Assembly (NCBI RefSeq): GCF_000427095.1
Contig: NC_021487.1
Coordinates: 1,459,381 to 1,523,380, forward strand
Length of the DNA: 64,000 nucleotides
Direction: 5' to 3'
Origin: Chthonomonas calidirosea T49
GTDB lineage: Bacteria; Armatimonadota; Chthonomonadetes; Chthonomonadales; Chthonomonadaceae
Shown here in pieces: positions 1 to 64,000 of this stretch (position 1 is its first letter; every line of letters starts with the position of its first letter). The translations under genes and the position numbers were made by a program. Under the pieces are notes generated by a model. That model had not been told where the DNA came from. It saw only the letters and a list, made by a program, of their open reading frames with translations, and ran no database searches.

Positions 1-299
1 TGGCGGCATGCACAGCGAGTTGTCGGATGTTGTTGAGGAGGTTGCTGACCTCGGAGAGGGCGCCGTCGGCGGTTTTGATGAGGTTGGTGGCGTCTTGTCC
101 ATTGGCGATAGCCTGATTGAGGCCGGTGACTTGCGCGCGCAGGTTTTTCGGAGATGATGAGCCCTGCGGGGTCATCGGCGGCGGAGTTGATGCGCAGACC
201 GCTAGAGAGCTTTTGGATGCTGCTAGCGACGGCATCGGAAACCTGGTTCAGGTTGTAAAGGGCGCCAAGCGCCGTTACATTGGTGTTGAGCTGTAGCAT
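1..299 (-). pseudogene. Flagellin N-terminal part, cut by window edge, apparent frameshift
   Basis: From an ATG at 299, preceded by GGAGGA, the translation begins MLQLNTNVTALGALYNLNQV and contains SSGLRINSAADDPAGLIISE. This is the conserved N-terminal D0/D1 region of bacterial flagellin, the filament subunit exported through the flagellar pore. After residue 51 the literal frame becomes unlike flagellin. Dropping one T from the five-T run at 144-148 restores a textbook continuation (LRAQVTGLNQAIANGQDATN, then SEVSNLLNNIRQLAV) to the window edge. The literal frame stays open to base 1, so no early stop is visible. Either the gene is frameshifted or the assembly has a homopolymer error. Basal-body genes lie nearby on the other strand. 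The flagellin identity is certain; its broken state is likely. Confidence 0.85.
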
Positions 300-435
300 A
301 AACGATCCTCCGTGAATTTACTTTCGGCCCATTTGGCCGTTTGCCGGCCTCCTGCCGGCGAAGCGTTGTTTTGGAATCTTGAACAACCTTGTACGTGAAC
401 TATAGAAGAGAAGCGTCTTGGTTGTTCCGCAATGA

Positions 436-463
436 TTTTCGGAGGATCGCCCCGTAATTTTTA
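436..463 (-). promoter_or_regulatory. Weak candidate flagellar sigma-28-type promoter for flagellin
   Basis: Upstream of the flagellin start on the minus strand there is TAAA (463-460) and, 17 bases later, CCGAAAA (442-436). This resembles the TAAA / CCGATAA pattern of the flagellar sigma factor, with a spacer near the usual length. The match is incomplete, and the distance to the start (about 135 bases) is long. This is inference only. Confidence 0.2.
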
Positions 464-506
464 GAGGGGGTTTTTCTTGAAGCTACCGCGCTGCGAACCG
501 AGGCAG

Positions 507-1892
507 CTATCTGTGGATCTCAAGCGATGCTTGTAGACGCGCAGTTATGTGAGAAAGCGATTCAAAGAGCGGTACTAAATCATTTTCGGGGAAACGGTAC
601 TTCATTTTTGCATGAAGGGTTGCATCATAACGCACTCGGCCATCTATCATCGCCAGCACCACGTCGGAGGCGCGGGCCGTATAGACGAGCGCACTGTAGG
701 GATCATAATATGGTGTGGTGTGCAGTCTATCAAGGCGCACCACGCAGAGATCGGCTCGTTTGCCTATTTCTAATACACCAACATCCTTCAGCCCCAACGC
801 ATTAGCCCCACCCAACGTGGCCAGTTTTACGGCCTGTTCAGCTGTCAGGGCGTCTACCTGTCGGCGTGCAGCACGTTGTAGCAAAACGGCAAAACGCATC
901 TCCTCGATCATATCTAAAGTGTTGTTACTTACTACACTATCGGTGCCCAACCCGACTCGCGATTCCGCACCATGATAAGTGGAGAGTAGCGCCAAAGGAG
1001 CTATTCCGTTGCCTAGCTTCGCGTTCGATTTGGGGCAGTGCACCCAGGCCGCGCCGCGCTGTTGCGCTAGCACACAGTCTTTAACCGAAACGTTCACCCC
1101 GTGCACCAAAAGCGTTTGTGGTCCGACAATGCCCAATGCATCTAGATAGGCAACCACGCTTTGGTGAGGAACACGCCAAGAGATACGGCGTTCCTCAAAA
1201 CTTTGTGCTATTATCCCACGCCCCTCGAGCAACAGCTCCAGCTCCTCACGCGACTCGGCAGCGTGGATGCAGATAGGCACTTGTTGCCGATGCGCCCAGC
1301 GGGCTAGCGCCTGAAACAAGGCCGGTCGCACGGTATACGGCGCATGAGGAGAGATACCGATCGTCAAACGACTGTCGTTGCTTGCTTCCTTTAAAGTGAC
1401 TACCTTTTGCGCTAGCTCCCTCAGGATCTCCTCGACTGTCTGATCTTCCCCAATACCAAATACCTCCTGATAGATCACCCCGCCCAACCCAAACATCTTG
1501 GCCGCCTCTAACGAGGCACCGGTAGGCGTACAGTCTCCTATCGTCGTTATGCCACTAGCCACCGCCTCCGCAGCCCCTAGCATTGCAGAAACGCGCCAGT
1601 CCTCTTTAGAAAGCAGACGGCTGCGCTTGACCAACTCGCGGATCCAAGCAAAGAACTCTCGGTCCTCCACAAGGCCACGAAACAGTGTATAGTCCAGGTG
1701 CGTGTGGGCGTTAACGAACCCCGGTAAGATGACGGCTTCACCAAAATCGCGCCCCGTGCGCGCATCTAAAACGCCGCGAGCCGGTCGTACCTCCGCGATT
1801 CTTCCTTCTTCCACCACAACCTCACCTTGAGCGATGGGAGGTTTCGTCACCGGCACTACCCAGTTGGCCCGTAAAACGAAGCGGTCGCTCAT
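507..1892 (-). CDS. Amidohydrolase, MtaD/TrzA-like deaminase
   Basis: A metal-dependent amidohydrolase of the cytosine-deaminase-like group, which includes S-adenosylhomocysteine/methylthioadenosine deaminase (MtaD) and TrzA/SsnA. The metal-binding HxH lies in [10 protein letters not shown] near residue 63. Later markers are [18 protein letters not shown], a VHG histidine motif and GTDS, which supplies the catalytic aspartate. At about 461 residues it is full length, and it should act in the cytosol on an amino-purine-type substrate. The chosen start is the ATG at 1892, whose ATGA overlaps the TGA of the upstream pseudopilin, suggesting translational coupling. A TTG five codons earlier is less likely. 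The exact substrate cannot be read from sequence. The coupling to a pseudopilin gene makes no obvious functional sense. Confidence 0.85.
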
Positions 1893-2563
1893 AGAGGCAT
1901 CGCCCAATAGGCGTTGAGCTGATCATAGGTGATGTTTTTGGCGTGACCGTCGGCAAAAAGCGTATTGTAACGCCATACATGGGGAATGAGGCTACCATGC
2001 CATTTTCCGGCCCCGTCGAAAAGCACATTGACCTCGGCAGGGTGCTGCAGCATACTGTCGGTGGCATGGCGCTCGGCCAGCTCGGTGCGATAGTAGTAAC
2101 TCGTCCCAAACTTCGCGAAGCTCGATGGGTTGGCATTGGGTGGGTTGCCGTTGGGGTCAATGTAGAGGCCGGTAAAATCTTCCACGTCGAACCCAGTATC
2201 AGCGGGGCAATGAAAAACCTCTTTTGACTTCGTGTAAGGAAATAAGGCCACCTGAAGCGGGGTTATGGTAGGAATTTGCGCCATAAAGCTGGGGTCGCTT
2301 CCCCAAATTTGTGGAGTATAGCGGTCGGCAGGGTCTACCATATAGGGATAGTAGCTGTCGTAATCTTGCATGTACATACCGATGCTCAGTCCGAGTTGAT
2401 GCAGGTTAGACAGACAAGCGATCTCACGTGCTTTTCCGCGAGCTGTTAAAAAAACGGGAAAAAGCAGTGCAGCTAGTAGCGCAATAATTGCGATAACAAC
2501 AAGAAGCTCGATGAGCGTAAAGGCTTTTCGCAATGGACGAAACGCAGTTCTTTTGGAGCACAT
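1889..2563 (-). CDS. Pseudopilin-like secreted protein (H-X9-DG type)
   Basis: The N-terminus has the type IV prepilin cleavage site and membrane helix, [20 protein letters not shown], followed by the conserved stretch with [20 protein letters not shown]. It ends with [12 protein letters not shown], the DG-containing tail typical of the expanded prepilin-like families of Planctomycetes, Verrucomicrobia and Armatimonadota. About 224 residues. It is predicted to be processed by prepilin peptidase and exposed at the cell surface; its role is unknown. The ATG at 2563 has AAGGAG eight bases upstream and is preferred over a GTG three codons earlier. No type IV pilus or type II secretion genes lie nearby. 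It overlaps the amidohydrolase by four bases and probably shares its transcript. Confidence 0.85.
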
Positions 2564-2669
2564 CTTTTCCACTCCTTTCAGAGCTGTTCGATAAAAGCTC
2601 TAATGGCATAATACTACCCTACAATACCTCTATACCTCCTATGAGGTTCTCGATCCGGTTTTTAACGAT

Positions 2670-2699
2670 TTGCCTATTTCTGACGATATAGGATAGAAT
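2670..2699 (+). promoter_or_regulatory. Candidate sigma-70 promoter before the flagellar region
   Basis: TTGCCT at 2670-2675 and TAGAAT at 2694-2699 are separated by 18 bases. They match the -35 and -10 consensus at four and five of six positions. The predicted start, near 2706, falls immediately before a perfect hairpin and 50 bases before a small ORF, so the arrangement is coherent. No experimental support. Confidence 0.45.
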
Positions 2700-2709
2700 A
2701 ATGATGGAT

Positions 2710-2731
2710 GCACGTCCATAGCCGGACGTGC
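2710..2731 (+). repeat. Perfect 8-bp hairpin at predicted transcript 5' end
   Basis: GCACGTCC at 2710-2717 and GGACGTGC at 2724-2731 form a perfect inverted repeat around a six-base loop. There is no T-run after it, so it is not a terminator. Its position at the predicted 5' end suggests a protective or regulatory stem, or a protein-binding palindrome. Confidence 0.6.
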
Positions 2732-2756
2732 GCCGCTTGTTAGAAAGGAAGCTACG

Positions 2757-2921
2757 ATGGTGGACATAAGGCTATGCCCTCAATGGTTTGTAGTGCCGAG
2801 CCGGGAACGAACACTCCTGCGGCTTAAGCTATTTGATGCCGCCTTTTTGCCCAACGGCAATGCACAACCACCCGTCTTTGGTCCTACCGGTCGTAGCAAG
2901 CGCTCCTACCACCTCTTCTGA
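2757..2921 (+). CDS. Small 54-residue protein upstream of flagellar operon
   Basis: An ATG at 2757 follows AGAAAGGAAG at good ribosome-site spacing and opens a 54-codon frame to a TGA at 2919-2921. The product starts MVDIRLCPQWFVVPSRERT and ends GRSKRSYHLF. It is basic, with one cysteine, no signal peptide and no membrane helix. I do not recognise a family. A plausible promoter (2670-2699) and a 5' hairpin precede it, and no other candidate gene fills the interval. It could be a leader peptide, a small regulator of the following flagellar genes, or spurious. The 185 bases after it hold a weak stem (GGCGC/GCGCC near 2934-2953) and no other gene. Confidence 0.4.
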   Translation: MVDIRLCPQWFVVPSRERTLLRLKLFDAAFLPNGNAQPPVFGPTGRSKRSYHLF

Positions 2922-3105
2922 CATTCCTCTGAGGGCGCCCCTGGAAAAGCGCCTTCTCGAAGCAAACATAGGGCGCGTGCTCCTCCGCTTTTACCCACAA
3001 CGGTAACAAAGCGAATTTACAGCCACCGCGACCGCTAGAGACCACTCTCAACTCTTCATTCGCTTAGCGTTCTTTGTTTGCGTGATTTCGAGAAGGATTT
3101 GAACC

Positions 3106-3645
3106 ATGAAAGCAGCTTTACGGGGGTGTCCTGACTCCTGCACCCAACAAAAACTTATAGAGGCGATCGAACAGCGCATTGAAAGAATGGCCGCGTACTT
3201 CGGGCGCATTTCGGGCGTTGAGGCCGATGACTTACGCCAGGAAGCCTGGGTAGCTGTTCTAGAAACATTGCCGCGGCTTGACATGCGCATCGGCAATCCC
3301 GAGCAACATCTGCTACAACGCGCACGCTGGCGCATACTCGATACCATTCGGGCGCACTGGCGCGCCCACACCGTGTCGATACCCGAAGGGTGCCTCGAAG
3401 CTCCCTCCTTTGATCCAACGGAGATCTTCGATCTCATCGCCCTCATGGAGCTTCTTTCGCCGTTGCAGCAGCGTATTCTGCGGGCGCTTCTCGAAGGCTA
3501 CACGGCACGAGAGGTCGCAGAGATTTTAGGGTGTTCACCCGCCAATGTGGCCTACCATGTACGACGTATCCGCGAGGCCTATAAGTCGCTCGAAGCCGAA
3601 TCGCTCGCCGCTATAGACACCGAGCAGGGCCAAAATTCTCCCTGA
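3106..3645 (+). CDS. Sigma-70-family RNA polymerase sigma factor
   Basis: A 179-residue protein with a sigma region 2 (near residues 20-85, including ADDLRQEAWVAVLETLPRLD) and a region 4 helix-turn-helix near 115-165 (LSPLQQRILRALLEGYTAREVAEILGC, then YHVRRIREAYKSL). Region 3 is short or missing, as in ECF-size sigma factors. The ATG has GAGAAGG upstream. It sits 108 bases before flgB and reads the same way, so it may direct or sense flagellar gene expression, but it lacks the domain layout of classical FliA. No anti-sigma gene is adjacent. Sigma-family membership is firm; the flagellar role is inferred from position. Confidence 0.85.
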   Translation: MKAALRGCPDSCTQQKLIEAIEQRIERMAAYFGRISGVEADDLRQEAWVAVLETLPRLDMRIGNPEQHLLQRARWRILDTIRAHWRAHTVSIPEGCLEAPSFDPTEIFDLIALMELLSPLQQRILRALLEGYTAREVAEILGCSPANVAYHVRRIREAYKSLEAESLAAIDTEQGQNSP

Positions 3646-3753
3646 AGTTCACACTTTAGATAGCCAATAATTCCGGTGAAGCCTACATTAGAACGTGGCG
3701 ACCGACTTTCATTTCTGAGGTGCCCAGCACCACTAGGTAAAGGGAGTAGACCC

Positions 3754-4143
3754 ATGCTCGATATGCTCTTTGGTGGCGATGCGTTTCAGGCAGCGACGGC
3801 AGCCCTTAACGCAGCTGCTCTACGCCAACAGGTCATCGCCAACAATCTAGCCAACGTCAATACGCCCGGCTACAAGCGTCAAGCCGTTAGTTTCGAATCG
3901 GCCTTGCAGAGTGCCCTAGAGATACGCCATACTCCCTTCGCCGCTCTCGATCCGCACCCTATCTCCTCTATTCAACCGACCGTCTATACCGTCAACACCA
4001 CAACCGACCGTACAGATGGCAACAATGTGGATCCAGAATCGGAGAGCGTCGCTCTTGCTATGAACGCTATTCGCTACGATGCGCTGGTGACCACAATATC
4101 TCTACAGTTTACCAACCTCAAAACCGTGATCAACGGACGCTAA
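3754..4143 (+). CDS. flgB: Flagellar basal-body rod protein FlgB
   Basis: About 129 residues. It carries the rod-protein signature ALRQQVIANNLANVNTPGYK near the N-terminus and a C-terminal helical segment (NAIRYDALVTTISLQF), both typical of FlgB, a proximal rod subunit in the periplasmic part of the basal body. The open frame extends 26 codons further upstream, but the ATG at 3754 has AAAGGGAG in front and begins the conserved region (MLDMLFGGDAFQ). It is first of the contiguous rod/ring genes and is followed 27 bases later by flgC. Confidence 0.95.
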   Translation: MLDMLFGGDAFQAATAALNAAALRQQVIANNLANVNTPGYKRQAVSFESALQSALEIRHTPFAALDPHPISSIQPTVYTVNTTTDRTDGNNVDPESESVALAMNAIRYDALVTTISLQFTNLKTVINGR

Positions 4144-4170
4144 GCTATCTGTTCAAGGAGGGAAAACATC

Positions 4171-4632
4171 ATGTCACTTGGTTCGGCTATGCAGATAAGT
4201 GCTTCTGGTCTCACTGCAGAGCGTCTACGCCTCGACGTGATCAGCAATAACCTTGCAAACGTGGATACCACTCGCGGCCCTAATGGCCAACCTTATCGTC
4301 GAGAGATCGTCACTTTGGCGGAACGTCAGCCCGGAGGAGATAGCTTCCACGCCATGTTGATCGCCCTACGTGGCGGCCCTGAGGACGAAGCTCCAGGCGC
4401 CGGTGTGGAGGTAACTTCTATTCAACCGGACTACTCAACCCCCTACAAAGTGATTCACGATCCGGGCAATCCAGACGCCGATGCAAATGGCAACGTGCGC
4501 ATGCCTAACGTGAACCCCATTATCGAAATGGTGGATATGATTTCCGCCTCCCGTGCCTACGAGGCCGACGTCACCGCCATTAACGCTGCGAAACAGATGC
4601 AGACCCGCGCCATAGATATTGGTCGCGCATAG
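4171..4632 (+). CDS. flgC: Flagellar basal-body rod protein FlgC
   Basis: 153 residues, with the N-terminal signature ISASGLTAERLRLDVISNNL and AN, and the C-terminal signature VDMISASRAYEADVTAINAA. These are diagnostic of FlgC, a proximal rod subunit exported by the flagellar type III apparatus. AAGGAGG lies at good spacing before the ATG. Length and motifs are normal. It lies between flgB and fliE in the usual order. Confidence 0.96.
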   Translation: MSLGSAMQISASGLTAERLRLDVISNNLANVDTTRGPNGQPYRREIVTLAERQPGGDSFHAMLIALRGGPEDEAPGAGVEVTSIQPDYSTPYKVIHDPGNPDADANGNVRMPNVNPIIEMVDMISASRAYEADVTAINAAKQMQTRAIDIGRA

Positions 4633-4652
4633 TTCTTCAAGGAGAACCTTTC

Positions 4653-4979
4653 ATGCGTATGGAGGCTTTAACCCCGCTCTTTGACATCGCCCCCGCTGTG
4701 CAACAATCGGCGAGTCCTGCGTCAGCATTGCCTGGCTCTGCAGAGGCCTCTGCCCCAGGAAAGAGCTTTGGACAATTTCTTAGCGAGGCCATTAACGAGG
4801 TGAACCAGGCCCAGCTGCACGCCGACGACCTCACGGCACGCTTCGCTGCAGGTGAGCCACTCGATGTTCACCAGGTGATGATTGCCTCTCAAGAGGCCTC
4901 TGTTGCCCTCGACCTGGCCGTGCAGGTGCGCAATCGCCTGCTAGATGCCTATCAACAGATCATCAGCCTCAACGTGTAA
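4653..4979 (+). CDS. fliE: Flagellar hook-basal body complex protein FliE
   Basis: 108 residues. The second half contains SFGQFLSEAINEVNQAQ, then DVHQVMIASQEASVALDLAV and RLLDAYQQIISLNV, the conserved FliE core that links the MS ring to the rod. The N-terminal 40 residues are low-complexity and Ala/Pro/Ser-rich, as is common. AAGGAGAA precedes the ATG. It ends 77 bases before fliF. Confidence 0.95.
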   Translation: MRMEALTPLFDIAPAVQQSASPASALPGSAEASAPGKSFGQFLSEAINEVNQAQLHADDLTARFAAGEPLDVHQVMIASQEASVALDLAVQVRNRLLDAYQQIISLNV

Positions 4980-5056
4980 TGGCTGTGTCGAGCTAACGAG
5001 GCAGCTCATTCTTCAATGCAAGCGCACTGCAGAAAGGTAGGAAGGAAGTTATTACC

Positions 5057-6721
5057 GTGAACCGAGCTAGAGAATGGTGGGAGCGTTTAGGCCGCACCAA
5101 TCAGATCATCTTCGTTGCAGCCTCTCTAGGAACGATCATCGCGTTGATCGGCTTCCTCTCTTGGGCGAGCACCCCCGAATTCGTGCCGCTTTTCTCTAAC
5201 CTTTCAGCCCAAGATGCCAACGCGATCACCGAGAAACTACAGGAGGCGCACGTTCCCTATCGTCTCACTCAGGGCGGCACGGCTATTGAAGTGCCAGCCC
5301 AAGACCACGACGAATGGCAGATGAAGCTGCTTAGCCAAAACCTGCCGGCACAATCTTCCAGCACGCTCAACGGAGCCGATGACATTCTTAACTCTTCCCA
5401 CATGGGCGAGCCGCAGGAGATTGAAGACCTACGCATTCGCCGTTCTCGTGAAGACCGCATCGCGCGCACCATTATGAGCATGGACGATATCGCCTCCGCC
5501 GTAGTGCACTATGCACCAGCAGACGACAGCCCTCTGTTGGTAGATCACCACGACTCTTCGGCCTCCGTGCTCCTCACCCTCAAACCTGGACATCAGCTTT
5601 CCGACGAGAACGTGCGCGCCATCGTGCGCCTCGTTCAAATGGCATTTACCGGCCTCTCCGACAAAAACATCAGCGTTGTCGACTCTAACGGCGATCTGCT
5701 TTGGGATGGCCTTCATATGGCTGGGGGACAGGTGGATGACTTGGAAAAACAGGCACGTGAACAGCAGATGCAAGAGCGTGCCGACCTACAAGCCGCACTC
5801 GACCGGGCTCTAGGCCCTCATCGTTCCATTGTTTTAGTCCATGAAGAGCTAAGCAACGACCAAGAAAAACGCCACATCGTCACGACCACCCCAGGCGCAC
5901 CGGTCACCAAATACGACGAGACCGAGCAGCTTAACGGCCAAGGAAGCACGATTCCCCGCGCTCAGGTAGGAGCGGCCGGCAATATCGCAGCTGCACAGCC
6001 CAACGGCCCAGGCGTACCTAACTACATGGCAGCGACTACCGGCCCTAACAGCAACTACAGCCATGAAACAACCACTACCACCTATCAGCCTACGACAAGC
6101 ACCGTGGATACAACGGTTGCGCCAGGCCAGATCAGGCGGTTAGACGTAAGCGTTCTGCTCGATTCCTCCAAAATTCCCGCCGATCAACTGCAATCCACCA
6201 TCGCCACCGTCACTCAGATGGTACAGACCGCCATCGGCTACGACCCCAACGATCCAACGCACTCGCGCCAAGTAGCCGTCAGCGCCATCCCCTTCGATCA
6301 CTCTACCGAGAAAGCTGAAGAGCAAGCGGCCGCGGCTGCCGCAAGCGCGGCCAATATGCGCCATCTCCTCGCCGTGCTTATTCCCTTCCTGATTATGGGG
6401 GCTGCTGTCTGGATGCTCGCCCGTGCCCTTCGACGGCCTAGCATGGCTGGTGAAGCTCAACTCGCTTTGGCTGGCGGCGGCAGCTTGCCGGCGGGCGCAC
6501 TCGGCTCGGCCGCCCCTTCCGAGTCGCGCGATGGTGCCTCGGAATCGCTGCCCGGACAGGAAGGGCCTATCCCCCTTGTGCCGGGTTCGAGTACTCCTAA
6601 GACCTTCGAGGTTATCGAAGAGGCCTTCGACGCGAACCTCGAAAGCATTCTTCACCTCACACGTTCTAAACCGGAAATGGTCGCTATGCTTGTAAAAAGT
6701 TGGCTCGGCGATGAAAACTAG
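5057..6721 (+). CDS. fliF: Flagellar M-ring protein FliF
   Basis: 554 residues. A first membrane helix (about residues 18-36) is followed by a periplasmic ring-building domain with FVPLFSNLSAQDANAITEKL. A long Thr/Gly/Pro-rich linker follows, then a second helix (near 438-456, HLLAVLIPFLIMGAAVWML) and a cytosolic tail ending in MLVKSWLGDEN, which in this family binds FliG. The start is a GTG at 5057 with GGAAGGAAG upstream. It forms the MS ring in the inner membrane. fliG follows 23 bases later. Confidence 0.96.
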   Translation: MNRAREWWERLGRTNQIIFVAASLGTIIALIGFLSWASTPEFVPLFSNLSAQDANAITEKLQEAHVPYRLTQGGTAIEVPAQDHDEWQMKLLSQNLPAQSSSTLNGADDILNSSHMGEPQEIEDLRIRRSREDRIARTIMSMDDIASAVVHYAPADDSPLLVDHHDSSASVLLTLKPGHQLSDENVRAIVRLVQMAFTGLSDKNISVVDSNGDLLWDGLHMAGGQVDDLEKQAREQQMQERADLQAALDRALGPHRSIVLVHEELSNDQEKRHIVTTTPGAPVTKYDETEQLNGQGSTIPRAQVGAAGNIAAAQPNGPGVPNYMAATTGPNSNYSHETTTTTYQPTTSTVDTTVAPGQIRRLDVSVLLDSSKIPADQLQSTIATVTQMVQTAIGYDPNDPTHSRQVAVSAIPFDHSTEKAEEQAAAAAASAANMRHLLAVLIPFLIMGAAVWMLARALRRPSMAGEAQLALAGGGSLPAGALGSAAPSESRDGASESLPGQEGPIPLVPGSSTPKTFEVIEEAFDANLESILHLTRSKPEMVAMLVKSWLGDEN

Positions 6722-6744
6722 CCTGGTTTAAGGAAAAGGAAGCT

Positions 6745-7764
6745 ATGCCACGCGCACAAACGAATAATTTAACCAACCGTCAAAAAGCCGCCGTGCTGAT
6801 GGTGGCTCTAGGGCCCGAGGCTGCCGCTCGTGTCTTTAAACACCTGCGCGAAGACGAAATCGAGAATATCACTCTCGAAGTGGCCCGATTGGGTCGAGTG
6901 AGTTCGGAAACCCGTCGCCAAATCATCGCCGAATTTCATGAGATGTGTCTCGCCCAAGAGGTTATTGCGGAAGGTGGCATCGATCAGGCCCGCAAGGCGC
7001 TTGAGGCGGCTTTCGGGGCCGATAAGGCCAACGAGGTCGTCAGTCGAGTCTCACAGGCGCTCCAGGTGATGCCTTTTGATTTTGTCAAAAAGACCGATCC
7101 GACCCAGCTGCTCTCCTTCATTGTAGATGAGCATCCGCAGACCATTGCGCTCGTCTTATCGCATCTGAACCCAAACCAGGCAGCAACCGTGCTCTCCGGC
7201 CTACCTCAAGAGTTGCGAGCAGAGGTCGCCCGACGTATCGCTATTATGGACCGTACCCCGCCGGAGGTCATTCGAGAAATCGAGCGCGTACTTGAACGCA
7301 AGCTTTCCACCTCGGTGGTTTCCTCGGCCCTCACTTCGGTCGGTGGCGTTAAAAGCCTCGTAGAGATACTGAATTGGGTCGATCGCACCACCGAAAAAAC
7401 CATCCTCGAAAACCTTAGCGAAACCACGCCCGACCTGGCCGAAGAGGTGAAAAAGCTTATGTTCGTGTTCGAGGACATCGTTCTGCTGGACGACGGCTCT
7501 ATTCAAAAGGTTCTTCGGGAAGTGGATACCAAAGAGCTCGCCCTCGCGCTCAAAGGGGTAGGAGAAGAGGTACAGAACCGCATCTTCAAGAACATGAGCG
7601 AGCGTGCCGCCACTATGCTCAAAGAGGATATGGAGTTTATGGGGCCAGTGCGCTTGCGCAATGTGGAAGAGGCTCAGCAGCGCATCGTCGGCATCATTCG
7701 TCGACTCGAAGAGGCCGGCGAGATCGTCATTGCACGCGGCGGTGGTGAGGAGATCATTATCTAA
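6745..7764 (+). CDS. fliG: Flagellar motor switch protein FliG
   Basis: 339 residues, normal for FliG. It has the N-terminal FliF-binding region (NRQKAAVLMVALGPEAAARVF), the middle-domain motif EHPQTIALVLSHL and the C-terminal motor domain with the charged segment that faces the stator (DIVLLDDGSIQKVLREVDTK, then RAATMLKEDMEFMGPVR). It forms the C-ring rotor and sets rotation direction. The ribosome site is AAGGAAAAGGAAG. Its TAA overlaps the ATG of fliH by one base. Confidence 0.97.
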   Translation: MPRAQTNNLTNRQKAAVLMVALGPEAAARVFKHLREDEIENITLEVARLGRVSSETRRQIIAEFHEMCLAQEVIAEGGIDQARKALEAAFGADKANEVVSRVSQALQVMPFDFVKKTDPTQLLSFIVDEHPQTIALVLSHLNPNQAATVLSGLPQELRAEVARRIAIMDRTPPEVIREIERVLERKLSTSVVSSALTSVGGVKSLVEILNWVDRTTEKTILENLSETTPDLAEEVKKLMFVFEDIVLLDDGSIQKVLREVDTKELALALKGVGEEVQNRIFKNMSERAATMLKEDMEFMGPVRLRNVEEAQQRIVGIIRRLEEAGEIVIARGGGEEIII

Positions 7765-8666
7765 TGTCAGCCGAATCTTCGCGAGCGGAAAACCCCGACT
7801 TCCAGCCGCTGACGGCACCTCGCATCCAGGGAAAATCCCGCCCATCCCCCACCCCTGTGAACTGGTTTCAGGTGCTGGCGCCTAAGCTAGAAGTGGGCGC
7901 GACCGTGGCCGTTGAACCCTCATCTCCACCACCGACCTCCGGAACGCACGTCACCCCCTTTCCGTTGCGGCCGGTGGAGGAGATGGCCGAAGAGCTGCGA
8001 CGCCAACAGGTAAAAGTCCTTATGGAACCACCCGAAATCGCCCAGATGCGCCAGGAGGCCGAGCAGGCCGCCCAAGCGCTGCTGGATGAGGCTCAACAAA
8101 AAGCCAAACTTTTGGAGGAAGAGGGCTACCGCCAAGGGTTCGAAAAGGGATATTACGACGGCAAAATCAAAGGAGAAGCGGAGGTTCGGGCCGAGCTAAC
8201 CCGTCAAGCAGAGGCGGAACGTCAAGCATTGCGCCAAGACCTTCAAAATTTTGTTCAATTGGTGGAGGCACAGCGTCGCCGCATCTGGGAGGAACTGGAG
8301 CCGCAGGTGGTTCAACTAGTGTTCGAGCTGGCGCGAAAAGTGATCAAGCAGGAGGTAGAAGCCTCTAAGGAGGTGGCGCTATCCGTCATTAAGAATGCGC
8401 TGCTGCGGGTAGCCGATAGCGCCTCCCTCTGCATCCGTGTAAGTCCACGCGACCTCGAGACCGTGCGAAGCCACCGTGAAGAACTGCTCGAAATGCTCGA
8501 TCATCTTCCCCACGTGGAGATCATCGGCGACCGCCGTGTGGGCGATGGTGGGTGCATTGTGGAGACGCCCAACGGTAATGTGGATGCACGCATCGAAACT
8601 CAGCTAGCGGAGCTAAATCCTCTCTTCGACGTGCCCTCTCCACCCCCATCCGTGGAGGAAGAATAG
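7764..8666 (+). CDS. fliH: Flagellar assembly protein FliH
   Basis: 300 residues. A Pro-rich N-terminus is followed by a long Glu/Gln/Ala-rich coiled coil containing GYRQGFEKGYYDGKIKGEAE, whose spaced glycines form the GxxxG-type repeat of FliH. The C-terminal domain (ARKVIKQEVEASKEVALSVI, then DRRVGDGGCIVETPNGNVDA) is shared with HrpE/YscL stator proteins. It holds the FliI ATPase and regulates it. It overlaps fliG by one base and ends just before fliI. Confidence 0.95.
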   Translation: MSAESSRAENPDFQPLTAPRIQGKSRPSPTPVNWFQVLAPKLEVGATVAVEPSSPPPTSGTHVTPFPLRPVEEMAEELRRQQVKVLMEPPEIAQMRQEAEQAAQALLDEAQQKAKLLEEEGYRQGFEKGYYDGKIKGEAEVRAELTRQAEAERQALRQDLQNFVQLVEAQRRRIWEELEPQVVQLVFELARKVIKQEVEASKEVALSVIKNALLRVADSASLCIRVSPRDLETVRSHREELLEMLDHLPHVEIIGDRRVGDGGCIVETPNGNVDARIETQLAELNPLFDVPSPPPSVEEE

Positions 8667-8670
8667 CCCC

Positions 8671-10041
8671 ATGCAGGGAAAAATCCTCGATTTACCTCCT
8701 ATTCCCCCAAACCCGGTGAACCTAGAACGCTATCGGCAACGCATTGCGCGCTTCGACCCAGTGCGACAGAACGGAAAGGTGATCCAGGTCATCGGCCTTG
8801 TCATCGAGTCCAACGGCCCTCCAGCCATGGTAGGCGAGCTTTGCGACATCTACTACGATCGGGCAAACCTTTACGATCCAGCGCGTCCTCCCATCAAAGC
8901 GGAAGTGGTGGGCTTTCGTCAGGGGCGTGTCCTCCTTATGCCTATCGGCCCTATGGAGGGCATTCGCCCCGGCAGCGAGGTTGTGGCGACACGACACCCC
9001 CTTCAAGTGATGGTGGGTGAAGGTCTGCTCGGACGTATGTTAGATGGGCTTGGACGGCCTATAGATGGTGGAGCACCTCTTGACCTTCCTTCCATCGTCC
9101 CAGTTAACGCGAATCCCCCTAACCCCCTTACGCGCCCACGCATTCGCGACATCATGCAGGTAGGGGTGCGCGCTATAGATGGATGCCTCACCTTAGGAAG
9201 AGGCCAACGCGTGGGCGTGTTTGCAGGCTCCGGTGTAGGAAAATCCACCCTGCTTGGCATGATCGCCCGTAACACCAATGCCGATGTCAACGTGATCGCC
9301 CTCGTTGGGGAACGTGGACGTGAGGTACGGGACTTCATCGAGGAGAGCTTAGGCACGGAGGGCCTTCAACGGTCTGTGGTGGTCGTGGCCACCTCCGATC
9401 AGCCGGCATTGGTGCGCATTAAAGCGGCTTTCGTGGCCACCGCCATCGCCGAGTACTTCCGCGATCAGGGCGCTCATGTTCTTTTAATGATGGATTCGAT
9501 CACACGTCTTGCCATGGCTCAGCGCGAGATAGGTTTGGCCATCGGGGAACCACCAGCCACACGCGGCTATACCCCCAGCGTTTTTGCCATGCTTCCTCGC
9601 CTACTCGAGCGTGCCGGCACGGCAGAAAACGGCAGCATCACAGGGCTCTATACGGTTCTGGTGGAGGGCGACGACATGAATGAACCGGTGGCCGATGCCG
9701 TACGCGGTATTCTCGATGGCCATATTGTGCTGACGCGAGAATTGGCCCAACGTGGGCACTATCCAGCGATAGATGTTTTGCAGAGCGTAAGCCGCGTTAT
9801 GCCACAAATCGTAAGCCCAGAGCATCTTCGGGCAGCGGAACGCCTTCGGGACACCATCGCCACGTATCGCAACGCGGAAGACCTCATCAATATCGGCGCC
9901 TATGTGGACGGCAGCAACCCCAAGATCGATCGGGCGCGCGCCCGCATCGAGCAGGCAAACGCCTTTTTACAACAGCGCTTCGACGAGACAAGCACCCTCT
10001 CAGAAACCCTACAGATCCTCCTTAGCTGCTTTCCGGACTAG
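8671..10041 (+). CDS. fliI: Flagellum-specific export ATPase FliI
   Basis: 456 residues, with the Walker A loop GVFAGSGVGKSTLLG near residue 190, GERGREVRDFIEE, the Walker B region HVLLMMDSITRLAMAQREIG and the family motif GEPPATRGYTPSVFAMLPRL. This is the hexameric ATPase that powers flagellar type III export. It starts four bases after fliH. No fliJ, fliK or flgD follows. The operon stops here, and a dispersed repeat begins about 40 bases downstream. Confidence 0.97.
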   Translation: MQGKILDLPPIPPNPVNLERYRQRIARFDPVRQNGKVIQVIGLVIESNGPPAMVGELCDIYYDRANLYDPARPPIKAEVVGFRQGRVLLMPIGPMEGIRPGSEVVATRHPLQVMVGEGLLGRMLDGLGRPIDGGAPLDLPSIVPVNANPPNPLTRPRIRDIMQVGVRAIDGCLTLGRGQRVGVFAGSGVGKSTLLGMIARNTNADVNVIALVGERGREVRDFIEESLGTEGLQRSVVVVATSDQPALVRIKAAFVATAIAEYFRDQGAHVLLMMDSITRLAMAQREIGLAIGEPPATRGYTPSVFAMLPRLLERAGTAENGSITGLYTVLVEGDDMNEPVADAVRGILDGHIVLTRELAQRGHYPAIDVLQSVSRVMPQIVSPEHLRAAERLRDTIATYRNAEDLINIGAYVDGSNPKIDRARARIEQANAFLQQRFDETSTLSETLQILLSCFPD

Positions 10042-10082
10042 AGATAGTCTCGCACTTTTGTCTTTTCCTATTAAGCATACGT

Positions 10083-10260
10083 AAACGACCACGCGCCTAA
10101 AGGTGGCGGCTTTGCTCTAGCACGACAGACGAAGCTGCCTCCGAGCCGTAGAGCCGGTTTACGGCAGCTCGACTGGCAATCGGGCCAGCCGCGATCCCAT
10201 CGCTAGCCCAGCCAAACAGGTGCGAATGTAGGGGCGCAGGTCCCTGCTCCCCTACTCGCA
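10083..10260. repeat. Dispersed intergenic repeat, copy A
   Basis: About 178 bases sharing long identical blocks with copy B at 56800-56980: CTAAAGGTGGCGGCTTTG near one end, GCCCAGCCAAACAG and GCGAATGTAGGGGCGCA near the other. One end folds into a hairpin (10228-10238 with 10245-10255, one internal mismatch, plus outer arms TGCGA/TCGCA). The copy lies between fliI and a decayed methyltransferase gene, whose natural 3' end coincides with the hairpin end. No reading frame, transposase or clear target duplication is visible. It could be a REP- or MITE-like element. Confidence 0.8.
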
Positions 10261-11694
10261 TCATAAAGAATATCGTCCCTTGATAGGGATCATCTCCTTG
10301 TTTCGTACGTTTTGTAACTGCACGATGATACTCAACCACGATCCGCAAACCGCTCAGACGCGCGATCTCCGGATACAGATGGAATCGATCGTTGGCAACC
10401 ACAAAGATCTTCGCGTTCGGTTTTTAATAGGGCAGGAAATTGCGAAACACAGCAGCGATGTCGTGCACATACTCTTGCTGAGCACGACGTGATTTGCCCT
10501 TACGTTTCGGGCCGATCTCCTGCTCATCCTTGCGAGGAAAACCAAACAGTTCATAGGCGTAGATATGCCGACCGTGATAGTCTATCTGGCCTACGTAGGG
10601 CGGAGAGGTAAAGATTCCGTCAATAAAGCGCTCACCCTCTTTCAGGAAGAGATCGGCTGATCCTAAATGAGCCAATTCATTCTTGAGGTTTACTGTACGC
10701 GAATCGGCCTGGAGAATCGTCACCACACAGTCTGAACGCAATTTGTCGAACTGAGCGATCCGACGCGCCGTATCTTCACTGTAGGCATATATCTTTTCGA
10801 TACAGTTGTCAATCGGAACACAGTAGCGATGATGCTTTCTACACCAGTACTCTTTGCCTACCGGGAGGGGAGCCTTAGGGGTGACAAGATCGTAGTGAGG
10901 TATCAGCCGAGACGATCGCACGGCACGACTCAGTACGACACGTAATAGGTCTTGGTAGCTGTAATCAGGAATAAGTTGACGATAGTACGACATCTCCAAT
11001 CGCGCGGGGAGCAAACCATGTGTGTAGATACTCACTTTGGCACTCCCTTAATAAGCACTCTTTCAGTGCTGCCAACTCCTCCCTACAAAAACCACCCCGT
11101 TCTTCTGGAAACAGTGAAAGGTCGTTAGAAGCAGAACCAAGCAGGGCATTGGAGAAAAGGGTTGTCCTTTTTTCGATATCGAGGATCTCAAAGCAAGCTT
11201 TTGCGATATCGTACTTGGCTGTTTTAACGCGCGCGATCAGGCAGTTAAAAGGGGAGATTTCAACCCCGATGGCGTGCATGTTCATCTCATTGGCCTGAAC
11301 TAAAGTGGTCCCAGAGCCCATAAAGGGGTCTAGGATGACATCCTTTGGGCGGAAAAAACGAGCAAGAAACCACTCCACTAGCTGGGGGATGAACTTACCG
11401 AGATAGGGGTGCAACCGATGAACGTGCTTGGCTCTGGAAGGTGGTAAAAACCGAGCTCGGGGTGAAGCCCAGCATGATGATGCTTTTCAAGTCCAGCTTC
11501 TATGAGGGAAAGAAAAAGGCGCAACTCTTTGAGCGAAACGCGCAGCTGGCCACTACTTGCATGGCTGATCTTTTCCCCATCAGGGTTGTATTTAGCATAC
11601 GGCCTCGTTGTATGTAGTCGCGAATGTTATGGGGCGTTTTAGCCACAATGCACGCGGCCTCCTCTAAGGTTACCAACTCAAGATCGGCCGACAT
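10256..11694 (-). pseudogene. Decayed HTH-DNA methyltransferase (DPF/TSPPY type)
   Basis: Joining frames gives one protein: a helix-turn-helix (LEEAACIVAKTPHNIRDYIQ), a linker (KYNPDGEKISHASSGQLRVS), HRLHPYLGKFIPQLVEWFL, motif I DPFMGSGTTLVQANEM, motif IV FTSPPYVGQIDYHG, and a tail with IFVVANDRFHLYPEIARLSG. This is an N4-cytosine/N6-adenine DNA methyltransferase with an N-terminal HTH. The frame is broken near 11597, near 11430 and at the G-run 11006-11009, and an in-frame TAA lies at 10424-10426. No indel in a single tract can explain all four. The start is the ATG at 11694, overlapping the end of an upstream remnant. The 3' end meets repeat A. Confidence 0.85.
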
Positions 11695-11875
11695 TCGCTA
11701 GCCTGCACCTCCAAAATTCCCAACAGACGCTCTGACCATCGGTAAGTATACCCATGATACCTTTCCTCCAAGCAGGAAGGTTCTTGAGAGCTTTCCATTC
11801 AGGCACCACTGCGGCGTTGAGCCAAGCGTACCGATTCTCTGCATTAGGAGTATCGTGTAGACGGTTTTGATTCTT
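11678..11875 (-). pseudogene. C-terminal remnant, possible restriction endonuclease tail
   Basis: A 65-residue open stretch on the minus strand runs from just after a TGA (11878-11876) to a TGA at 11680-11678 and has no start codon near its beginning. It reads NRLHDTPNAENRYAWLN, PEWKALKNLPAWRK and SVCWEFWRCRL, a tryptophan-rich protein-like composition. Its stop lies just inside the start of the methyltransferase pseudogene, as in a tightly packed restriction-modification operon, so a partner endonuclease is plausible. I do not recognise a specific family. Its 5' part is gone and the rhamnulokinase 3' end follows almost at once. Confidence 0.4.
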
Positions 11876-11904
11876 TCAGGGGACCTCTATGTCCAGCAGG
11901 GCAT

Positions 11905-13401
11905 TTAGGAATCCTCGATGCCGCAGAGCTTGCGGAAGCGGATATAGGCCTCCTCCCAACGATCTTTGGTTGCAGCGCTCGGAGAATAGGTCTCCAGCGG
12001 GAAAGAGTTTCTCACAATGGCACGTGCCTCCTCCAGCGAGCCGATCTCTCCGCGTCCCATCGCCTGCATCAGGACATTGCCGATGGCGGTGGCCTCCACA
12101 GGCCCCGCGATCACCGGGCGCTGCAGGGCATCGGCAGTCAGTTGGCACAGTAGACGGTTCTGTGTGCCACCCCCAACCACATGGACGATGGCGTGTGGAT
12201 GCCCGCGGAAACCGTCTAATAGCTCCAAGGTTCGACGATATTTCAGCGCCAAGCTCTCCAGGCAGCAGCGAATGGTAGCTCCGATTCCCTCCGGCGGGTT
12301 TTGGCCAGTTCGCCGGCAGAAATTGGCGATGGCCTCCACCATATCCGTCGGCGCCAAGAAAGTGGGATCGTCGGGGTCTATGAAGGCACCGAACGGTGGG
12401 GCCTGTTCAGCCATCTTCGTCAGCTCCGCATAGTTATGGTCTTGCCCGCGGCGTGCATAAGCTCGACGGCACTCCTGCACCAGCCAAAGCCCCATAATGT
12501 TTTTCAGGAGTCGCGTCGTTCCGAATACCCCTCCCTCGTTGGTGAAATTTGCCTTGCGTACCTGCTCGGTCAACAAGGGCTGAGGCAGCTCTATGCCCAT
12601 TAACGACCAGGTGCCGCTACTCAGATAGACGAAGTCGGTATCGGAGGCCGGCACGGCAACGACCGCGGAACCGGTATCGTGCTCTGCTGGTGCATAGACC
12701 GCAATCGCTCCGCATCCACACGCTTGAGCCACCTCTTGGGTCAGAACCCCCTTCTGCGTCCCTGGCTCGCTGATGGTGGTAAAGAGGTGGGTAGGTAGAC
12801 CGAGCCGTATCAACAGATCGTAGGCCCATTGTCGAGTTCGTGGATCCACCATCTGGCTCGTCGAGGCGATGGTAAACTCGGAGCTTTTTTCTCCGGTAAA
12901 CCAGAAAGCGAGAAGGTCGGGCATCATGAGAAGCGTTTCTGCGGCTTCAAGCCAAGGCGATTTGCGTAGTTTGAGCGCCAAGAGCTGATAGAGCGTGTTG
13001 ATCTGCATAAACTGAATGCCGGTTCGCTCGAAGATGGTTTCTGGAGGCACAAGGGCGAAGGCGATATCCAGCATGCCATCGTTGCCATGGTCGCGATAAT
13101 GGCGCGGATTGCCTAGAAGCACATCGCCACGGCCGAGCAGCCCAAAATCCACTCCCCATGTGTCAAAGCCGATCCCCGCAAGGTCTTTTCCAAACTGGGT
13201 CACGGCCAACGCAAGCCCTTTCTTGCACTCTTCGAAGAGACGCAGCACGTCCCAGTAGAGCGTTCCGAGCACCAGCGTGCCGCCTGTTGGAAACCGATGC
13301 ACATCCTCAAGCCGCAACCCATTCCCATCAAAAAGCCCTACAACGGCCCGGCCACTCTCGGCCCCCAGATCAAAAGCAAGGTATTTTTGTGCGTTTGCCA
13401 T
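11905..13401 (-). CDS. rhaB: Rhamnulokinase
   Basis: 498 residues of the FGGY carbohydrate kinase family. The N-terminal ATPase motif YLAFDLGAESGRAVVG is the rhamnulokinase form; later come GFDTWGVDFGLL, ASTSQMVDPRTRQWA and the C-terminal phosphate-binding segment VHVVGGGTQNRLLCQLTADA. It phosphorylates L-rhamnulose after isomerisation of L-rhamnose, in the cytosol. No rhamnose isomerase or aldolase gene is in the window, so the pathway must be completed elsewhere. GAAAGG lies close to the ATG. Confidence 0.92.
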   Translation of the reverse strand: MANAQKYLAFDLGAESGRAVVGLFDGNGLRLEDVHRFPTGGTLVLGTLYWDVLRLFEECKKGLALAVTQFGKDLAGIGFDTWGVDFGLLGRGDVLLGNPRHYRDHGNDGMLDIAFALVPPETIFERTGIQFMQINTLYQLLALKLRKSPWLEAAETLLMMPDLLAFWFTGEKSSEFTIASTSQMVDPRTRQWAYDLLIRLGLPTHLFTTISEPGTQKGVLTQEVAQACGCGAIAVYAPAEHDTGSAVVAVPASDTDFVYLSSGTWSLMGIELPQPLLTEQVRKANFTNEGGVFGTTRLLKNIMGLWLVQECRRAYARRGQDHNYAELTKMAEQAPPFGAFIDPDDPTFLAPTDMVEAIANFCRRTGQNPPEGIGATIRCCLESLALKYRRTLELLDGFRGHPHAIVHVVGGGTQNRLLCQLTADALQRPVIAGPVEATAIGNVLMQAMGRGEIGSLEEARAIVRNSFPLETYSPSAATKDRWEEAYIRFRKLCGIEDS

Positions 13402-13467
13402 AACCTTTCACCGCTGCTGTTTTTCCTTTTTTTCACCCTTCCTCGGCCCTTCTCCTGCATACAAAAC

Positions 13468-13500
13468 TACTACGTTAGCCAACATCGCGCTAACGTAGTA
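13468..13500 (-). terminator. 12-bp perfect hairpin after the mercury operon
   Basis: TACTACGTTAGC (13468-13479) and GCTAACGTAGTA (13489-13500) are a perfect inverted repeat around nine bases. Read on the minus strand it lies 38 bases after the merT stop and is followed by GTTTTG, fitting a Rho-independent terminator. It also lies about 70 bases upstream of rhaB, so an operator role is possible. Confidence 0.55.
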
Positions 13501-13537
13501 ACATAAGCAGTTTCACGACCCTAGAAATCCAAGCACC

Positions 13538-14194
13538 CTATGGACAACACCTCTCCCCTTTTGCTTTGCTATCGGCCAGGCCATAAACCGTAAATCCCTG
13601 ACGTGTCAATTGAGCCTGAAGCGCCGCAGGAGCGACCTGTTTAGGGTTGTAGAGCACCGTTACACGGCGCGTTTTAAGGTCGGTCCTCACGGCGTATACC
13701 CCTTTCAGGTGAGTCAGCGCTTGCTGAATGCGCAGGGCACATGCAGCGCAATCCAACTCTTTAACGGTAAAGACGGCCGTTGTAGCAGCAGATCGCGATG
13801 TGTCTTGCGAGAAAGCGATCTGAGCCTGCTGATTTTCCCGACGTAGCTTTTCCTCCGATAGCCAAGGATAGAGAATGGTTGCGAGCACGAGGGCAGTAAC
13901 CCCCCAAAGTATGAACCGCGAGATTTTGCGGGATAAGCGCAAGCGTCCTGTTGGGGAATCGGTTGCACAGCAGCTTCCCTCCTCACTCGGTTCGGAGCGA
14001 TAGGCGAAATAGAACCCTGTTCCGAGGAACAGTAGCGTGAGCGCGATAAAGTAGGGGCGGTAAGGGGTCAGCACAGCCCCGAAGCCGGCAGCCGTTCCAG
14101 CACCAATCGCCCCAAGAAGTGCCGGCAACACACAACAGGCGGATGCGGCCAACGCCGTCAGCACGGCTCCTACAAGGAAACCCATCTTTTTCAT
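13538..14194 (-). CDS. Mercuric transport protein MerT fused to MerP-like domain
   Basis: 218 residues. The N-terminal half is MerT: a membrane helix holding the vicinal pair C20-C21 (ASACCVLPALLGAIGAG), further helices near 45-63 and 93-111, and a cytosolic loop with GSCCATD. From about residue 141 a heavy-metal-associated domain follows (VFTVKELDCAACALRIQQAL), with C149 and C152. Its metal motif is LDCAAC instead of the usual GMTC. The protein should carry Hg(II) across the inner membrane to MerA. The ATG has AAGGAGG upstream and lies 17 bases after merA. The C-terminus also ends with a CC pair. Confidence 0.88.
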   Translation of the reverse strand: MKKMGFLVGAVLTALAASACCVLPALLGAIGAGTAAGFGAVLTPYRPYFIALTLLFLGTGFYFAYRSEPSEEGSCCATDSPTGRLRLSRKISRFILWGVTALVLATILYPWLSEEKLRRENQQAQIAFSQDTSRSAATTAVFTVKELDCAACALRIQQALTHLKGVYAVRTDLKTRRVTVLYNPKQVAPAALQAQLTRQGFTVYGLADSKAKGERCCP

Positions 14195-14211
14195 AGGGAA
14201 CCTCCTTTTGG

Positions 14212-15645
14212 CTATTCCGCACAGCAGGAGAGCTTGGCGGGGTCTTTATAGCGTGCGATCGCCGCGATCTTAAGGGCCTCTGCCATTGTCGGATAGACGT
14301 GAAGCATGTCAATGAAATCATGCAGGGTCGCATGGAAGCGCAGCCCCATCGCCGCCTCATGAATGACCTCTTCGGCACTAGGCCCGATCATGGTGACGCC
14401 CAATACCTCACCCGTATCCCAATCGGCAACCATTTTGATAAACCCTTTTGGGTTACGAATAGCACCAGCACGCGGCACAAGCTCCATTGGCACCACAGTG
14501 CACCAGCAACGACGACCTGCGGCTTGTACCTCCGCCTCTGTCATACCGACACTGGCAAGAGGGGGATCGATGAAGACGGCGCGCGGTATCACTCTATGAT
14601 TTACAGCGACTCTCTTGTCGGGATCGGCAAAAGCGTTGTACGCGGCCTTCCCCCCATCCTGACTACCAACAGGGGTCGCCATCTGGCTGCCCACCGCGTT
14701 TCCGATCACATCTCCTGCAGCGTAGATATGAGAAACGTTGGTACAGAGATATTCATCTACGGGAATGGCACCATACTCGTTCTTCATTACACCTGCCTTC
14801 TCAAGAGCAATTGAATCGGTATTGGGAGTACGACCGGTGGCAACTAGGATTTTTTCAACATGAAGGCTGATCTTCTGTCCCCTCTGCACGATCTGCGCCA
14901 CAACCTCCTCACTGTCCTGAACCACCGATTCCACCGTAGCACCTGTGAGTATGCGAACACCCTCCGCTTGTAGAAGCGCCGAGATAGTGGGGCCTACTTC
15001 CGGCTCATAACGTGGGAAAAGTTGAGCGGATCTCTCCACCAGCGTCACATCGGCTCCAAAGCGACGGAACATCTGCCCTAACTCCACAGCAATATAGCCG
15101 CCACCGATGATTAGGAGCGAGCGTGGACACTGGGTAAGCTCTTGTGCCTCATCAGCTGTTAACAGATCGCTGGTAAGATAGGGAATCTCTTGAAGGCCCT
15201 GAATGGCCGGGACATGGGGTCGAGAGCCGGTAGCGATGAGGATTTTCTCTCCTGTCAATATTTTTCCATCCACAGAAACCGTATGCGGATCGAGGAATTG
15301 AGCGTGTCCTTGTTCAATCTGTATAGAGTTGTCTAAGAGACTGGTGTACTTCTTCTTCCGATAAGCGTGTACTACATCGTCTTTTTGGGCAATGAGCGCT
15401 TTAAAATCGAATGCCATTGTGGTCGGTTGCAGTCCGGGAAAGCGTGGATGACGGGCTTCGTGAAGAATGCGTGCGGCCTCAATAAGGTTTTTGGATGGAA
15501 GGCAGCCTCGATTCACGCAAGTACCTCCCACGATTCGCTCTTCGATCATCACAGAGCGTTTCCCCAACTCGCGTGCACGTAAGGCAGCGGCAAAAGCGGT
15601 AGAGCCCGAGCCAAGGATCACGAGGTCGAAATGGTCTTGAGGCAT
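14212..15645 (-). CDS. merA: Mercuric reductase
   Basis: 477 residues of the pyridine nucleotide-disulfide oxidoreductase family. It has the FAD motif [17 protein letters not shown], the redox-active [16 protein letters not shown] (C43, C48), an NAD(P) motif [16 protein letters not shown], and the diagnostic C-terminal vicinal cysteines C474-C475 in KLSCCAE. This enzyme reduces Hg(II) to volatile Hg(0) in the cytosol with NADPH. The N-terminal NmerA metal-binding domain is absent, as in many environmental MerA. The ATG directly abuts the stop of the regulator gene, so expression is coupled. Confidence 0.95.
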
Positions 15646-16035
15646 CTAGGCTTCCTCCTTCTGTGAGAGCGACCGCAGGATCGGTTGCAGCATCGTACGC
15701 GCAAAATGGCTATCTCTCAGATGATAGCAGGCGAATTTTCCCTCCTTGCGCACTTTCAGAAGCCCGGCGGAAAGCAAGATACGTAAGTGATGCGATACGG
15801 CCGGCATGGACATGTTGAGCAGGACACTCAGCTCGCAAACACAGAGCGGCTCTTTGGAGAGGGCATAGAGAATGCGCAGGCGCACGGGGTCGGCCACGGC
15901 CTTCAGCTGGCGAGCGGCCTCGTCCGAAGTCTCTTCTGACGGCATAACCTTTGCGACACGCCGCACGCGCGTTGGGTCGCTATTATAGACCTCGCAGGAG
16001 ATCTCTTCAAGGGAACGCTTCAGATGTGTCGGCAT
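15646..16035 (-). CDS. ArsR/SmtB-family regulator of the mercury operon
   Basis: About 129 residues. The winged helix contains KAVADPVRLRILYALSKEPL, then CVCELSVLLNMSMPAVSHHL. CVCEL is the alpha-3 cysteine pair used for metal sensing in ArsR-type proteins. It is first in the operon with merA and merT, so it probably represses them until Hg(II) binds, taking the place of MerR. The ATG at 16035 has AAGGAGG upstream; a TTG five codons earlier overlaps that site and is rejected. A palindrome lies right before it (16049-16068). ArsR-type mercury regulators are known in Actinobacteria. Confidence 0.92.
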   Translation of the reverse strand: MPTHLKRSLEEISCEVYNSDPTRVRRVAKVMPSEETSDEAARQLKAVADPVRLRILYALSKEPLCVCELSVLLNMSMPAVSHHLRILLSAGLLKVRKEGKFACYHLRDSHFARTMLQPILRSLSQKEEA

Positions 16036-16048
16036 TATTTCCTCCTTC

Positions 16049-16068
16049 AAACAATTGTACGATTGTTT
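16049..16068 (-). promoter_or_regulatory. Candidate ArsR-type operator
   Basis: AAACAAT (16049-16055) and ATTGTTT (16062-16068) form a perfect inverted repeat around TGTACG, directly upstream of the ribosome site of the ArsR-type gene. Position, AT-richness and symmetry fit an autoregulatory operator. The assignment is inferred. Confidence 0.5.
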
Positions 16069-16130
16069 AATTGATAAATGTTCCCGCTACGCTTCAAAGA
16101 GACGATTTTTAGGATCTGCCGCACAGCTAG

Positions 16131-16156
16131 CTGGTGGCGCTATCAATAGCGACCAG
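16131..16156. repeat. Bulged hairpin between divergent regulator and ferritin genes
   Basis: CTGGT (16131-16135) pairs with ACCAG (16152-16156), and CGCTA (16138-16142) with TAGCG (16147-16151), leaving a TCAA loop and a two-base GG bulge. It lies between the divergent ArsR-type and ferritin genes and has no T-run. It may be a regulatory site; no function can be read from it. Confidence 0.4.
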
Positions 16157-16243
16157 GAAGCCCTTAAATCCTTTGAAAATGAAGAAGCTAGCTCCGCTAG
16201 ATCGTAGAAACAGAACAGAGTAAGCGCGCATGGAGGCCAAGCA

Positions 16244-17401
16244 ATGGTTAAGGTCAGCCCCCAAATCGAAAACGAGTTGCTAACCCTTCTCCGTCATAAC
16301 TGGGAGCTGGAGATGGACGGGTATGCGATGTATTCGGCGCTTGCCGAGCGCGATCGCGTGCCTGAGCGTAAAACGATTTTTCGGAAAATGGCGGAGATGG
16401 AGCGCCGCCATGCCGAGCAGTGGGCCAAAAAGCTGCAGGAGATGGGAGCTGACGTTCCCGAAGAGCATAAAGGAGAGAAGCATTCGGTTCACTTAGCCTT
16501 TAGCGCCGGTAACATACAACAGATCATTCTGGCCATTGAGGCAGAGGAGCGTCGTGACATTGCCAACTACCTCCAACAGATGCAGCAAATAGAGGAAGAG
16601 ACAATCGCCTCCATTTTGCGCGAAGTGGTGCTAGATGAGTTTGCCCAAGCCCGTATTCTACGTCGTCTATATGCTCAAAGCAGTCCGCGTTCTGTACTCG
16701 ATTTTCTTTTGAGCAAAGAGCGTCGCGCTACAGGGAGCTGGATCGGCGATGCCGTTTACGGAGTTAATGACGGGCTTGGGGCTATTTTTGGAATCGTTAG
16801 TGGCGTTTCGGGGGCTACTCTAGGCAACAGTAAGTATGTTTTACTAGCCGGCCTAGCCGGTATGATCGCTAGCGCTTTTTCCATGGGTGCTGGAGCCTAC
16901 CTGTCGGCAAAGAGTGAGCGGGAGATCTATGAAGCGGAGATGCATCGGGAAAAAGAGGCCTATGAGGCGCACCCAGAGGAGGCCAAAGAGGAGTTAGCTA
17001 TCTTCTATCAACTGAAAGGCATTCCAGAAAAAGACGCCATTAAGATCGCGGAGTATCTGGCGGCTAAGCCAGAGCAGTTTCTGCGCACTCTGGCCTCCGA
17101 AAAGCTCAACCTAACGGATGAGGCGCTCTCCAACCCTATCATCTCAGCGTTATCCGGCATGCTCTCTACCGCAGTAGGAGCTTTCATCCCCATTATCCCC
17201 TTCTTTTTCCTCACCGGCTACACAGCCGTTATCGTAGCGGCCATTGTCTCAATGGCAGCTCATTTTGCTGTAGGAGCCGCCAAAAGCTTGCTAACGGTGC
17301 GCCCCTGGTGGAGTAGCGGCCTGGAGATGACGATCGTGGGCGCTCTTGAAGGCCTCATTACCTATATTATTGGTATCGGACTTGGACATGTCGGCGCTTA
17401 G
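16244..17401 (+). CDS. Membrane-bound ferritin, ferritin-like plus VIT1-like domains
   Basis: 385 residues. An N-terminal ferritin-like four-helix domain (about 10-145) carries E/H iron ligands in LLRHNWELEMDGYAMYSALA, EMERRHAEQW and AIEAEERRDI. A C-terminal CCC1/VIT1-type membrane domain (about 165-385) begins with GDAVYGVNDGLGAIFGIVSG. This is the architecture of MbfA, which binds iron and exports it from the cytosol. CATGGAGG lies before the ATG. It is transcribed away from the mercury operon. The specific ion (Fe or Mn) is inferred from the family. Confidence 0.9.
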   Translation: MVKVSPQIENELLTLLRHNWELEMDGYAMYSALAERDRVPERKTIFRKMAEMERRHAEQWAKKLQEMGADVPEEHKGEKHSVHLAFSAGNIQQIILAIEAEERRDIANYLQQMQQIEEETIASILREVVLDEFAQARILRRLYAQSSPRSVLDFLLSKERRATGSWIGDAVYGVNDGLGAIFGIVSGVSGATLGNSKYVLLAGLAGMIASAFSMGAGAYLSAKSEREIYEAEMHREKEAYEAHPEEAKEELAIFYQLKGIPEKDAIKIAEYLAAKPEQFLRTLASEKLNLTDEALSNPIISALSGMLSTAVGAFIPIIPFFFLTGYTAVIVAAIVSMAAHFAVGAAKSLLTVRPWWSSGLEMTIVGALEGLITYIIGIGLGHVGA

Positions 17402-17447
17402 CAAGCAAGCTTTTGAATGTTCTTTCGATACCGCTTGAAAAAAGTTG

Positions 17448-17476
17448 TTGACACAACAGTAGATTTGTGCGATAAT
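17448..17476 (+). promoter_or_regulatory. Strong sigma-70 promoter for the HD-GYP gene
   Basis: A perfect TTGACA (17448-17453) and GATAAT (17471-17476) are separated by exactly 17 bases. The predicted start near 17483 gives a leader of about 160 bases before the ATG at 17646. No known riboswitch was recognised in that leader. Confidence 0.75.
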
Positions 17477-17645
17477 TTTAGAAACGAATCGCTCCCGGCG
17501 TTGCGATTTTTGTCGTGAAGCTCAAACAGACTACGTAGTCTGCAACGTGTGAACACAAAAGTCTATATCTAAAAGACATAAGAGAACATGCAGTTCGTCT
17601 GAAGAATGCCTTTTAGGCGTGTTTTTGGAGGGCCAGAGAAGTATC

Positions 17646-19652
17646 ATGAAGACGCCGGTCGACTCTGCCGATGAGGCAAGAGTGCGGGCGCTTCGGCAGT
17701 ATGCCATCCTCGATACGCTGCCGGAAGAGCCCTACGACAATATCGCGCTTGCCGCTGCCGCTTTGTGCGCAGCTCCCTACGCGCTTATTGGTTTCGTGGA
17801 CGAAGAACGAGTTTGGTATAAGGCACAGGTAGGCCTTAACCTTGTGGAACTTCCACGCGAGGCTGCCCTCTGCTCCCTCGTGGTTCCTCAAACCAAACCT
17901 TTGCTCGTTCCCGATGCTCAGCGTGACCTGCGTTTTGCGCACTACCCTCTTATCCAGTCGCCGCACTTCATCCGCTTTTATGTTGCCGTGCCGCTGATCA
18001 CACCGGATGGCTATGTAATCGGCGCCCTCAGCGTGTTGGATGTTCGCCCCCGGCGCCTACATCGCAATAAGCTCTCTGTGCTGCAAACCTTGGCTACCAG
18101 CATCATGCATCGCATGGAGCTTGATCGCAAATCGGCGGAGCTGAAACGCCTCATGGTGGAGTGGGAATGGACTGAAGATGCCCGTCGTATTGAAAACTCC
18201 ATCCTTAACGCCGTGGTAGAGAGCACGAGCGATGCCATTTTCGTGAAGGATACCCAAGGGCGCTATCTCAAAGTTAACCCTTCAGCCGCCTCTTTGATTG
18301 GTCGTCCTCAGGAGGAGATACTGGGTCGTGATGCCCGCGCCTTTTTTACGGAGCAGGAATCGCGCAGCTTGATTCAGAGCGATTTGGAGGTGCTCCGCTC
18401 CGGCCAAACGCGCATGGTGGAGGAGATCATCACTGTGCGCGGAAGCCCCCGCGTCTATCAAACCACAAAAAGCCTTTGCCGTGATGAAAATGGGCGTATT
18501 CTTGGCGTCGTGGATATTTCGCGCGATATTACAGACCGCAAACGGGCGGAAGAGAGCTTAGAACGTCAACTGCGCCGATTAGCAGCCCTGCGCTCCATTG
18601 AAATGGCCATCAACGCCAGCCTCGACCTACGCATCACCCTTGAAATCCTTCTTGATCAGGCCGTCGCCCAATTAGAAGTGGAAGCGGCCGACATCCTTCT
18701 CATCAACAGCTATACCCAAACCCTTGAGCTTGCCGCGCGTCGTGGTGTTTGTGCTTGGGACAAACGCGTTGATTCCTGTCGGCTCGGCGAGGGATTTGCT
18801 GGCAGAGCCGCCTTAGAGCACCGAATTGTAAGCGTTCCCGACCTTGAACGCGGTGCAGAAGGCAACCCCTCCCCCCTCTTAAGAGCGGGAGCTGTGGGCT
18901 ACTTTGCCGTCCCCCTGATCGCGCGCAATCATATTCGTGGCGTGCTCCAAATCTACTATCGCGGACCACGAGAGTTCGATGCCGAGTGGTTCAACTTCCT
19001 AGAAACCCTTACCGAGCAGGCGGCTATTGCCATCGAAAACGCCACCCTCTTTGAAGACCTTCAGCGCACCAATCTTGAGCTAACGCTTGCCTACGATGCC
19101 ACTATCGAAGGCTGGGCTCATGCCCTCGACCTACGAGATCAAGAGACAGAGGGCCACTCCCGCCGAGTTACCGATCTTACCCTACGATTAGCGCAGGAGG
19201 TAGGGCTTAGCAAAAGTGAACTGATGCATGTGCGCCGCGGTGCGCTGCTGCACGATATCGGCAAAATGGCCATTCCAGATAGCATTCTCTTTAAACCCGG
19301 CCCTCTCGATGAGACCGAATGGGAGATCATGAAACGACACCCCATCTATGCCTACGAGATGTTGGCAAAAATTGACTATCTGCGCCCAGCCCTTGATATT
19401 CCCTATTGCCATCATGAGAAATGGGATGGCACAGGCTATCCTCGTGGGCTAAAAGGAGAGCAGATACCTATTGCGGCTCGCATCTTTGCTCTTGCGGATG
19501 TTTGGGACGCACTCCTTTCCGATAGGCCCTACCGTAAAGGTTGGCCGGAAGAGAAGGTACGTGCCTATATCCGTTCAGAAGCTGGCAAGCATTTTGATCC
19601 GGAGATCGCTCGGCTCTTCCTTCGACTCCAACTCGAGACCGTCGCGGTGTGA
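17646..19652 (+). CDS. GAF-PAS-GAF-HD-GYP c-di-GMP phosphodiesterase-like sensor
   Basis: 668 residues, with domains in order: GAF (about 25-155), PAS (about 180-300, SDAIFVKDTQGRYLKVNPSA), GAF (about 320-460) and HD-GYP (about 485-668). The last contains HDIGKMAIPDSILFKPGPLD and CHHEKWDGTGYPRGLKGE, with all HD and GYP residues present. HD-GYP proteins hydrolyse cyclic di-GMP; the GAF and PAS domains should sense a small ligand or redox state. No membrane helix is seen, so it is probably cytosolic. The ATG at 17646 is preferred over an upstream GTG that overlaps the ribosome site. It may influence motility or exopolysaccharide, both encoded in this window. Confidence 0.92.
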   Translation: MKTPVDSADEARVRALRQYAILDTLPEEPYDNIALAAAALCAAPYALIGFVDEERVWYKAQVGLNLVELPREAALCSLVVPQTKPLLVPDAQRDLRFAHYPLIQSPHFIRFYVAVPLITPDGYVIGALSVLDVRPRRLHRNKLSVLQTLATSIMHRMELDRKSAELKRLMVEWEWTEDARRIENSILNAVVESTSDAIFVKDTQGRYLKVNPSAASLIGRPQEEILGRDARAFFTEQESRSLIQSDLEVLRSGQTRMVEEIITVRGSPRVYQTTKSLCRDENGRILGVVDISRDITDRKRAEESLERQLRRLAALRSIEMAINASLDLRITLEILLDQAVAQLEVEAADILLINSYTQTLELAARRGVCAWDKRVDSCRLGEGFAGRAALEHRIVSVPDLERGAEGNPSPLLRAGAVGYFAVPLIARNHIRGVLQIYYRGPREFDAEWFNFLETLTEQAAIAIENATLFEDLQRTNLELTLAYDATIEGWAHALDLRDQETEGHSRRVTDLTLRLAQEVGLSKSELMHVRRGALLHDIGKMAIPDSILFKPGPLDETEWEIMKRHPIYAYEMLAKIDYLRPALDIPYCHHEKWDGTGYPRGLKGEQIPIAARIFALADVWDALLSDRPYRKGWPEEKVRAYIRSEAGKHFDPEIARLFLRLQLETVAV

Positions 19653-20091
19653 AAGGACCTCCCTACGCGATCTTAGATCTTTCTTACAGAATATCGCGAA
19701 TCAAGCAAGTAGGTGTCGGTTCGCTCGACGAGGTTGGGCGATCTCAAGGATGTTGCGTGGCGCGTAGCTCCGCATCCGTAAACTCACCGAAAAACCATGT
19801 CAACGGCCGCGCGCCTAAAGGCGGCTTTGGCGCGACAGATATGTCTTCCAACGCAATCGCGCGCTTCGTGCATTCTGCCTTCACAATGAAATTCTTAGAA
19901 GACGCCAACCACACGGTAGCCCTTCGAACGTATAAGAGAAATCGTAGACTTTCGAAGATACGGGATGTGCCTCTAAATCGCGCGGCTTCTGAAAGTGCAG
20001 CTCCACATAGATCACCATCTGGTGCTACTTATAGCCCCCATGCACGTATTAACTAACAAGTGTACATCTTCATTTCACAAGGGAGAACATC
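19653..20091. other. Intergenic region of 439 bases with repeat D and a short ORF
   Basis: The interval holds a partial dispersed repeat (19806-19840) and a 45-codon minus-strand frame (20018-19881). The latter starts MVIYVELHFQKPRDLEAHPV and includes KVYDFSYTFEGLP, a protein-like stretch that may be the remnant of an older gene. A 135-codon plus-strand frame spanning the gap shows no recognisable motif and starts by overlapping the upstream stop, so I do not call it. Confidence 0.35.
19806..19840. repeat. Dispersed intergenic repeat, partial copy D
   Basis: CGCGCCTAAAGGCGGCTTTG followed by GCGCGACAGA matches the conserved left end of repeats A, B and C. The rest of the element is not recognisable here. 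It lies in the gap after the HD-GYP gene. Confidence 0.5.
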
Positions 20092-21264
20092 ATGATGTCA
20101 CGCCGTGCTTCCCTAGGTCTCATAGGAACGGCCTTAGCCCTCGGCATTGGGGCCTGGTTCTTTACCAACGGCGCTGCCCCGCAACAGAACACGGTAAAAG
20201 TGTCCGACGTGGTAAACCCCGTTTACCAAATCCAAAGTGAGAACTGGCCGCAACCAGCCCCACGTTTCTACGGCACCGCTCAAGATTGGCTTAATACCGG
20301 CGGTAAAGCCCTCGATCTCAAACAACTCTTGCAAAGTGGCCATGTGGTGCTGATTGACTTCTGGGAATACACCTGTGTCAACTGTCTGCGGACTCTACCC
20401 TACCTCAAAGCCTGGAACCAACGTTATGCTAAAGATGGATTGGTAATTATTGGTATCCACACCCCTGAGTTCCGTTTTGCACATAATCGTAGCAATGTGG
20501 CTGCGGCGGTAAAACGGCTCGGTATCACCTGGCCCGTCCTCGTGGACAGCAACTATGAGAACTGGAACGCCTATCATAACAACTTCTGGCCCAGAGACTA
20601 CTTTATTAACATGCATGGCTATATTGTGGCCGACCATGCCGGTGAGGGAGGATACGAGGAGGCGGAAGCTCTTATTCAGCAGTTGTTGCACCAACTGCAC
20701 CCAAACCTTAAACTTCCTCCTTTATTGAAACCACTGCGCCCTGAAGATGCTCCGGGTGCTCGCTGCTATCCCATGACTCCCGAGCTTTATGCCGGCCAGA
20801 GAGGACTTCTCGAAGGCGCTCTTGGGAATATCCCAAATTGGGCGCCAGGACGCCTCCAGCAGTTACCTGCACCCTCAGGAACACTTGAAGACGGCGTCAT
20901 CACCCCAGTAGGCGTCTGGATCACCGAGCCAGAAAGCCTGCGCCATGGCCGCGCTACCAATAATTTCGAGGATAGCATCTTGCTACGCTATCATGCCATT
21001 ACGGCCAACGCCGTCATTAAACCAGAGAGCGGCGTGCCCTTCCGTGTCTACGTTTTTCAAGATGGCAAGCCAGTTGACCCCTCGGACAAAGGCGACGACA
21101 TTCACTACGACGAAACGGGCAAAAGCTATATTCTTGTAGATCAGCCCCGCATGTACCAGTTGATTCATAACCGAACGTTCGGAAGTCACATCCTAACCCT
21201 TACGTCGAATTCACCCGACTTTGCGCTTTACTCGTTCACCTTCACCTCCTGTACAGAAGGTTAA
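20092..21264 (+). CDS. DipZ-like thioredoxin-domain protein, membrane-anchored or exported
   Basis: 390 residues. An N-terminal hydrophobic segment (about 7-25) suggests a signal or anchor. A thioredoxin/TlpA-like domain (about 70-190) contains VVLIDFWEYTCVNCLRTLPY, with redox pair C95-C98, and VIIGIHTPEFRFA, the pattern of the DipZ/YneN family. The C-terminal 200 residues form a second domain resembling the DipZ C-terminal carbohydrate-binding-like region. It is predicted to act outside the inner membrane in thiol-disulfide exchange. The CcdA-like membrane partner of full DipZ is not fused here. Two adjacent ATG codons lie after AGGGAGAA. Confidence 0.85.
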   Translation: MMSRRASLGLIGTALALGIGAWFFTNGAAPQQNTVKVSDVVNPVYQIQSENWPQPAPRFYGTAQDWLNTGGKALDLKQLLQSGHVVLIDFWEYTCVNCLRTLPYLKAWNQRYAKDGLVIIGIHTPEFRFAHNRSNVAAAVKRLGITWPVLVDSNYENWNAYHNNFWPRDYFINMHGYIVADHAGEGGYEEAEALIQQLLHQLHPNLKLPPLLKPLRPEDAPGARCYPMTPELYAGQRGLLEGALGNIPNWAPGRLQQLPAPSGTLEDGVITPVGVWITEPESLRHGRATNNFEDSILLRYHAITANAVIKPESGVPFRVYVFQDGKPVDPSDKGDDIHYDETGKSYILVDQPRMYQLIHNRTFGSHILTLTSNSPDFALYSFTFTSCTEG

Positions 21265-21266
21265 GT

Positions 21267-21311
21267 CACAAAGGGGCAGTTTGCGTGCGCGCGTGAGCCT
21301 GCCCCTTTGTG
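21267..21311. terminator. 13-bp perfect hairpin between convergent genes
   Basis: CACAAAGGGGCAG (21267-21279) and CTGCCCCTTTGTG (21299-21311) pair perfectly around 19 bases. It lies just after the thioredoxin-like gene and before the converging end of the next gene. There is no clear T-run on either strand, so termination is likely but not proven. Confidence 0.5.
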
Positions 21312-21364
21312 CGACCTCTCCTACATGTGTCAATCCTCAAACCAAAGGGTATCCTGTAGGCTTT

Positions 21365-23560
21365 CTAGGGATAGGCCGTCCCTTTGGCAGCCTCCGGAGC
21401 ACACCCCACAACCGTCAAAGAGGTAGGAGGCAGAATTATCTGGGAGGGTGCTTTGACTACAAAGTGCAACGGAGGCGTGTCCGGGGCGGCATAACTCTCG
21501 GCGCCATGAGGGTGCCAAAGATAGTTTGCCGAAGAGAGTTGCCAAATCTCAAAAGGTCCTTTCGCTTCCCGATCGCCCTCCTTCGTGTGCCACACAAGTT
21601 TTACAGCAATGGCCCTTTTTGCATCTTTGTTTAGCAGCATGATCGTCCAATGTCCATCGGGATGTTTGGCTGCGAAGGCAGTTAATACCCGTTTTGTACT
21701 TCGTTCCACCCTACAGCGAGCAGCGTAGAGAAGTATCCTCGCTTGTGGTGGCGATGCCCAAACATGGGTCAGTAGCCAAGCGGCATAGTAGGTGGCTAAC
21801 GGCTGTTTAATGCGATGCCGGTCGTCTGAAAGAAACAAGGCCAGGTTGCCCCATGAGTTGCATTGAAGCTCATCCATCAAGGGTTGCGGCGCATAACCGT
21901 AAAGGTAGGCCGTATCTGCCCCTAAACTTAAGAACATCCCAACGATCTCAGCATTGAGTAGAGCGGCTGGCCTGTCGGCCTCCGGTCTACCGGCAAAGGC
22001 CGAATAACCGTACTCTGAAACGATCCACGCTACCGTTTTGGGTACCCCCTCCGCCCTCCAGCGTGCTAGGATGCGCCGTATCAGAAGCGGATCGCGCAAC
22101 AGCTGACGTTCGGTATCTTTGGTACAAACATTGTCATAGGGATACCATTCAAAAGAGAAATAACGAAGATCGTCGAGATGGCCATGTTGCTTTAAGTACA
22201 CCAAGAAGCGATGCACCCAAGAGCGGTCGCCGGAAGCATTAGGCCAATAGAGCACATCTTGTAGCTCCGTTTGAAACCCCGGCCCAACCAACGGCAGATG
22301 AGGGTCGAAACGGTGAATAGCTGTGGCCCACTGCACAAAGAGCGCCCCGTAGTCCTCTGGGGATACATACTGGCCGTCCGGCTCTTCGCCAAGCTCCACG
22401 CATTTAATGTGGATACCTCGTGTTTCCAACCAACGCAGCTCGGCAACGGCATTTTCCGGCGTGTCATAAAGCAAGCCTACCGGCACAAGCATCGGCAAAT
22501 CGTGAGACAACCCGCTGTTCTTTACAAGGTCAAAACCGGGCTGCTCCACATTGGCGTCTCTATCTTTCCACCGATGCCAGGGATCGGTCGAAGAGACGTA
22601 AATGAGAGTCTGATGTCTGTTTGGCACGTGGTGCACTTCATCATGTAATCGGCCATGCCGATCTAGCCAGCCGATCTGCACTTCGCGCACTGCGTACCCC
22701 AGACCATCGCGTACATCCGTGGCTCCCTTCGGGGCGCGCTCACTGCTTTCAGTCATCCAAATACGAACGAGCCGCACGACGACGGGCTTCTTGCACAGTG
22801 GCATCAGCGCACTCCCCCCTGTTCCATGCTCTACGAGCCCATGGGGGAAAGTGTGCCAGCCGTTCGTATCGAAGGTATCGTCAATAGACTGATTGGTCTC
22901 ACCGTCGGCGGTTCGCCAGTACTCTACACAAAAACGGGTTGCGTAAGGCTCCGCCCAAAAAATTCGAATGGCATCTACCGGTCGTGGCTTTCCGAGATCA
23001 ACCAGAATCCATTGGGGGTGCAGTGCGTTGCTTTCGTGGGTGTAGTAACGGTCGAGGTAAGGATTGCTTTTCCAAAATGTGTGCAAGTCGCCATCATCGA
23101 GACGAGAGTAGCCCTCATTATTGGCCTGATCAATGGTATCTCCACGTCGGGGAAGCCGGTAGCCGTTGGAAAGCTGGATCGGTGCGGTGGGTGTGGCCTC
23201 CGATATCCAGTAGCCCTGATGATGCCGCTCATCGCTCCAGTGCCCTTGTGGGTTCCAATGCCAGCACTCTACTCCAAGCTCCGTTCGCAGCCGATAGGCC
23301 AGCGAACGCAAACCGGCCGTCTTCATCGCAGCGATGTTGGCCGGAGTGAAAATACCGGCCATATCTCCTTTCTCCATGCCATCAACGCAGGCACCGAGCG
23401 CGCTTTCCGGTCGGAATGCTCGCAAAGGGACCTCCGACGCTATTACCACGCTTCCTTTTAAAGGCGCGTGTATCCGTTTGCTCGGCCTGTTCGCTGCGAC
23501 GAGCACCGCGAGAAAACAGAGGAGGCCGATTCCTGTTGCATAGGGACGCAAGAGCCTCAT
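21365..23560 (-). CDS. Secreted discoidin-domain protein with glycosidase-like region
   Basis: About 731 residues. An N-terminal hydrophobic helix (GIGLLCFLAVLVAA) is a signal or anchor. A F5/8 type C-like region follows (YSRLDDGDLHTFWKS, WILVDLGKPRPVDAIRIFWA), used for binding carbohydrate or surfaces. After it comes a clan-A-like barrel region with GIHIKCVELGEEPDG and TVAWIVSEYGYSAFAG, whose glutamates sit as in GH39/GH51-type glycosidases. The C-terminal beta region (HWTIMLLNKDAKRAI) also fits such enzymes. It probably acts on plant polysaccharide outside the cell; the substrate is unknown. The ATG at 23560 puts the helix at the N-terminus; a TTG at 23629 overlaps the upstream stop. Confidence 0.7.
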   Translation of the reverse strand: MRLLRPYATGIGLLCFLAVLVAANRPSKRIHAPLKGSVVIASEVPLRAFRPESALGACVDGMEKGDMAGIFTPANIAAMKTAGLRSLAYRLRTELGVECWHWNPQGHWSDERHHQGYWISEATPTAPIQLSNGYRLPRRGDTIDQANNEGYSRLDDGDLHTFWKSNPYLDRYYTHESNALHPQWILVDLGKPRPVDAIRIFWAEPYATRFCVEYWRTADGETNQSIDDTFDTNGWHTFPHGLVEHGTGGSALMPLCKKPVVVRLVRIWMTESSERAPKGATDVRDGLGYAVREVQIGWLDRHGRLHDEVHHVPNRHQTLIYVSSTDPWHRWKDRDANVEQPGFDLVKNSGLSHDLPMLVPVGLLYDTPENAVAELRWLETRGIHIKCVELGEEPDGQYVSPEDYGALFVQWATAIHRFDPHLPLVGPGFQTELQDVLYWPNASGDRSWVHRFLVYLKQHGHLDDLRYFSFEWYPYDNVCTKDTERQLLRDPLLIRRILARWRAEGVPKTVAWIVSEYGYSAFAGRPEADRPAALLNAEIVGMFLSLGADTAYLYGYAPQPLMDELQCNSWGNLALFLSDDRHRIKQPLATYYAAWLLTHVWASPPQARILLYAARCRVERSTKRVLTAFAAKHPDGHWTIMLLNKDAKRAIAVKLVWHTKEGDREAKGPFEIWQLSSANYLWHPHGAESYAAPDTPPLHFVVKAPSQIILPPTSLTVVGCAPEAAKGTAYP

Positions 23561-23625
23561 TTCAAAGTAGGAAGAATCGCCCCTAGAGAATCGTGCAATT
23601 TTCTGAAGCAGTGTTCTTAACTCTC

Positions 23626-23877
23626 TCAAGGAGTGGAAAGGCCTAGGGTAGCGGTACCTTTTAGCATCAGCCGATGCCCCCCATCCCAGACATAATAGTA
23701 GAGTTTATCCCCATGTGCCACCCACGCGGACGCGCCGTTTTTATCGGCAGAGACCGACACCGGTGCCATCGTGGTTCCAGCCGCGCGAACCTCCACAGGG
23801 CGCCACTGCTGTAGCGCCAACAGCCCCACTAGCAGCGTTAGCAAGAGAAGCCAGATACGAACACTCTTATCTCCCAT
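23626..23877 (-). CDS. Small single-pass exported protein, unknown
   Basis: 83 residues. A membrane helix at about 8-23 (IWLLLLTLLVGLLALQQW) is followed by a short extracytoplasmic part with TMAPVSVSADKNGASAWVAH and KLYYYVWDGG. GGGAGG lies before the ATG. It sits between the PLP enzyme and the discoidin-domain protein on the same strand and probably shares their transcript. I do not recognise the family. Confidence 0.65.
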   Translation of the reverse strand: MGDKSVRIWLLLLTLLVGLLALQQWRPVEVRAAGTTMAPVSVSADKNGASAWVAHGDKLYYYVWDGGHRLMLKGTATLGLSTP

Positions 23878-23881
23878 GATG

Positions 23882-25096
23882 TCAGTCCTCCCGTAAAGCC
23901 TGATCCAAATCCTTTTGTAGGTCTTCCAAATGCTCTTGTCCTATATGCAGTCGCACAAACCAAAGGGTTTCGCCCGGCGTACCTCCTAACCTTTCTGCCG
24001 GAAGCGCCATAGGCAAAGCCAGGCTCTCAAAGCCGCCCCAACTGCACCCAATCTGAAAATACCGTAGCCGGTTCACAAAGCGTGCAGCGGCCTCTCTCGT
24101 GGGGCGTTTCAGCCGCACGCTTAGCAAACCACTTGTGCCACGCAGCTGCTTTGCTGTAAGAGAGGCTTGAGGGTCGTCTGGCAAGCCCGGATAGTAGACC
24201 TCTGCGATGGCCGGATGTTCACGCAGCCATAAAGCGATGGCTTTTGCGTTTTGCTGATGACGCTCCATGCGAACAGGCAAAGTGCGAATTCCGCGTAGAA
24301 GCAGCCAAGCCGCAAAGGGATCGAGGGTGGCACCGAGCAGACAGCACTCCTCCATTGCAAGCCGCTGCATTCTTTCACGCGAGCCGACAACGACGCCCGC
24401 CACGATGTCGCTGTGGCCTCCGAGATACTTTGTTGCGGAGTGTACCACGAGATCTACCCCAAAATGAATTGGGTTTTGAAAGTAAGGGGAGGCCCATGAG
24501 TTATCACAAATAGTGGCCGCTCCCTGACGTTTGGCGATCTGCGCAACCGCTTCCAAATCCTGCTGGCGCATCACCACGGTGGAGGGCGATTCGAGATACA
24601 GCAGGGTAGTCTCTGGTCGCAGGGCGCTCTCATAGTCAGCAGAGTCGGCCCCGTCCACAAAAGTGACACTTACCTGAAAACGCTTTAGGTAGTCCTGCAG
24701 CAGTTGACGCGTAGGGCCGTAGACGGTTTGTGGCGCGATGACGTGAGCGCCTGCCCGCACACACGAGAAAATGGCGGCGGAGATGGCCCCCATCCCACTG
24801 GCAAAGCAACGTGCCATCTCCGCTCCCTCTAGCGCCGCAATTTTGCGCTCTACGATATCGGTGGTTGGGTTCGTCACACGCGTGTAGTCGTAAAAACGGC
24901 TGATGCCCCCAGCGGCCTCTTCGACCTCTGTCGGATCGAGCTGATAGTTGGTCGCTCGCTCTTCATAGGTAGGAAACGTGAACAGGGAGTTTTGAAAGAT
25001 AGGTGGGATCACTGCACCATGAAACTTGGAGGGGTCTTCCGCAAAATGAGCACAAAGGGTTTCGAAATGCGGCCGATCTTGGTCTCTGTCGAACAT
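23882..25096 (-). CDS. Cys/Met metabolism PLP-dependent enzyme
   Basis: 404 residues, fold type I. It has VYGPTRQLLQDYLKRF, YLESPSTVVM and the PLP-lysine motif HSATKYLGGHSDIVAG. This is the cystathionine gamma-synthase / beta-lyase / methionine gamma-lyase family. The N-terminal PPIFQNSLFTFPTYEE differs somewhat from the classical CGS form. Sequence alone does not separate lyase from synthase activity. It acts in the cytosol on sulfur amino acids. The ATG lies 221 bases from the divergent tyrosinase start, across an AT-rich spacer. No S-box or T-box leader was recognised. Confidence 0.88.
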   Translation of the reverse strand: MFDRDQDRPHFETLCAHFAEDPSKFHGAVIPPIFQNSLFTFPTYEERATNYQLDPTEVEEAAGGISRFYDYTRVTNPTTDIVERKIAALEGAEMARCFASGMGAISAAIFSCVRAGAHVIAPQTVYGPTRQLLQDYLKRFQVSVTFVDGADSADYESALRPETTLLYLESPSTVVMRQQDLEAVAQIAKRQGAATICDNSWASPYFQNPIHFGVDLVVHSATKYLGGHSDIVAGVVVGSRERMQRLAMEECCLLGATLDPFAAWLLLRGIRTLPVRMERHQQNAKAIALWLREHPAIAEVYYPGLPDDPQASLTAKQLRGTSGLLSVRLKRPTREAAARFVNRLRYFQIGCSWGGFESLALPMALPAERLGGTPGETLWFVRLHIGQEHLEDLQKDLDQALRED

Positions 25097-25317
25097 GCAA
25101 CTTTTCCTTAAAACAGGGTCTTGTATTGAACAGAAGTTAGTTTATCCTAAGAACGCTCGATTTTGAACGGAGAAGCTGCGGGAAAGAGACTATGAACAAT
25201 TTAACATAGAAAATGTGGAATGGGTAACAGCTGGATACGATAATCTTATATTATAAATCAGAGCCATTTCTCATAGGGATGTCTCTAAGAAGGTTTCAAA
25301 CTCTATGGAGGACAACG

Positions 25318-26160
25318 ATGTGCGCTAGAACAACGAACTTAGAGAGACAGATGGCCGATCGGCAGACCGAACATCTCTTCGATCTCATTGATGTGAACCC
25401 CACCTTCACACACCACCTTCTCATGCAGGGAGGGCAAATCGGAAAGGTTTTAAAGTTGCCGCCGTGGCTTGTCGCCATTCTCACGCAGCAACCCTATGCG
25501 CGCAAGGATCAGCTAAACCTTACCGACCACGAAAAGGAGCGTTTCTTGTGTGCCTATTCAATACTCAATGCAAATGGCACCTTGGGTAACCTTGTTGCTA
25601 TCCACGCCCAAATGCATCAGCAGCATGGAACTATCCGTTTCTTACCGTGGCACAGGGTTTTTCTTCTCCAACTTGAAATGGCGCTTCGAGCCATCCACCC
25701 CGACGTGGCCATTCCCTACTGGGACTGGACAAACCCTTAAGAACAATCTATCCCTGCTTGGCTTCAAAACGTTACTCCCACGGTCAATACTCCCAACGGG
25801 CCGATTAGTGTGGTGCGTGCGCCAGGCTCCCCTGCCGATCTTGTGACCACAGCTGCCAATGTGCCCAGCATCCTCCAAAACACAACATTTAATGACTTTA
25901 CCTTCCAGCTTGAAGGCGTGCATAACTTCGTACATGTATGGGTAGGTGGAAGTATGTCGAGTATTCCGACGGCCCCTGCCGACCCCATCTTCTGGATGCA
26001 CCATGCCAACATTGACAGGCTCTGGTGGCTGTGGCACGTCAGTGCTCAGGGACAAGGCAAGAATCCGAATCTGTCGGGCCTAGCAGCCCAGATGGACCCC
26101 TGGAATATAGCGGAGCCACAAACCCGCGACATCGGTGCTCTTGGCTACACCTACCAGTAG
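25318..26160 (+). pseudogene. Tyrosinase interrupted by one in-frame TAA
   Basis: Translating through a TAA at 25738-25740 gives about 280 residues of a copper type 3 tyrosinase. The CuA site is in AIHAQMHQQHGTIRFLPWHR and the CuB site in VHNFVHVWVGG and DPIFWMHHANIDRLWWLWHV, so all copper histidines remain. The stop falls right after IPYWDWTNP, a conserved motif, and the frame resumes as EQSIPAWLQNVTP without any shift. Tyrosinases oxidise phenols to quinones. The ATG at 25318 has GGAGG at proper spacing. Either a nonsense mutation or readthrough is possible. A strong terminator follows the full-length end, as for an intact gene. Confidence 0.85.
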
Positions 26161-26185
26161 CACAAGAAAGGGGCAACTTAGGAAG

Positions 26186-26224
26186 GAAGGACGTAGGCAT
26201 GGATACGTCCTTCTTTTTCTTTTG
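26186..26224 (+). terminator. Rho-independent terminator after tyrosinase
   Basis: GAAGGACGTA (26186-26195) and TACGTCCTTC (26204-26213) pair perfectly around eight bases and are followed by TTTTTCTTTT. It lies 25 bases after the tyrosinase frame ends. Confidence 0.88.
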
Positions 26225-26399
26225 GATATAAGTGCGGTGGGGAAGATACTTGGTCAGCACAGTATTCTAACAGGCTAAAGTTTTTGGAGAAGGAGACCAA
26301 AATCAAATTTCGCCCTCGAACAAAGGGTTGCCTTCGGAACAGTGAGGTCTTTCTATACGTATAGCCATAATGCACAAAAGGGCAATCCCCGTTTCTCTC
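26225..26399. other. Gene-free stretch upstream of a pseudopilin
   Basis: This stretch follows the tyrosinase terminator and runs to the putative pseudopilin promoter. It contains one of two copies of CATAATGCAC (the other is at 26424-26433). No coding frame was recognised on either strand. Confidence 0.5.
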
Positions 26400-26429
26400 T
26401 TGTAGGAGCGGGGCTTTGTATGTCATAAT
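26400..26429 (+). promoter_or_regulatory. Candidate promoter for pseudopilin gene
   Basis: TTGTAG (26400-26405) and CATAAT (26424-26429) lie 18 bases apart. The predicted start near 26436 is about 30 bases before the chosen ATG. The -35 match is modest. Confidence 0.4.
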
Positions 26430-26466
26430 GCACGCTCTGGGACAGGCCGAGGGAGGAACGGGGAGA

Positions 26467-27159
26467 ATGCAGAGGAAACACGACAGAGATACGGGCTTCA
26501 CGCTTATAGAGCTGCTCGTGGTGATCGCTATTATTGCCGTACTTGCAGCCATCCTCTTCCCTGTATTCGAGCAGGCGAGAGAAAAGGCACGACAAACGGT
26601 CTGCCTTTCTAATATGCGACAGATGGGTCTTGCAGCGCAGCTGTATGCTCAGGACTACGATGAGCAGCTGCCCCTAGCTGCAACCTCTCTTTCGCCGTTC
26701 GTGTTTTTGAACTGGCACGATCTGCTTGACCCTTATGTGCGCAATAAGCAGATATGGATATGTCCATCCTCAAATCTGCAGCAGTACAACAGTTATGGCA
26801 AGCCGGTTTGCCAATATGGTTGGAATGCCTACTACTTAAACCTTGGGGTTGTTGTGAACAACATCTACACGCTTAACAACGCACCAGGAGTTTCGTTAGC
26901 GGCCATTCAGCAGCCCGCACATACTGTAATGATGGCCGATGCAAAAGGCATTATTGGCAGACCGCCGCCAAACCATGTAAGCACCTATCTGCTCCCGCCC
27001 TCGCAGCCGGATGCAGACTATTGGGGCCGACCAGACCCACGCCATAACGAAGGCTCTGTGGTTACCTTAGCCGACGGCCATGCCAAATGGTTTCCGCTTA
27101 ACGGCTTCTATTGGGCACAGCAACCGGCCGATGCCTGGTTTGCCCTAAATCAGCCCTAA
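26467..27159 (+). CDS. Pseudopilin-like secreted protein (H-X9-DG type)
   Basis: About 230 residues. A short basic leader ([10 protein letters not shown]) is followed by [20 protein letters not shown] and [20 protein letters not shown], then AQDYDEQLP. The C-terminal marker is [20 protein letters not shown]. The domain plan matches the protein at 1889-2563, but the bodies differ, so the two are paralogues of an expanded family. It should be cleaved before the first F and displayed on the surface. The ATG at 26467 has GGAGG/GGGGAG upstream; an earlier in-frame ATG lies inside the promoter. A hairpin follows the gene. Confidence 0.85.
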
Positions 27160-27186
27160 ATTTTGGTGAGCCATTCTACTGAAACT

Positions 27187-27224
27187 TTTCCTGCGTGAAA
27201 TATGTCTATATATCGCGCAGGAAA
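27187..27224 (+). terminator. Terminator-like hairpin after pseudopilin
   Basis: TTTCCTGCG (27187-27195) and CGCAGGAAA (27216-27224) pair perfectly around 20 bases, with GTTTTGG shortly after. It is a plausible but weak terminator 27 bases after the stop. Confidence 0.45.
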
Positions 27225-27423
27225 GGATGGGTTTTGGAGAAAGTATTTCCTAGAGGAAAGCTGGTTTCACGACTTAGGCACGCAAAAACACGTATAAATG
27301 AGTTGGAACCATCCTACGATGGGTGCGGTGTGCCGAGGTAGCATGGCAAAAGGTGTGGGCTACACGAGATAGAGCGAGTCATCACAATATAAAATTTGTT
27401 GATAGTTTTAGGAGGGAGGCGCG

Positions 27424-28470
27424 ATGCCCCTGGAGATGGCAGAGATGTATGAATTAGGCGTTCTGGAGCGCAATTTGGATGAGATGGAGGAGACAACCGA
27501 GGCGTTGTCCCCTTCTGACATAGAGGATTCTACGGTAGAAGAGATAGAGATTTCGGAGCCGGGCTTTGCACCTGGTGAGGAGACGATAGCCGATGCCAGC
27601 GAATTGGAAGAGAGTGCACAAGCCTGGCTACGACGCGCCGGGAAGATGGCTTTGCTCACTCACGAGCAGGAGATCGAGCTTGCCCGCCAGATCGAGACGG
27701 CACGTCAGACTGGAGATAAGGAGCTAGAGCGTCGAGCAAAAGAGCGCCTCGTGCTAGCCAATCTTCGGCTCGTGGCATCGGTAGCACGCCGCTACCTGGG
27801 GCACGGCATGCCGATAGAGGATCTTATGCAGGAGGGCGCCATCGGCCTTATGCGCGCGGTGGATCGCTTTAACTACCGGCGTGGCTACCGATTTAGCACC
27901 TACGCTATCTGGTGGATCCGTCGGTCCATCACGCGCGCCATCGCCGATCAGTCGCGACTGATTCGCCTGCCGGTGCACGTTACCGACACGCTTGGGCGCA
28001 TCAATAAAACGCGTCTTGCGCTGCGTCAGCGGCTAGGGCGCGCCCCCTCACGGGCCGAGTTGGCTAAAGAACTTGGCATGTCAGAGGAGAAGCTCACCGA
28101 GTTGCTGCGTAGCTCCGTGGAGCCGCTTTCCTTAGAAATGCCGGTGGGTGAAGAGGGCGAGAACCGATTGGCTGACCTCATTCCTGCAGGTGACGCCCAT
28201 AATCCGGCAACAGAAGCCGCGCACATGGCCGTGCGTGACGCTCTCATGGAGGTGCTTGCCGAGCTAACGCCTCGTGAGCGTGACGTCATCATTCTTCGCT
28301 TCGGACTGGATGGCGCAGAACCACGCACCCTAGAGGAGGTAGGAAACGCCCTTGGTTTAACCCGTGAACGCGTTCGCCAGATCGAGTCGTCTGCCCTCGC
28401 AAAGCTGCGCCAACAACGCAACAATCCGCGCCTGCGCGAGGTGATCGGCCTGAAGCCCACGCCGGAGTAG
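27424..28470 (+). CDS. RNA polymerase sigma factor, RpoD/SigA family
   Basis: 348 residues. An acidic N-terminal segment of about 60 residues is followed by region 1.2 (AWLRRAGKMALLTHEQEIEL), region 2 (LRLVASVARRYLGHGMPIED, LMQEGAIGLMRAVDRFNYRR, YRFSTYAIWWIRRSITRAIA), region 3 and region 4 (LTPRERDVIILRFGLDG, LEEVGNALGLTRERVRQIES). These match primary or group 2 sigma factors. The long region 1.1 of proteobacterial RpoD is absent. It could be the housekeeping factor or an alternative one; no dnaG or rpsU neighbour settles this. AGGAGGGAGG lies before the ATG. Confidence 0.92.
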   Translation: MPLEMAEMYELGVLERNLDEMEETTEALSPSDIEDSTVEEIEISEPGFAPGEETIADASELEESAQAWLRRAGKMALLTHEQEIELARQIETARQTGDKELERRAKERLVLANLRLVASVARRYLGHGMPIEDLMQEGAIGLMRAVDRFNYRRGYRFSTYAIWWIRRSITRAIADQSRLIRLPVHVTDTLGRINKTRLALRQRLGRAPSRAELAKELGMSEEKLTELLRSSVEPLSLEMPVGEEGENRLADLIPAGDAHNPATEAAHMAVRDALMEVLAELTPRERDVIILRFGLDGAEPRTLEEVGNALGLTRERVRQIESSALAKLRQQRNNPRLREVIGLKPTPE

Positions 28471-28494
28471 CGGATAGCCGAAGTTAAAGTTAAT

Positions 28495-28527
28495 GCGAGG
28501 GGCTTCTCATACAGAGTGGCCCCTCGC
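28495..28527. terminator. Bidirectional terminator-like hairpin
   Basis: GCGAGGGGC (28495-28503) and GCCCCTCGC (28519-28527) pair perfectly, with TTCGTCTTCTT downstream on the plus strand. It separates the sigma factor gene from the convergent gene, whose last codons it overlaps. Confidence 0.6.
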
Positions 28528-29271
28528 TTCGTCTTCTTGAGCTTCTTTCAACAAACGCTTAAGAGCTGCTGCTAAAGGATTTTCTGATAACGTTGTCTCT
28601 TGCGTGCTCTCCACATAGAAGCGCCAGGCATCCCGTTCTGGATCCTCTACAGCTCCCTCACGCGCTTCCGGTTCAAGCCAGTTAGCTGGTAGCTCCAAAC
28701 CCAGTTCCAAGGCGCTCTCTTCTACAGCCGCAGGAGGAACCCACACCACTCCCAACTCTTCATACTCTTCGGTAGGTGGCACCTCTAAAAGTCCCTCCGG
28801 GTTCTCTTCGTCTACCAGCACTGGAACTGGCTCTGCGCCCACATAGACAAGCCGTAAGAGAAGATAGCGAACCTGCTTTGAACGGGCTAGAATCTCCGCG
28901 GCCGCATCGAGCTGATCCAGGCCTACCCCCATCTCCATGCGCTCCTTCGTGGTGAACTTGATCTCAAAAATGCAGAGCGATTCATGGTCAATAGGCCAAA
29001 CGGCATCGAGCTCTCTATAGAGACGGCCATGTCGCCCATTTGCAAGACGCTGCTCCCAACTGAGAATGCGCTCCTCCTGTAAAGGCACTTGCTTCCCAAT
29101 CCAGTGCCGCACCGCCTGCTCCACTAGGCCACCCAACACCTCACCGGCTTGGCGTGGCCCACCCCGTGAGGGACGCAGATCGGCCATGCGACGACGATAC
29201 GCGATGTAATCCGTATCATCTGGACGCACTAGACGAACATCGCGAACCGTATGAAGAGCATCACGCATCAT
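28507..29271 (-). CDS. PD-(D/E)XK nuclease-like protein, unknown role
   Basis: About 254 residues. The segment YRELDAVWPI, then LCIFEIKFTTKE, gives the D...ExK pattern of the PD-(D/E)XK nuclease fold, preceded by a helix with GLVEQAVRHWIGKQVPL. The C-terminus is acidic (PPTEEYEELGVVWVPPAAVE) and may be regulatory. The ATGATG at 29271 follows GAGGAAG and overlaps the end of the phenylalanine hydroxylase gene by 11 bases, so it is translated from the same message. A longer frame from 29364 lies wholly inside that gene. I infer the fold only from motif spacing; the substrate is unknown. Confidence 0.6.
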   Translation of the reverse strand: MMRDALHTVRDVRLVRPDDTDYIAYRRRMADLRPSRGGPRQAGEVLGGLVEQAVRHWIGKQVPLQEERILSWEQRLANGRHGRLYRELDAVWPIDHESLCIFEIKFTTKERMEMGVGLDQLDAAAEILARSKQVRYLLLRLVYVGAEPVPVLVDEENPEGLLEVPPTEEYEELGVVWVPPAAVEESALELGLELPANWLEPEAREGAVEDPERDAWRFYVESTQETTLSENPLAAALKRLLKEAQEDEARGHSV

Positions 29272-30178
29272 GGACTTCCTCACTGACAACATGAAGGAAA
29301 CTCTGCAGGTCCCTTTCATGCATCGTAGGTTCGCCAGGAGCAACATTGTTAAGCCGCCCTTCACGCATCCATCTCTCTAGTGTGTCCACCAGCTGATAGA
29401 GCTGATCGAAGCTCTCCACCACAAACAGCAGTGGCTGATAGTGGTCTATCTCGAATGCTTGATTGATGACCCACTCGATCTGCAAAGGATAGCGCTGTAC
29501 CTCTGGCGACTCGATGCTGTGCACGATCTCCCCATAGGAGCTTAAAAGACCACTTCCGTAGACTTTCAGCCCTTCGGGTGTATTCATGAGTCCGAACTCA
29601 ATGGTAAACCAAAAGAATCGAGCGAACGCTTTCAGAATGCTGGTCAGCCGGCGCAGTTGCTCCTTCGGGTCGCTTATTCCGGCCACCATCTCCACGGCGG
29701 TGTGGGCACAATCGCCGAGGCGAACGAGTGTCTCGGCGAAAGCCGGGTCGGTGTGCATCGGCACGTGGCCGGCAATGTCGTGGAAGATATCGGGTTCGGG
29801 CAGGTAATCAAGGTTTTCTAGCGACCTCACCGTGATCGTTGTCGGGAACTCTCGATTCCGCAGACAATCGAAGAAAAGGAAGGCCGGCACGTAACCGCTT
29901 ACCGCTTTCGCACGAAACCCGGTAAGTGGTTCGAGGAAGCGGTTCACCTCCTCTAGTTTTGGTACCCGATCGGGAGGCAAACAAAGACATTGTAGCCCTT
30001 TCAGAAAATGCGGGTTCGCGTAGCGCTGCCACAGGGGCAGCATACGCCCATAGAGCTGTCGCCAAGCCTCGTGGTTCTCCTCACTATAGAGGGCATAAGG
30101 CTGTGTGATGAAGAGCTGGCCTGCGCCTCGTGCCTCCTCAATAAAGGGGGCCTTTGTCGTCGTTAATCCGATATTCAT
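29261..30178 (-). CDS. phhA: Phenylalanine-4-hydroxylase
   Basis: 305 residues, the length of bacterial monomeric phenylalanine hydroxylases. The iron site shows in EPDIFHDIAGHVPMHTDPAF (two histidines near residue 132) and the glutamate in FWFTIEFGLM near 191. It also has KVYGSGLLSSYGEI, which lines the pterin pocket. It converts phenylalanine to tyrosine with tetrahydropterin and oxygen in the cytosol. No regulatory ACT domain is fused. It shares a transcript with the PD-(D/E)XK-like gene. GAGAAAAAG lies before the ATG. Confidence 0.95.
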   Translation of the reverse strand: MNIGLTTTKAPFIEEARGAGQLFITQPYALYSEENHEAWRQLYGRMLPLWQRYANPHFLKGLQCLCLPPDRVPKLEEVNRFLEPLTGFRAKAVSGYVPAFLFFDCLRNREFPTTITVRSLENLDYLPEPDIFHDIAGHVPMHTDPAFAETLVRLGDCAHTAVEMVAGISDPKEQLRRLTSILKAFARFFWFTIEFGLMNTPEGLKVYGSGLLSSYGEIVHSIESPEVQRYPLQIEWVINQAFEIDHYQPLLFVVESFDQLYQLVDTLERWMREGRLNNVAPGEPTMHERDLQSFLHVVSEEVHDA

Positions 30179-30504
30179 GGCTTTTTCTCCTGCACGTCGT
30201 TGTGCGGTAGCCGCAGCACCTTATTTATTTTGGCGCCTTCTTTCAAATATTACGTACTGATTGGGGCAAAAGAGTCTAGCGTACACGGTTATTCAGGTAT
30301 ACTTTGACTAAAGGGCTTCGGGAAAGCGCCCGTTCGCCGTGCGAATGCTTCCCGCGATAGACTATTCAAGACTATTCAAATAGAGCTAAGCAGAAAGCCG
30401 TTTACGGCCGATATATTAACGGCATCAACATTTTCTGCAGAGGGCGCTTTCTATCTACAGGCCAATAGGTAAAACCGTATGCATTCTTGGAGACAACCCA
30501 TCGT
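30179..30504. other. Divergent intergenic region with an imperfect hairpin
   Basis: This region separates phhA from the SUKH-TPR gene. Bases 30319-30354 form a long imperfect stem (CGGGAA with TTCCCG outside, TTCGC with GCGAA inside, CGT loop). GCCGTT/AACGGC arms lie near 30400-30425. No clear promoter with both boxes was found. Confidence 0.4.
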
Positions 30505-31623
30505 ATGAGCCGAAGAGAAGAACGCCGACAGGCCGCGACGGATGCAGCTCTTCGCGCTTTAGAACGGTTTTGGCAGCTTCGTTTACCAGAACTGTTCCGT
30601 ACCCTTTATCGGCAACAAGAACAACCGTTTCTCGGCCACTGCGAGTTTTTTACACTCGACGCCATTCTCGCCGGCACTGGCAGAGAGTATGGCATGCTTC
30701 CCCAACTGTTACCTTTTGGACGCGCCGTAGACGAAGGCGGTCTATATGCCTTCTATGCGCCGCGGCAGAAGACCGAGGTAGACAAATGGCCGGTGCTCTA
30801 TTGGGATGAAGATGAGATGTTTTTACGCCCAGTGGCCTCCGATTTTGGGGCTTTTCTCCGTCATTGTGCGCTTGTTGGACGCTATGAACTAGAAGAACAG
30901 TGGGCGGAGATGGAATTTTGCGACCCAGAACAGTATCATCTTCTTGCTCACCTCGGCCTTACGCACTATAAAGATGTCCCCTGCCCGCGCAACGAAACCG
31001 AGCTGCATCTTGCCATTGTTGAATCGGATCCGCAAGCTGCCCTTAGTCTATGCCATTTAGGATGTCGCCGGCGGGCAAGCAATGATGACGAGCGAGCGCT
31101 CGACTACTTTCATCGGGCAGCTGAGGCCGCTCCTTGGTTCGGTGACCCTTGCTACCTCATGGCCGATGTCTATCGAGAAAGAGGTAACCTCGCCAGAGCC
31201 ACGGAAGAGTGGTGGGCCGTCTTAAATCACCTCATTCCGCTGTGCACACGCACTTGGGAATGGGATCTGGGCGCAGATCACCCAGAGGCTGATATCTATG
31301 AGGTCGCAGCCGACGCCCTTGTGCAGTTTAGCCGTTACGCCGACGCGCGCTTCCGTAGTGATCCCCTCTGGCATGTTGCTGTATTTGATGATCCTTACGA
31401 TCCCAAAGCGCGTGAAGTCCTGGGAAACACCTATCTGGCCCAAGGAAATTTCGAGGCGGCCGAGCGGGAGTTTCTAAACGCGCTTACTCTTGCCGTTGGC
31501 GAAGAGAGCGATCAACCCGACCGCCTCTACGATTCCCTGATCATCCTCTATGAGCGCACTGGTCGCGCGCGAGAAGCGAGCCTCGCTCGCTATGATCGAA
31601 CGCTTCCACCTCCAAATACCTAA
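30505..31623 (+). CDS. SUKH (SMI1/KNR4)-like domain plus TPR protein
   Basis: About 372 residues. The N-terminal 120 residues resemble a SMI1/KNR4 (SUKH) domain: a helix, then CEFFTLDAI, LLPFGRAVDEGGLYAFYAP and VLYWDEDEMFLRPVASDFGA. The second half holds TPR-like repeats (ERALDYFHRAAEAAPWFGDP, LGNTYLAQGNFEAAEREFLN). SUKH proteins often serve as immunity proteins against polymorphic toxins, but many are of unknown use. No toxin gene is adjacent. The ATG at 30505 has GGAG upstream; a TTG six codons earlier is the alternative start. No signal peptide is seen. Confidence 0.65.
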   Translation: MSRREERRQAATDAALRALERFWQLRLPELFRTLYRQQEQPFLGHCEFFTLDAILAGTGREYGMLPQLLPFGRAVDEGGLYAFYAPRQKTEVDKWPVLYWDEDEMFLRPVASDFGAFLRHCALVGRYELEEQWAEMEFCDPEQYHLLAHLGLTHYKDVPCPRNETELHLAIVESDPQAALSLCHLGCRRRASNDDERALDYFHRAAEAAPWFGDPCYLMADVYRERGNLARATEEWWAVLNHLIPLCTRTWEWDLGADHPEADIYEVAADALVQFSRYADARFRSDPLWHVAVFDDPYDPKAREVLGNTYLAQGNFEAAEREFLNALTLAVGEESDQPDRLYDSLIILYERTGRAREASLARYDRTLPPPNT

Positions 31624-31690
31624 AGTAGAGGGCGTAAACTGGCCGAAGCTCTAAAACTCGAAGCGTCCTGCGCGAGCCTGTGGAAACGCT

Positions 31691-32137
31691 CTAAAGGCTT
31701 TTTCGCGGGCGACCGCGTGGGCGAATGCCTTGAAGCTGCCGCCACTCGTCCTGTACTTCCAAAATGAAACGCCGCACTCTTGGTCCTGACCAACCTGTAA
31801 GGCGCGCTACCTCGCTGCACTCGATGTAGACGTGTTTTTTGCAGCGCTCAAGCACATAGTGCCTTGCAGCACGCACCTGAGCCCACTCCAAAACCCCAGT
31901 CCACTCCATTTCCGATGAGGTGCCAGCAGACAGGATGGAAGAGGTATCCTGAAGCGCTGTTGCCGTATGCTCCATCGTCCTCACAATTGGCACCTGGTTG
32001 GTGAAGTCTCTTGAGCTGACCGTGCTTTCTATCACGGCAGCATCCGCGGTTTCAGAAAGAATGGGCAACGTGTTGGTGGGAGAGACCTTTCCCACCTGTT
32101 GTCCAACTGTCAATAGCTCTTGTTGCTTGTGTAGCAT
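31691..32137 (-). CDS. Small HTH / AT-hook-like DNA-binding protein
   Basis: 148 residues. The first 80 are Thr/Ser/Val-rich and probably disordered. The C-terminal part (VRAARHYVLERCKKHVYIEC, SEVARLTGWSGPRVRRFILE) looks like a winged or simple helix-turn-helix. It ends with GIRPRGRPRKSL, an AT-hook core (RGRP flanked by basic residues). I do not recognise the family. AAGAAGG lies before the ATG, and a clean TTGACA-type promoter and a direct repeat lie upstream. It probably binds AT-rich DNA and may control its own promoter; this is inference. Confidence 0.65.
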   Translation of the reverse strand: MLHKQQELLTVGQQVGKVSPTNTLPILSETADAAVIESTVSSRDFTNQVPIVRTMEHTATALQDTSSILSAGTSSEMEWTGVLEWAQVRAARHYVLERCKKHVYIECSEVARLTGWSGPRVRRFILEVQDEWRQLQGIRPRGRPRKSL

Positions 32138-32147
32138 TGTCGCCTTC

Positions 32148-32205
32148 TTTCTACCTAGCCCCCTAGTTCACCGAAGGGCTTAGGAGCTTTCTTCCTAGCC
32201 CCCTT
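32148..32205 (-). repeat. Direct repeat in leader of the AT-hook gene
   Basis: TTTCTACCTAGCCCCCTA (32148-32165) and TTTCTTCCTAGCCCCCTT (32188-32205) match at 16 of 18 positions, 40 bases apart start to start (about four helical turns). The outer copy covers the predicted transcription start, and the inner one lies next to the ribosome site. It may be an operator pair. Confidence 0.6.
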
Positions 32206-32235
32206 ATTAAACCAAAATATGTAGACTTATGTCAA
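32206..32235 (-). promoter_or_regulatory. Sigma-70 promoter for the AT-hook gene
   Basis: On the minus strand TTGACA (32235-32230) and TTTAAT (32211-32206) are 18 bases apart, matching six and five of six consensus positions. The predicted start is near 32199. Confidence 0.6.
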
Positions 32236-32418
32236 CCTATTTTAGAAAATTTTTTGCCGTGTTCTAGGGGACATCTGCGCCTAAGAGCTAAGGCAAACTT
32301 GCCAGATCTTGACAAGAATATCTCTATTCTTATGTGAAGACGACATATAAACTCTGCATATAGATACATCCGTGACAAACCGTGATATTAGAAATGACCG
32401 TCTTCGAGGTACCATAGA

Positions 32419-34371
32419 ATGCAGGAACTGTATTGGAGAGGAGTCGCAACACCGTCCTTGGAGAACTATCAAGGCCTTTCAAAACGCGCATTCGTTCTTG
32501 CGCTACTTCTGTCGCTTCTGGCAGGCTTTTGGGTGAGGCGCTCCGAGATTATGGTATTAGCCACCCAGATCACCGAGAGCGTCCCTGCCATACCTGGCCT
32601 TGCGGCCTTAGCGCTGCTCATCGCCCTCAACTACTTGCTGCATAAGCTCCGTAAAGCGGGTTCCTTTTCAACAGCCGAGTTGCTCACCACCTTTCTTTTT
32701 GTAACTATCAGCACAACCATCATGGGCATTGGGGTAACCCAATTCCTGTTCTCGTTAATGACTCTCCCCTTCTATCTTAAAACCCGAGATATCATCCCCA
32801 ATCGTGCTTACTTACCGAGGTGGCTTGCCCCTCACAATCTGCAGGCTATCAAGCATCTCTACGAGGGTGCGCCCAACGGCGTGGTGCCATGGCATCTCTG
32901 GATCGTTCCATTGCTCTGCTGGCTTGGTTTCTTTCTAGCGCTCTGGTGGTGTTTAGCAAGCCTCATGGGGCTGCTCTACCATGCATGGGCCGATGATGAG
33001 CGGCTCTCCTTCCCCCTTGTCGCGCTACCATTAGAGATGTCGCAAACGGATGTTCAAGGCCCACCCTTCTTTCGGAACCCGTTGATGTGGTCTGGCTTTG
33101 CGCTTGCTGCCGTATATAATCTCATCAACATTGCCCATGCCCTAGCCCCGGCATTTCCCGCCATGGGCAAACAGTTCGATCTCTCGCCTCTTTTCACCTC
33201 ACCACCTTGGAGTGAGATGAAACCGCTTATTTTCCATATCCGTCCAGAGCTGATTGGGCTGGGTTTTCTGGTTTCAACAGAGATAAGTCTTACCGTGTGG
33301 GTATCCTACTTTGTGCTAAAGCTCGCAGCTGTTTTCGGGGTAGCCCATGGAGCTTCTCCTGGCCTTTTGCCGTACTTTCAAGAAGAGGGCATAGGTGCCT
33401 ACATGGTGCTTGCCGTGCTGCTGATATGGTTAGCCCGACGACGCCTAAAAGAGGCTTGGAAATCGGCCTGGCACAACATTACCGGCCCAGACAACACCCG
33501 CTATCGCCGACTTTGGCTAGGATTTTTTGGCGGGTTCCTCATCACCTGGAGCTACATGTGGATGGCGGGAATGGGTTGGTGGATCGCGCTGGCCTATCTC
33601 GCCCTCGTTGTGGCGGTCGCCATGGTTTACGGCCGGCTTCGTGCTGAAGCCGGCGTCCCACTTATCTGGCTGTTTCCCTATCAACAACAAAAGGCTTTTT
33701 TTCTGTACACCTTTGGCTCGGCCCCGTTTGCCCGCAACAGCCCATCAACTTTAACCGTGTGGGCGCTCTTTGTGTTTCTCGCCAGAGGCTATTTTCCAGA
33801 AATGACCGGTTACCAGATAGAGAGTTTAGAGATAGCACGCCGTGTGAAAATTCATGCTGCAAAACTTTTTTCGTTTCTAGCCCTGGCGGTCGTGGTGGGC
33901 GTTGTACTTGGTTGGTACAATCATCTTGTGCCCTACTACCAACACGGGGTCGTGCAGTTGCGCGGCGAAATATGGGGTCAGTGGTTAACGGAACCGGAGT
34001 ATAGCGCCGCCACCGGCTATATGCAAACTCCAAAACTTCCCGACATTCCGCGTATCTACGCCACTCTTATCGGAGCCCTTATCGCCTTCTCACTATGGTG
34101 GTGCCGCATTCGATTCACCGGATTTTGGTTCCACCCCATCGGCTATGTGATGACATGCAGCTATGGCTCGCTTATTTGGGGGCCGTTTCTTGTGGTCTGG
34201 CTCGTCAAATCGCTTGTGCTTCGCTATGGTGGCATGCGGCTGTATCGGCGGCTTATCCCCTTCTTTCTTGGCTTGGCCTTAGGACATTTTGCCGTTGCCG
34301 GCATTTTGTGGGGCCTTATGGGTGCCTGGGTTGGTAGTGCCGTACAGGGCTATCCGGTCTTCTTCGGATAG
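32419..34371 (+). CDS. Large polytopic membrane protein (DUF6785/DUF6784-like)
   Basis: 650 residues with about 13-15 predicted membrane helices, for example FVLALLLSLLAGFWV, AALALLIALNYLLH and FFGGFLITWSYMWMAGMGWW. It has conserved-looking cytosolic segments such as LMGLLYHAWADDERLSFPLV and VYGRLRAEAGVPLIW. The layout resembles the OPT-like DUF6785/DUF6784 proteins common in Armatimonadota and Planctomycetes, whose function is not established. No signal peptide or soluble domain is present. It stands alone between a divergent regulator and the convergent exopolysaccharide cluster. The assignment rests on memory of sequence style, so it is moderate. Confidence 0.6.
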   Translation: MQELYWRGVATPSLENYQGLSKRAFVLALLLSLLAGFWVRRSEIMVLATQITESVPAIPGLAALALLIALNYLLHKLRKAGSFSTAELLTTFLFVTISTTIMGIGVTQFLFSLMTLPFYLKTRDIIPNRAYLPRWLAPHNLQAIKHLYEGAPNGVVPWHLWIVPLLCWLGFFLALWWCLASLMGLLYHAWADDERLSFPLVALPLEMSQTDVQGPPFFRNPLMWSGFALAAVYNLINIAHALAPAFPAMGKQFDLSPLFTSPPWSEMKPLIFHIRPELIGLGFLVSTEISLTVWVSYFVLKLAAVFGVAHGASPGLLPYFQEEGIGAYMVLAVLLIWLARRRLKEAWKSAWHNITGPDNTRYRRLWLGFFGGFLITWSYMWMAGMGWWIALAYLALVVAVAMVYGRLRAEAGVPLIWLFPYQQQKAFFLYTFGSAPFARNSPSTLTVWALFVFLARGYFPEMTGYQIESLEIARRVKIHAAKLFSFLALAVVVGVVLGWYNHLVPYYQHGVVQLRGEIWGQWLTEPEYSAATGYMQTPKLPDIPRIYATLIGALIAFSLWWCRIRFTGFWFHPIGYVMTCSYGSLIWGPFLVVWLVKSLVLRYGGMRLYRRLIPFFLGLALGHFAVAGILWGLMGAWVGSAVQGYPVFFG

Positions 34372-34373
34372 CT

Positions 34374-35225
34374 CTAGATAACATCGGCAAAACCTCGTTC
34401 TGCATTTCTAAACACCATGGCACCTACCAAAAAGATCGCCAAAGAGCAGACCATCGCGTAAATTATGCTGCCTAAAGACGGTGGAGAAACACCAAAAACC
34501 GCCCACCGAAAACCTTGTAAAATCACCGCCAACGGGTTCAGCATATAGACAGCATGCAGCTTGCCATGCACAGCGTTTGCCCCGTAGGCCACTGGGCTCG
34601 CGTAGAGCAGAATATTGAGTAGCACCGGCATCACTTGGCGCACATCCCGATAGGTCACCGCACCGGCAGAGCTGATACATCCGATGCCGAGTGCCATAGC
34701 CAGCAGAAGTAAAAGCCAGAAAGGAAACAGTAGCAGAGTCCAATGAACGCTGACATGGTAAGAAACAAGCAGCACGATGAGCAGGCATAGACCAATACTA
34801 AAATCTAAAAGACCGCCCAGCGCCGTAGATAAAGGCAAGATCAGACGTGGAAAGTAGATCTTGGAGATCATGTTGGCGTTACCCAAAAGCGTTGTGATGG
34901 AGTTGGTGATAATGCTGTTGAAAAGGTTCCACGCCATGGTGCCCACAAAGGCAAACAAAATATAGGGCACATGATCGCTTGGCAGTTTGGCCACGCGCCC
35001 GAAGACAAAGGTAAAGATGCCCGCCGAGATGAGGGGGATCATAATGACCCAGGCCACGCCTAAAATTGTTTGGCGGTAGCGTAATCGAATATCTTTGCCG
35101 GCCAAAGCGAGCAGGAGGTCACGATAGCGCCATAGCTCCTTCCAATCTATGAGTTGCCATCCCTTGGGTGGTTGAATTGTGGTTAGCGGCCGCGGAGCCG
35201 TCTCTGGAAAACTCTCTAGACTCAT
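34374..35225 (-). CDS. ABC-2 type polysaccharide export permease
   Basis: 283 residues. The N-terminal KELWRYRDLLLALAGKDIRL and RYRQTILGVAWVIMIPLISA are typical of Wzm/TagG-type permeases that export O-antigen, teichoic acid or exopolysaccharide. About six membrane helices follow, with TYRDVRQVMPVLLNILLYAS in the usual position. The partner ATPase is not next to it; the next plus-strand gene, only two bases away, is unrelated. It is the last gene of the exopolysaccharide unit and overlaps the EpsI-type gene by four bases. Confidence 0.9.
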   Translation of the reverse strand: MSLESFPETAPRPLTTIQPPKGWQLIDWKELWRYRDLLLALAGKDIRLRYRQTILGVAWVIMIPLISAGIFTFVFGRVAKLPSDHVPYILFAFVGTMAWNLFNSIITNSITTLLGNANMISKIYFPRLILPLSTALGGLLDFSIGLCLLIVLLVSYHVSVHWTLLLFPFWLLLLLAMALGIGCISSAGAVTYRDVRQVMPVLLNILLYASPVAYGANAVHGKLHAVYMLNPLAVILQGFRWAVFGVSPPSLGSIIYAMVCSLAIFLVGAMVFRNAERGFADVI

Positions 35226-35845
35226 TTTCTCTCTTTCACCATAGAGTTAACGACGGGCTGAATGGTTAGCGCGAAACTTTTTAGCACGTCCATGCTGCCC
35301 GGCCCTTCGGCATTGCTCATGCGCACTACCAACGAGCCACCCCCCTCCCCTGTCAATAACTTGCGCCAGGCATAAAACTTCTTTTGGGCGATGCCGCCCA
35401 TCGGGATGTTCGCGAGATAGCCACCGGCTAGGTAGTAGGCAAAATCTTCGGTGTAGCCGTCTAGTGTGGCTTTCATAAAGTTAACCTCTTGCCCATTCCA
35501 ATTGAGTATCTTATGGTCGAAAAGGGTCCATCCTTGAGCAGGGAAGCAGACGTTGGGATCATGAAAATCGTCATAGCTCTTTCCCGTAATCAGCTCAAGG
35601 GTAACGACATGCCCTGCGGAGTTGCGATACTCTCTTTGGATGATGGTGGCCGTGGGCAGCGCTTTCTGAACGGCCGGGTCCACCGGATCATCCTCTACGC
35701 AAGTCCAATCGCCAATATGGCGAGGGAAGTTCTCGATAGGCACCGGATGCGGTGCGGCGAATTTTAGCCGTCCAAACCCCCAATTGGCCGCTAGAGCGAG
35801 CAACAGCAGAACGCAGATCAAAAAGCTATAGAGTTTTTGGCGCAT
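35222..35845 (-). CDS. EpsI/exosortase-associated protein (DUF3485)
   Basis: 207 residues. An N-terminal membrane helix (YSFLICVLLLLALAANWGFG) precedes an extracytoplasmic domain with IENFPRHIGDWTCVEDDPVD, then EYRNSAGHVVTLELITGKSY and HDPNVCFPAQGW. This is the EpsI domain that is either fused to or encoded beside exosortases. It follows the exosortase gene by 12 bases and overlaps the permease gene by four. It probably assists exosortase-linked exopolysaccharide assembly; its precise chemistry is unknown. Confidence 0.88.
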   Translation of the reverse strand: MRQKLYSFLICVLLLLALAANWGFGRLKFAAPHPVPIENFPRHIGDWTCVEDDPVDPAVQKALPTATIIQREYRNSAGHVVTLELITGKSYDDFHDPNVCFPAQGWTLFDHKILNWNGQEVNFMKATLDGYTEDFAYYLAGGYLANIPMGGIAQKKFYAWRKLLTGEGGGSLVVRMSNAEGPGSMDVLKSFALTIQPVVNSMVKERK

Positions 35846-35857
35846 AGGTTTCCCCTT

Positions 35858-36811
35858 CTACCCTCCATGCAATGCGGCCTCCACCTCGGCAGGCCGTTCA
35901 TGTGCTTTCTCTAGCGCAAATCGGCTGCGATCACACCCCATATATTTGCCCACCGTGAGAAAGAGCACACAAGAGAGCGCGATCACAAAGAAATCGGCGT
36001 ACTCGTGCGCAATGTGAAACGCGTGCTCACCGAACTCTGTTCCGATAAAGATAAGACCGGCGATGCGTATTACATTGGCCGTTAACGCCACAGGCAGCGC
36101 CAAAAGTGTAAGGAGAAGCCAACGTTTTTTGGGAAGCGCAAAAAACCAGCCATAAAGCACCGCAAAGCAGAAAAAGGCCAACAGCTTCTTAAATCCGCTG
36201 CAGGCTTCGGCCACATCCAACGTCATTCCAGGGATCTGAATGGTGTTTCCTTGCCGGATGAGGGGAAAACCCAAAGTCTGCATGATGCCAGCAGAGCCGA
36301 CGGCGCTTAGATGCTGAATCCAGACGTCTGGCGGATTGATGATAGGCATGGGCACGGGAGCCGCTAATAGCAACACTAACACGGGAAAACGTGCCGCCCG
36401 CCAGAGTTCCCGCCCATGCAGAGCGAGAAGGCAGCCGGCCACCACCGGTGTAAGCGAGGCCATCATGAGAAATCGCACCCGCAAGAACCACCCTGTCCAC
36501 TCCATTAAAACACCGAGAGCGATCCAGAAAAAGCCAACGGGGTCTGGAGCCGGTCGAGCCTTACGCAGCTGATCTTTTTGAAGGTAGAGTAGTCCGATCG
36601 AAATGGGAGGAATAAGCACGCCGTAGGAGTAGATACCACTTTGAATTTGAAACGGGATCACGTCTAGAAACACCGGTATATAGAGCGCTATGGCTGTTAA
36701 GATAACAAGCCAAATGTGCAGGGGCCAGCGCCCTATTTCGGCTACAGTATTCAGCAGATCTTTTTGCCACGACGGGGCTATCACGGTCTCCTGTTCTGAT
36801 GCTTCAGACAT
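35858..36811 (-). CDS. Exosortase
   Basis: About 317 residues with eight or so membrane helices. The catalytic triad of the exosortase/archaeosortase family is visible: Cys near 202 in VAEACSGFKKLLAFF, Arg near 247 in TANVIRIAGL, and His near 267 in HIAHEYADFF. These membrane enzymes are thought to process PEP-CTERM-type proteins, in clusters that also make exopolysaccharide. The ATG at 36811 overlaps the glycosyltransferase end by eight bases; the longer frame from 36931 lies inside that gene. No PEP-CTERM substrate was seen in the window. Confidence 0.92.
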   Translation of the reverse strand: MSEASEQETVIAPSWQKDLLNTVAEIGRWPLHIWLVILTAIALYIPVFLDVIPFQIQSGIYSYGVLIPPISIGLLYLQKDQLRKARPAPDPVGFFWIALGVLMEWTGWFLRVRFLMMASLTPVVAGCLLALHGRELWRAARFPVLVLLLAAPVPMPIINPPDVWIQHLSAVGSAGIMQTLGFPLIRQGNTIQIPGMTLDVAEACSGFKKLLAFFCFAVLYGWFFALPKKRWLLLTLLALPVALTANVIRIAGLIFIGTEFGEHAFHIAHEYADFFVIALSCVLFLTVGKYMGCDRSRFALEKAHERPAEVEAALHGG

Positions 36812-37928
36812 TCTGTCTTCTCTCTCCAGACACGACCTTATGATGTTTCGCCATCTCCTCTCCGATGATCTGTCGTATACGCTCTTTAAATACTGACGTA
36901 TCAAACTGTTGCGCATGCTGGCGCATAACATGGATATCGAACGCTAGGTTTTCGGCACGGCAGAGAGCTTCACACAAGCTTTCTACACTCTGTTCGGAGA
37001 AGAGTACACCGGTAACTCCATCCACCTGTGTATCAAGTGCCCCACCGGCTGCATAGGCAATAACGGGGCAGCCGCAAGCATTTGCTTCCACCGGTGAGAT
37101 GCCAAAATCCTCTTGCCCCGGCATAATATAGCCGCGCGCATGCGCCATAAGCTGAACGAGCTCGGCATCGCTTACGCGCCCAAGGAACTCAACGGTAGGT
37201 CCTGCGATTCGCCTAAGATAGGCCTCCTGGCGCCCACTTCCCACCACCTTAAGAGGCCTCTTCAGGCGATTGCAGGCCTCTATCGCCAAGTCTAGCCGCT
37301 TATAGGGTGCAAAACGTGCTGCCACAAGATAGTAATCCTCTTTGTGCGCGGAGGGCTTGAAACGGCTCGTATCCACCGGAGGATAGACGATATCGCACTC
37401 TCGGCGATAGAAATGGGCGATGCGCTGTGCCACTACCGTGGAGTTGGCGATATATCTATCTATTCGCAGAGCGGCCACCACGTCCCACAGGCGCAAGCGA
37501 TAGAGCAGCGGTTCCAGCAGAATGCGTCCCAGTCTCCCTATCTCCTCTCTTTCAAGATAGGAGTGGGTCATCCAGCCAAAACGCATGGGGGTATGGGTAT
37601 AGCAGATGTGCACGGTGTGCGGTTGTGTTATCACGCCTTTGGCGAAGGCCGATGAGGAGCTGATGACCAGATCGTAGTCCCGAAGGTCGAACGATTCGAA
37701 CGCCAATGGATAGAGGGGTAACGCAAAGCGGTGCGTTTTTTTAAGAGCGGGTAAGTGTTGAAGAAAGCTCGTGCGGATGTCCCAGCTTTTGAAGCTAGCG
37801 GGCATGGCTTCAGGCACATAGACAGAGGTATAGACCGGCGCTTCTGGGAACATTTCATGAAGCACCTCGACAACCTTCTCTGCTCCCCCCATCTGAGCCA
37901 AATAGTCATGCACGATAGCGACCCGCAT
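36804..37928 (-). CDS. Glycosyltransferase family 4
   Basis: About 374 residues, GT-B fold. It begins MRVAIVHDYLAQMGGAEKVV, with the donor-side motifs YYLVAARFAPYKRLDLAIEA and GYIMPGQEDFGISPVEANAC, which hold the ExxxxxxxE-type glutamates. It transfers a sugar onto a lipid-linked or growing exopolysaccharide on the cytosolic side. The ATG at 37928 has GAAGGGAG upstream; an in-frame start 12 codons earlier lacks one. The sugar donor cannot be predicted. Confidence 0.9.
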   Translation of the reverse strand: MRVAIVHDYLAQMGGAEKVVEVLHEMFPEAPVYTSVYVPEAMPASFKSWDIRTSFLQHLPALKKTHRFALPLYPLAFESFDLRDYDLVISSSSAFAKGVITQPHTVHICYTHTPMRFGWMTHSYLEREEIGRLGRILLEPLLYRLRLWDVVAALRIDRYIANSTVVAQRIAHFYRRECDIVYPPVDTSRFKPSAHKEDYYLVAARFAPYKRLDLAIEACNRLKRPLKVVGSGRQEAYLRRIAGPTVEFLGRVSDAELVQLMAHARGYIMPGQEDFGISPVEANACGCPVIAYAAGGALDTQVDGVTGVLFSEQSVESLCEALCRAENLAFDIHVMRQHAQQFDTSVFKERIRQIIGEEMAKHHKVVSGERRQNV

Positions 37929-38005
37929 GGACGACTCCCTTCTATCGAGCTGTTGCCAGGACACCGCTGTAGTGTAGGGTGCCTGGCAACCAGCATCAGG
38001 CTTTT

Positions 38006-39286
38006 TTAGAAGCCCGCTAAGAGACGTAGGAGGTTAGCGCTCGAAAGAATCTGGAACAGCTCACCAATCCCAAATCCATGCTTCCGAGACGGAACGTAAA
38101 TGAAATCTCCTGCGCTCAGAGGAACGTTGACGCTCTGATCCCCGCGAAAATAGCGATTCAAATCCACAACTTGTATGGCACCTTGCTTCTTAAGTTGGTC
38201 AAACATCCATTTGGAGTCTTTGGCCTGTTTGGGATATTTCTGGGTAAGTTCTGCCTGAAGCTTACTCTGCAGTTCGGTGTGTATCACCTCCACAGCCCCG
38301 ATGTTTGCCTCTTGAGTGGGCCCTCCGCGACGGTTGATAGCATCCCATAGCCGATCGCCTGGGCGAAAATCGTAAGGCCCTTGTCCAGCCACTGCGCCAT
38401 AAATGTAGACAATGTTCGTCTGACGAGGGATAAGAATGCTATCGCCGGGTTGGAGCGTCAAGTTTTGCGAGGTATCCCCATCGAGGTAGAATCGTTGCAG
38501 ATCGATGGGTATCGTCTTGCCATTGCGCGTAATAGTAGCGGCGCTGAGATCGGCTTCTCCCTCAATATAGCCACCTGCACGTGCAATGGCGTCGGCAACC
38601 GTCATCTTTTTTTCATAGGGGAACTGCCCGCCCTGTTTGACCTCACCAAGCACTGTGATAAACTGATACAGCTTGGGCACATAGACGATATCGCCTTCGT
38701 GTAAAAGGATATTTTCCGGCGAATCACCCTTTGTTTCTGGATTGCTTAGGTCGAGGGTTTGCGAGGTACCGTCCTCATGCGTCACAGTTACATGGCTCAG
38801 GTCTCCGGTCTCCCCTCCTCCGCCCATCGCCGAGATCACGTCTAAAATACGCAGGCCAGGGCGCATCTCCACGGCACCTGTTTTCGGTGTATAACCATAC
38901 ACAATAACAGCATCCTGAGGCCGTTTTTGAACCAAGAACACGCTCACGCTAGGATTGATCACATATTTCGACCAAGCCTCAGTAAGCATTGCGGCAACTT
39001 GCTCGACGGTTTTTCCAAGGACGTTAATCGGTTCCCCGGCCAACAAGGGAGGAGTGATCTTGCCATCGGGTGGAATCTGCACGCTATCCATCGAAAGATC
39101 TGGGAAATTAACCACGCGAATGGAGATCACATCGCCAGGTCCCAGAGCATATTTGGGCACCACTTTGGTTGGTGCAATGGGTGTATCCGATCCGTTAGCC
39201 GGCAGCGTTGTGGGTGTCGTCTGAGCGCCGGCTTTAAGCGCTAGCAGCGCGAAACCTAGCAGAAGAGTCCACTTACCAATTTGCAT
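38006..39286 (-). CDS. Polysaccharide export protein with SLBB domains
   Basis: About 426 residues. A signal peptide (KWTLLLGFALLALKAGA) precedes a Poly_export domain (YALGPGDVISIRVVNFPDLS) and three SLBB-type repeats (VIVYGYTPKTGAVEMRPGLR, VLGEVKQGGQFPYEKKMTVA, YIYGAVAGQGPYDFRPGDRL). These are characteristic of Wza-like outer-membrane polysaccharide exporters. The lipobox cysteine of Wza is absent. The ATG at 39286 has AAAGGAG upstream; an ATG 22 codons earlier has none and would bury the signal peptide. It follows the BY-kinase gene by 71 bases. Confidence 0.92.
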   Translation of the reverse strand: MQIGKWTLLLGFALLALKAGAQTTPTTLPANGSDTPIAPTKVVPKYALGPGDVISIRVVNFPDLSMDSVQIPPDGKITPPLLAGEPINVLGKTVEQVAAMLTEAWSKYVINPSVSVFLVQKRPQDAVIVYGYTPKTGAVEMRPGLRILDVISAMGGGGETGDLSHVTVTHEDGTSQTLDLSNPETKGDSPENILLHEGDIVYVPKLYQFITVLGEVKQGGQFPYEKKMTVADAIARAGGYIEGEADLSAATITRNGKTIPIDLQRFYLDGDTSQNLTLQPGDSILIPRQTNIVYIYGAVAGQGPYDFRPGDRLWDAINRRGGPTQEANIGAVEVIHTELQSKLQAELTQKYPKQAKDSKWMFDQLKKQGAIQVVDLNRYFRGDQSVNVPLSAGDFIYVPSRKHGFGIGELFQILSSANLLRLLAGF

Positions 39287-39357
39287 CGCTACACTCCTTT
39301 GGTCAAAGGCCATCCTTTGCAACTGAACAACCTTTTGGGAAACAAGCCCCATTGGTT

Positions 39358-41589
39358 TTAACCCTCCTCTTCCTGAGGCAGCGCCATCTCCCCCGACACG
39401 TTTGTCTCTGGCGCAAGAGAGGGCACAGACGGTTTGTCCTTGTCCGGTGTATGCCCGTTGCGCGCGCTCGCACCGTTTTTATTGTAGTAATAGTAGCTAT
39501 GGTAATTTCGATTCGCGCGCGTATCCGAGCGGTTGATGAAGAAAAGCAGCTTTTTCGGCTCGGCTGCTCGAAGAGCCTCTGCGGTCTCTAAAGTGGTGAC
39601 CTGATCGGCCATATCGAGGCTGACCACCTGCAGAATGCAGTCGCAGAGCGGTGCCAGAACTAGCGCATCGGCCACTACCGAGCAGGGAGGCGTATCTATG
39701 AGAATGAGATCGGCCTCTTTGCGAAGATACGCGATCAACTCTGACATGGTGGGCAATGCCAGAAGATCAGAGGGATTTCGGTCGGGCGTACCGCTATGCA
39801 AAATGGTGAGATAGGGCGTATCAGAGCTTACAAGAGCATCCTCTACGCTGACGGCGCCGATCAATACCTCGGCCAGGCCGATCTTCTCATTGGTTCTAAA
39901 TATCTGGTTCATAGCGGGGCGTCGTAGATCGGCGTTGATAAGTATCACTCTTTTGCCTGCACGCGCGGCAGAACGCGCCAGAGAGGCTACGGTAATGGAC
40001 TTTCCTTCTCCAGGTAGTGCACTCGTCACCATAACCACTTGGCTGCCTTCGAGGTCTTCGTGACGGAGATCGCGCAAGGCAAGCGCGAGGTTCGCCCTTG
40101 CCAGGCTATAGGCCTCGGCAATAGGCCCTGCCGGCTCTCCTGCCTCAAGAGCACGTATATGCGAACCGGATATACGTGGGAGAGTGCCGATGACAGGGCC
40201 GGGCAACATTTGACGAGCCAGCTTAAGCGAGCGCATCCGACTGTCGTTCTGCTCCAACAAGAGCATAACGGTGATACCCAAAATCACCCCGATAAGCGCT
40301 CCAATACCGAAGTTAAATCGAATCCGTGGGCTAGAGGGGTCAGTAGGCACTGTAGCAAGTTGAGCGATCTGTATGTTAGGCTGGGCGGCCGCTCGGTTGG
40401 CGTCTGCCGCATCGAGGTCATTTCTTAGCTGTTGATACACGTTTTCAGCCGATTGATACCGCTGCTCTAACTTTTGATACTGCTCGTAGAGCGCCGGCAA
40501 ATCCCTTAGCTTTGCGGCAATGCCCGCACTTTGCTCCATCATCTGACCAAGTTGTTTTTGGTCAGCAAGCAGAGCAGTCATGGCCTGGTAATAGTTCTGC
40601 TGTAGTTGCGTATGGTTATTCAGTGAGGGCACTTTGCTGTTGGTGATGGCCGCAAGGTCCTGATCGAGTTTCTGCTTCAACATCTTCACACGGGCTTCAT
40701 CGTTGGGAATAACGCCCGGATAGAGGGGGGTATATTTTAGCTTATCCTGTTCCAGTTGTTGCTGGGCGGCGTTGTACTGCTGAATATCTTGAGAAACCGT
40801 TTCAGGGTCAATGACCGTTTTTGCCGTAAGAATAGCACTATTCTCTGCGGCCAGCTGCTTTTTGTAGAGGTTATAGGTTTGCTGTTCTCCCGCAATCTTG
40901 GCTTGAAGCTGACTTATCTGATCTTGTAGATTGTGATAGTTGCTCAGTAGAGCTGTTTGTTGAGCCCCAATATCAGTTAGGTTGTGTTGCTCTTTGAACT
41001 GTGTTTCGGCCGCAAGAGCCGCATCATACTTTGCTTTGGCCATCGCAACCCGCTGGGAGAGGCTGTTAATGGCACCCGTAGCGTATTCCTCCACTAACTC
41101 ACGCTTATACTGTAGAAAAGCATTGGCTACCGCATTGGCCATTAACGTGGCAATTTGCGGGTTTCCATACTCAAAGGAGATGTTGATCAGCTGGGTATTT
41201 TGGGGGTTTTCTATGTCAAGTCGGTCAAGGAACTCTTTGGTAGACATAGACGGCACGGTAAGCCCATTGGCATGCCTCTGAGCCCAATCGAGGGAGCGTG
41301 CTGCAATCTGTTCGGACTGCAGCAGTTGCATTTCCGTGGCTGGAGTCTCGGTCTCCACAGCGTTGCGTGTACTTTGGTCGGCTCCAACAAGACTGGGCGG
41401 CTGGGGCTGCACCAAAAGCGTCGCTTGAGCCGTCCATTTCTTCGGCATATATTTGTTGACAAGGGCTGTAACGCCTAAGCAAAGCGCAAGCACAACAATA
41501 AACGCCCATCCCCGTCGCCACACGACTCCTAAAGCATCGCGGGCATCAGGTGTGGGCGTAGCATCTACTATCATCTGAGGCGCATTCAT
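39358..41589 (-). CDS. Chain-length determinant / BY-kinase (Wzc-like)
   Basis: 743 residues. A Wzz domain with two membrane helices (about 27-45 and 425-443) flanks a long coiled coil. A cytosolic bacterial tyrosine kinase follows: Walker A SALPGEGKS near 525, Walker A' ILINADLRRP, Walker B LILIDTPP near 631. The C-terminal tyrosine cluster (YHSYYYYN, near 698) is the autophosphorylation site. It controls polymerisation and export of exopolysaccharide with the SLBB protein. It is first in the cluster. GGGAGG lies 11 bases before the ATG. Confidence 0.95.
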   Translation of the reverse strand: MNAPQMIVDATPTPDARDALGVVWRRGWAFIVVLALCLGVTALVNKYMPKKWTAQATLLVQPQPPSLVGADQSTRNAVETETPATEMQLLQSEQIAARSLDWAQRHANGLTVPSMSTKEFLDRLDIENPQNTQLINISFEYGNPQIATLMANAVANAFLQYKRELVEEYATGAINSLSQRVAMAKAKYDAALAAETQFKEQHNLTDIGAQQTALLSNYHNLQDQISQLQAKIAGEQQTYNLYKKQLAAENSAILTAKTVIDPETVSQDIQQYNAAQQQLEQDKLKYTPLYPGVIPNDEARVKMLKQKLDQDLAAITNSKVPSLNNHTQLQQNYYQAMTALLADQKQLGQMMEQSAGIAAKLRDLPALYEQYQKLEQRYQSAENVYQQLRNDLDAADANRAAAQPNIQIAQLATVPTDPSSPRIRFNFGIGALIGVILGITVMLLLEQNDSRMRSLKLARQMLPGPVIGTLPRISGSHIRALEAGEPAGPIAEAYSLARANLALALRDLRHEDLEGSQVVMVTSALPGEGKSITVASLARSAARAGKRVILINADLRRPAMNQIFRTNEKIGLAEVLIGAVSVEDALVSSDTPYLTILHSGTPDRNPSDLLALPTMSELIAYLRKEADLILIDTPPCSVVADALVLAPLCDCILQVVSLDMADQVTTLETAEALRAAEPKKLLFFINRSDTRANRNYHSYYYYNKNGASARNGHTPDKDKPSVPSLAPETNVSGEMALPQEEEG

Positions 41590-41793
41590 TCGGTTAATGC
41601 CTCCCTGCTATCCAAAGGTTATTCCTTCTTAGACTTTTAATTTCCACATCTCTGAGGGCTAGCCACAGGAGAAGGAGGAAGCCGGCTTCGCCTCCTATGA
41701 CTTCAACCCTACACAAAGTGTTTGCACTTATGTATTCTGCAATTTCCGTGCCAAATTTTTCTTTGGCCGACCTCTAGCGGCCCCCTCTTGCGT

Positions 41794-41816
41794 GAAAATA
41801 GGCGACCACTATTTTC
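41794..41816. repeat. 8-bp inverted repeat upstream of the exopolysaccharide cluster
   Basis: GAAAATAG (41794-41801) and CTATTTTC (41809-41816) pair perfectly around seven bases. It lies between the Kbl/BioF-type gene end and the exopolysaccharide cluster start, both on the minus strand. It may be a weak terminator or an operator. The rest of the 274-base gap has a GAAGCCGGCTTC palindrome near 41700 and no clear promoter. Confidence 0.4.
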
Positions 41817-41863
41817 GGTTAAAACACACGACACTTTAGATAGTTAAAAATACGGGTTTCTTT

Positions 41864-43045
41864 TTAGATTATTCCAAGCCGCTTCCCCACCTTCTCGAAA
41901 GCCATCAGGGCATCGTCGAGATCGGCTTTGGAATGCATGGCGGAGGGCATGGTACGAACGCGTGCTTTCCCTTTTGCCACCGTCGGGTAGACAATGGCTA
42001 AAGCCATCACCCCCTCTTCGAAAAGCCCGCGCTGCAGCTGCTGGGCTCGACCTTCGTCGCCAACCATTACCGGCGTTATGGGCGTTACCGATACACCGGT
42101 ATCGAAGCCCAGTTTGCGCAACCCCTCTTTCCAGTAGCGCGTATTCTCCCAAAGACGCTCCGTTAGCGAACTATCGGTCTCCATCAACTCGATGGCGGCT
42201 AGTACGGCTGCAACGACGGCCGGTGGCTGCGCTGTGCTGAAAAGAAAGGGGCGTGCCCGCTGTGTTAGCCAGTCTATGAGGCGAGCGCTGCCGGCAATGT
42301 AGCCACCCATCACTCCAACCGCTTTCGAGAGAGTGCCTAACTGAATGTCAATGCGCTCATGCACTCCGTAATGATAGGCCGTGCCACGTCCGCCGCCCAT
42401 TACGCCCGATCCATGTGCGTCGTCCACCATAACGGCGGCATCATAGCGCTCGGCTAGCTCCACGATCTCTTTTAGAGGCGCCACATCCCCATCCATGCTG
42501 AATACGCCATCGGTAATAATAAGCCTTTTCTTCGCACCCTGCGATTCTTTTAAGGCCTCTTCCAAAGCGTTCATATCGAGGTGCTTGTAGATTTTGCGTT
42601 GTGCTTTTGAGAGGCGCACCCCGTCAATGATACTGGCGTGGTTCAACTCATCGGTCAGAATCACATCTTCCGCATCGGTGATGGTTGGAATGACCCCAGC
42701 ATTGGCTGTGAACCCACTTTGAAAGACCAGAGCGGCCTCCACATGTTTGAACGCCGCCAATCGTCTCTCTAACTCCATATGCAGACTCATCGTTCCAATG
42801 ATGGGTCTAACCGCCCCTGCCCCGGCTCCCCAGCGTTCGATGGCGCGAATAGCCGCCTCTTTGACTTTTGGATGATTGGCCAACCCAAGATAGTTGTTGC
42901 TGGAGAGATTGATCACTCCCTTCTTCCCATTCACGGTGATGCGTGCCTCTGACGGCGTTTCCATCACCACCAACGGCTTGTAGAGGTTCTGCTCTTTTAG
43001 ACTCTCTAGTTGGGCTTCGAGCCATTGGAATAGTGTGCCGTTCAT
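41864..43045 (-). CDS. Glycine C-acetyltransferase / 8-amino-7-oxononanoate synthase family
   Basis: About 393 residues of the alpha-oxoamine synthase family. It has [20 protein letters not shown], then [30 protein letters not shown] and the PLP-lysine region [20 protein letters not shown]. Members condense an acyl-CoA with an amino acid: Kbl uses acetyl-CoA and glycine, BioF uses pimeloyl-CoA and alanine. Length and the [15 protein letters not shown] segment fit Kbl slightly better, but no tdh or bio gene is adjacent, so the reaction is open. The ATG at 43045 matches family N-termini; upstream TTG and ATG candidates sit too close to the AGGAGG. Confidence 0.85.
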
Positions 43046-43242
43046 AACAAAGTTGCGGCCAGAGACCTTCTGCCACAAGGGCAGAAGGGGAAAGCCGCAT
43101 CCTCCTTTCTTTGGTTATTGGCGCAAAGCACTCCGCTCGTGCGGGGTTGCAGTTTTTTCTTTAGTTATCCAAATTCACCGCTCCGGGGTCTTACCCTAAG
43201 CCGCATCCCCACACCCTTCGCGATGTGTCGTAAAACTGCGAG

Positions 43243-43268
43243 AGAGCTCCCGCGATGCAGAGAGCTCT
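43243..43268 (-). terminator. Terminator-like hairpin after the OppF-type gene
   Basis: AGAGCTC (43243-43249) and GAGCTCT (43262-43268) pair around 12 bases. On the minus strand it follows the ABC ATPase gene and precedes CGCAGTTTTA. It is a weak candidate. Confidence 0.3.
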
Positions 43269-43282
43269 AACAAAGCTCTATC

Positions 43283-44278
43283 TCATTGTAGCGCATTAAG
43301 CTCCCCTGCGTAATGACAGGCCGCTTTGTGCCCCGGAGTCCTTTCCAAAAGCATAGGCACCTCCTGGGCGCAGCGCTCTCTGGCAAAGGGGCAACGCGTG
43401 CGAAAACGGCATCCGCTGGGCACCTCTATAGGGCTGGGTGGCTCGCCCTCCAACAGTTTTCGCACACCCCGACGCGATGGATCTGGGCGCGGTGCCGCTG
43501 CAAGAAGCATTTGGGTATAGGGATGCAGGGGGTTTTGAAAAATCGCCTCTGTCGGCCCCTCCTCCACGATCACGCCCAAGTACATGACCGCCACACGATG
43601 CGCGAAATGCCCCACCATCGTCAGATCGTGCGAGATCAGCAAGTAAGCCATGCCTAAGCTCTCTTGAAGGCCAAGCAACAGATTGAGCACCTGCGCACGA
43701 ATAGAGAGATCGAGCGCCGATGTAGGCTCATCTAAAACGAGCAGTTGAGGCTTCGTGGCAATCGCACGCGCAATGCCGATACGCTGGCGCTGCCCCCCCG
43801 AAAACTCATGCGGATAACGTTCAGCAGCGGAAGCAGGCAGTCCAACGCTTTCGAGAAGCTGGCATACTCGCGCAAACCGATCTGCTTTTGTACCAACCAA
43901 ACCATGCGCCATCAACGGCTCCGCCACAATATCACCCACTAAAAGACGAGGATTAAAAGCGGCAAAGGGGTCTTGAAAGACCAAGCCTATCTCGCGACGT
44001 AACTGGCGTAAGGCTTCCCCTTTCAGAGAACGCACATCGTGCTCCAGAAACCACATCTCACCCTCATCTGGCTCGATCAACCGCAAAAGCGCGCGCCCTA
44101 CCGTGGACTTTCCACAGCCGCTCTCTCCCACAAGCCCCAGCGTCTCGCCCTTTGCGATGGAGAGGTCTACTCCATCCACAGCGCGGATCCATGCGCGTCG
44201 CCAACGCCCCCCGATGCGCTGCTGTATAGGAAAGTGCTTCCTTAACCCTCGTACCTGAAGTAGCGGCAATTGGCTCAT
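43283..44278 (-). CDS. Oligopeptide/dipeptide ABC transporter ATPase (OppF/DppF type)
   Basis: About 331 residues. It has Walker A LGLVGESGCGKSTVGRALLR, the Q-loop QDPFAAFNPR, signature HEFSGGQRQRIGIARAIA and Walker B LLVLDEPTSALD. The C-terminal peptide-transporter extension contains GCRFRTRCPFARERC, whose cysteines bind an iron-sulfur cluster in some family members. It energises peptide import. The ATGA start overlaps the lhgO stop, so it is translated with lhgO. The matching binding protein and permeases lie 6 kb away at 50380-53903, and no OppD-type partner is in the window. Confidence 0.92.
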   Translation of the reverse strand: MSQLPLLQVRGLRKHFPIQQRIGGRWRRAWIRAVDGVDLSIAKGETLGLVGESGCGKSTVGRALLRLIEPDEGEMWFLEHDVRSLKGEALRQLRREIGLVFQDPFAAFNPRLLVGDIVAEPLMAHGLVGTKADRFARVCQLLESVGLPASAAERYPHEFSGGQRQRIGIARAIATKPQLLVLDEPTSALDLSIRAQVLNLLLGLQESLGMAYLLISHDLTMVGHFAHRVAVMYLGVIVEEGPTEAIFQNPLHPYTQMLLAAAPRPDPSRRGVRKLLEGEPPSPIEVPSGCRFRTRCPFARERCAQEVPMLLERTPGHKAACHYAGELNALQ

Positions 44279-45483
44279 TGCCCTCTCCAACAAGCAGGTA
44301 CTCGCTTCGCTATCTCCTGCCCAATCGCTAAAGAGGCCGTGGCAGCCGGCGACGGCGCGTTGCAGACATGGAGTGCGTTTGGGGCCTCTAAAATAAGAAA
44401 ATCATCTACGAGCTTCCCTTCCGGAGTCACCGCCTGCGCCCGAACGCCTGCGCCGTTAGGAATCAGATCGCTAGCGCATATATCCGGCACCATACGCTGA
44501 ACGCTTTTCGCGAAAAGAGCGCGACTTCTGGAACGACGTATCTCTCGAAGTCCCTCTCGCATATAGGGCAAAACAAGACGCCAAAACCCCCTGTAACTGA
44601 GGCACTCCCAGCAGTCCTTGAGACTAAAATCCTTTCTGGTATATCCCTCACGCTTCAAACTTAACACCGCATTTGGGCCGGCATGGACGTGATCTTCCAC
44701 TGTTCGGGTGAGATGGACCCCTAGAAACGGGAAAGCAGGGTCGGGCACAGGATAGATGAGCCCTTTTACGCAGTCAGCACTGGGAGGTTGTAAGGTATAG
44801 TACTCTCCACGAAATGGAAGAATACGCACCGGCGGGCGTAGACCAGCCAATTGCGCCACGCGATCGCTGAAAAGACCGGCACAGTTGATAAGGAACCGAC
44901 AACGAAAGTCACCTTGGCTCGATTCCAGTGTGGTAAAGTTCGCCTCAGTTCGCACACCCATCAGAAGCGTGTTCAGATGCATCTCGGCTCCGCGCGCTTC
45001 TACCTCCCGGGCATAGGCACGGCATACCTGCTTAAAGTCCACTACCCCCGTCGTCTCCACACGTAGCGCCCCCACACAGTGCACATGAGGCTCCCACTGC
45101 TTTGCTTGCTCCCCACTCAAAAACTGCGTTGGAATGCCGTTTTCCACAGCCCTCTGCTGTAAACCCTTTAAGCGGGAAAGTTCCGTTTCATCGCAGGCCA
45201 CGATCAGTTTTCCACAGATGCGATAGGGAATTGCGTGACGATCGCAAAAGGCGATAAGAGCTTCCCGCCCTTGCTTACAGAGGCGCGCTTTCGCACTTCC
45301 CGGCCGATAGTAGATGCCGGAGTGGATAACCCCACTGTTGTGCCCAGACTGGTGCGCCCCCCAACTCCCCTCTTTCTCAAGAACCAAGAGGTTAATCGGC
45401 CCGAATCGATCTTGTAGGGCAAGACAGGTGGCTAGGCCAACCAAACCGCCCCCTACAACGGCAAAATCGAACATCTGCGCCAT
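44275..45483 (-). CDS. lhgO: L-2-hydroxyglutarate oxidase
   Basis: 402 residues of the DAO/FAD-dependent family. It has FDFAVVGGGLVGLATCLALQ, the family-specific GAHQSGHNSGVIHSGIYYRP, FKQVCRAYAREVEARGAEMH and ILPFRGEYYTLQPPS. It oxidises L-2-hydroxyglutarate to 2-oxoglutarate and feeds electrons to the membrane. It follows the DUF1802 gene by one base and overlaps the ABC ATPase gene. A second ATG three codons in is also possible. Confidence 0.92.
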   Translation of the reverse strand: MAQMFDFAVVGGGLVGLATCLALQDRFGPINLLVLEKEGSWGAHQSGHNSGVIHSGIYYRPGSAKARLCKQGREALIAFCDRHAIPYRICGKLIVACDETELSRLKGLQQRAVENGIPTQFLSGEQAKQWEPHVHCVGALRVETTGVVDFKQVCRAYAREVEARGAEMHLNTLLMGVRTEANFTTLESSQGDFRCRFLINCAGLFSDRVAQLAGLRPPVRILPFRGEYYTLQPPSADCVKGLIYPVPDPAFPFLGVHLTRTVEDHVHAGPNAVLSLKREGYTRKDFSLKDCWECLSYRGFWRLVLPYMREGLREIRRSRSRALFAKSVQRMVPDICASDLIPNGAGVRAQAVTPEGKLVDDFLILEAPNALHVCNAPSPAATASLAIGQEIAKRVPACWRGQ

Positions 45484-45484
45484 T

Positions 45485-46060
45485 TTAGAATGACCGCGCC
45501 AATATCGTCCTCAGCGATTCACGACGCCTCTCAAACTCCGCTGTCGGCAACACCGGTATAGCTCCCTCCGTGGAGAGCGCTCTGTCGAGCGTGATCCAGG
45601 AGCGGCAGCCTTCGTAAGCCTTCAGAAAAGGCAGGACAATCGGTTGAGGAAGCACATAGACACGCAGCACAAGGAGGGTCAGCGGATCGTAGGGGTTGAA
45701 GTCGAAACGCTGGCGCACATACTCCGCATTCCAGATGTGCTCTTCAGCGGCGGCCATCACCTGCTCTTCGGAGCGAGCTTGAAAAACATCGGTTACCACT
45801 GCATAGGCGGAGATAACCACCTGCCCAGGGTTCGACGAAGATGTCAGCGGCTCCAACTCGCTCTTATAACGGTCTTGCAACAGTTCAGCCCGCTGGTGTT
45901 CAAAAGTCGGAAACAAAAAGAACTCGGGGTAACGCGGCACAAAGCGCCCTTCCTCCTCGCGCAAGCCTCCTTTGCGGATCAGCAAGAGCTGTCGCCCCTC
46001 CTGCAGCATCTTGCAGGCGAGTGCCCACTCTTTTAAGGCCCTATCGTTCGTGTTCCACAT
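45485..46060 (-). CDS. DUF1802 family protein
   Basis: 191 residues. ALKEWALACKMLQEGRQLLL, then IRKGGLREEEGRFVPRYPEF and FLFPTFEHQ are characteristic of DUF1802, a cytosolic family of unknown function. Later segments include DPLTLLVLRVYVLPQP and the C-terminal RRRESLRTILA. It overlaps the upstream MBL-fold gene by 20 bases and is followed at once by lhgO, so all are on one message. No catalytic motif can be recognised. Confidence 0.8.
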   Translation of the reverse strand: MWNTNDRALKEWALACKMLQEGRQLLLIRKGGLREEEGRFVPRYPEFFLFPTFEHQRAELLQDRYKSELEPLTSSSNPGQVVISAYAVVTDVFQARSEEQVMAAAEEHIWNAEYVRQRFDFNPYDPLTLLVLRVYVLPQPIVLPFLKAYEGCRSWITLDRALSTEGAIPVLPTAEFERRRESLRTILARSF

Positions 46061-46688
46061 GGCCCGATGATCTTAAAAACGGGTTGTGGCGCTTCTCTGC
46101 ACCAATGGTGGTCGGCTCCCCGTGCCCAGGAAGGACCCGGGTCTCGTCCGGCAATGTTAAGAGACGATTGTGAAGAGAGGCCATTAGCTGTTCAGCCGAT
46201 CCGCCTGGCAGGTCTACTCTACCGATACTCCCTTGGAACAGACAGTCCCCAACAAGAGCGGCGTCCTCCACTAAAAAGGTAACATGTCCTGGCGCGTGCC
46301 CCGGCGTATGCAACACTTTTATGGAGAGCTCACCTAGCGGTAGCTCTTGACCGTCTTCCAGGAGAATCTCCGGTTCAGGCGATGGTTCTACCTCCACTTG
46401 AAAAGCTTTAGCCTGCTCGGGAACCGCGTGGAGCAGGCCTAGATCATCTTTATGCAGGGCGATGGGGGCTCCCGTCCAAGCGGCGAAAAAGGCGTTGCCG
46501 ACCACATGGTCGAGGTGAGCGTGGGTGTTGAGGATGTAGCGAAGGCTGTAGCCGAGCTGCTCTATTTCGGGGAGAAGCTGCTCACTATCGAAGGAGGGGT
46601 CTACAAGCGCTGCCTCCCCGGTAACCTCATCCACGATGAGATAGGTGTTGTTGTCCATTGGACCGAGTAGGTGGCGATAGATAGGCAT
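46041..46688 (-). CDS. MBL-fold hydrolase, glyoxalase II-like
   Basis: 215 residues. The metallo-beta-lactamase motif THAHLDHVVGN, then VLHTPGHAPGHVTFLVE, LVGDCLFQGSIGRVDLPGG and VLPGHGEPTTIGAEK supply both zinc sites. It resembles short glyoxalase II / YcbL-type hydrolases of glutathione-like thioesters. The exact substrate is unknown, and glutathione use in this lineage is uncertain. It is first in a four-gene overlapping unit. A palindrome lies 56 bases upstream of its start. Confidence 0.88.
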   Translation of the reverse strand: MPIYRHLLGPMDNNTYLIVDEVTGEAALVDPSFDSEQLLPEIEQLGYSLRYILNTHAHLDHVVGNAFFAAWTGAPIALHKDDLGLLHAVPEQAKAFQVEVEPSPEPEILLEDGQELPLGELSIKVLHTPGHAPGHVTFLVEDAALVGDCLFQGSIGRVDLPGGSAEQLMASLHNRLLTLPDETRVLPGHGEPTTIGAEKRHNPFLRSSGHVEHER

Positions 46689-46743
46689 TATCGTACTTGC
46701 TTTTCTTCGGGGTAATTTTTTGCACCGTGTGCAAATGGACTAT

Positions 46744-46766
46744 AAGAACACAGAAACTGTGTTCTT
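46744..46766. repeat. 10-bp perfect inverted repeat with AAA loop
   Basis: AAGAACACAG (46744-46753) and CTGTGTTCTT (46757-46766) pair perfectly around three bases. It sits in the 179-base gap between ndh and the MBL gene, both on the minus strand. It may end the ndh transcript or be an operator for the next unit. The T-run is poor. Confidence 0.5.
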
Positions 46767-46867
46767 TTCGCTAAATTATACCCGTTCGTAGTGTCTATTC
46801 TCCTGTCAATATCAAAGAGGCGACGACATCGTAGGCGAAATAGTGTGTTGAGGACAAGAGCGCCCCC

Positions 46868-48238
46868 TCACCTGCATACAGGGGCACTCTCCTCCTCAGA
46901 GGGCCTATGCTGCCCACAGACAACCCCGCGTATAATAAGTCGTGCACCGCGTCCATAGGTAAAGTAGGCCCTCGCCCAGTTGAGCATCACCAACAACCGA
47001 TTGGCGAAGCCAATGAGAAAGTAGATGTGCACGCTCAACCAGAGTGCCCATGCGATGAACCCTTTCAGACGTACTCTAGGGAAACCTCCTCCCCTCTCTC
47101 GACAAAACACAGCGAAATGACGGCCTACTGTGGCAAGGTCACCTTTATCAAAATAGCGAAAAGTGGGTGGTTGGGGCCTTCCCTCCACACGGGCGCGAAT
47201 GACTTTGGCCACATAGGTACCCATTTGAATGGCGGTTGGCGCCACAGCCGGAAGCGGCTTGCCATCTTGCTCGAAATAGGCGGCATCGCCAATGATGAAG
47301 ATTTCGGGATGACCTGGAACACTGAGATCAGGGGCAACTTTAGCGCGCCCCATTCGATCGGTTGGAGCACCAACCCAACGGGCGGCCGGCGAGGCCCTAT
47401 TACCGGCTGACCAGATAACTGTATGGGAATAGATGCGCTCTTCGCCCTGCCCGTGCGTTGCCGGCAAAGACGTCTCCAACACCACGCCTTCCTGGTCAAT
47501 GTGCGTAACCTTCACGCCGGTTCTTACCTCGACACCGTTATGCGCTAGAAAGCGCGTAGCAGCCGCACTTAACTCAGGATGAAAGCTGGGGAGGATACGT
47601 GGCCCGGCTTCAACGAGCACAATACGCGCAGAACGCGAGTCGATATGACGAAAATCGCGCACGAGCGTAAAACGAGCCATCTCGGCGATCTGCCCGGCCA
47701 TCTCCACGCCGGTTGGTCCCCCGCCTACTAGTACAAAAGTTAACCACCTTTCACGCGCTTCCGCACTCTCTTCTACTTCGGCCATCTCGAACGCTGTCAG
47801 AATGCGCTGTCGCACGTCCATAGCATCGGTGATCTCTTTTAACCCGGGTGCAAACCGTTCCCACTCCTCATGGCCAAAATAGCTATGCCGTGAGCCTGTT
47901 GCCAGTACCAAAATATCGTAAGGGATCTCGCCTCTATCAGTCAGCACACGCTGACGCTGCGTATCCACACCGACCACCTCGGCCATCACGACCTCCGCAT
48001 TCTGTTGGCGGCTCAAAATAGAGCGTATGGGGGCGGCTATCTGTTCTGGAGAAAGACCGGCGGTCGCTACTTGATAGAGAAGCGGTTGAAACAGATGATG
48101 GTTGTTTCTATCTAAAAGGGTTATGGCAACAGGCGCTCCTTTCAGGCCTTTGGCTGCATAAAGGCCTCCAAACCCGCCACCTACGATGACCACGCGCGGT
48201 CTCCTAGCCCTGTTCCCTTGATTCGCAAACGCTCTCAT
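46868..48238 (-). CDS. ndh: Type II NADH dehydrogenase
   Basis: 456 residues. It has FAD motif PRVVIVGGGFGGLYAAKGLK, FQPLLYQVATAGLSPEQIA, an NADH motif FVLVGGGPTGVEMAGQIAEM and IFIIGDAAYFEQDGKPLPAV. The C-terminus has a hydrophobic segment (WALWLSVHIYFLIGFANRLL) that anchors it to the membrane. This is non-proton-pumping NADH:quinone oxidoreductase (NDH-2). It is transcribed divergently from ctaA-ctaB, so respiratory genes are grouped here. The C-terminal CGQHRPSEEESAPVCR is not a known motif. Confidence 0.93.
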   Translation of the reverse strand: MRAFANQGNRARRPRVVIVGGGFGGLYAAKGLKGAPVAITLLDRNNHHLFQPLLYQVATAGLSPEQIAAPIRSILSRQQNAEVVMAEVVGVDTQRQRVLTDRGEIPYDILVLATGSRHSYFGHEEWERFAPGLKEITDAMDVRQRILTAFEMAEVEESAEARERWLTFVLVGGGPTGVEMAGQIAEMARFTLVRDFRHIDSRSARIVLVEAGPRILPSFHPELSAAATRFLAHNGVEVRTGVKVTHIDQEGVVLETSLPATHGQGEERIYSHTVIWSAGNRASPAARWVGAPTDRMGRAKVAPDLSVPGHPEIFIIGDAAYFEQDGKPLPAVAPTAIQMGTYVAKVIRARVEGRPQPPTFRYFDKGDLATVGRHFAVFCRERGGGFPRVRLKGFIAWALWLSVHIYFLIGFANRLLVMLNWARAYFTYGRGARLIIRGVVCGQHRPSEEESAPVCR

Positions 48239-48414
48239 ACGACCACCTCCTTAACCGCTCTTTATCTCCTGCTACGCTTTGCCTTCAGGTTCGAACGCCA
48301 ATTTGTGAAATTTTTCGCAATCTGGCCGAATAAGGACGATAAAAGCTCTTGTTTGAAGGTAGAATAGATTAGAGGGTCTCAAAAAGAGCTGAGAGTGCAC
48401 GAAAGAAGGACTGA

Positions 48415-49395
48415 ATGAAGTTTCAAGCTCAACGGTTTTGGAGAGCGCTACTAAGCCGGCTCGCCGCCACCAGAAGCCACTTTCCCACCTATGCGTGGAT
48501 CGTGCTTGGCTACAATATCTTGGTGATCGTCTGGGGACAGGTGGTGCTGGCTTCAGGGTCGGGAGATGGCTGTGGAGACCGTTGGCCTCTCTGCGGTGAT
48601 CACCTTATCCCCACTTTTAAACGTCTCGCCACCGTCATCGAGTACCTTCATCGCCTCTCAACCGGCGTAGATACGCTTTTCCTGCTGATCCTGGTTGGCT
48701 GGGCTTTCCTAGCATTTCCAAAGCGTCACCCCGCGCGTTTTGGGGCGCTGCTTGCGCTGCTTTTCACCTTTTTCGAGGCACTTCTCGGCGCGATCCTCGT
48801 TCTCTTTGGCTTGGTAGATAAGAACACCTCGGTGGCGCGCGTTATCGCCATGTCGGCTCATCAGTCCAACACGCTGCTTCTGCTGGCCTCTATCGCTCTC
48901 ACCGCCTGGTGGGGAGCTGGCGGAGCAAGAGTCCAGTGGCGCGATCAGGGCATCGTAGCCAAACTACTGTTGGGTCTTCTCATCGCTGTGCCTATCGTAG
49001 CGATTAGCGGTGCCATCGCAGGGCTTGCCGACACGCTCTATCCAGCGCATAACTTAGCCCAGGCCATTGGTGACGATTTTCGCAGTGGAACACCCTATCT
49101 CATTCATTTGCGGACATTTCATCCGTTCCTGGCCATTATCGTGATGGTTTTTGCCTGCTACGTGGCCTCACGCATATGGCAGTTGAGACCTACCCTTCAC
49201 ACAAAACGCTATGCGCAGCGTGTGTATCTCCTTTTCCTGATCGAACTGACGGCCGGTATTATAAACCTTAGCCTGTTGGCACCTATTTGGGCGCGCGGTC
49301 TTCATCTTCTCATCGCCGACCTCCTTTGGGTCAACGTGGTGCTGCTGGCTGCCGCCGCCCTACCAAAACACTATGTCGCTACAAGAAATGCATGA
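48415..49395 (+). CDS. ctaA: Heme A synthase (COX15/CtaA)
   Basis: 326 residues with eight predicted helices. Heme-ligand histidines appear in TVIEYLHRLSTGVD, MSAHQSNTLLL, LIHLRTFHPFLA and WARGLHLLIADLLWVN. The loop with GDGCGDRWPLCGDHLIP carries the cysteine pair found in many CtaA proteins. It oxidises the C8 methyl of heme O to make heme A for cytochrome oxidase. AAGAAGGA precedes the ATG. It overlaps ctaB by 23 bases. No oxidase subunit genes are in the window. Confidence 0.93.
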   Translation: MKFQAQRFWRALLSRLAATRSHFPTYAWIVLGYNILVIVWGQVVLASGSGDGCGDRWPLCGDHLIPTFKRLATVIEYLHRLSTGVDTLFLLILVGWAFLAFPKRHPARFGALLALLFTFFEALLGAILVLFGLVDKNTSVARVIAMSAHQSNTLLLLASIALTAWWGAGGARVQWRDQGIVAKLLLGLLIAVPIVAISGAIAGLADTLYPAHNLAQAIGDDFRSGTPYLIHLRTFHPFLAIIVMVFACYVASRIWQLRPTLHTKRYAQRVYLLFLIELTAGIINLSLLAPIWARGLHLLIADLLWVNVVLLAAAALPKHYVATRNA

Positions 49396-50302
49396 ATCTG
49401 TCTATCTACCGGAAGCTACAACCGTACACGCTTCTCGCACGGTAAGTTGGCGCAGCTACCTAGCACTTACCAAACCACGTATTATTAGCCTATTGCTCTT
49501 TACGGCGCTTACGGCGATGTTCATCGCTTCAGACGCGCACCATCCGGTTACGTGGACGGCTTTTTTGGCCGTAGCCATCGGCGGCTATATGGCCGCAGGA
49601 GCTGCCAATACCTTCAATATGCTGATAGACCGCGATATTGATGCCACCATGGTTCGTACCGCGGAACGCCCCACCGTTACCCAGGAGGTCACGCCCCGCA
49701 ATGCGTTCCTCTTCGGCACTGCCCTTACGGTGGGTTCCTTTGGTCTACTCTGGGCGGTTACCGGGCTGCTCTCCGCGCTCATGGCCTTTTCCGGTCTGCT
49801 CTTCTACGTTGTCATCTACACGCTGCTTCTAAAACGACGAACAACCCAAAATATCGTTATTGGAGGAGCCGCCGGCTGCTTCCCCCCGCTGGTCGGTTGG
49901 GCAGCCGTTACCCATCACCTGGCGCCCATGGCATGGTTGCTCTTTGCTATTATCTTCTTCTGGACTCCGGTGCACTTCTGGGCGCTTGCTTTGCTCATCA
50001 AAGACGACTATGCGCGGGCTGGCGTCCCGATGCTGCCGGTGATTCGCGGAGACAAAACTACCGTCAACCAGATCGCCCTTTATACGGTGCCAACAGTTCT
50101 TACCACTCTACTCCCTCTCAAAATCTACGCGATGGGAACGTTCTACCTTCTTAGCTGCGTGATCATTAACGCTGGGCTTATCTACTACGTCTGCCGCATC
50201 CATAGCAACCCGTCACGCCCACAAGCGCTTTGGCTGTTCAAATACTCGATGATCTATCTCGCCCTCATCTTTTTGACGATGGCCATCGCTCGACACATCT
50301 AA
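49373..50302 (+). CDS. ctaB: Protoheme IX farnesyltransferase (heme O synthase)
   Basis: 309 residues of the UbiA prenyltransferase family. ALTKPRIISLLLFTA, then AANTFNMLIDRDIDATMVRT with the aspartate-rich prenyl-diphosphate site, and FFWTPVHFWALALLIKDDYA with the second site, are diagnostic of CtaB/COX10. It adds farnesyl to heme B in the membrane. The start overlaps ctaA, so translation is coupled; an ATG five codons later is possible. About nine helices. Confidence 0.95.
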   Translation: MSLQEMHESVYLPEATTVHASRTVSWRSYLALTKPRIISLLLFTALTAMFIASDAHHPVTWTAFLAVAIGGYMAAGAANTFNMLIDRDIDATMVRTAERPTVTQEVTPRNAFLFGTALTVGSFGLLWAVTGLLSALMAFSGLLFYVVIYTLLLKRRTTQNIVIGGAAGCFPPLVGWAAVTHHLAPMAWLLFAIIFFWTPVHFWALALLIKDDYARAGVPMLPVIRGDKTTVNQIALYTVPTVLTTLLPLKIYAMGTFYLLSCVIINAGLIYYVCRIHSNPSRPQALWLFKYSMIYLALIFLTMAIARHI

Positions 50303-50379
50303 CCAACTCTGTGAAACCGCTATAATTAAGTAACAAGCGGCTTTGCGCTTAGCTTTCAAACTCTCAGAGGAGCGCCTAC

Positions 50380-52050
50380 GTGTCGTACAGCCATCCCAAA
50401 GAAAACAGAACCGTATCTCTCTCGCGTCGAGAGGTCCTCTTGCTCGGAAGCGGTGGACTTCTCTCCATGCTATCCGGATGCACCACTGGAAGCAGTCACA
50501 ATGCCACAGAGCAGCAAAACGCACTCCGCTATCCCCTTACGTCCCCGCCAACCACCCTCGACCCCGCCACTGTTCAGGACGGTACCACCATTGATCTTCT
50601 GCAAAACATCTATGAAGGGCTTGTTATCTGGAATACCAAGAGCGAGGTGGTGCCTGGCGTAGCCGAGAGATGGGAGGTGAGCAACGGAGGACGCACCTAC
50701 ACCTTTTATCTTCGGCGCGGCGTGCGCTTCCACAATGGGCGTGAGGTCACCGCAGCAGATTTCAAATACAGCATCGACCGTGCTTGCAACCCAGCAACCA
50801 ACTCCCAAACCGCCTACACCTACCTGAACGATATCGTAGGCGCACTGGACTGTCGGGCAGGTAAAGCAAAAGAGGTATCCGGTGTCAAAGTGCTGGATCC
50901 CTATACCCTCCAGATAACTATCGACTCACCTAAATCCTATTGGCTTGATAAGATGACCTATCCAACGGGCTATGCCGTATGTAAGGAGGCTGTTGAACGC
51001 ACCGGTGGCATCATTGACGCGACCTCGGCTGTAGGTTGCGGGCCGTTTCGTATCGCATCGCCTCAGGACTATCGCAGCGACTACCGCATTGTGCTCACCG
51101 CCTTCGCGGATTACTATGCCGGCAGCCCAAAACTTTCTCATATCGTTCGCCCCATTCTTCCCGACGCCTCCACGCGCCTCAATCAGTATGAAGCAGGAGA
51201 CCTCGACCTCGTCGGCATCGCACCCTCCGATCTAGACCACGTAAACCAAGACCCTAAGCTGAGATCGGATCTGCACAGCTTTCCGCGAGCGAGAATATGG
51301 TATTTAGCGCTGAACCAAGCGGCGGCCGGCTCACCTTTTACCAGCAAGTTGGTGCGTGTGGCCTTCAATATGGCCATTGATAAGCAGGAGGTGGTTCGGG
51401 TGGCTCTGAAAAGTGTAATGACGCCGGCCAATAGCATTGTGCCTCCCGGAATGGGAGGCTACATGCCAACGGCCAAACCGATACCATTTAACCCCACTCA
51501 GGCGCGCGCGTTGCTGGCACAAGCCGGCTATGGGCCGGGAGGAAAGCCGTTTCCGGCGCTGGCGCTAACCTATCGCAACGATATGCCAGAGGTTGCTGCA
51601 GCCGCCCAGGTAGTGGCTTATCAGCTAAAAAACAACCTTGGCATCACGGTGCAATGTCAAGGCATGGATTGGGGACAGTTTTTGAAAGAGAGCGACCAAA
51701 AAACGATGCCTTTTTCACTGGCCAGCTGGGGAGCCGACTATCTGGACCCACAAGATTTTCTCTCCGTGCTGCTACACACAAGCCATAAGGTCAACGGCAT
51801 GGAAGACCATCCCTATAACGATGTGGGCTATAGCAACCCTAAGTTTGATGCCCTCTGCGATGAAGCCGACAGCGAGCTAGACCGTGCAAAACGTTATGCG
51901 CTGTACCAGCAAGCAGAGCAGATCGCACTCGACGATTGCCCTTGGGTTCCCCTCTATTTCCAGCGGGATCTCGAGCTCATTCGCTCCTACGTACACAACA
52001 TCCGTGATAGTCTTCTCGGACATCTACCCTACACAACCACCACGGTCTAG
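50380..52050 (+). CDS. Peptide ABC transporter substrate-binding lipoprotein
   Basis: 556 residues of the SBP_bac_5 family. The N-terminus has SRREVLLLGSGGLLSMLSGC, which combines a twin-arginine-like start with a lipobox ending at the cysteine near residue 34. The body has NIYEGLVIWNTKSEVVPGVA, YTFYLRRGVRFHNGREVTAA and ASWGADYLDPQDFLS. It binds oligopeptides or similar ligands outside the membrane. The GTG at 50380 has AGAGGAG upstream. The two permease genes follow directly. Confidence 0.93.
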   Translation: MSYSHPKENRTVSLSRREVLLLGSGGLLSMLSGCTTGSSHNATEQQNALRYPLTSPPTTLDPATVQDGTTIDLLQNIYEGLVIWNTKSEVVPGVAERWEVSNGGRTYTFYLRRGVRFHNGREVTAADFKYSIDRACNPATNSQTAYTYLNDIVGALDCRAGKAKEVSGVKVLDPYTLQITIDSPKSYWLDKMTYPTGYAVCKEAVERTGGIIDATSAVGCGPFRIASPQDYRSDYRIVLTAFADYYAGSPKLSHIVRPILPDASTRLNQYEAGDLDLVGIAPSDLDHVNQDPKLRSDLHSFPRARIWYLALNQAAAGSPFTSKLVRVAFNMAIDKQEVVRVALKSVMTPANSIVPPGMGGYMPTAKPIPFNPTQARALLAQAGYGPGGKPFPALALTYRNDMPEVAAAAQVVAYQLKNNLGITVQCQGMDWGQFLKESDQKTMPFSLASWGADYLDPQDFLSVLLHTSHKVNGMEDHPYNDVGYSNPKFDALCDEADSELDRAKRYALYQQAEQIALDDCPWVPLYFQRDLELIRSYVHNIRDSLLGHLPYTTTTV

Positions 52051-52053
52051 CCT

Positions 52054-52992
52054 ATGCTGCTCTACATCTTACGTCGCCTTGCGGTAGCCGTGCCGATGGT
52101 GTTGGCCATTGTGTTCATTGTCTTCGTTGTCGCTCGGCTTGCCCCGGCTAGTCCCATTGACATCATCCTAGGCGGCAAGGGCACTCCCCAAGCACGACGC
52201 GCTTTAGAGCACGCCTATGGGTTAGACCGCCCCATCCTTGTTCAGTTTGGAGCCTATCTTGTCGGGCTTCTACATGGCGATTTAGGCCGCTCGTTCGTAC
52301 ACGGTCAGGAGCCGGTTCGCCTTATCTTTGCACGCGATTTCCCGGTTACAGCCCAACTCGCTCTCCAGGCTTTTCTCTTCACATTTCTTGTGGGTGTTCC
52401 AGCTGGTCTTCTCGCGGCCTATTACCATAACTCCTGGTTCGATCGGGTTTTAATGACGGTCGTCGTACTGCTTGTTTCTGTCCCCTCCTTTGTGCTCGGC
52501 CCTCTTCTTGTGCTTTTTATTGCGGTGCGGCTCGGCTGGCTACCCGTCAGTGGCTGGGACACGCCGGCCAGCACCATCTTGCCAACCATTACATTGGGCG
52601 CGCGTTCGGCCGCACTCGTGGCACGCATGATGCGCTCCTCGCTTTTAGAAGTTCTCCAACAAGATTATATTCGCGTGGCCTTGGCCAAAGGGCTTACGCG
52701 CGCGCAGGCTGTGTGGCGCCACGGCATGAAAAACGCCTTTCTACCGGTTCTCACCGTTTTGGGAACGACGTTAGGCTATCTCCTAACCGGCTCCTTTGTG
52801 GTAGAGACGATTTTTCAGGTGCCTGGCATCGGCTATGAATCGGTGCGCTCCATCGCTGCACGCGACTATCCCATCATTCAGGCGACCGCCTTACTTGTCG
52901 CGTTGATCTTTGTGGTGGTGAATCTGCTCGTAGATATTCTTTACGGGTGGTTCGATCCGCGCGCTCGCCTTGTAGGAGGCTCCTCCCAATGA
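52054..52992 (+). CDS. Dipeptide/oligopeptide ABC permease (DppB type)
   Basis: 312 residues, six helices. It starts MLLYILRRLAVAVPMVLAIV, with RLAPASPIDIILGGKGTP, ARMMRSSLLEVLQQDYIRVA and the EAA-like loop AKGLTRAQAVWRHGMKNAFL. These are typical of DppB/OppB. It is three bases from the binding-protein gene and overlaps the next permease by four bases. It forms the channel with the DppC-type subunit. Confidence 0.95.
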   Translation: MLLYILRRLAVAVPMVLAIVFIVFVVARLAPASPIDIILGGKGTPQARRALEHAYGLDRPILVQFGAYLVGLLHGDLGRSFVHGQEPVRLIFARDFPVTAQLALQAFLFTFLVGVPAGLLAAYYHNSWFDRVLMTVVVLLVSVPSFVLGPLLVLFIAVRLGWLPVSGWDTPASTILPTITLGARSAALVARMMRSSLLEVLQQDYIRVALAKGLTRAQAVWRHGMKNAFLPVLTVLGTTLGYLLTGSFVVETIFQVPGIGYESVRSIAARDYPIIQATALLVALIFVVVNLLVDILYGWFDPRARLVGGSSQ

Positions 52993-53903
52993 CGGCAGAA
53001 GAGCTACCCACCTACAAAGCCATTAGTCCGGGTCGGCAAGCCCTGCGCCGACTGCTGCGTCACCGGGTGGTTTGGTTTTGTCTGGCGACCATCTTTGTGC
53101 TAGTTCTTATGGCTCTCTTCGCGCCCCTTATCGCCCCTTATCGCTACGACTTTGAGGATACGGCTCGCTACGTCTCAGTCCCCTCTAAACCGGACAGCCA
53201 TCACTGGCTTGGCACCGATAATTTGGGTCGCGATGTGCTAAGTCGCCTCATCTATGGTTCCAGGGTCTCGCTGGGGGTCAGCATCGTCACCGTTCTTATT
53301 GAAGTGCTCATCGGCCTACCGCTAGGCCTCATCGCCGGCTATTACGGTGGCCGAGTTGACTTAATGCTGATGCGTCTCACCGATGTGATGTTTGCCTTCC
53401 CCGACCTGCTGCTGGCTATTCTGTTGATGGCGATTCTCAATTCAGGAACGCAGCCTGTCTCGCCCGCCCTCAACGTGCTCACGTTGTTCCTTGCGCTAGG
53501 CATCGTCAGCTGGCCTCCCCTCGCGCGACTGGTACGTGGACAGGCTGCAGCCCTACGTCACCGTGAATTCGTTGAGGCAGCGCGCGCCATTGGTGTGCCT
53601 CACAGGCAGATCGTTTGGCGTCATATTTTGCCAAACCTGCTCGACGCCATCCTCATACAAACCACGCAAGATGTCGCGGGGGTGATCATCGCAGAGGCCA
53701 CTCTATCGTTCTTAGGCCTTGGAGTACAGCCCCCCTACCCTAGTTGGGGCCGTATGATCTTTGATGCTCTTTCCTACAAAGAGACCTTTCCGCTGATGCT
53801 TATAGCCCCCTGTTTTCTCCTAGCCATTACAGTCATGGCCTTCAATTTTCTCGGTGACGCTCTCCGCGATGCGTTGGACCCACGTCAACGTGGAATGAAA
53901 TAG
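52989..53903 (+). CDS. Dipeptide/oligopeptide ABC permease (DppC type)
   Basis: About 304 residues. ALRRLLRHRVVWFCLATIFV is the OppC-type N-terminal helix. LGTDNLGRDVLSRLIYGSRV and the EAA loop EAARAIGVPHRQIVWRHILP are family hallmarks. AGGAGG lies before the ATG at 52989, whose ATGA overlaps the DppB-type stop; an upstream in-frame start lies wholly inside that gene. No ATPase gene follows, so the subunits must come from elsewhere, for example 43283-44278. Confidence 0.95.
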   Translation: MTAEELPTYKAISPGRQALRRLLRHRVVWFCLATIFVLVLMALFAPLIAPYRYDFEDTARYVSVPSKPDSHHWLGTDNLGRDVLSRLIYGSRVSLGVSIVTVLIEVLIGLPLGLIAGYYGGRVDLMLMRLTDVMFAFPDLLLAILLMAILNSGTQPVSPALNVLTLFLALGIVSWPPLARLVRGQAAALRHREFVEAARAIGVPHRQIVWRHILPNLLDAILIQTTQDVAGVIIAEATLSFLGLGVQPPYPSWGRMIFDALSYKETFPLMLIAPCFLLAITVMAFNFLGDALRDALDPRQRGMK

Positions 53904-53947
53904 GATATAATGAGAGTTCGTCATCTCCTGCGTACGGAGGTATTACG

Positions 53948-54748
53948 ATGCTTACCGCAGAGCAAGTCGCCTTTTTCAAAGAGCACGGCTATTTAGCTCT
54001 TCCTGAGTTTTGGACGCCACGTGAGGTGGCCGCCATGCAGGCTGAGGTCGAGCGCTTTAAGCGAGAGGGCTTGCTGCGTAACGTCACCACGGAAGGTGAT
54101 GGAAAAACCCACTCCAAAACACGCCAAAACCTTCAACTGTGCCCTATGGCTGACAAAAGCCCCCTCTTTCGGGCGCTTCCCTTCGAACCGAAAGTGATAG
54201 AGGCCGTTCGACTGCTTATTGGAGACCCCGTGCTGCTCCATCTCGACCAGATTTTCCTGAAACCGGCTCATCATGGGGCTGGCACCAATTGGCACCAAGA
54301 CAACGCCTACTTTGCATTAGAAGATCCGTTGAAAGGTACCGCGCTTTGGATAGCTGTGCATGAGGCCACGGTAGAAAACGGCACCATGCACATCATTCCG
54401 GATGCCTTCCGCGAAAAGCTCCCTCATAGCCGCGACCCAGAAAGCGACCACCATATCCGCTGCTATCCACCGGAAGAGAAGGCCATTCCTATCGAGTTGC
54501 CCGCAGGCGGTGTCGTCTTCTTCGCCTATGGCACCCCGCATTGCACAAAAGCGAATCACTCCAGTAGGGAAAGAGCAGGAGTTGCATACCACTTTCATAA
54601 TGGGAACTATGCTGCCGATGGAGGTTATCCTCTAGAACGACGTATTCCCCTCACCGGCCCTGAAACGGATGATGGCACACGTGCGTATGGTAAACGGATA
54701 GCCGGCACCTGGCAAGAGGAGGTGGAGCGCGCGCTTCAGCTTGCGTAA
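53948..54748 (+). CDS. Phytanoyl-CoA dioxygenase (PhyH) family protein
   Basis: 266 residues. It starts MLTAEQVAFFKEHGYLALPE, typical of PhyH. The iron site HxD is in GTNWHQDNAYFALEDP and the distal histidine in AYGTPHCTKANHS. The family uses Fe(II) and 2-oxoglutarate to hydroxylate varied small molecules, so the substrate is not defined. CGGAGG lies before the ATG. Downstream, repeat copy C begins within ten bases of the stop. Confidence 0.9.
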   Translation: MLTAEQVAFFKEHGYLALPEFWTPREVAAMQAEVERFKREGLLRNVTTEGDGKTHSKTRQNLQLCPMADKSPLFRALPFEPKVIEAVRLLIGDPVLLHLDQIFLKPAHHGAGTNWHQDNAYFALEDPLKGTALWIAVHEATVENGTMHIIPDAFREKLPHSRDPESDHHIRCYPPEEKAIPIELPAGGVVFFAYGTPHCTKANHSSRERAGVAYHFHNGNYAADGGYPLERRIPLTGPETDDGTRAYGKRIAGTWQEEVERALQLA

Positions 54749-54754
54749 CCCTAC

Positions 54755-54870
54755 GAGCGCGCATCTAAAGGTGTGATGGCTTTGCGCCGGCGCGACAGAC
54801 ACATCGGCGTCCGAGCCGTACGACTGGTTACGGCCTGCGCCGAACGGGTGACGTATGCGTCGCACCCTAC
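54755..54870. repeat. Dispersed intergenic repeat, divergent copy C
   Basis: GCGCATCTAAAGGTG, GGCTTTGCGCCGGCGCGACA and TCCGAGCCGTA match copies A and B over the left half. TGCGTCGCACCCTAC near 54857-54870 looks like a decayed version of the terminal hairpin. It lies between the PhyH gene and the GntR-type gene. The central part is shorter than in A and B. Confidence 0.6.
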
Positions 54871-54976
54871 AACCTCTTTTTCTCTATGGATAAGTGTCAG
54901 CTACTTAACTACTTAACAACGAAGGGGGCGCGCATCCTCCCGCGCGCACATTTTATGAATAAGGAGACAGTTATAT

Positions 54977-56131
54977 ATGGCGCCTCGGCGGGAGACAGAA
55001 CATAAAAAGGCTCAGCTGAAGGCCTATATTCGTGAGGAGTGCCTTCGGAATCAAGCCAAACCCAATAAGCTGTTACCGCCAGTACGTGAGCTTTCCGATA
55101 CGTTTGGTCTTTCGGCTATGTTGGTTTGGCAAGTTCTTAAAGAGTTGGAAGCCGAAGGCCTCATCTACACGATACCCCGTGTTGGAACCTTTATTGGCCC
55201 TCCCACACAACCCCCCTCTGAATTCTATCTTATGTTGGTGCGCCGTTTAGAGCGCTCTCAATGGCACGCCTGGCAAACGCGAGAGGGCTTTGAAGAGCGT
55301 ATTGCCGCTTTAGGCGGCGCTACACTGATTTTAACCCACGAGGTGTTTGCCGACTGCACCCACAAAAAGCAGCTGCCTCCGCTTGCCGGCATCTTCTATT
55401 TCGATGAGGAGAACCCCGTCTGGCCGCAAGAAGCGAAGTTGCGTAGGGTGCCTAAGGTGCAGTTCCGCGCTTCAAACGCTTTTCTCCGTATGTGCGATCA
55501 CGTCTCCTTCGACGATCGCGATGGGGGGCGAAGGGCAACGCAACATCTTCTGCAACTAGGGCATCGCTGCATCGCCTTTCTTGGGCTACATAAGAACGCT
55601 CTCGACCTCGTGTTCGACTGGTCTGTGCAGCGTGAAGAAGGGTGGAAACAGGCCCTTCTCCAGGTTGGACTATCGCCTCAAGGACTGGCCTACCACCCGC
55701 CAGAAACGCTCTCTTATGAAAAGGTCTACTCCATGGAAGCCCTCGGGTATACGGCCGCCCAGCCCCTTGTACGGCGCGAAGACGTTACGGCCGTGGTCTG
55801 TGCTAACGATTCGGCGGCGCTTGGGCTTCTTCGTGCTCTACAGACCGCCAACATCCCCCCTAACCGCTGGCCAGCTATCGTGGGTTTTGACGATCAGCCA
55901 GAAGTAGCTATTCACAACGTCTCCTCGTTTCGCCTACCTTGGTACGAAATCGGGCGTACGGCCGCCGATCTTTTGTGGGAACGACGTCATAACCTGTTAA
56001 CCGGTAGCTTTCAACATCGCTATGTCACCATGGTGCTTATTCAGCGCCTTACTTCCCCCGTCCAGTGGTCGCACTCCACTGAGCAAGCCGCACTTACTCT
56101 CTTAGGCACGACGACAGACTCTCCCGATTGA
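54977..56131 (+). CDS. GntR-HTH / LacI-type ligand-binding regulator
   Basis: 384 residues. The N-terminal winged helix (NKLLPPVRELSDTFGLSAML, VWQVLKELEAEGLIYTIPRV) is GntR-like. The rest is a periplasmic-binding-protein-type sensor of the LacI/GalR class (HVSFDDRDGGRRATQHLLQL, CANDSAALGLLRALQ, AIVGFDDQPEVAIHNVSSFR). This AraR-like architecture usually represses sugar-use genes until a sugar binds. Targets may include the nearby GH35 gene, but no operator was identified. AAGGAGAC lies before the ATG. Confidence 0.92.
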   Translation: MAPRRETEHKKAQLKAYIREECLRNQAKPNKLLPPVRELSDTFGLSAMLVWQVLKELEAEGLIYTIPRVGTFIGPPTQPPSEFYLMLVRRLERSQWHAWQTREGFEERIAALGGATLILTHEVFADCTHKKQLPPLAGIFYFDEENPVWPQEAKLRRVPKVQFRASNAFLRMCDHVSFDDRDGGRRATQHLLQLGHRCIAFLGLHKNALDLVFDWSVQREEGWKQALLQVGLSPQGLAYHPPETLSYEKVYSMEALGYTAAQPLVRREDVTAVVCANDSAALGLLRALQTANIPPNRWPAIVGFDDQPEVAIHNVSSFRLPWYEIGRTAADLLWERRHNLLTGSFQHRYVTMVLIQRLTSPVQWSHSTEQAALTLLGTTTDSPD

Positions 56132-56132
56132 C

Positions 56133-56669
56133 TTACTGAAAGAAGAGCTGCCAGCTGTTATTGGTGAGAGACGCCTCGGCGTAAAGCCGTCTGTCTTGAG
56201 GGTTGTCCGGAGAGATCGGCACATAGAAACGCACATGGAGGAAGCCATAGCGGTTCGCATAAGGCACAATAGCCCTGTTAAACAGCACGGTCAGCGCGTC
56301 CGGCTCGGCCCCGGCCAGTTGAACAATAAGAACCGTGCGATCGGTGTCGGCATAGGCTTGTTGTACAAGACCATTGGAGCTATTACGCAGCCAGGCGTAG
56401 TAGGGAGTCCTCTGATTTTCACGTGCTATGTCGTTAAGCTGCTCCTGGCTCAACGGTGGAGGAATGCTGGATGGCGGTATTGTGGCACCGTTTGACATAT
56501 TTGCGCTGCTCGAAGCCGGTGTGGACCTGGCGGCAGGAACATGAGTTGTAGGCAAGGAGCCGTTGGGCTGAGAGATGGCAGTCGTGCGAAGAAGGCGCGG
56601 CGCCAGCAGCCAGTAGGCCACCAACCCCGCCAGTGCCGTGAGAAGAAGAAAACCCACCGCACGTGCCAT
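56133..56669 (-). CDS. Single-pass membrane protein, unknown
   Basis: 178 residues. One N-terminal helix (VGFLLLTALAGLVAYWLLAP) is followed by a Ser/Thr/Pro-rich linker (about 33-72) and a small domain with TVLIVQLAGAEPDALTVLFN and NRYGFLHVRFYVPISPDN. It is predicted to be anchored with the domain outside the cytosol. I do not recognise the family. It ends next to the convergent regulator gene. Confidence 0.65.
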   Translation of the reverse strand: MARAVGFLLLTALAGLVAYWLLAPRLLRTTAISQPNGSLPTTHVPAARSTPASSSANMSNGATIPPSSIPPPLSQEQLNDIARENQRTPYYAWLRNSSNGLVQQAYADTDRTVLIVQLAGAEPDALTVLFNRAIVPYANRYGFLHVRFYVPISPDNPQDRRLYAEASLTNNSWQLFFQ

Positions 56670-56799
56670 ACCCTCATTGTACCTTTGCCATCTCTCCTAT
56701 ACACCGAATTTAGCGCAACAACGGCCAACAAAAAAGAGATGAGGAGAATGCGAAGAAGAATGAGATAATCGGCTCCCGCGATCGAGCAGGGGTCACAGC

Positions 56800-56980
56800 A
56801 AACGACTTATGCGTCTAAAGGTGGCGGCTTTGCGCTAGCAGGACCGACCTATCTACCTCAAAGCCGCAGGACTAACTTACAGCAGTCAACTGGCAATGGG
56901 GGCAGCCACGAACGCGACCCGCCAGCCCAGCCAAACAGATGCGAATGTAGGGGCGCAAGGCCCTGCGTCCCTACTTCGCA
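56800..56980. repeat. Dispersed intergenic repeat, copy B
   Basis: About 181 bases homologous to copy A. The terminal hairpin is better kept here: GTAGGGGCGCA (56947-56957) pairs with TGCGTCCCTAC (56964-56974) with one G-T pair, and outer TGCGAA/TTCGCA (56940-56945, 56975-56980) adds six more pairs. The hairpin overlaps the last codons and the TAG stop of the GH35 gene on the minus strand. The repeat fills most of the gap between the GH35 gene and the 178-residue membrane protein. Confidence 0.8.
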
Positions 56981-59900
56981 CGCTCATTGAGCGGACTTCT
57001 TTCAGCAGAAAGCGCTTTCGACGCTTCGAAGGAAAGTTTTCCGCTTGTTTCTAGTTGATAGACCGTTCTGCTTGCCGTCTTCTCGATCCATAGATGCGCC
57101 TCAACAGGAGCGTTGCCCTCTTCATCGAACACTATCAACTCATTCACACCCGGCTTCAGCCAGCATTCAGGCAAGTAGTAGCCGTCAATAGGCACCTTCT
57201 CAGGATAACGGCCTAAATTATGGCCATTAAGCCACACGAAACCACGCGAAAGCCCGCGCGTGGAAAAACGCAGGATGGGATGTGGGCCAAGCCCCTGAGG
57301 TGGCGTGGTGATAAAAGTCGTCCGGTAAAACGTTGGCACGTGGGTTGCTTGCGTTGCCGGCCACGTTTGCCAATGAGCGCGAGACAACCTTCCTTCTCCT
57401 ACGCCACCATGCATCGCCCAGTGCTCTACCGGCCAAACCTCATCGTTCTGTAGCACCCGCAGCGTCACCGGCCCCATAATTCCTCCAGGCCCATCCGTGT
57501 TTTGCACTCGAACCGCCAATAGGTTGGTTCCCTGCTTATTCCAAGCTGCGTCTAAATTGACATCAAACGGCGAGCCCCACCCCTCATGGCGAAACAAGAG
57601 CTTACCGTTGAGAAAGACAGTTCCATTGTCGTCTACATTCTCAAAATGCAATAGATGATGTGCTCCGGGAAGGTTGGGTAAGGAGGTAACGACCCAAGCG
57701 TAGCCGCGACGTCCATGAAACAGATCCTCTCCTACCTTCGCCTCCTGCCATCCCTCGCCCATCAGCGATTCAGGGACGGCGCTGTGGGCATCGGTCGGCT
57801 GCCAGTACCACTGTTCGATAGGCGTCCCACGGAAAGCGCCAGCCATCAGAGTCACCGGCCCCTTTAGCCCCTTGACATCTACAGTATCTAATGCGCCGAG
57901 ATAAGAAAACAGTTTTGGCCTTCCATAATGTGCGGTGAGCACCGCCAAAGTAACCCGACCTGCCGGCAGGGTTAGGGTGATATCGCGGGCAACTTGGTGA
58001 TCGTTGCGCGGCACGATGCGACTTTCAGCAGCTTTGTGTCCGTTTACAAAGACATCAAGCCAATCCCCTCCGTCGCTAAAGTGCAGCGTATACACCCCGG
58101 CTTTCGGCACTTCCAACGTCGTACGATACCAGGCGTAAGCCCCATTATAGCCGTCCGCCCCCATCTCCACCGGGTCGCGGCTCTGAAGCCACCCCTTTGC
58201 TGGGTAGCCCGTGGCCGCCTCTTGATCAGCCAATGAAGCCTGCCATCCGGAGAGTTTGGGTGCCTTTTGAAAGTTTAAAGAGGATGATGACACCGCTAGC
58301 GGCGTTAGCCTGTTTGGGAGCAGATAGGGGCCATACACACAACTTGCGGCATCGAGAGCATCTGGAGCTACGTCGGCCGGACGCTCTGCGTTCACGAAAA
58401 GGTGCCCATGCTTTAAGAAGACGTCGCCGACATAGCGTGGCCCCACTATCACATAATGACGCCCGTTGGCTTCCACAAACCAGGTGCGATCGGCCGCCTG
58501 CTCATTCACAGCTAAAACACGAACGATCTGCTTACCCACCTGAAAGGCATACTCAGCGGCGCCTGCCTCTGGGTAGCGCGGTATGAGGGTTAGGGTGTCT
58601 CCAGATACTTTCATGGCCTGCTCGCCTACAATGAGCCGAACAGGTGCCCCCGATGTTCGAAATATCAAAGGTTCATCTGCCCCATCTCCAATAGGGCCAT
58701 TAACCACTATTGTTGTGATATTGGCCTGTTGGCAGATAGCGTAGATGCGCGCCAGGCCTAGTTCGAGAATGATGTGCGGTAGCAGTGTGTAATGGAGGAC
58801 AATAGGCCGAATTTCTCCCGGCTCTACCTTCAAATTTGCCGCAACCTCCTTCCCATCTAGAGACAGCGCTGTGGTTTGCACCGTATTGCCAGGATTATCC
58901 AGAAAGAGGAGGGTACCGGCAGGTGCCGTTCGCGCCGTGGCATGAATGGTCGGGTTACCTACACATTGGGCGTAGTTTTCCGTGGTGTTGTCGCTGTCTT
59001 CTAGGACAGAAGCAAAGCTCCTTGCAAACCAAGCGGCCCGCTTAAAGTGATAGTAGATAGGCCGCAGATCGCCCGCTTGCCCAATGGCGGCGGCGTAGTC
59101 ATAACTAGCTGCATCCTCATCGTTGTTGGTATAGCCAAAGTTCGAGCCGCCGTGTAGCATGTAGTAGTTGTAGCCGTTCCCTCCATAGGCGATGATCTTC
59201 CATGTGCCGCGTGTGAAATACCGGTCTCTATCGGGCGGCAGAGCGCCGTAGAGGTTGTACCAGCCCGGCCAAAACTCCGTACAGTACCATGGGCTCGTGC
59301 GTCCGGCACTGCTCCATGGCCTATCACCGGCAGGATCAGAGGAGTGATGAAGACCGCTAAAAAAGAACGGTACCTGAATCCCATCTTGAATAGCTTTGTT
59401 ATACAAAAACCGGAAATAGGAGTTTGGCATGTCGGTACCCCACCCCAACGGATGCTCATTTTCCAACTGCACGAGGATAACAGGCCCGCCATGATTGATC
59501 TGGTTTCTCGCCACAATAGGTAGAATTTTATCAAAAAAGGTACCAACCTCTTTCTCAAAGGGCGCATTCGGCTCACGCACGCGCAGGCCTGGCACAAAGC
59601 GCAGCCAAACTGGGTAGCCTCCGCTATCCCACTCAGCACAATAGTAAGGGCCGACACGGCATGTGGCATACATGCCCATCTTCTTAACCAGTTTAAGAAA
59701 AGCGTCGAGATCGGCTCGACCCTCAAAATTCCAAACCCCTTTTTCCGGTTCGTGCACGTTCCAGAAAAGGTAGCTTTGCACCGTGTTGAACCCCGCGCGT
59801 TTCATCCGGAGCAGGCGATCGGCCCAGAGAGCACGCGGCACACGAGCATAGTGCATGCTACCGGAAACAATAAACGTGCGCTTGCCGTCAATAAGAAAAC

Positions 59901-60027
59901 CTTTTCCATCTATGTCAATGAAAGGTTTCGCGGCCGGAGCCGGTGGAAACATCGAGTCGTTTGCGGAGGCGATTAGTGGAAAAAGCGCCATGAAAAGACC
60001 TAAACCGATCCCCAAAAACCGATTCAT
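56971..60027 (-). CDS. Beta-galactosidase, glycoside hydrolase family 35
   Basis: 1018 residues, longer than typical GH35. A signal peptide (MNRFLGIGLGLFMALFPLIA) is followed by the GH35 barrel: FIVSGSMHYARVPRALWADR, then AGFNTVQSYLFWNVHEPEKG. The catalytic acid region is VILVQLENEHPLGW near residue 188 and the nucleophile is in SPWYCTEFWPGW near 248. Several beta-sandwich domains follow (for example TLHFSDGGDWLDVFVNGHKA), which may bind carbohydrate. It removes terminal beta-galactose outside the cell. The stop lies within repeat B, so the last two residues may derive from the repeat. The ATG overlaps the phytoene-synthase-like gene by four bases. Confidence 0.93.
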   Translation of the reverse strand: MNRFLGIGLGLFMALFPLIASANDSMFPPAPAAKPFIDIDGKGFLIDGKRTFIVSGSMHYARVPRALWADRLLRMKRAGFNTVQSYLFWNVHEPEKGVWNFEGRADLDAFLKLVKKMGMYATCRVGPYYCAEWDSGGYPVWLRFVPGLRVREPNAPFEKEVGTFFDKILPIVARNQINHGGPVILVQLENEHPLGWGTDMPNSYFRFLYNKAIQDGIQVPFFFSGLHHSSDPAGDRPWSSAGRTSPWYCTEFWPGWYNLYGALPPDRDRYFTRGTWKIIAYGGNGYNYYMLHGGSNFGYTNNDEDAASYDYAAAIGQAGDLRPIYYHFKRAAWFARSFASVLEDSDNTTENYAQCVGNPTIHATARTAPAGTLLFLDNPGNTVQTTALSLDGKEVAANLKVEPGEIRPIVLHYTLLPHIILELGLARIYAICQQANITTIVVNGPIGDGADEPLIFRTSGAPVRLIVGEQAMKVSGDTLTLIPRYPEAGAAEYAFQVGKQIVRVLAVNEQAADRTWFVEANGRHYVIVGPRYVGDVFLKHGHLFVNAERPADVAPDALDAASCVYGPYLLPNRLTPLAVSSSSLNFQKAPKLSGWQASLADQEAATGYPAKGWLQSRDPVEMGADGYNGAYAWYRTTLEVPKAGVYTLHFSDGGDWLDVFVNGHKAAESRIVPRNDHQVARDITLTLPAGRVTLAVLTAHYGRPKLFSYLGALDTVDVKGLKGPVTLMAGAFRGTPIEQWYWQPTDAHSAVPESLMGEGWQEAKVGEDLFHGRRGYAWVVTSLPNLPGAHHLLHFENVDDNGTVFLNGKLLFRHEGWGSPFDVNLDAAWNKQGTNLLAVRVQNTDGPGGIMGPVTLRVLQNDEVWPVEHWAMHGGVGEGRLSRAHWQTWPATQATHVPTFYRTTFITTPPQGLGPHPILRFSTRGLSRGFVWLNGHNLGRYPEKVPIDGYYLPECWLKPGVNELIVFDEEGNAPVEAHLWIEKTASRTVYQLETSGKLSFEASKALSAERSPLNERAK

Positions 60028-60995
60028 TCTTTCTCCTTATCAAGCTCCAAAGAGCGGTGTTGACGAACCCAGGCCTCTAGCACGTACCTCACTTTTCTCC
60101 ATGTGCTCACGCGCGCACGACGCGAAAAGACATCGTAGTTGTTGCGTTCGATCGCATCCAAGATCCCTCTATAGATACGGTACATGATGGCGAACGTCGG
60201 TTGCGCCTCCTTCGACAAGAGAGGCAGAAGCTTTTTGGCCTCGGCGTAATAGGAACGGGCACGCTCCACCTCGAAGCGCATGAGGGCCTGAAAGGCCTTG
60301 GAAAGAGAGCGGCTTCCAATATCGGCCTCAGAAACGCAAAAGCGTCGCATGTCCTCCTGGGGCAGATAGATTCGCCCACGATCGTAATCCTCACCGATGT
60401 CGCGTAGGATATTCGTGAGTTGAAAGGCAATGCCGCAAGCCTCGGCGTAACGTAGGGCCTTACCCTCTGCCGCATCGAAGCCCCAAATGTGGAGACACAC
60501 AAACCCCACCACCGAGGCCACACGGTAACAGTAGAGGTAAAGATCGTCCCAAGTTTCGTAACGGGTATGGGTAAGGTCCATAGCTGTGCCCTCGATAAGC
60601 TCGTAGAAAAACTGGGCGGGGATGCGATAACGACAGACCGTATCGTGAAAGGCTGGAAGGATGAGGCTGTCTCCGTAATCCCCATCAAGAGCGCGATCCA
60701 GAGCAGCACGCCAACTCTGAATGGCATCGAACCTGTCTGTGATAGCGGCCTCATCGGAAACGTCGTCACTGTAGCGCATGAACGCATAGACCGCGCACAT
60801 GGCAGCTCGTTGCTCCGGTGGTAGCGCCACAAAGGAGTAGTAGAAGTTGCGAGCTTGCGACCGCGCGATCCGTTCGCAATAGCGATAAGAGGCTCTGAGA
60901 CGATCTTGCATAAACTGGTGAGAAGGCCTATCGAGCTGAGGCATCGCTTCCCAAAAACTCCGAAAATTGCTGAATAAGTTTACCCGATCCAGCAT
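60024..60995 (-). CDS. Phytoene/squalene synthase family protein
   Basis: 323 residues. The two aspartate-rich sites are visible: AFMRYSDDVSDEAAITDRF and FQLTNILRDIGEDYDRGRIY. Further markers are RNFYYSFVALPPEQRAAMCA and YRVASVVGFVCLHIWGF. It condenses two prenyl diphosphates head to head. CrtB-type phytoene synthase is the likeliest, given the pigmented relatives, but a hopanoid HpnC/HpnD type cannot be excluded. It is translationally coupled to the GH35 gene, an odd pairing. No other carotenoid gene is nearby. Confidence 0.88.
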   Translation of the reverse strand: MLDRVNLFSNFRSFWEAMPQLDRPSHQFMQDRLRASYRYCERIARSQARNFYYSFVALPPEQRAAMCAVYAFMRYSDDVSDEAAITDRFDAIQSWRAALDRALDGDYGDSLILPAFHDTVCRYRIPAQFFYELIEGTAMDLTHTRYETWDDLYLYCYRVASVVGFVCLHIWGFDAAEGKALRYAEACGIAFQLTNILRDIGEDYDRGRIYLPQEDMRRFCVSEADIGSRSLSKAFQALMRFEVERARSYYAEAKKLLPLLSKEAQPTFAIMYRIYRGILDAIERNNYDVFSRRARVSTWRKVRYVLEAWVRQHRSLELDKEKE

Positions 60996-61212
60996 AAAGC
61001 CCCTGTTTTAGAGAGATTCCTAACAGATGAGCAGGTCGCCCCTCCATCGCAGGAGATGAACAATGTCGCTTGCTCTACCAAAACTGTGCGCTTTCGCTCC
61101 CCTTAAGTCGTTCTCCGTCCACAAAGCTTGATTTTGACCTTCTCTATGAAGTATTCTCTCTTCAAGGACGATCAGAACGATCGAGAATACCACGGAAATA
61201 GAGTTCTAAAAG

Positions 61213-63720
61213 ATGCCTAAATCGCTGAAGATTCTGCCCGACGAAATGCGACGTGCGGGTCAAATAGAGTTTACACCTATCCCCCTAAACCAGTACCGCC
61301 GTACGCTTAAAGAGGAGCTTGATCGGTTTGCCCGTGAAGATTTGGTGCGCATCTATCGGGACATGCTGATCATTCGCACTTTTGAGAGCATGCTCGATAG
61401 CGTTAAGAAAACGGGAGGCTATCGTGGAATCGCGTACAACCACCGAGGGCCTGCCCATCTCTCCATAGGTCAAGAGGCTGCCGCCGTAGGCCAAGCCTTT
61501 TTACTGGATGTGAACGACCATATTTTCGGCAGCCATCGCAGCCATGGAGAAATCTTGGCGAAAGGGCTTTCTGCTATAGAAAAGCTGCCGGAAGAGACTC
61601 TCCAACAGATCATGGAGCGCTATTGGGATGGAGCCACCTTACGAGTGGTGGAGAAGAGGATAGAGCAGGCTCCGGAAGGCCCTCCGCTTCACAAGGAGTC
61701 GGAAGTTAGAAATCTAGCCATTGATTATCTGCTGTACGGCGCCTTGGCTGAGATATTTGGAAGAGAAACGGGCTTCAATAAAGGGATGGGTGGCTCGATG
61801 CACGCCTTCTTCCCTCCCTTTGGCATCTATCCTAACAACGCCATTGTGGGAGGCTCCGCCGACATCTCGGTAGGGGCTGCCCTCTACAAACGGGTGCAGC
61901 GTAAGCCGGGCATCGTCATTTGCAATATCGGCGACGCAGCCATCACCTGCGGCCCCACATGGGAGGCCATGTGTTTTGCCAATATGGACCAGTTCAAGAC
62001 ACTTTTTGAGGAGCCCTATCGTGGAGGCTTGCCCATCATCTTTAACTTTGTTAATAACTTCTATGGCATGGGCGGTCAGCTCGTTGGAGAGACCGGTGGA
62101 TTTGGCATCCTAGCGCGTGTGGGCGCCGGCCTCAACGCCAGCCAAATGCATGCCGAGCGCATAGACGGCTACAACCCGCTTGCCGTTATTGATGCCATTG
62201 CCCGCAAGAAGGAGATATTGGCGAAGGGTGAAGGGCCGGTGCTACTCGATACGGTAACCTACCGTTACAGTGGTCACTCCCCCTCCGATGCCTCCTCTTA
62301 TCGCGAGAAAAGCGAGGTGGAAGAGTGGCAACGTATCGACTCTCTAATCACCTACCGGCGCGAACTTCTCGAGGCCGGCCTCATCACTGAAAGCGAATTG
62401 GAGACGATGCAACAGGCCGTTGAGACCGCCATTCTGCGCGCTTACTTAAAAGCAATTGACCTCGATATCTCCCCGCGCGCCAATCTTTTTCAACCAGGCT
62501 GCTTGCTCGAGCAGACCATGTTTTCCAATCAGCACGTGGAATCGCTAGATAACACACGCAAACCGGTAACGCTTCTTCCGCATCAGGAAAACCCGCGTGT
62601 GCAGCGGCTTGCCTCCCGAAGTCGCTCCGGCATCGGCCCTGATGGCACCCCCCTCCCGAAATCGCGCTGTATTGGCATTCGGGACGCGCTTTTTGAGGCC
62701 ATTCTCGACTGCTTCGAAACCGACCCCACTCTTATCGCCTATGGGGAGGAGAATCGCGACTGGGGAGGCGCCTTTGGCGTCTATCAAGGATTGACAGAGA
62801 GTCTGCCCTATCATCGTCTCTTTAATGCGCCTATTGCCGAGGGCGCGATTGTGGGCACGGCCGTGGGCTACGCTCTTGAAGGAGGTCGCGCTCTCGTCGA
62901 GATCATGTACTGTGATTTTATTGGCCGCGCCGGCGATGAAATTTTCAACCAGCTGGCCAAGTGGCAAGCGATGTCGGGCGGACTGTTGCGAATGCCCGTG
63001 GTGGTGAGGGTCTCCGTGGGCAGCAAATACGGGGCTCAGCACAGTCAAGACTGGACCTCCCTCTGCGCCCATATACCGGGGCTGAAGGTGGTGTTTCCGG
63101 CCACTCCCTACGATGCGAAGGGACTTATGTACGCTGCCCTTACGGGCACTGATCCGGTTATCTTCTTCGAAAGCCAGCGCATCTACGACCAGCCGGAGCT
63201 GTTTCATGGAGCGGAGGGCGTGCCCGAGGGTCGGTATATGGTGCCCATTGGCCAGCCAGATGTGAAACGAACCGGCGAAGACATCACGATTCTTTCCGTG
63301 GGAGCCACGCTTTACCGTGCTTTAGAGGCCGCAGATATTTTGGAGAAGGAGTATAACCTCAAAGCCGAGATCATAGATGCGCGATCGCTTGTGCCCTTCG
63401 ACTATGCTCCTGTGCTGGAAAGCGTAAAGAAGACCGGTCGCATTCTGCTAACGAGCGATGCGTGCGAGCGGGGCAGCATTTTACAAACGTTTGCGGCCAA
63501 GATAGCTCACTTTGCCTTTGACGATCTCGATGCCCCTCCGATAGTGGTGGGTGCACGCAACTGGATAACGCCCCCTGACGAGATCGAGGAGAGCTTCTTT
63601 CCCTACCCCTCCGATATTCTCGACGCTATCCATACCCATATTCTCCCGCTTCCGGGCTACACACCCAAGCGTGTGTGCGATAAGAGCGATCTACTATGGC
63701 GCAGCCGAGAAGGGGTGTAG
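61213..63720 (+). CDS. Fused 2-oxoacid dehydrogenase E1 alpha-beta
   Basis: 835 residues. The first half (about 30-430) is the alpha subunit: [38 protein letters not shown], and the TPP site near residue 238 ([12 protein letters not shown], then [12 protein letters not shown]). There GDG is GDA, and an insert precedes NN. The second half (about 485-835) is the beta subunit: [59 protein letters not shown]. It should decarboxylate a branched-chain or similar 2-oxoacid. No E2 or E3 gene is in the window. The ATG has no strong ribosome site. Confidence 0.88.
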
Positions 63721-63774
63721 AGAAATCTCAGGCTCTTATCCACACCAACAGAAGAAAAAGTAAAACTTGGAACA

Positions 63775-63807
63775 GAACCGGAGTTCTCTGGTAGAGAACT
63801 CCGGTTC
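63775..63807. terminator. 15-bp perfect hairpin between convergent genes
   Basis: GAACCGGAGTTCTCT (63775-63789) and AGAGAACTCCGGTTC (63793-63807) pair perfectly around GGT. It separates the E1 gene from the gene entering from the right edge. The minus-strand side runs into T-rich sequence. It is likely a two-way terminator. Confidence 0.7.
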
Positions 63808-63843
63808 AACTCAAATAGGTTTCAGCTTAGCATCGAGGCACGA

Positions 63844-64000
63844 TCACTGTGGTTTCCCTGGTCCTCCTACAGCACCGGGAAGTATCTTGCCACCTATTCG
63901 GCGGCCTTGTTGGGCTTGGGTAGGAGAAGGCAGACTGCCACCTTTCGGTCGGTTTAGGTAGTAATATATACCGCCTAATACGAGGATAACAACGACTATT
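63844..64000 (-). CDS. C-terminal end of a membrane-anchored protein, cut by window edge
   Basis: A minus-strand frame enters from the right edge and ends at a TGA (63846-63844). The visible 51 residues are IVVVILVLGGIYYYLNRPKG, then a Gly/Pro/Gln-rich tail (PTQAQQGRRIGGKILPGAVG) ending GGPGKPQ. It has one hydrophobic helix followed by a low-complexity tail. It is not identifiable without the rest. Its end faces the strong hairpin at 63775-63807. Confidence 0.55.
   Translation of the reverse strand, partial: IVVVILVLGGIYYYLNRPKGGSLPSPTQAQQGRRIGGKILPGAVGGPGKPQ

Follow-up and report, generated by a model that had tools for sequence, protein, structure and literature searches.

Intergenic repeats of Chthonomonas calidirosea: probable decayed remnants of the 3' part of an extinct tnpB transposon

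A Dispersed Repeat Family

The short repeats found in the window (the whole 64,000-nt stretch of the Chthonomonas calidirosea T49 genome analyzed here) belong to a family of about 18 decayed pieces, dispersed between genes, that all come from the tail of a single extinct transposon of the TnpB (CRISPR-ancestor) type. On the strand opposite to the one first read, the copies correspond, judging by sequence homology, to an IS200/IS605-type tnpB gene at its 3' end and the right end of the transposon; the family is defined by ~130 bp made up of tnpB 3' coding sequence and right end.

A copy-derived profile (R1), trained on 11 copies, all from the C. calidirosea genome itself, picked out 16 places in the 3.44-Mb genome (3,437,861 bp, one contig), with 19 matches spread over both strands. 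Two further fragments (at 1369430 and 887926) came from searching with the palindrome and the zinc-ribbon part, bringing the total to 16-18 places. The earlier note, which had proposed a dispersed non-autonomous mobile-element family lying between genes and had suggested a genome-wide count of copies and strands, is thus borne out, with the correction that copy B overlaps a gene (see below). The aligned copies share 70% mean pairwise identity, and the family is therefore old.

An unfiltered R1 scan of the window recovered copies A (10080-10258, E 2e-46), B (56798-56977, E 7e-38), C (54753-54834, E 4e-11), and D (19799-19852, E 6e-6); the best match after these, palindrome echoes aside, had an E-value of 0.15. 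Copies A and B align over almost their full length, as had been observed before (79% identity over 178 positions, E 5e-34). The CTAAAGG..GGCTTTG block, already described as common to A-D, has four occurrences in the window, where 0.01 would be expected; it is now identified as the tnpB stop codon within the right-end palindrome. The family is probably undescribed for C. calidirosea and, as far as the searched literature shows, new in lineage detail, while being ordinary in kind: genetic fossils of a known sort.

Homology to tnpB

The homology to tnpB and the transposon right end is observed. A search of 40 relatives with R1 gave a single strong match (E 1.7e-15), to an Armatimonadetes MAG placed far off within the phylum. 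The match is antisense to a tnpB gene (locus L044) and covers its 3' end; the protein of this gene matches guided_TnpB (NF040570, E 1e-47). Within the bacterial family of Chthonomonas (16 genomes), no convincing R1 homologue was found, the few matches having E-values of 0.04-0.08. Among 29 independently collected tnpB loci, three unrelated ones, none of them used to train R1, matched clearly, always antisense and over the tnpB 3' end and right end: the Armatimonadetes element just described (L109/L131, E 3e-17), Ca. Oscillochloris fontis of the Chloroflexi (L110, E 4e-14), and a locus of genome G103 (L135, E 1.6e-8). In the tnpB sense the consensus ends in ..GLADRIAAGPIASRAAVNRPYGSEAASSVAPEQSRRL, compared with ..GLADVIAAGNISRRAALSQPYASEIAPAIVPGAKSHTL in L109. 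The stop codon of the foreign elements likewise lies inside the right-end palindrome (CCCACACCCTTTAGGGGTGGG in L109, CCCACCAGCTTTAGCGGTGGG in L110), and the terminal octamers of repeats and foreign tnpB elements are alike (TCGTTTAC, TCGCTTAA, TAGCTTAC).

At the protein level, one copy (L033, 2008685-2008849) was found with the Armatimonadetes TnpB as query (43% identity to residues 250-306, E 1e-4). A TnpB-tail HMM scored L033 at 21.8 bits and another copy, L032, at 14.5 bits, the best score of shuffled copies being 8.8 (5,760 frames); both copies retain pieces of the zinc ribbon (RTCPVCGRSAKKHCKTQASFVC-like in L033). Taken by itself, the 46-aa consensus tail had no match in Pfam or NCBIfam, probably because these models end before most of the tail; the DNA profile proved more sensitive.

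No full-length parent was found in the genome. Its intact tnpB genes belong to other subfamilies and were rejected as the parent, since their 3' ends have no R1 match. The tnpB elements of the Armatimonadetes MAG (JADLDR010000012) and Ca. Oscillochloris fontis (NZ_RYFD01000033) have the same TnpB C-terminus, the stop codon in the palindrome, and a similar octamer; however, they carry a long tnpB, whereas the repeats hold at most its last ~60 codons, nearly all broken. Elsewhere in the genome, an open 258-codon frame (L102, C1:2857124-2857441, minus strand) matches the same TnpB subfamily in the N-terminal part alone (49% identity, residues 1-106), has neither RuvC nor zinc ribbon, and precedes a repeat-rich (NQKEIIG) coiled-coil-like ORF; it may be the relic of a truncation or a TnpB domain that was exapted.

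Structure of the Repeats

In the tnpB orientation, the order of parts is an optional left module, a 28-bp palindrome, the start of the zinc ribbon, the TnpB C-terminus, the stop codon in the right-end palindrome, and the terminal octamer. The left module, CATAAAATGTGCGCGCGGAGGATGCGCGCCCTCCTTCGTTGTTAA (CATAAAATGTGCGCGCGGAGGATGCGCGCC), is clear at five places, including copy C. The 28-bp palindrome reads GTAGGGGCGCAGGGCCCTGCGCCCCTAC, and the zinc-ribbon start (TTCGCACCTGT..) has mostly been removed by a deletion common to the copies. The right-end palindrome, CCGCCGCCTTTAGGCGCGCGG, encloses the stop codon, the right end reading ..CCGCCGCCTTTAGGCGCGCGGTCGTTTAC and the terminus GTCGTTTAC, with the terminal octamer TCGTTTAC and GTTTAC in the tnpB sense. 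The copies measured are 90-244 bp long, and the left module brings the length to as much as ~286 bp. Internal deletions differ in extent, both ends are usually retained, and the same right-end sequence terminates the copies.

All four window copies have their tnpB sense on the minus strand. Copy A (10081-10255) consists of the right end (GTAAAC on the plus strand), a tnpB 3' relic, and the 28-bp palindrome (10228-10255). Its right-end palindrome (10089-10109, CCACGCGCCTAAAGGTGGCGG) holds the tnpB stop codon (TAG on the minus strand, 10097-10099) at the same position as in L109 and L110. According to the ORF and the consensus frame, the final ~37 tnpB codons (10097-10210) still form an open frame, continuous with that of a decayed DNA methylase tail; the ORF 10097-10402 (minus strand) runs open through the copy, its last ~37 residues being the TnpB tail. 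The methylase gene itself lies in pieces over 10097-11414 (minus strand), with a stop and frame breaks, and its last piece enters copy A in frame. The earlier view that no copy encodes protein describes most copies today, but the consensus is protein-derived and copy A keeps an open TnpB-tail frame.

Copy B (56798-56974) has the right end, the tnpB relic, and the palindrome (56947-56974). A 1018-aa ORF (56971-60027, minus strand), beta-galactosidase-like by eye, takes its stop codon (56971-56973) from the TAG of this palindrome, and the gene upstream of another copy, L039, likewise has its stop supplied by the repeat palindrome.

Copies C and D are both real, but their extents had been set too short. 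Copy C, previously placed at 54755-54870, spans 54752 to ~54964 and comprises the right end, a shortened tnpB tail, the palindrome (54845-54870), and the shared left module (54909-54964). Copy D, previously 19806-19840, starts at 19799 and reaches ~19897; it lacks the palindrome, and its right end and tail are joined via a deletion to a RuvC-II fragment (..VKAECTKRAIALED), a likeness read by eye against the TnpB of L044 (..AKDTKRAIALEDLQGI). By the same kind of reading, a TKRAIALED-like RuvC-II fragment is retained in both D and copy L035.

The 28-bp Palindrome

The long hairpin reported at one end of the repeats is confirmed: it measures 28 bp in most copies, 88% of the stem cells are paired, and compensatory changes occur at 5 of 12 pairs (12 copies). 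It is a separate module that took the place of the remaining tnpB, and the bases preceding it show no fixed target motif. Solo palindromes of 28-29 bp (GTAGGGGC..GCCCCTAC), with no tnpB tail, lie between genes at 1403881, 1927094, 2072398, and 2697206, and perhaps form a separate small repeat family. By inference, the palindrome may have served as the left end of the element; it is unlike the right-end palindrome and is found alone, and therefore could instead be an unrelated insertion, such as an inserted REP-like palindrome. The long variable arm of a tRNA-Ser(GCT) gene (L161:1456-1548, C1 ~3024692-3024784), GTAGGGGCGTATTGCCCCTAC, mimics the repeat palindrome, probably by coincidence.

The REP-like nature suggested by the earlier note applies to this module alone, the ~130 bp being the tnpB 3' end and right end. 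Like the GTAG-tagged REPs and REPINs (PMC3733652, PMC2817692), it is a short intergenic palindrome that begins with GTAG and preserves its pairing through compensatory changes; it also stands solo at four places. On this view the repeats might be REP elements of the GTAG type (or BIMEs) that a RAYT mobilised and that acquired a tnpB tail. We consider this unlikely. Here GTAG is paired with CTAC in most copies, whereas tagged REPs carry an unpaired GTAG tag at one end (PMC3733652); copy number is low (about 20); the larger shared part is the tnpB tail, to which the palindrome is joined, and copy D has the tail without the palindrome. The search for a REP-associated tyrosine transposase, proposed earlier as a check, found none: the genome has only three Y1 transposase genes (PF01797), each beside a tnpB of another subfamily, and none of the three is near any repeat copy or exact palindrome. 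A REP moved by a RAYT was rejected on these grounds. Two near-identical IS605-type elements with divergent tnpA/tnpB (C1:2364587-2365640 and 2381314-2382276; right end CCGGCCTTCAGGCCGGGGAGGATGTCAA) are also present and were possibly active recently.

Origin and Spread

The repeats are very likely decayed non-autonomous derivatives of an IS200/IS605-type (IS1341-like, tnpB-bearing) transposon. Mobility is suggested by their dispersal, which shows recurring internal and terminal junctions: the palindrome-to-tnpB junction and the zinc-ribbon deletion recur identically in many copies, and a short derivative was therefore copied after the deletion. Independent full-length tnpB insertions that decayed in place, their right-end parts left by chance or convergence, would agree with the existence of longer relics, D and L035 holding a RuvC-II fragment outside the standard unit; such an origin is nevertheless quite improbable, as junctions and deletions shared by many copies need post-deletion copying.

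Transposons of the IS200/IS605 group are moved as single strands by the Y1 transposase TnpA, which recognises hairpins near their ends, and no target duplication is made. PMC6006769 gives the same account of hairpin recognition. The copies fit movement of this type, with palindromes on both sides, asymmetric ends, and no target duplication. The flanking duplications that had been proposed for inspection are absent, no shared word longer than 5 nt being present beside the two ends (14 copies). Terminal inverted repeats are also lacking, since the ends AGTAGGGGC.. and GTAAACGACC.. do not match on inspection; with neither feature present, a MITE was rejected. In the proposed course of events for the decayed tnpB derivative, an internal deletion would have taken out most of tnpB, and the short form would have spread, most likely as single-stranded DNA with no target duplication, through a Y1 (TnpA) transposase supplied in trans and working at the terminal palindromes. 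A matching Y1 transposase would have been present at the time of spread; further internal deletions would have come later, the copies then drifting as junk.

The closest described elements are PATEs (palindrome-associated transposable elements). Those of Haloquadratum walsbyi are short, without inverted repeats or target duplications, and some derive from IS605-type elements by core deletion (PMC3119063), and a PATE-like element of Halanaerobium hydrogeniformans retains 28 nt of left end, only the final 58 nt of its tnpB, and the right end (PMC7290912). The likeness is greatest to HqIRS71 and the Halanaerobium element. The repeats are likewise too short for a transposase (90-244 bp, frames broken), have palindromes near their ends, lack terminal inverted repeats and target duplications, and have an IS605-type origin via core deletion. 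Of the near-terminal IS605-type palindromes, the right one is present; unlike in PATEs, the left one is unrelated to it and also occurs solo, and all copies are strongly diverged. By this comparison, the family is very probably a PATE-like derivative that works like one.

Decay of the Coding Part

Coding constraint on the repeats has been lost. Nearly all of the 11 aligned copies carry a frameshift, stop, or deletion relative to the consensus, in which the open TnpB frame is restored despite their broken frames; copy A is the exception, its tail frame being open to the stop codon with the remainder of the gene gone. Substitutions are spread evenly over the codon positions (66/74/65, of ~395 each, in the 11 copies); the tail is therefore not kept up as protein. 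The RNAalifold consensus energy of the tail is only -4 kcal/mol, with almost no common structure, and there is therefore no sign of upkeep as RNA either. The coding part has been drifting freely since dispersal. Pairing is retained in the palindrome only; selection may account for this, or templated correction of palindromes.

These data bear on two readings of the repeats as functional RNAs. The unit covers the known source of reRNA, which takes in the 3' end of tnpB, the right end and ~16 nt of flanking sequence (PMC8612924), and the copies might thus be orphan guides, still transcribed in omegaRNA-like form, that work in trans for a TnpB and take their guide from the flank beyond GTTTAC. 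This is highly improbable, given the unconstrained substitutions, the lack of conserved RNA structure in the tail and of an Rfam match, and a genome without a cognate tnpB; in the literature searched there is no described case of solo or orphan TnpB guide RNAs. It is just as improbable that such guides, each derived from its own flank, serve one of the genome's TnpB proteins or a visiting element. A conserved regulatory RNA or riboswitch family, to which the better-than-shuffled folding of copy A (z -4.0) might point, is scarcely credible and was rejected, as palindromes can produce such an excess, no conserved fold or Rfam match was found, and the tnpB homology speaks against it. The earlier note had held that membership in a known structured RNA family would undo its proposal; Rfam gave no match in the window at gathering score (best below threshold E 0.68, at copy A), although the region does correspond to the source of TnpB guide RNAs (reRNA/omegaRNA).

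Significance

An unannotated family of intergenic repeats in Armatimonadota is hereby explained as the fossil traces that a now extinct tnpB transposon left behind, with its right end and direction given. Such tails can pass for REPs or structured RNAs, which serves as a warning. The region kept is the source of TnpB guide RNAs, and the relics therefore offer natural material for dating when TnpB was active in the past.
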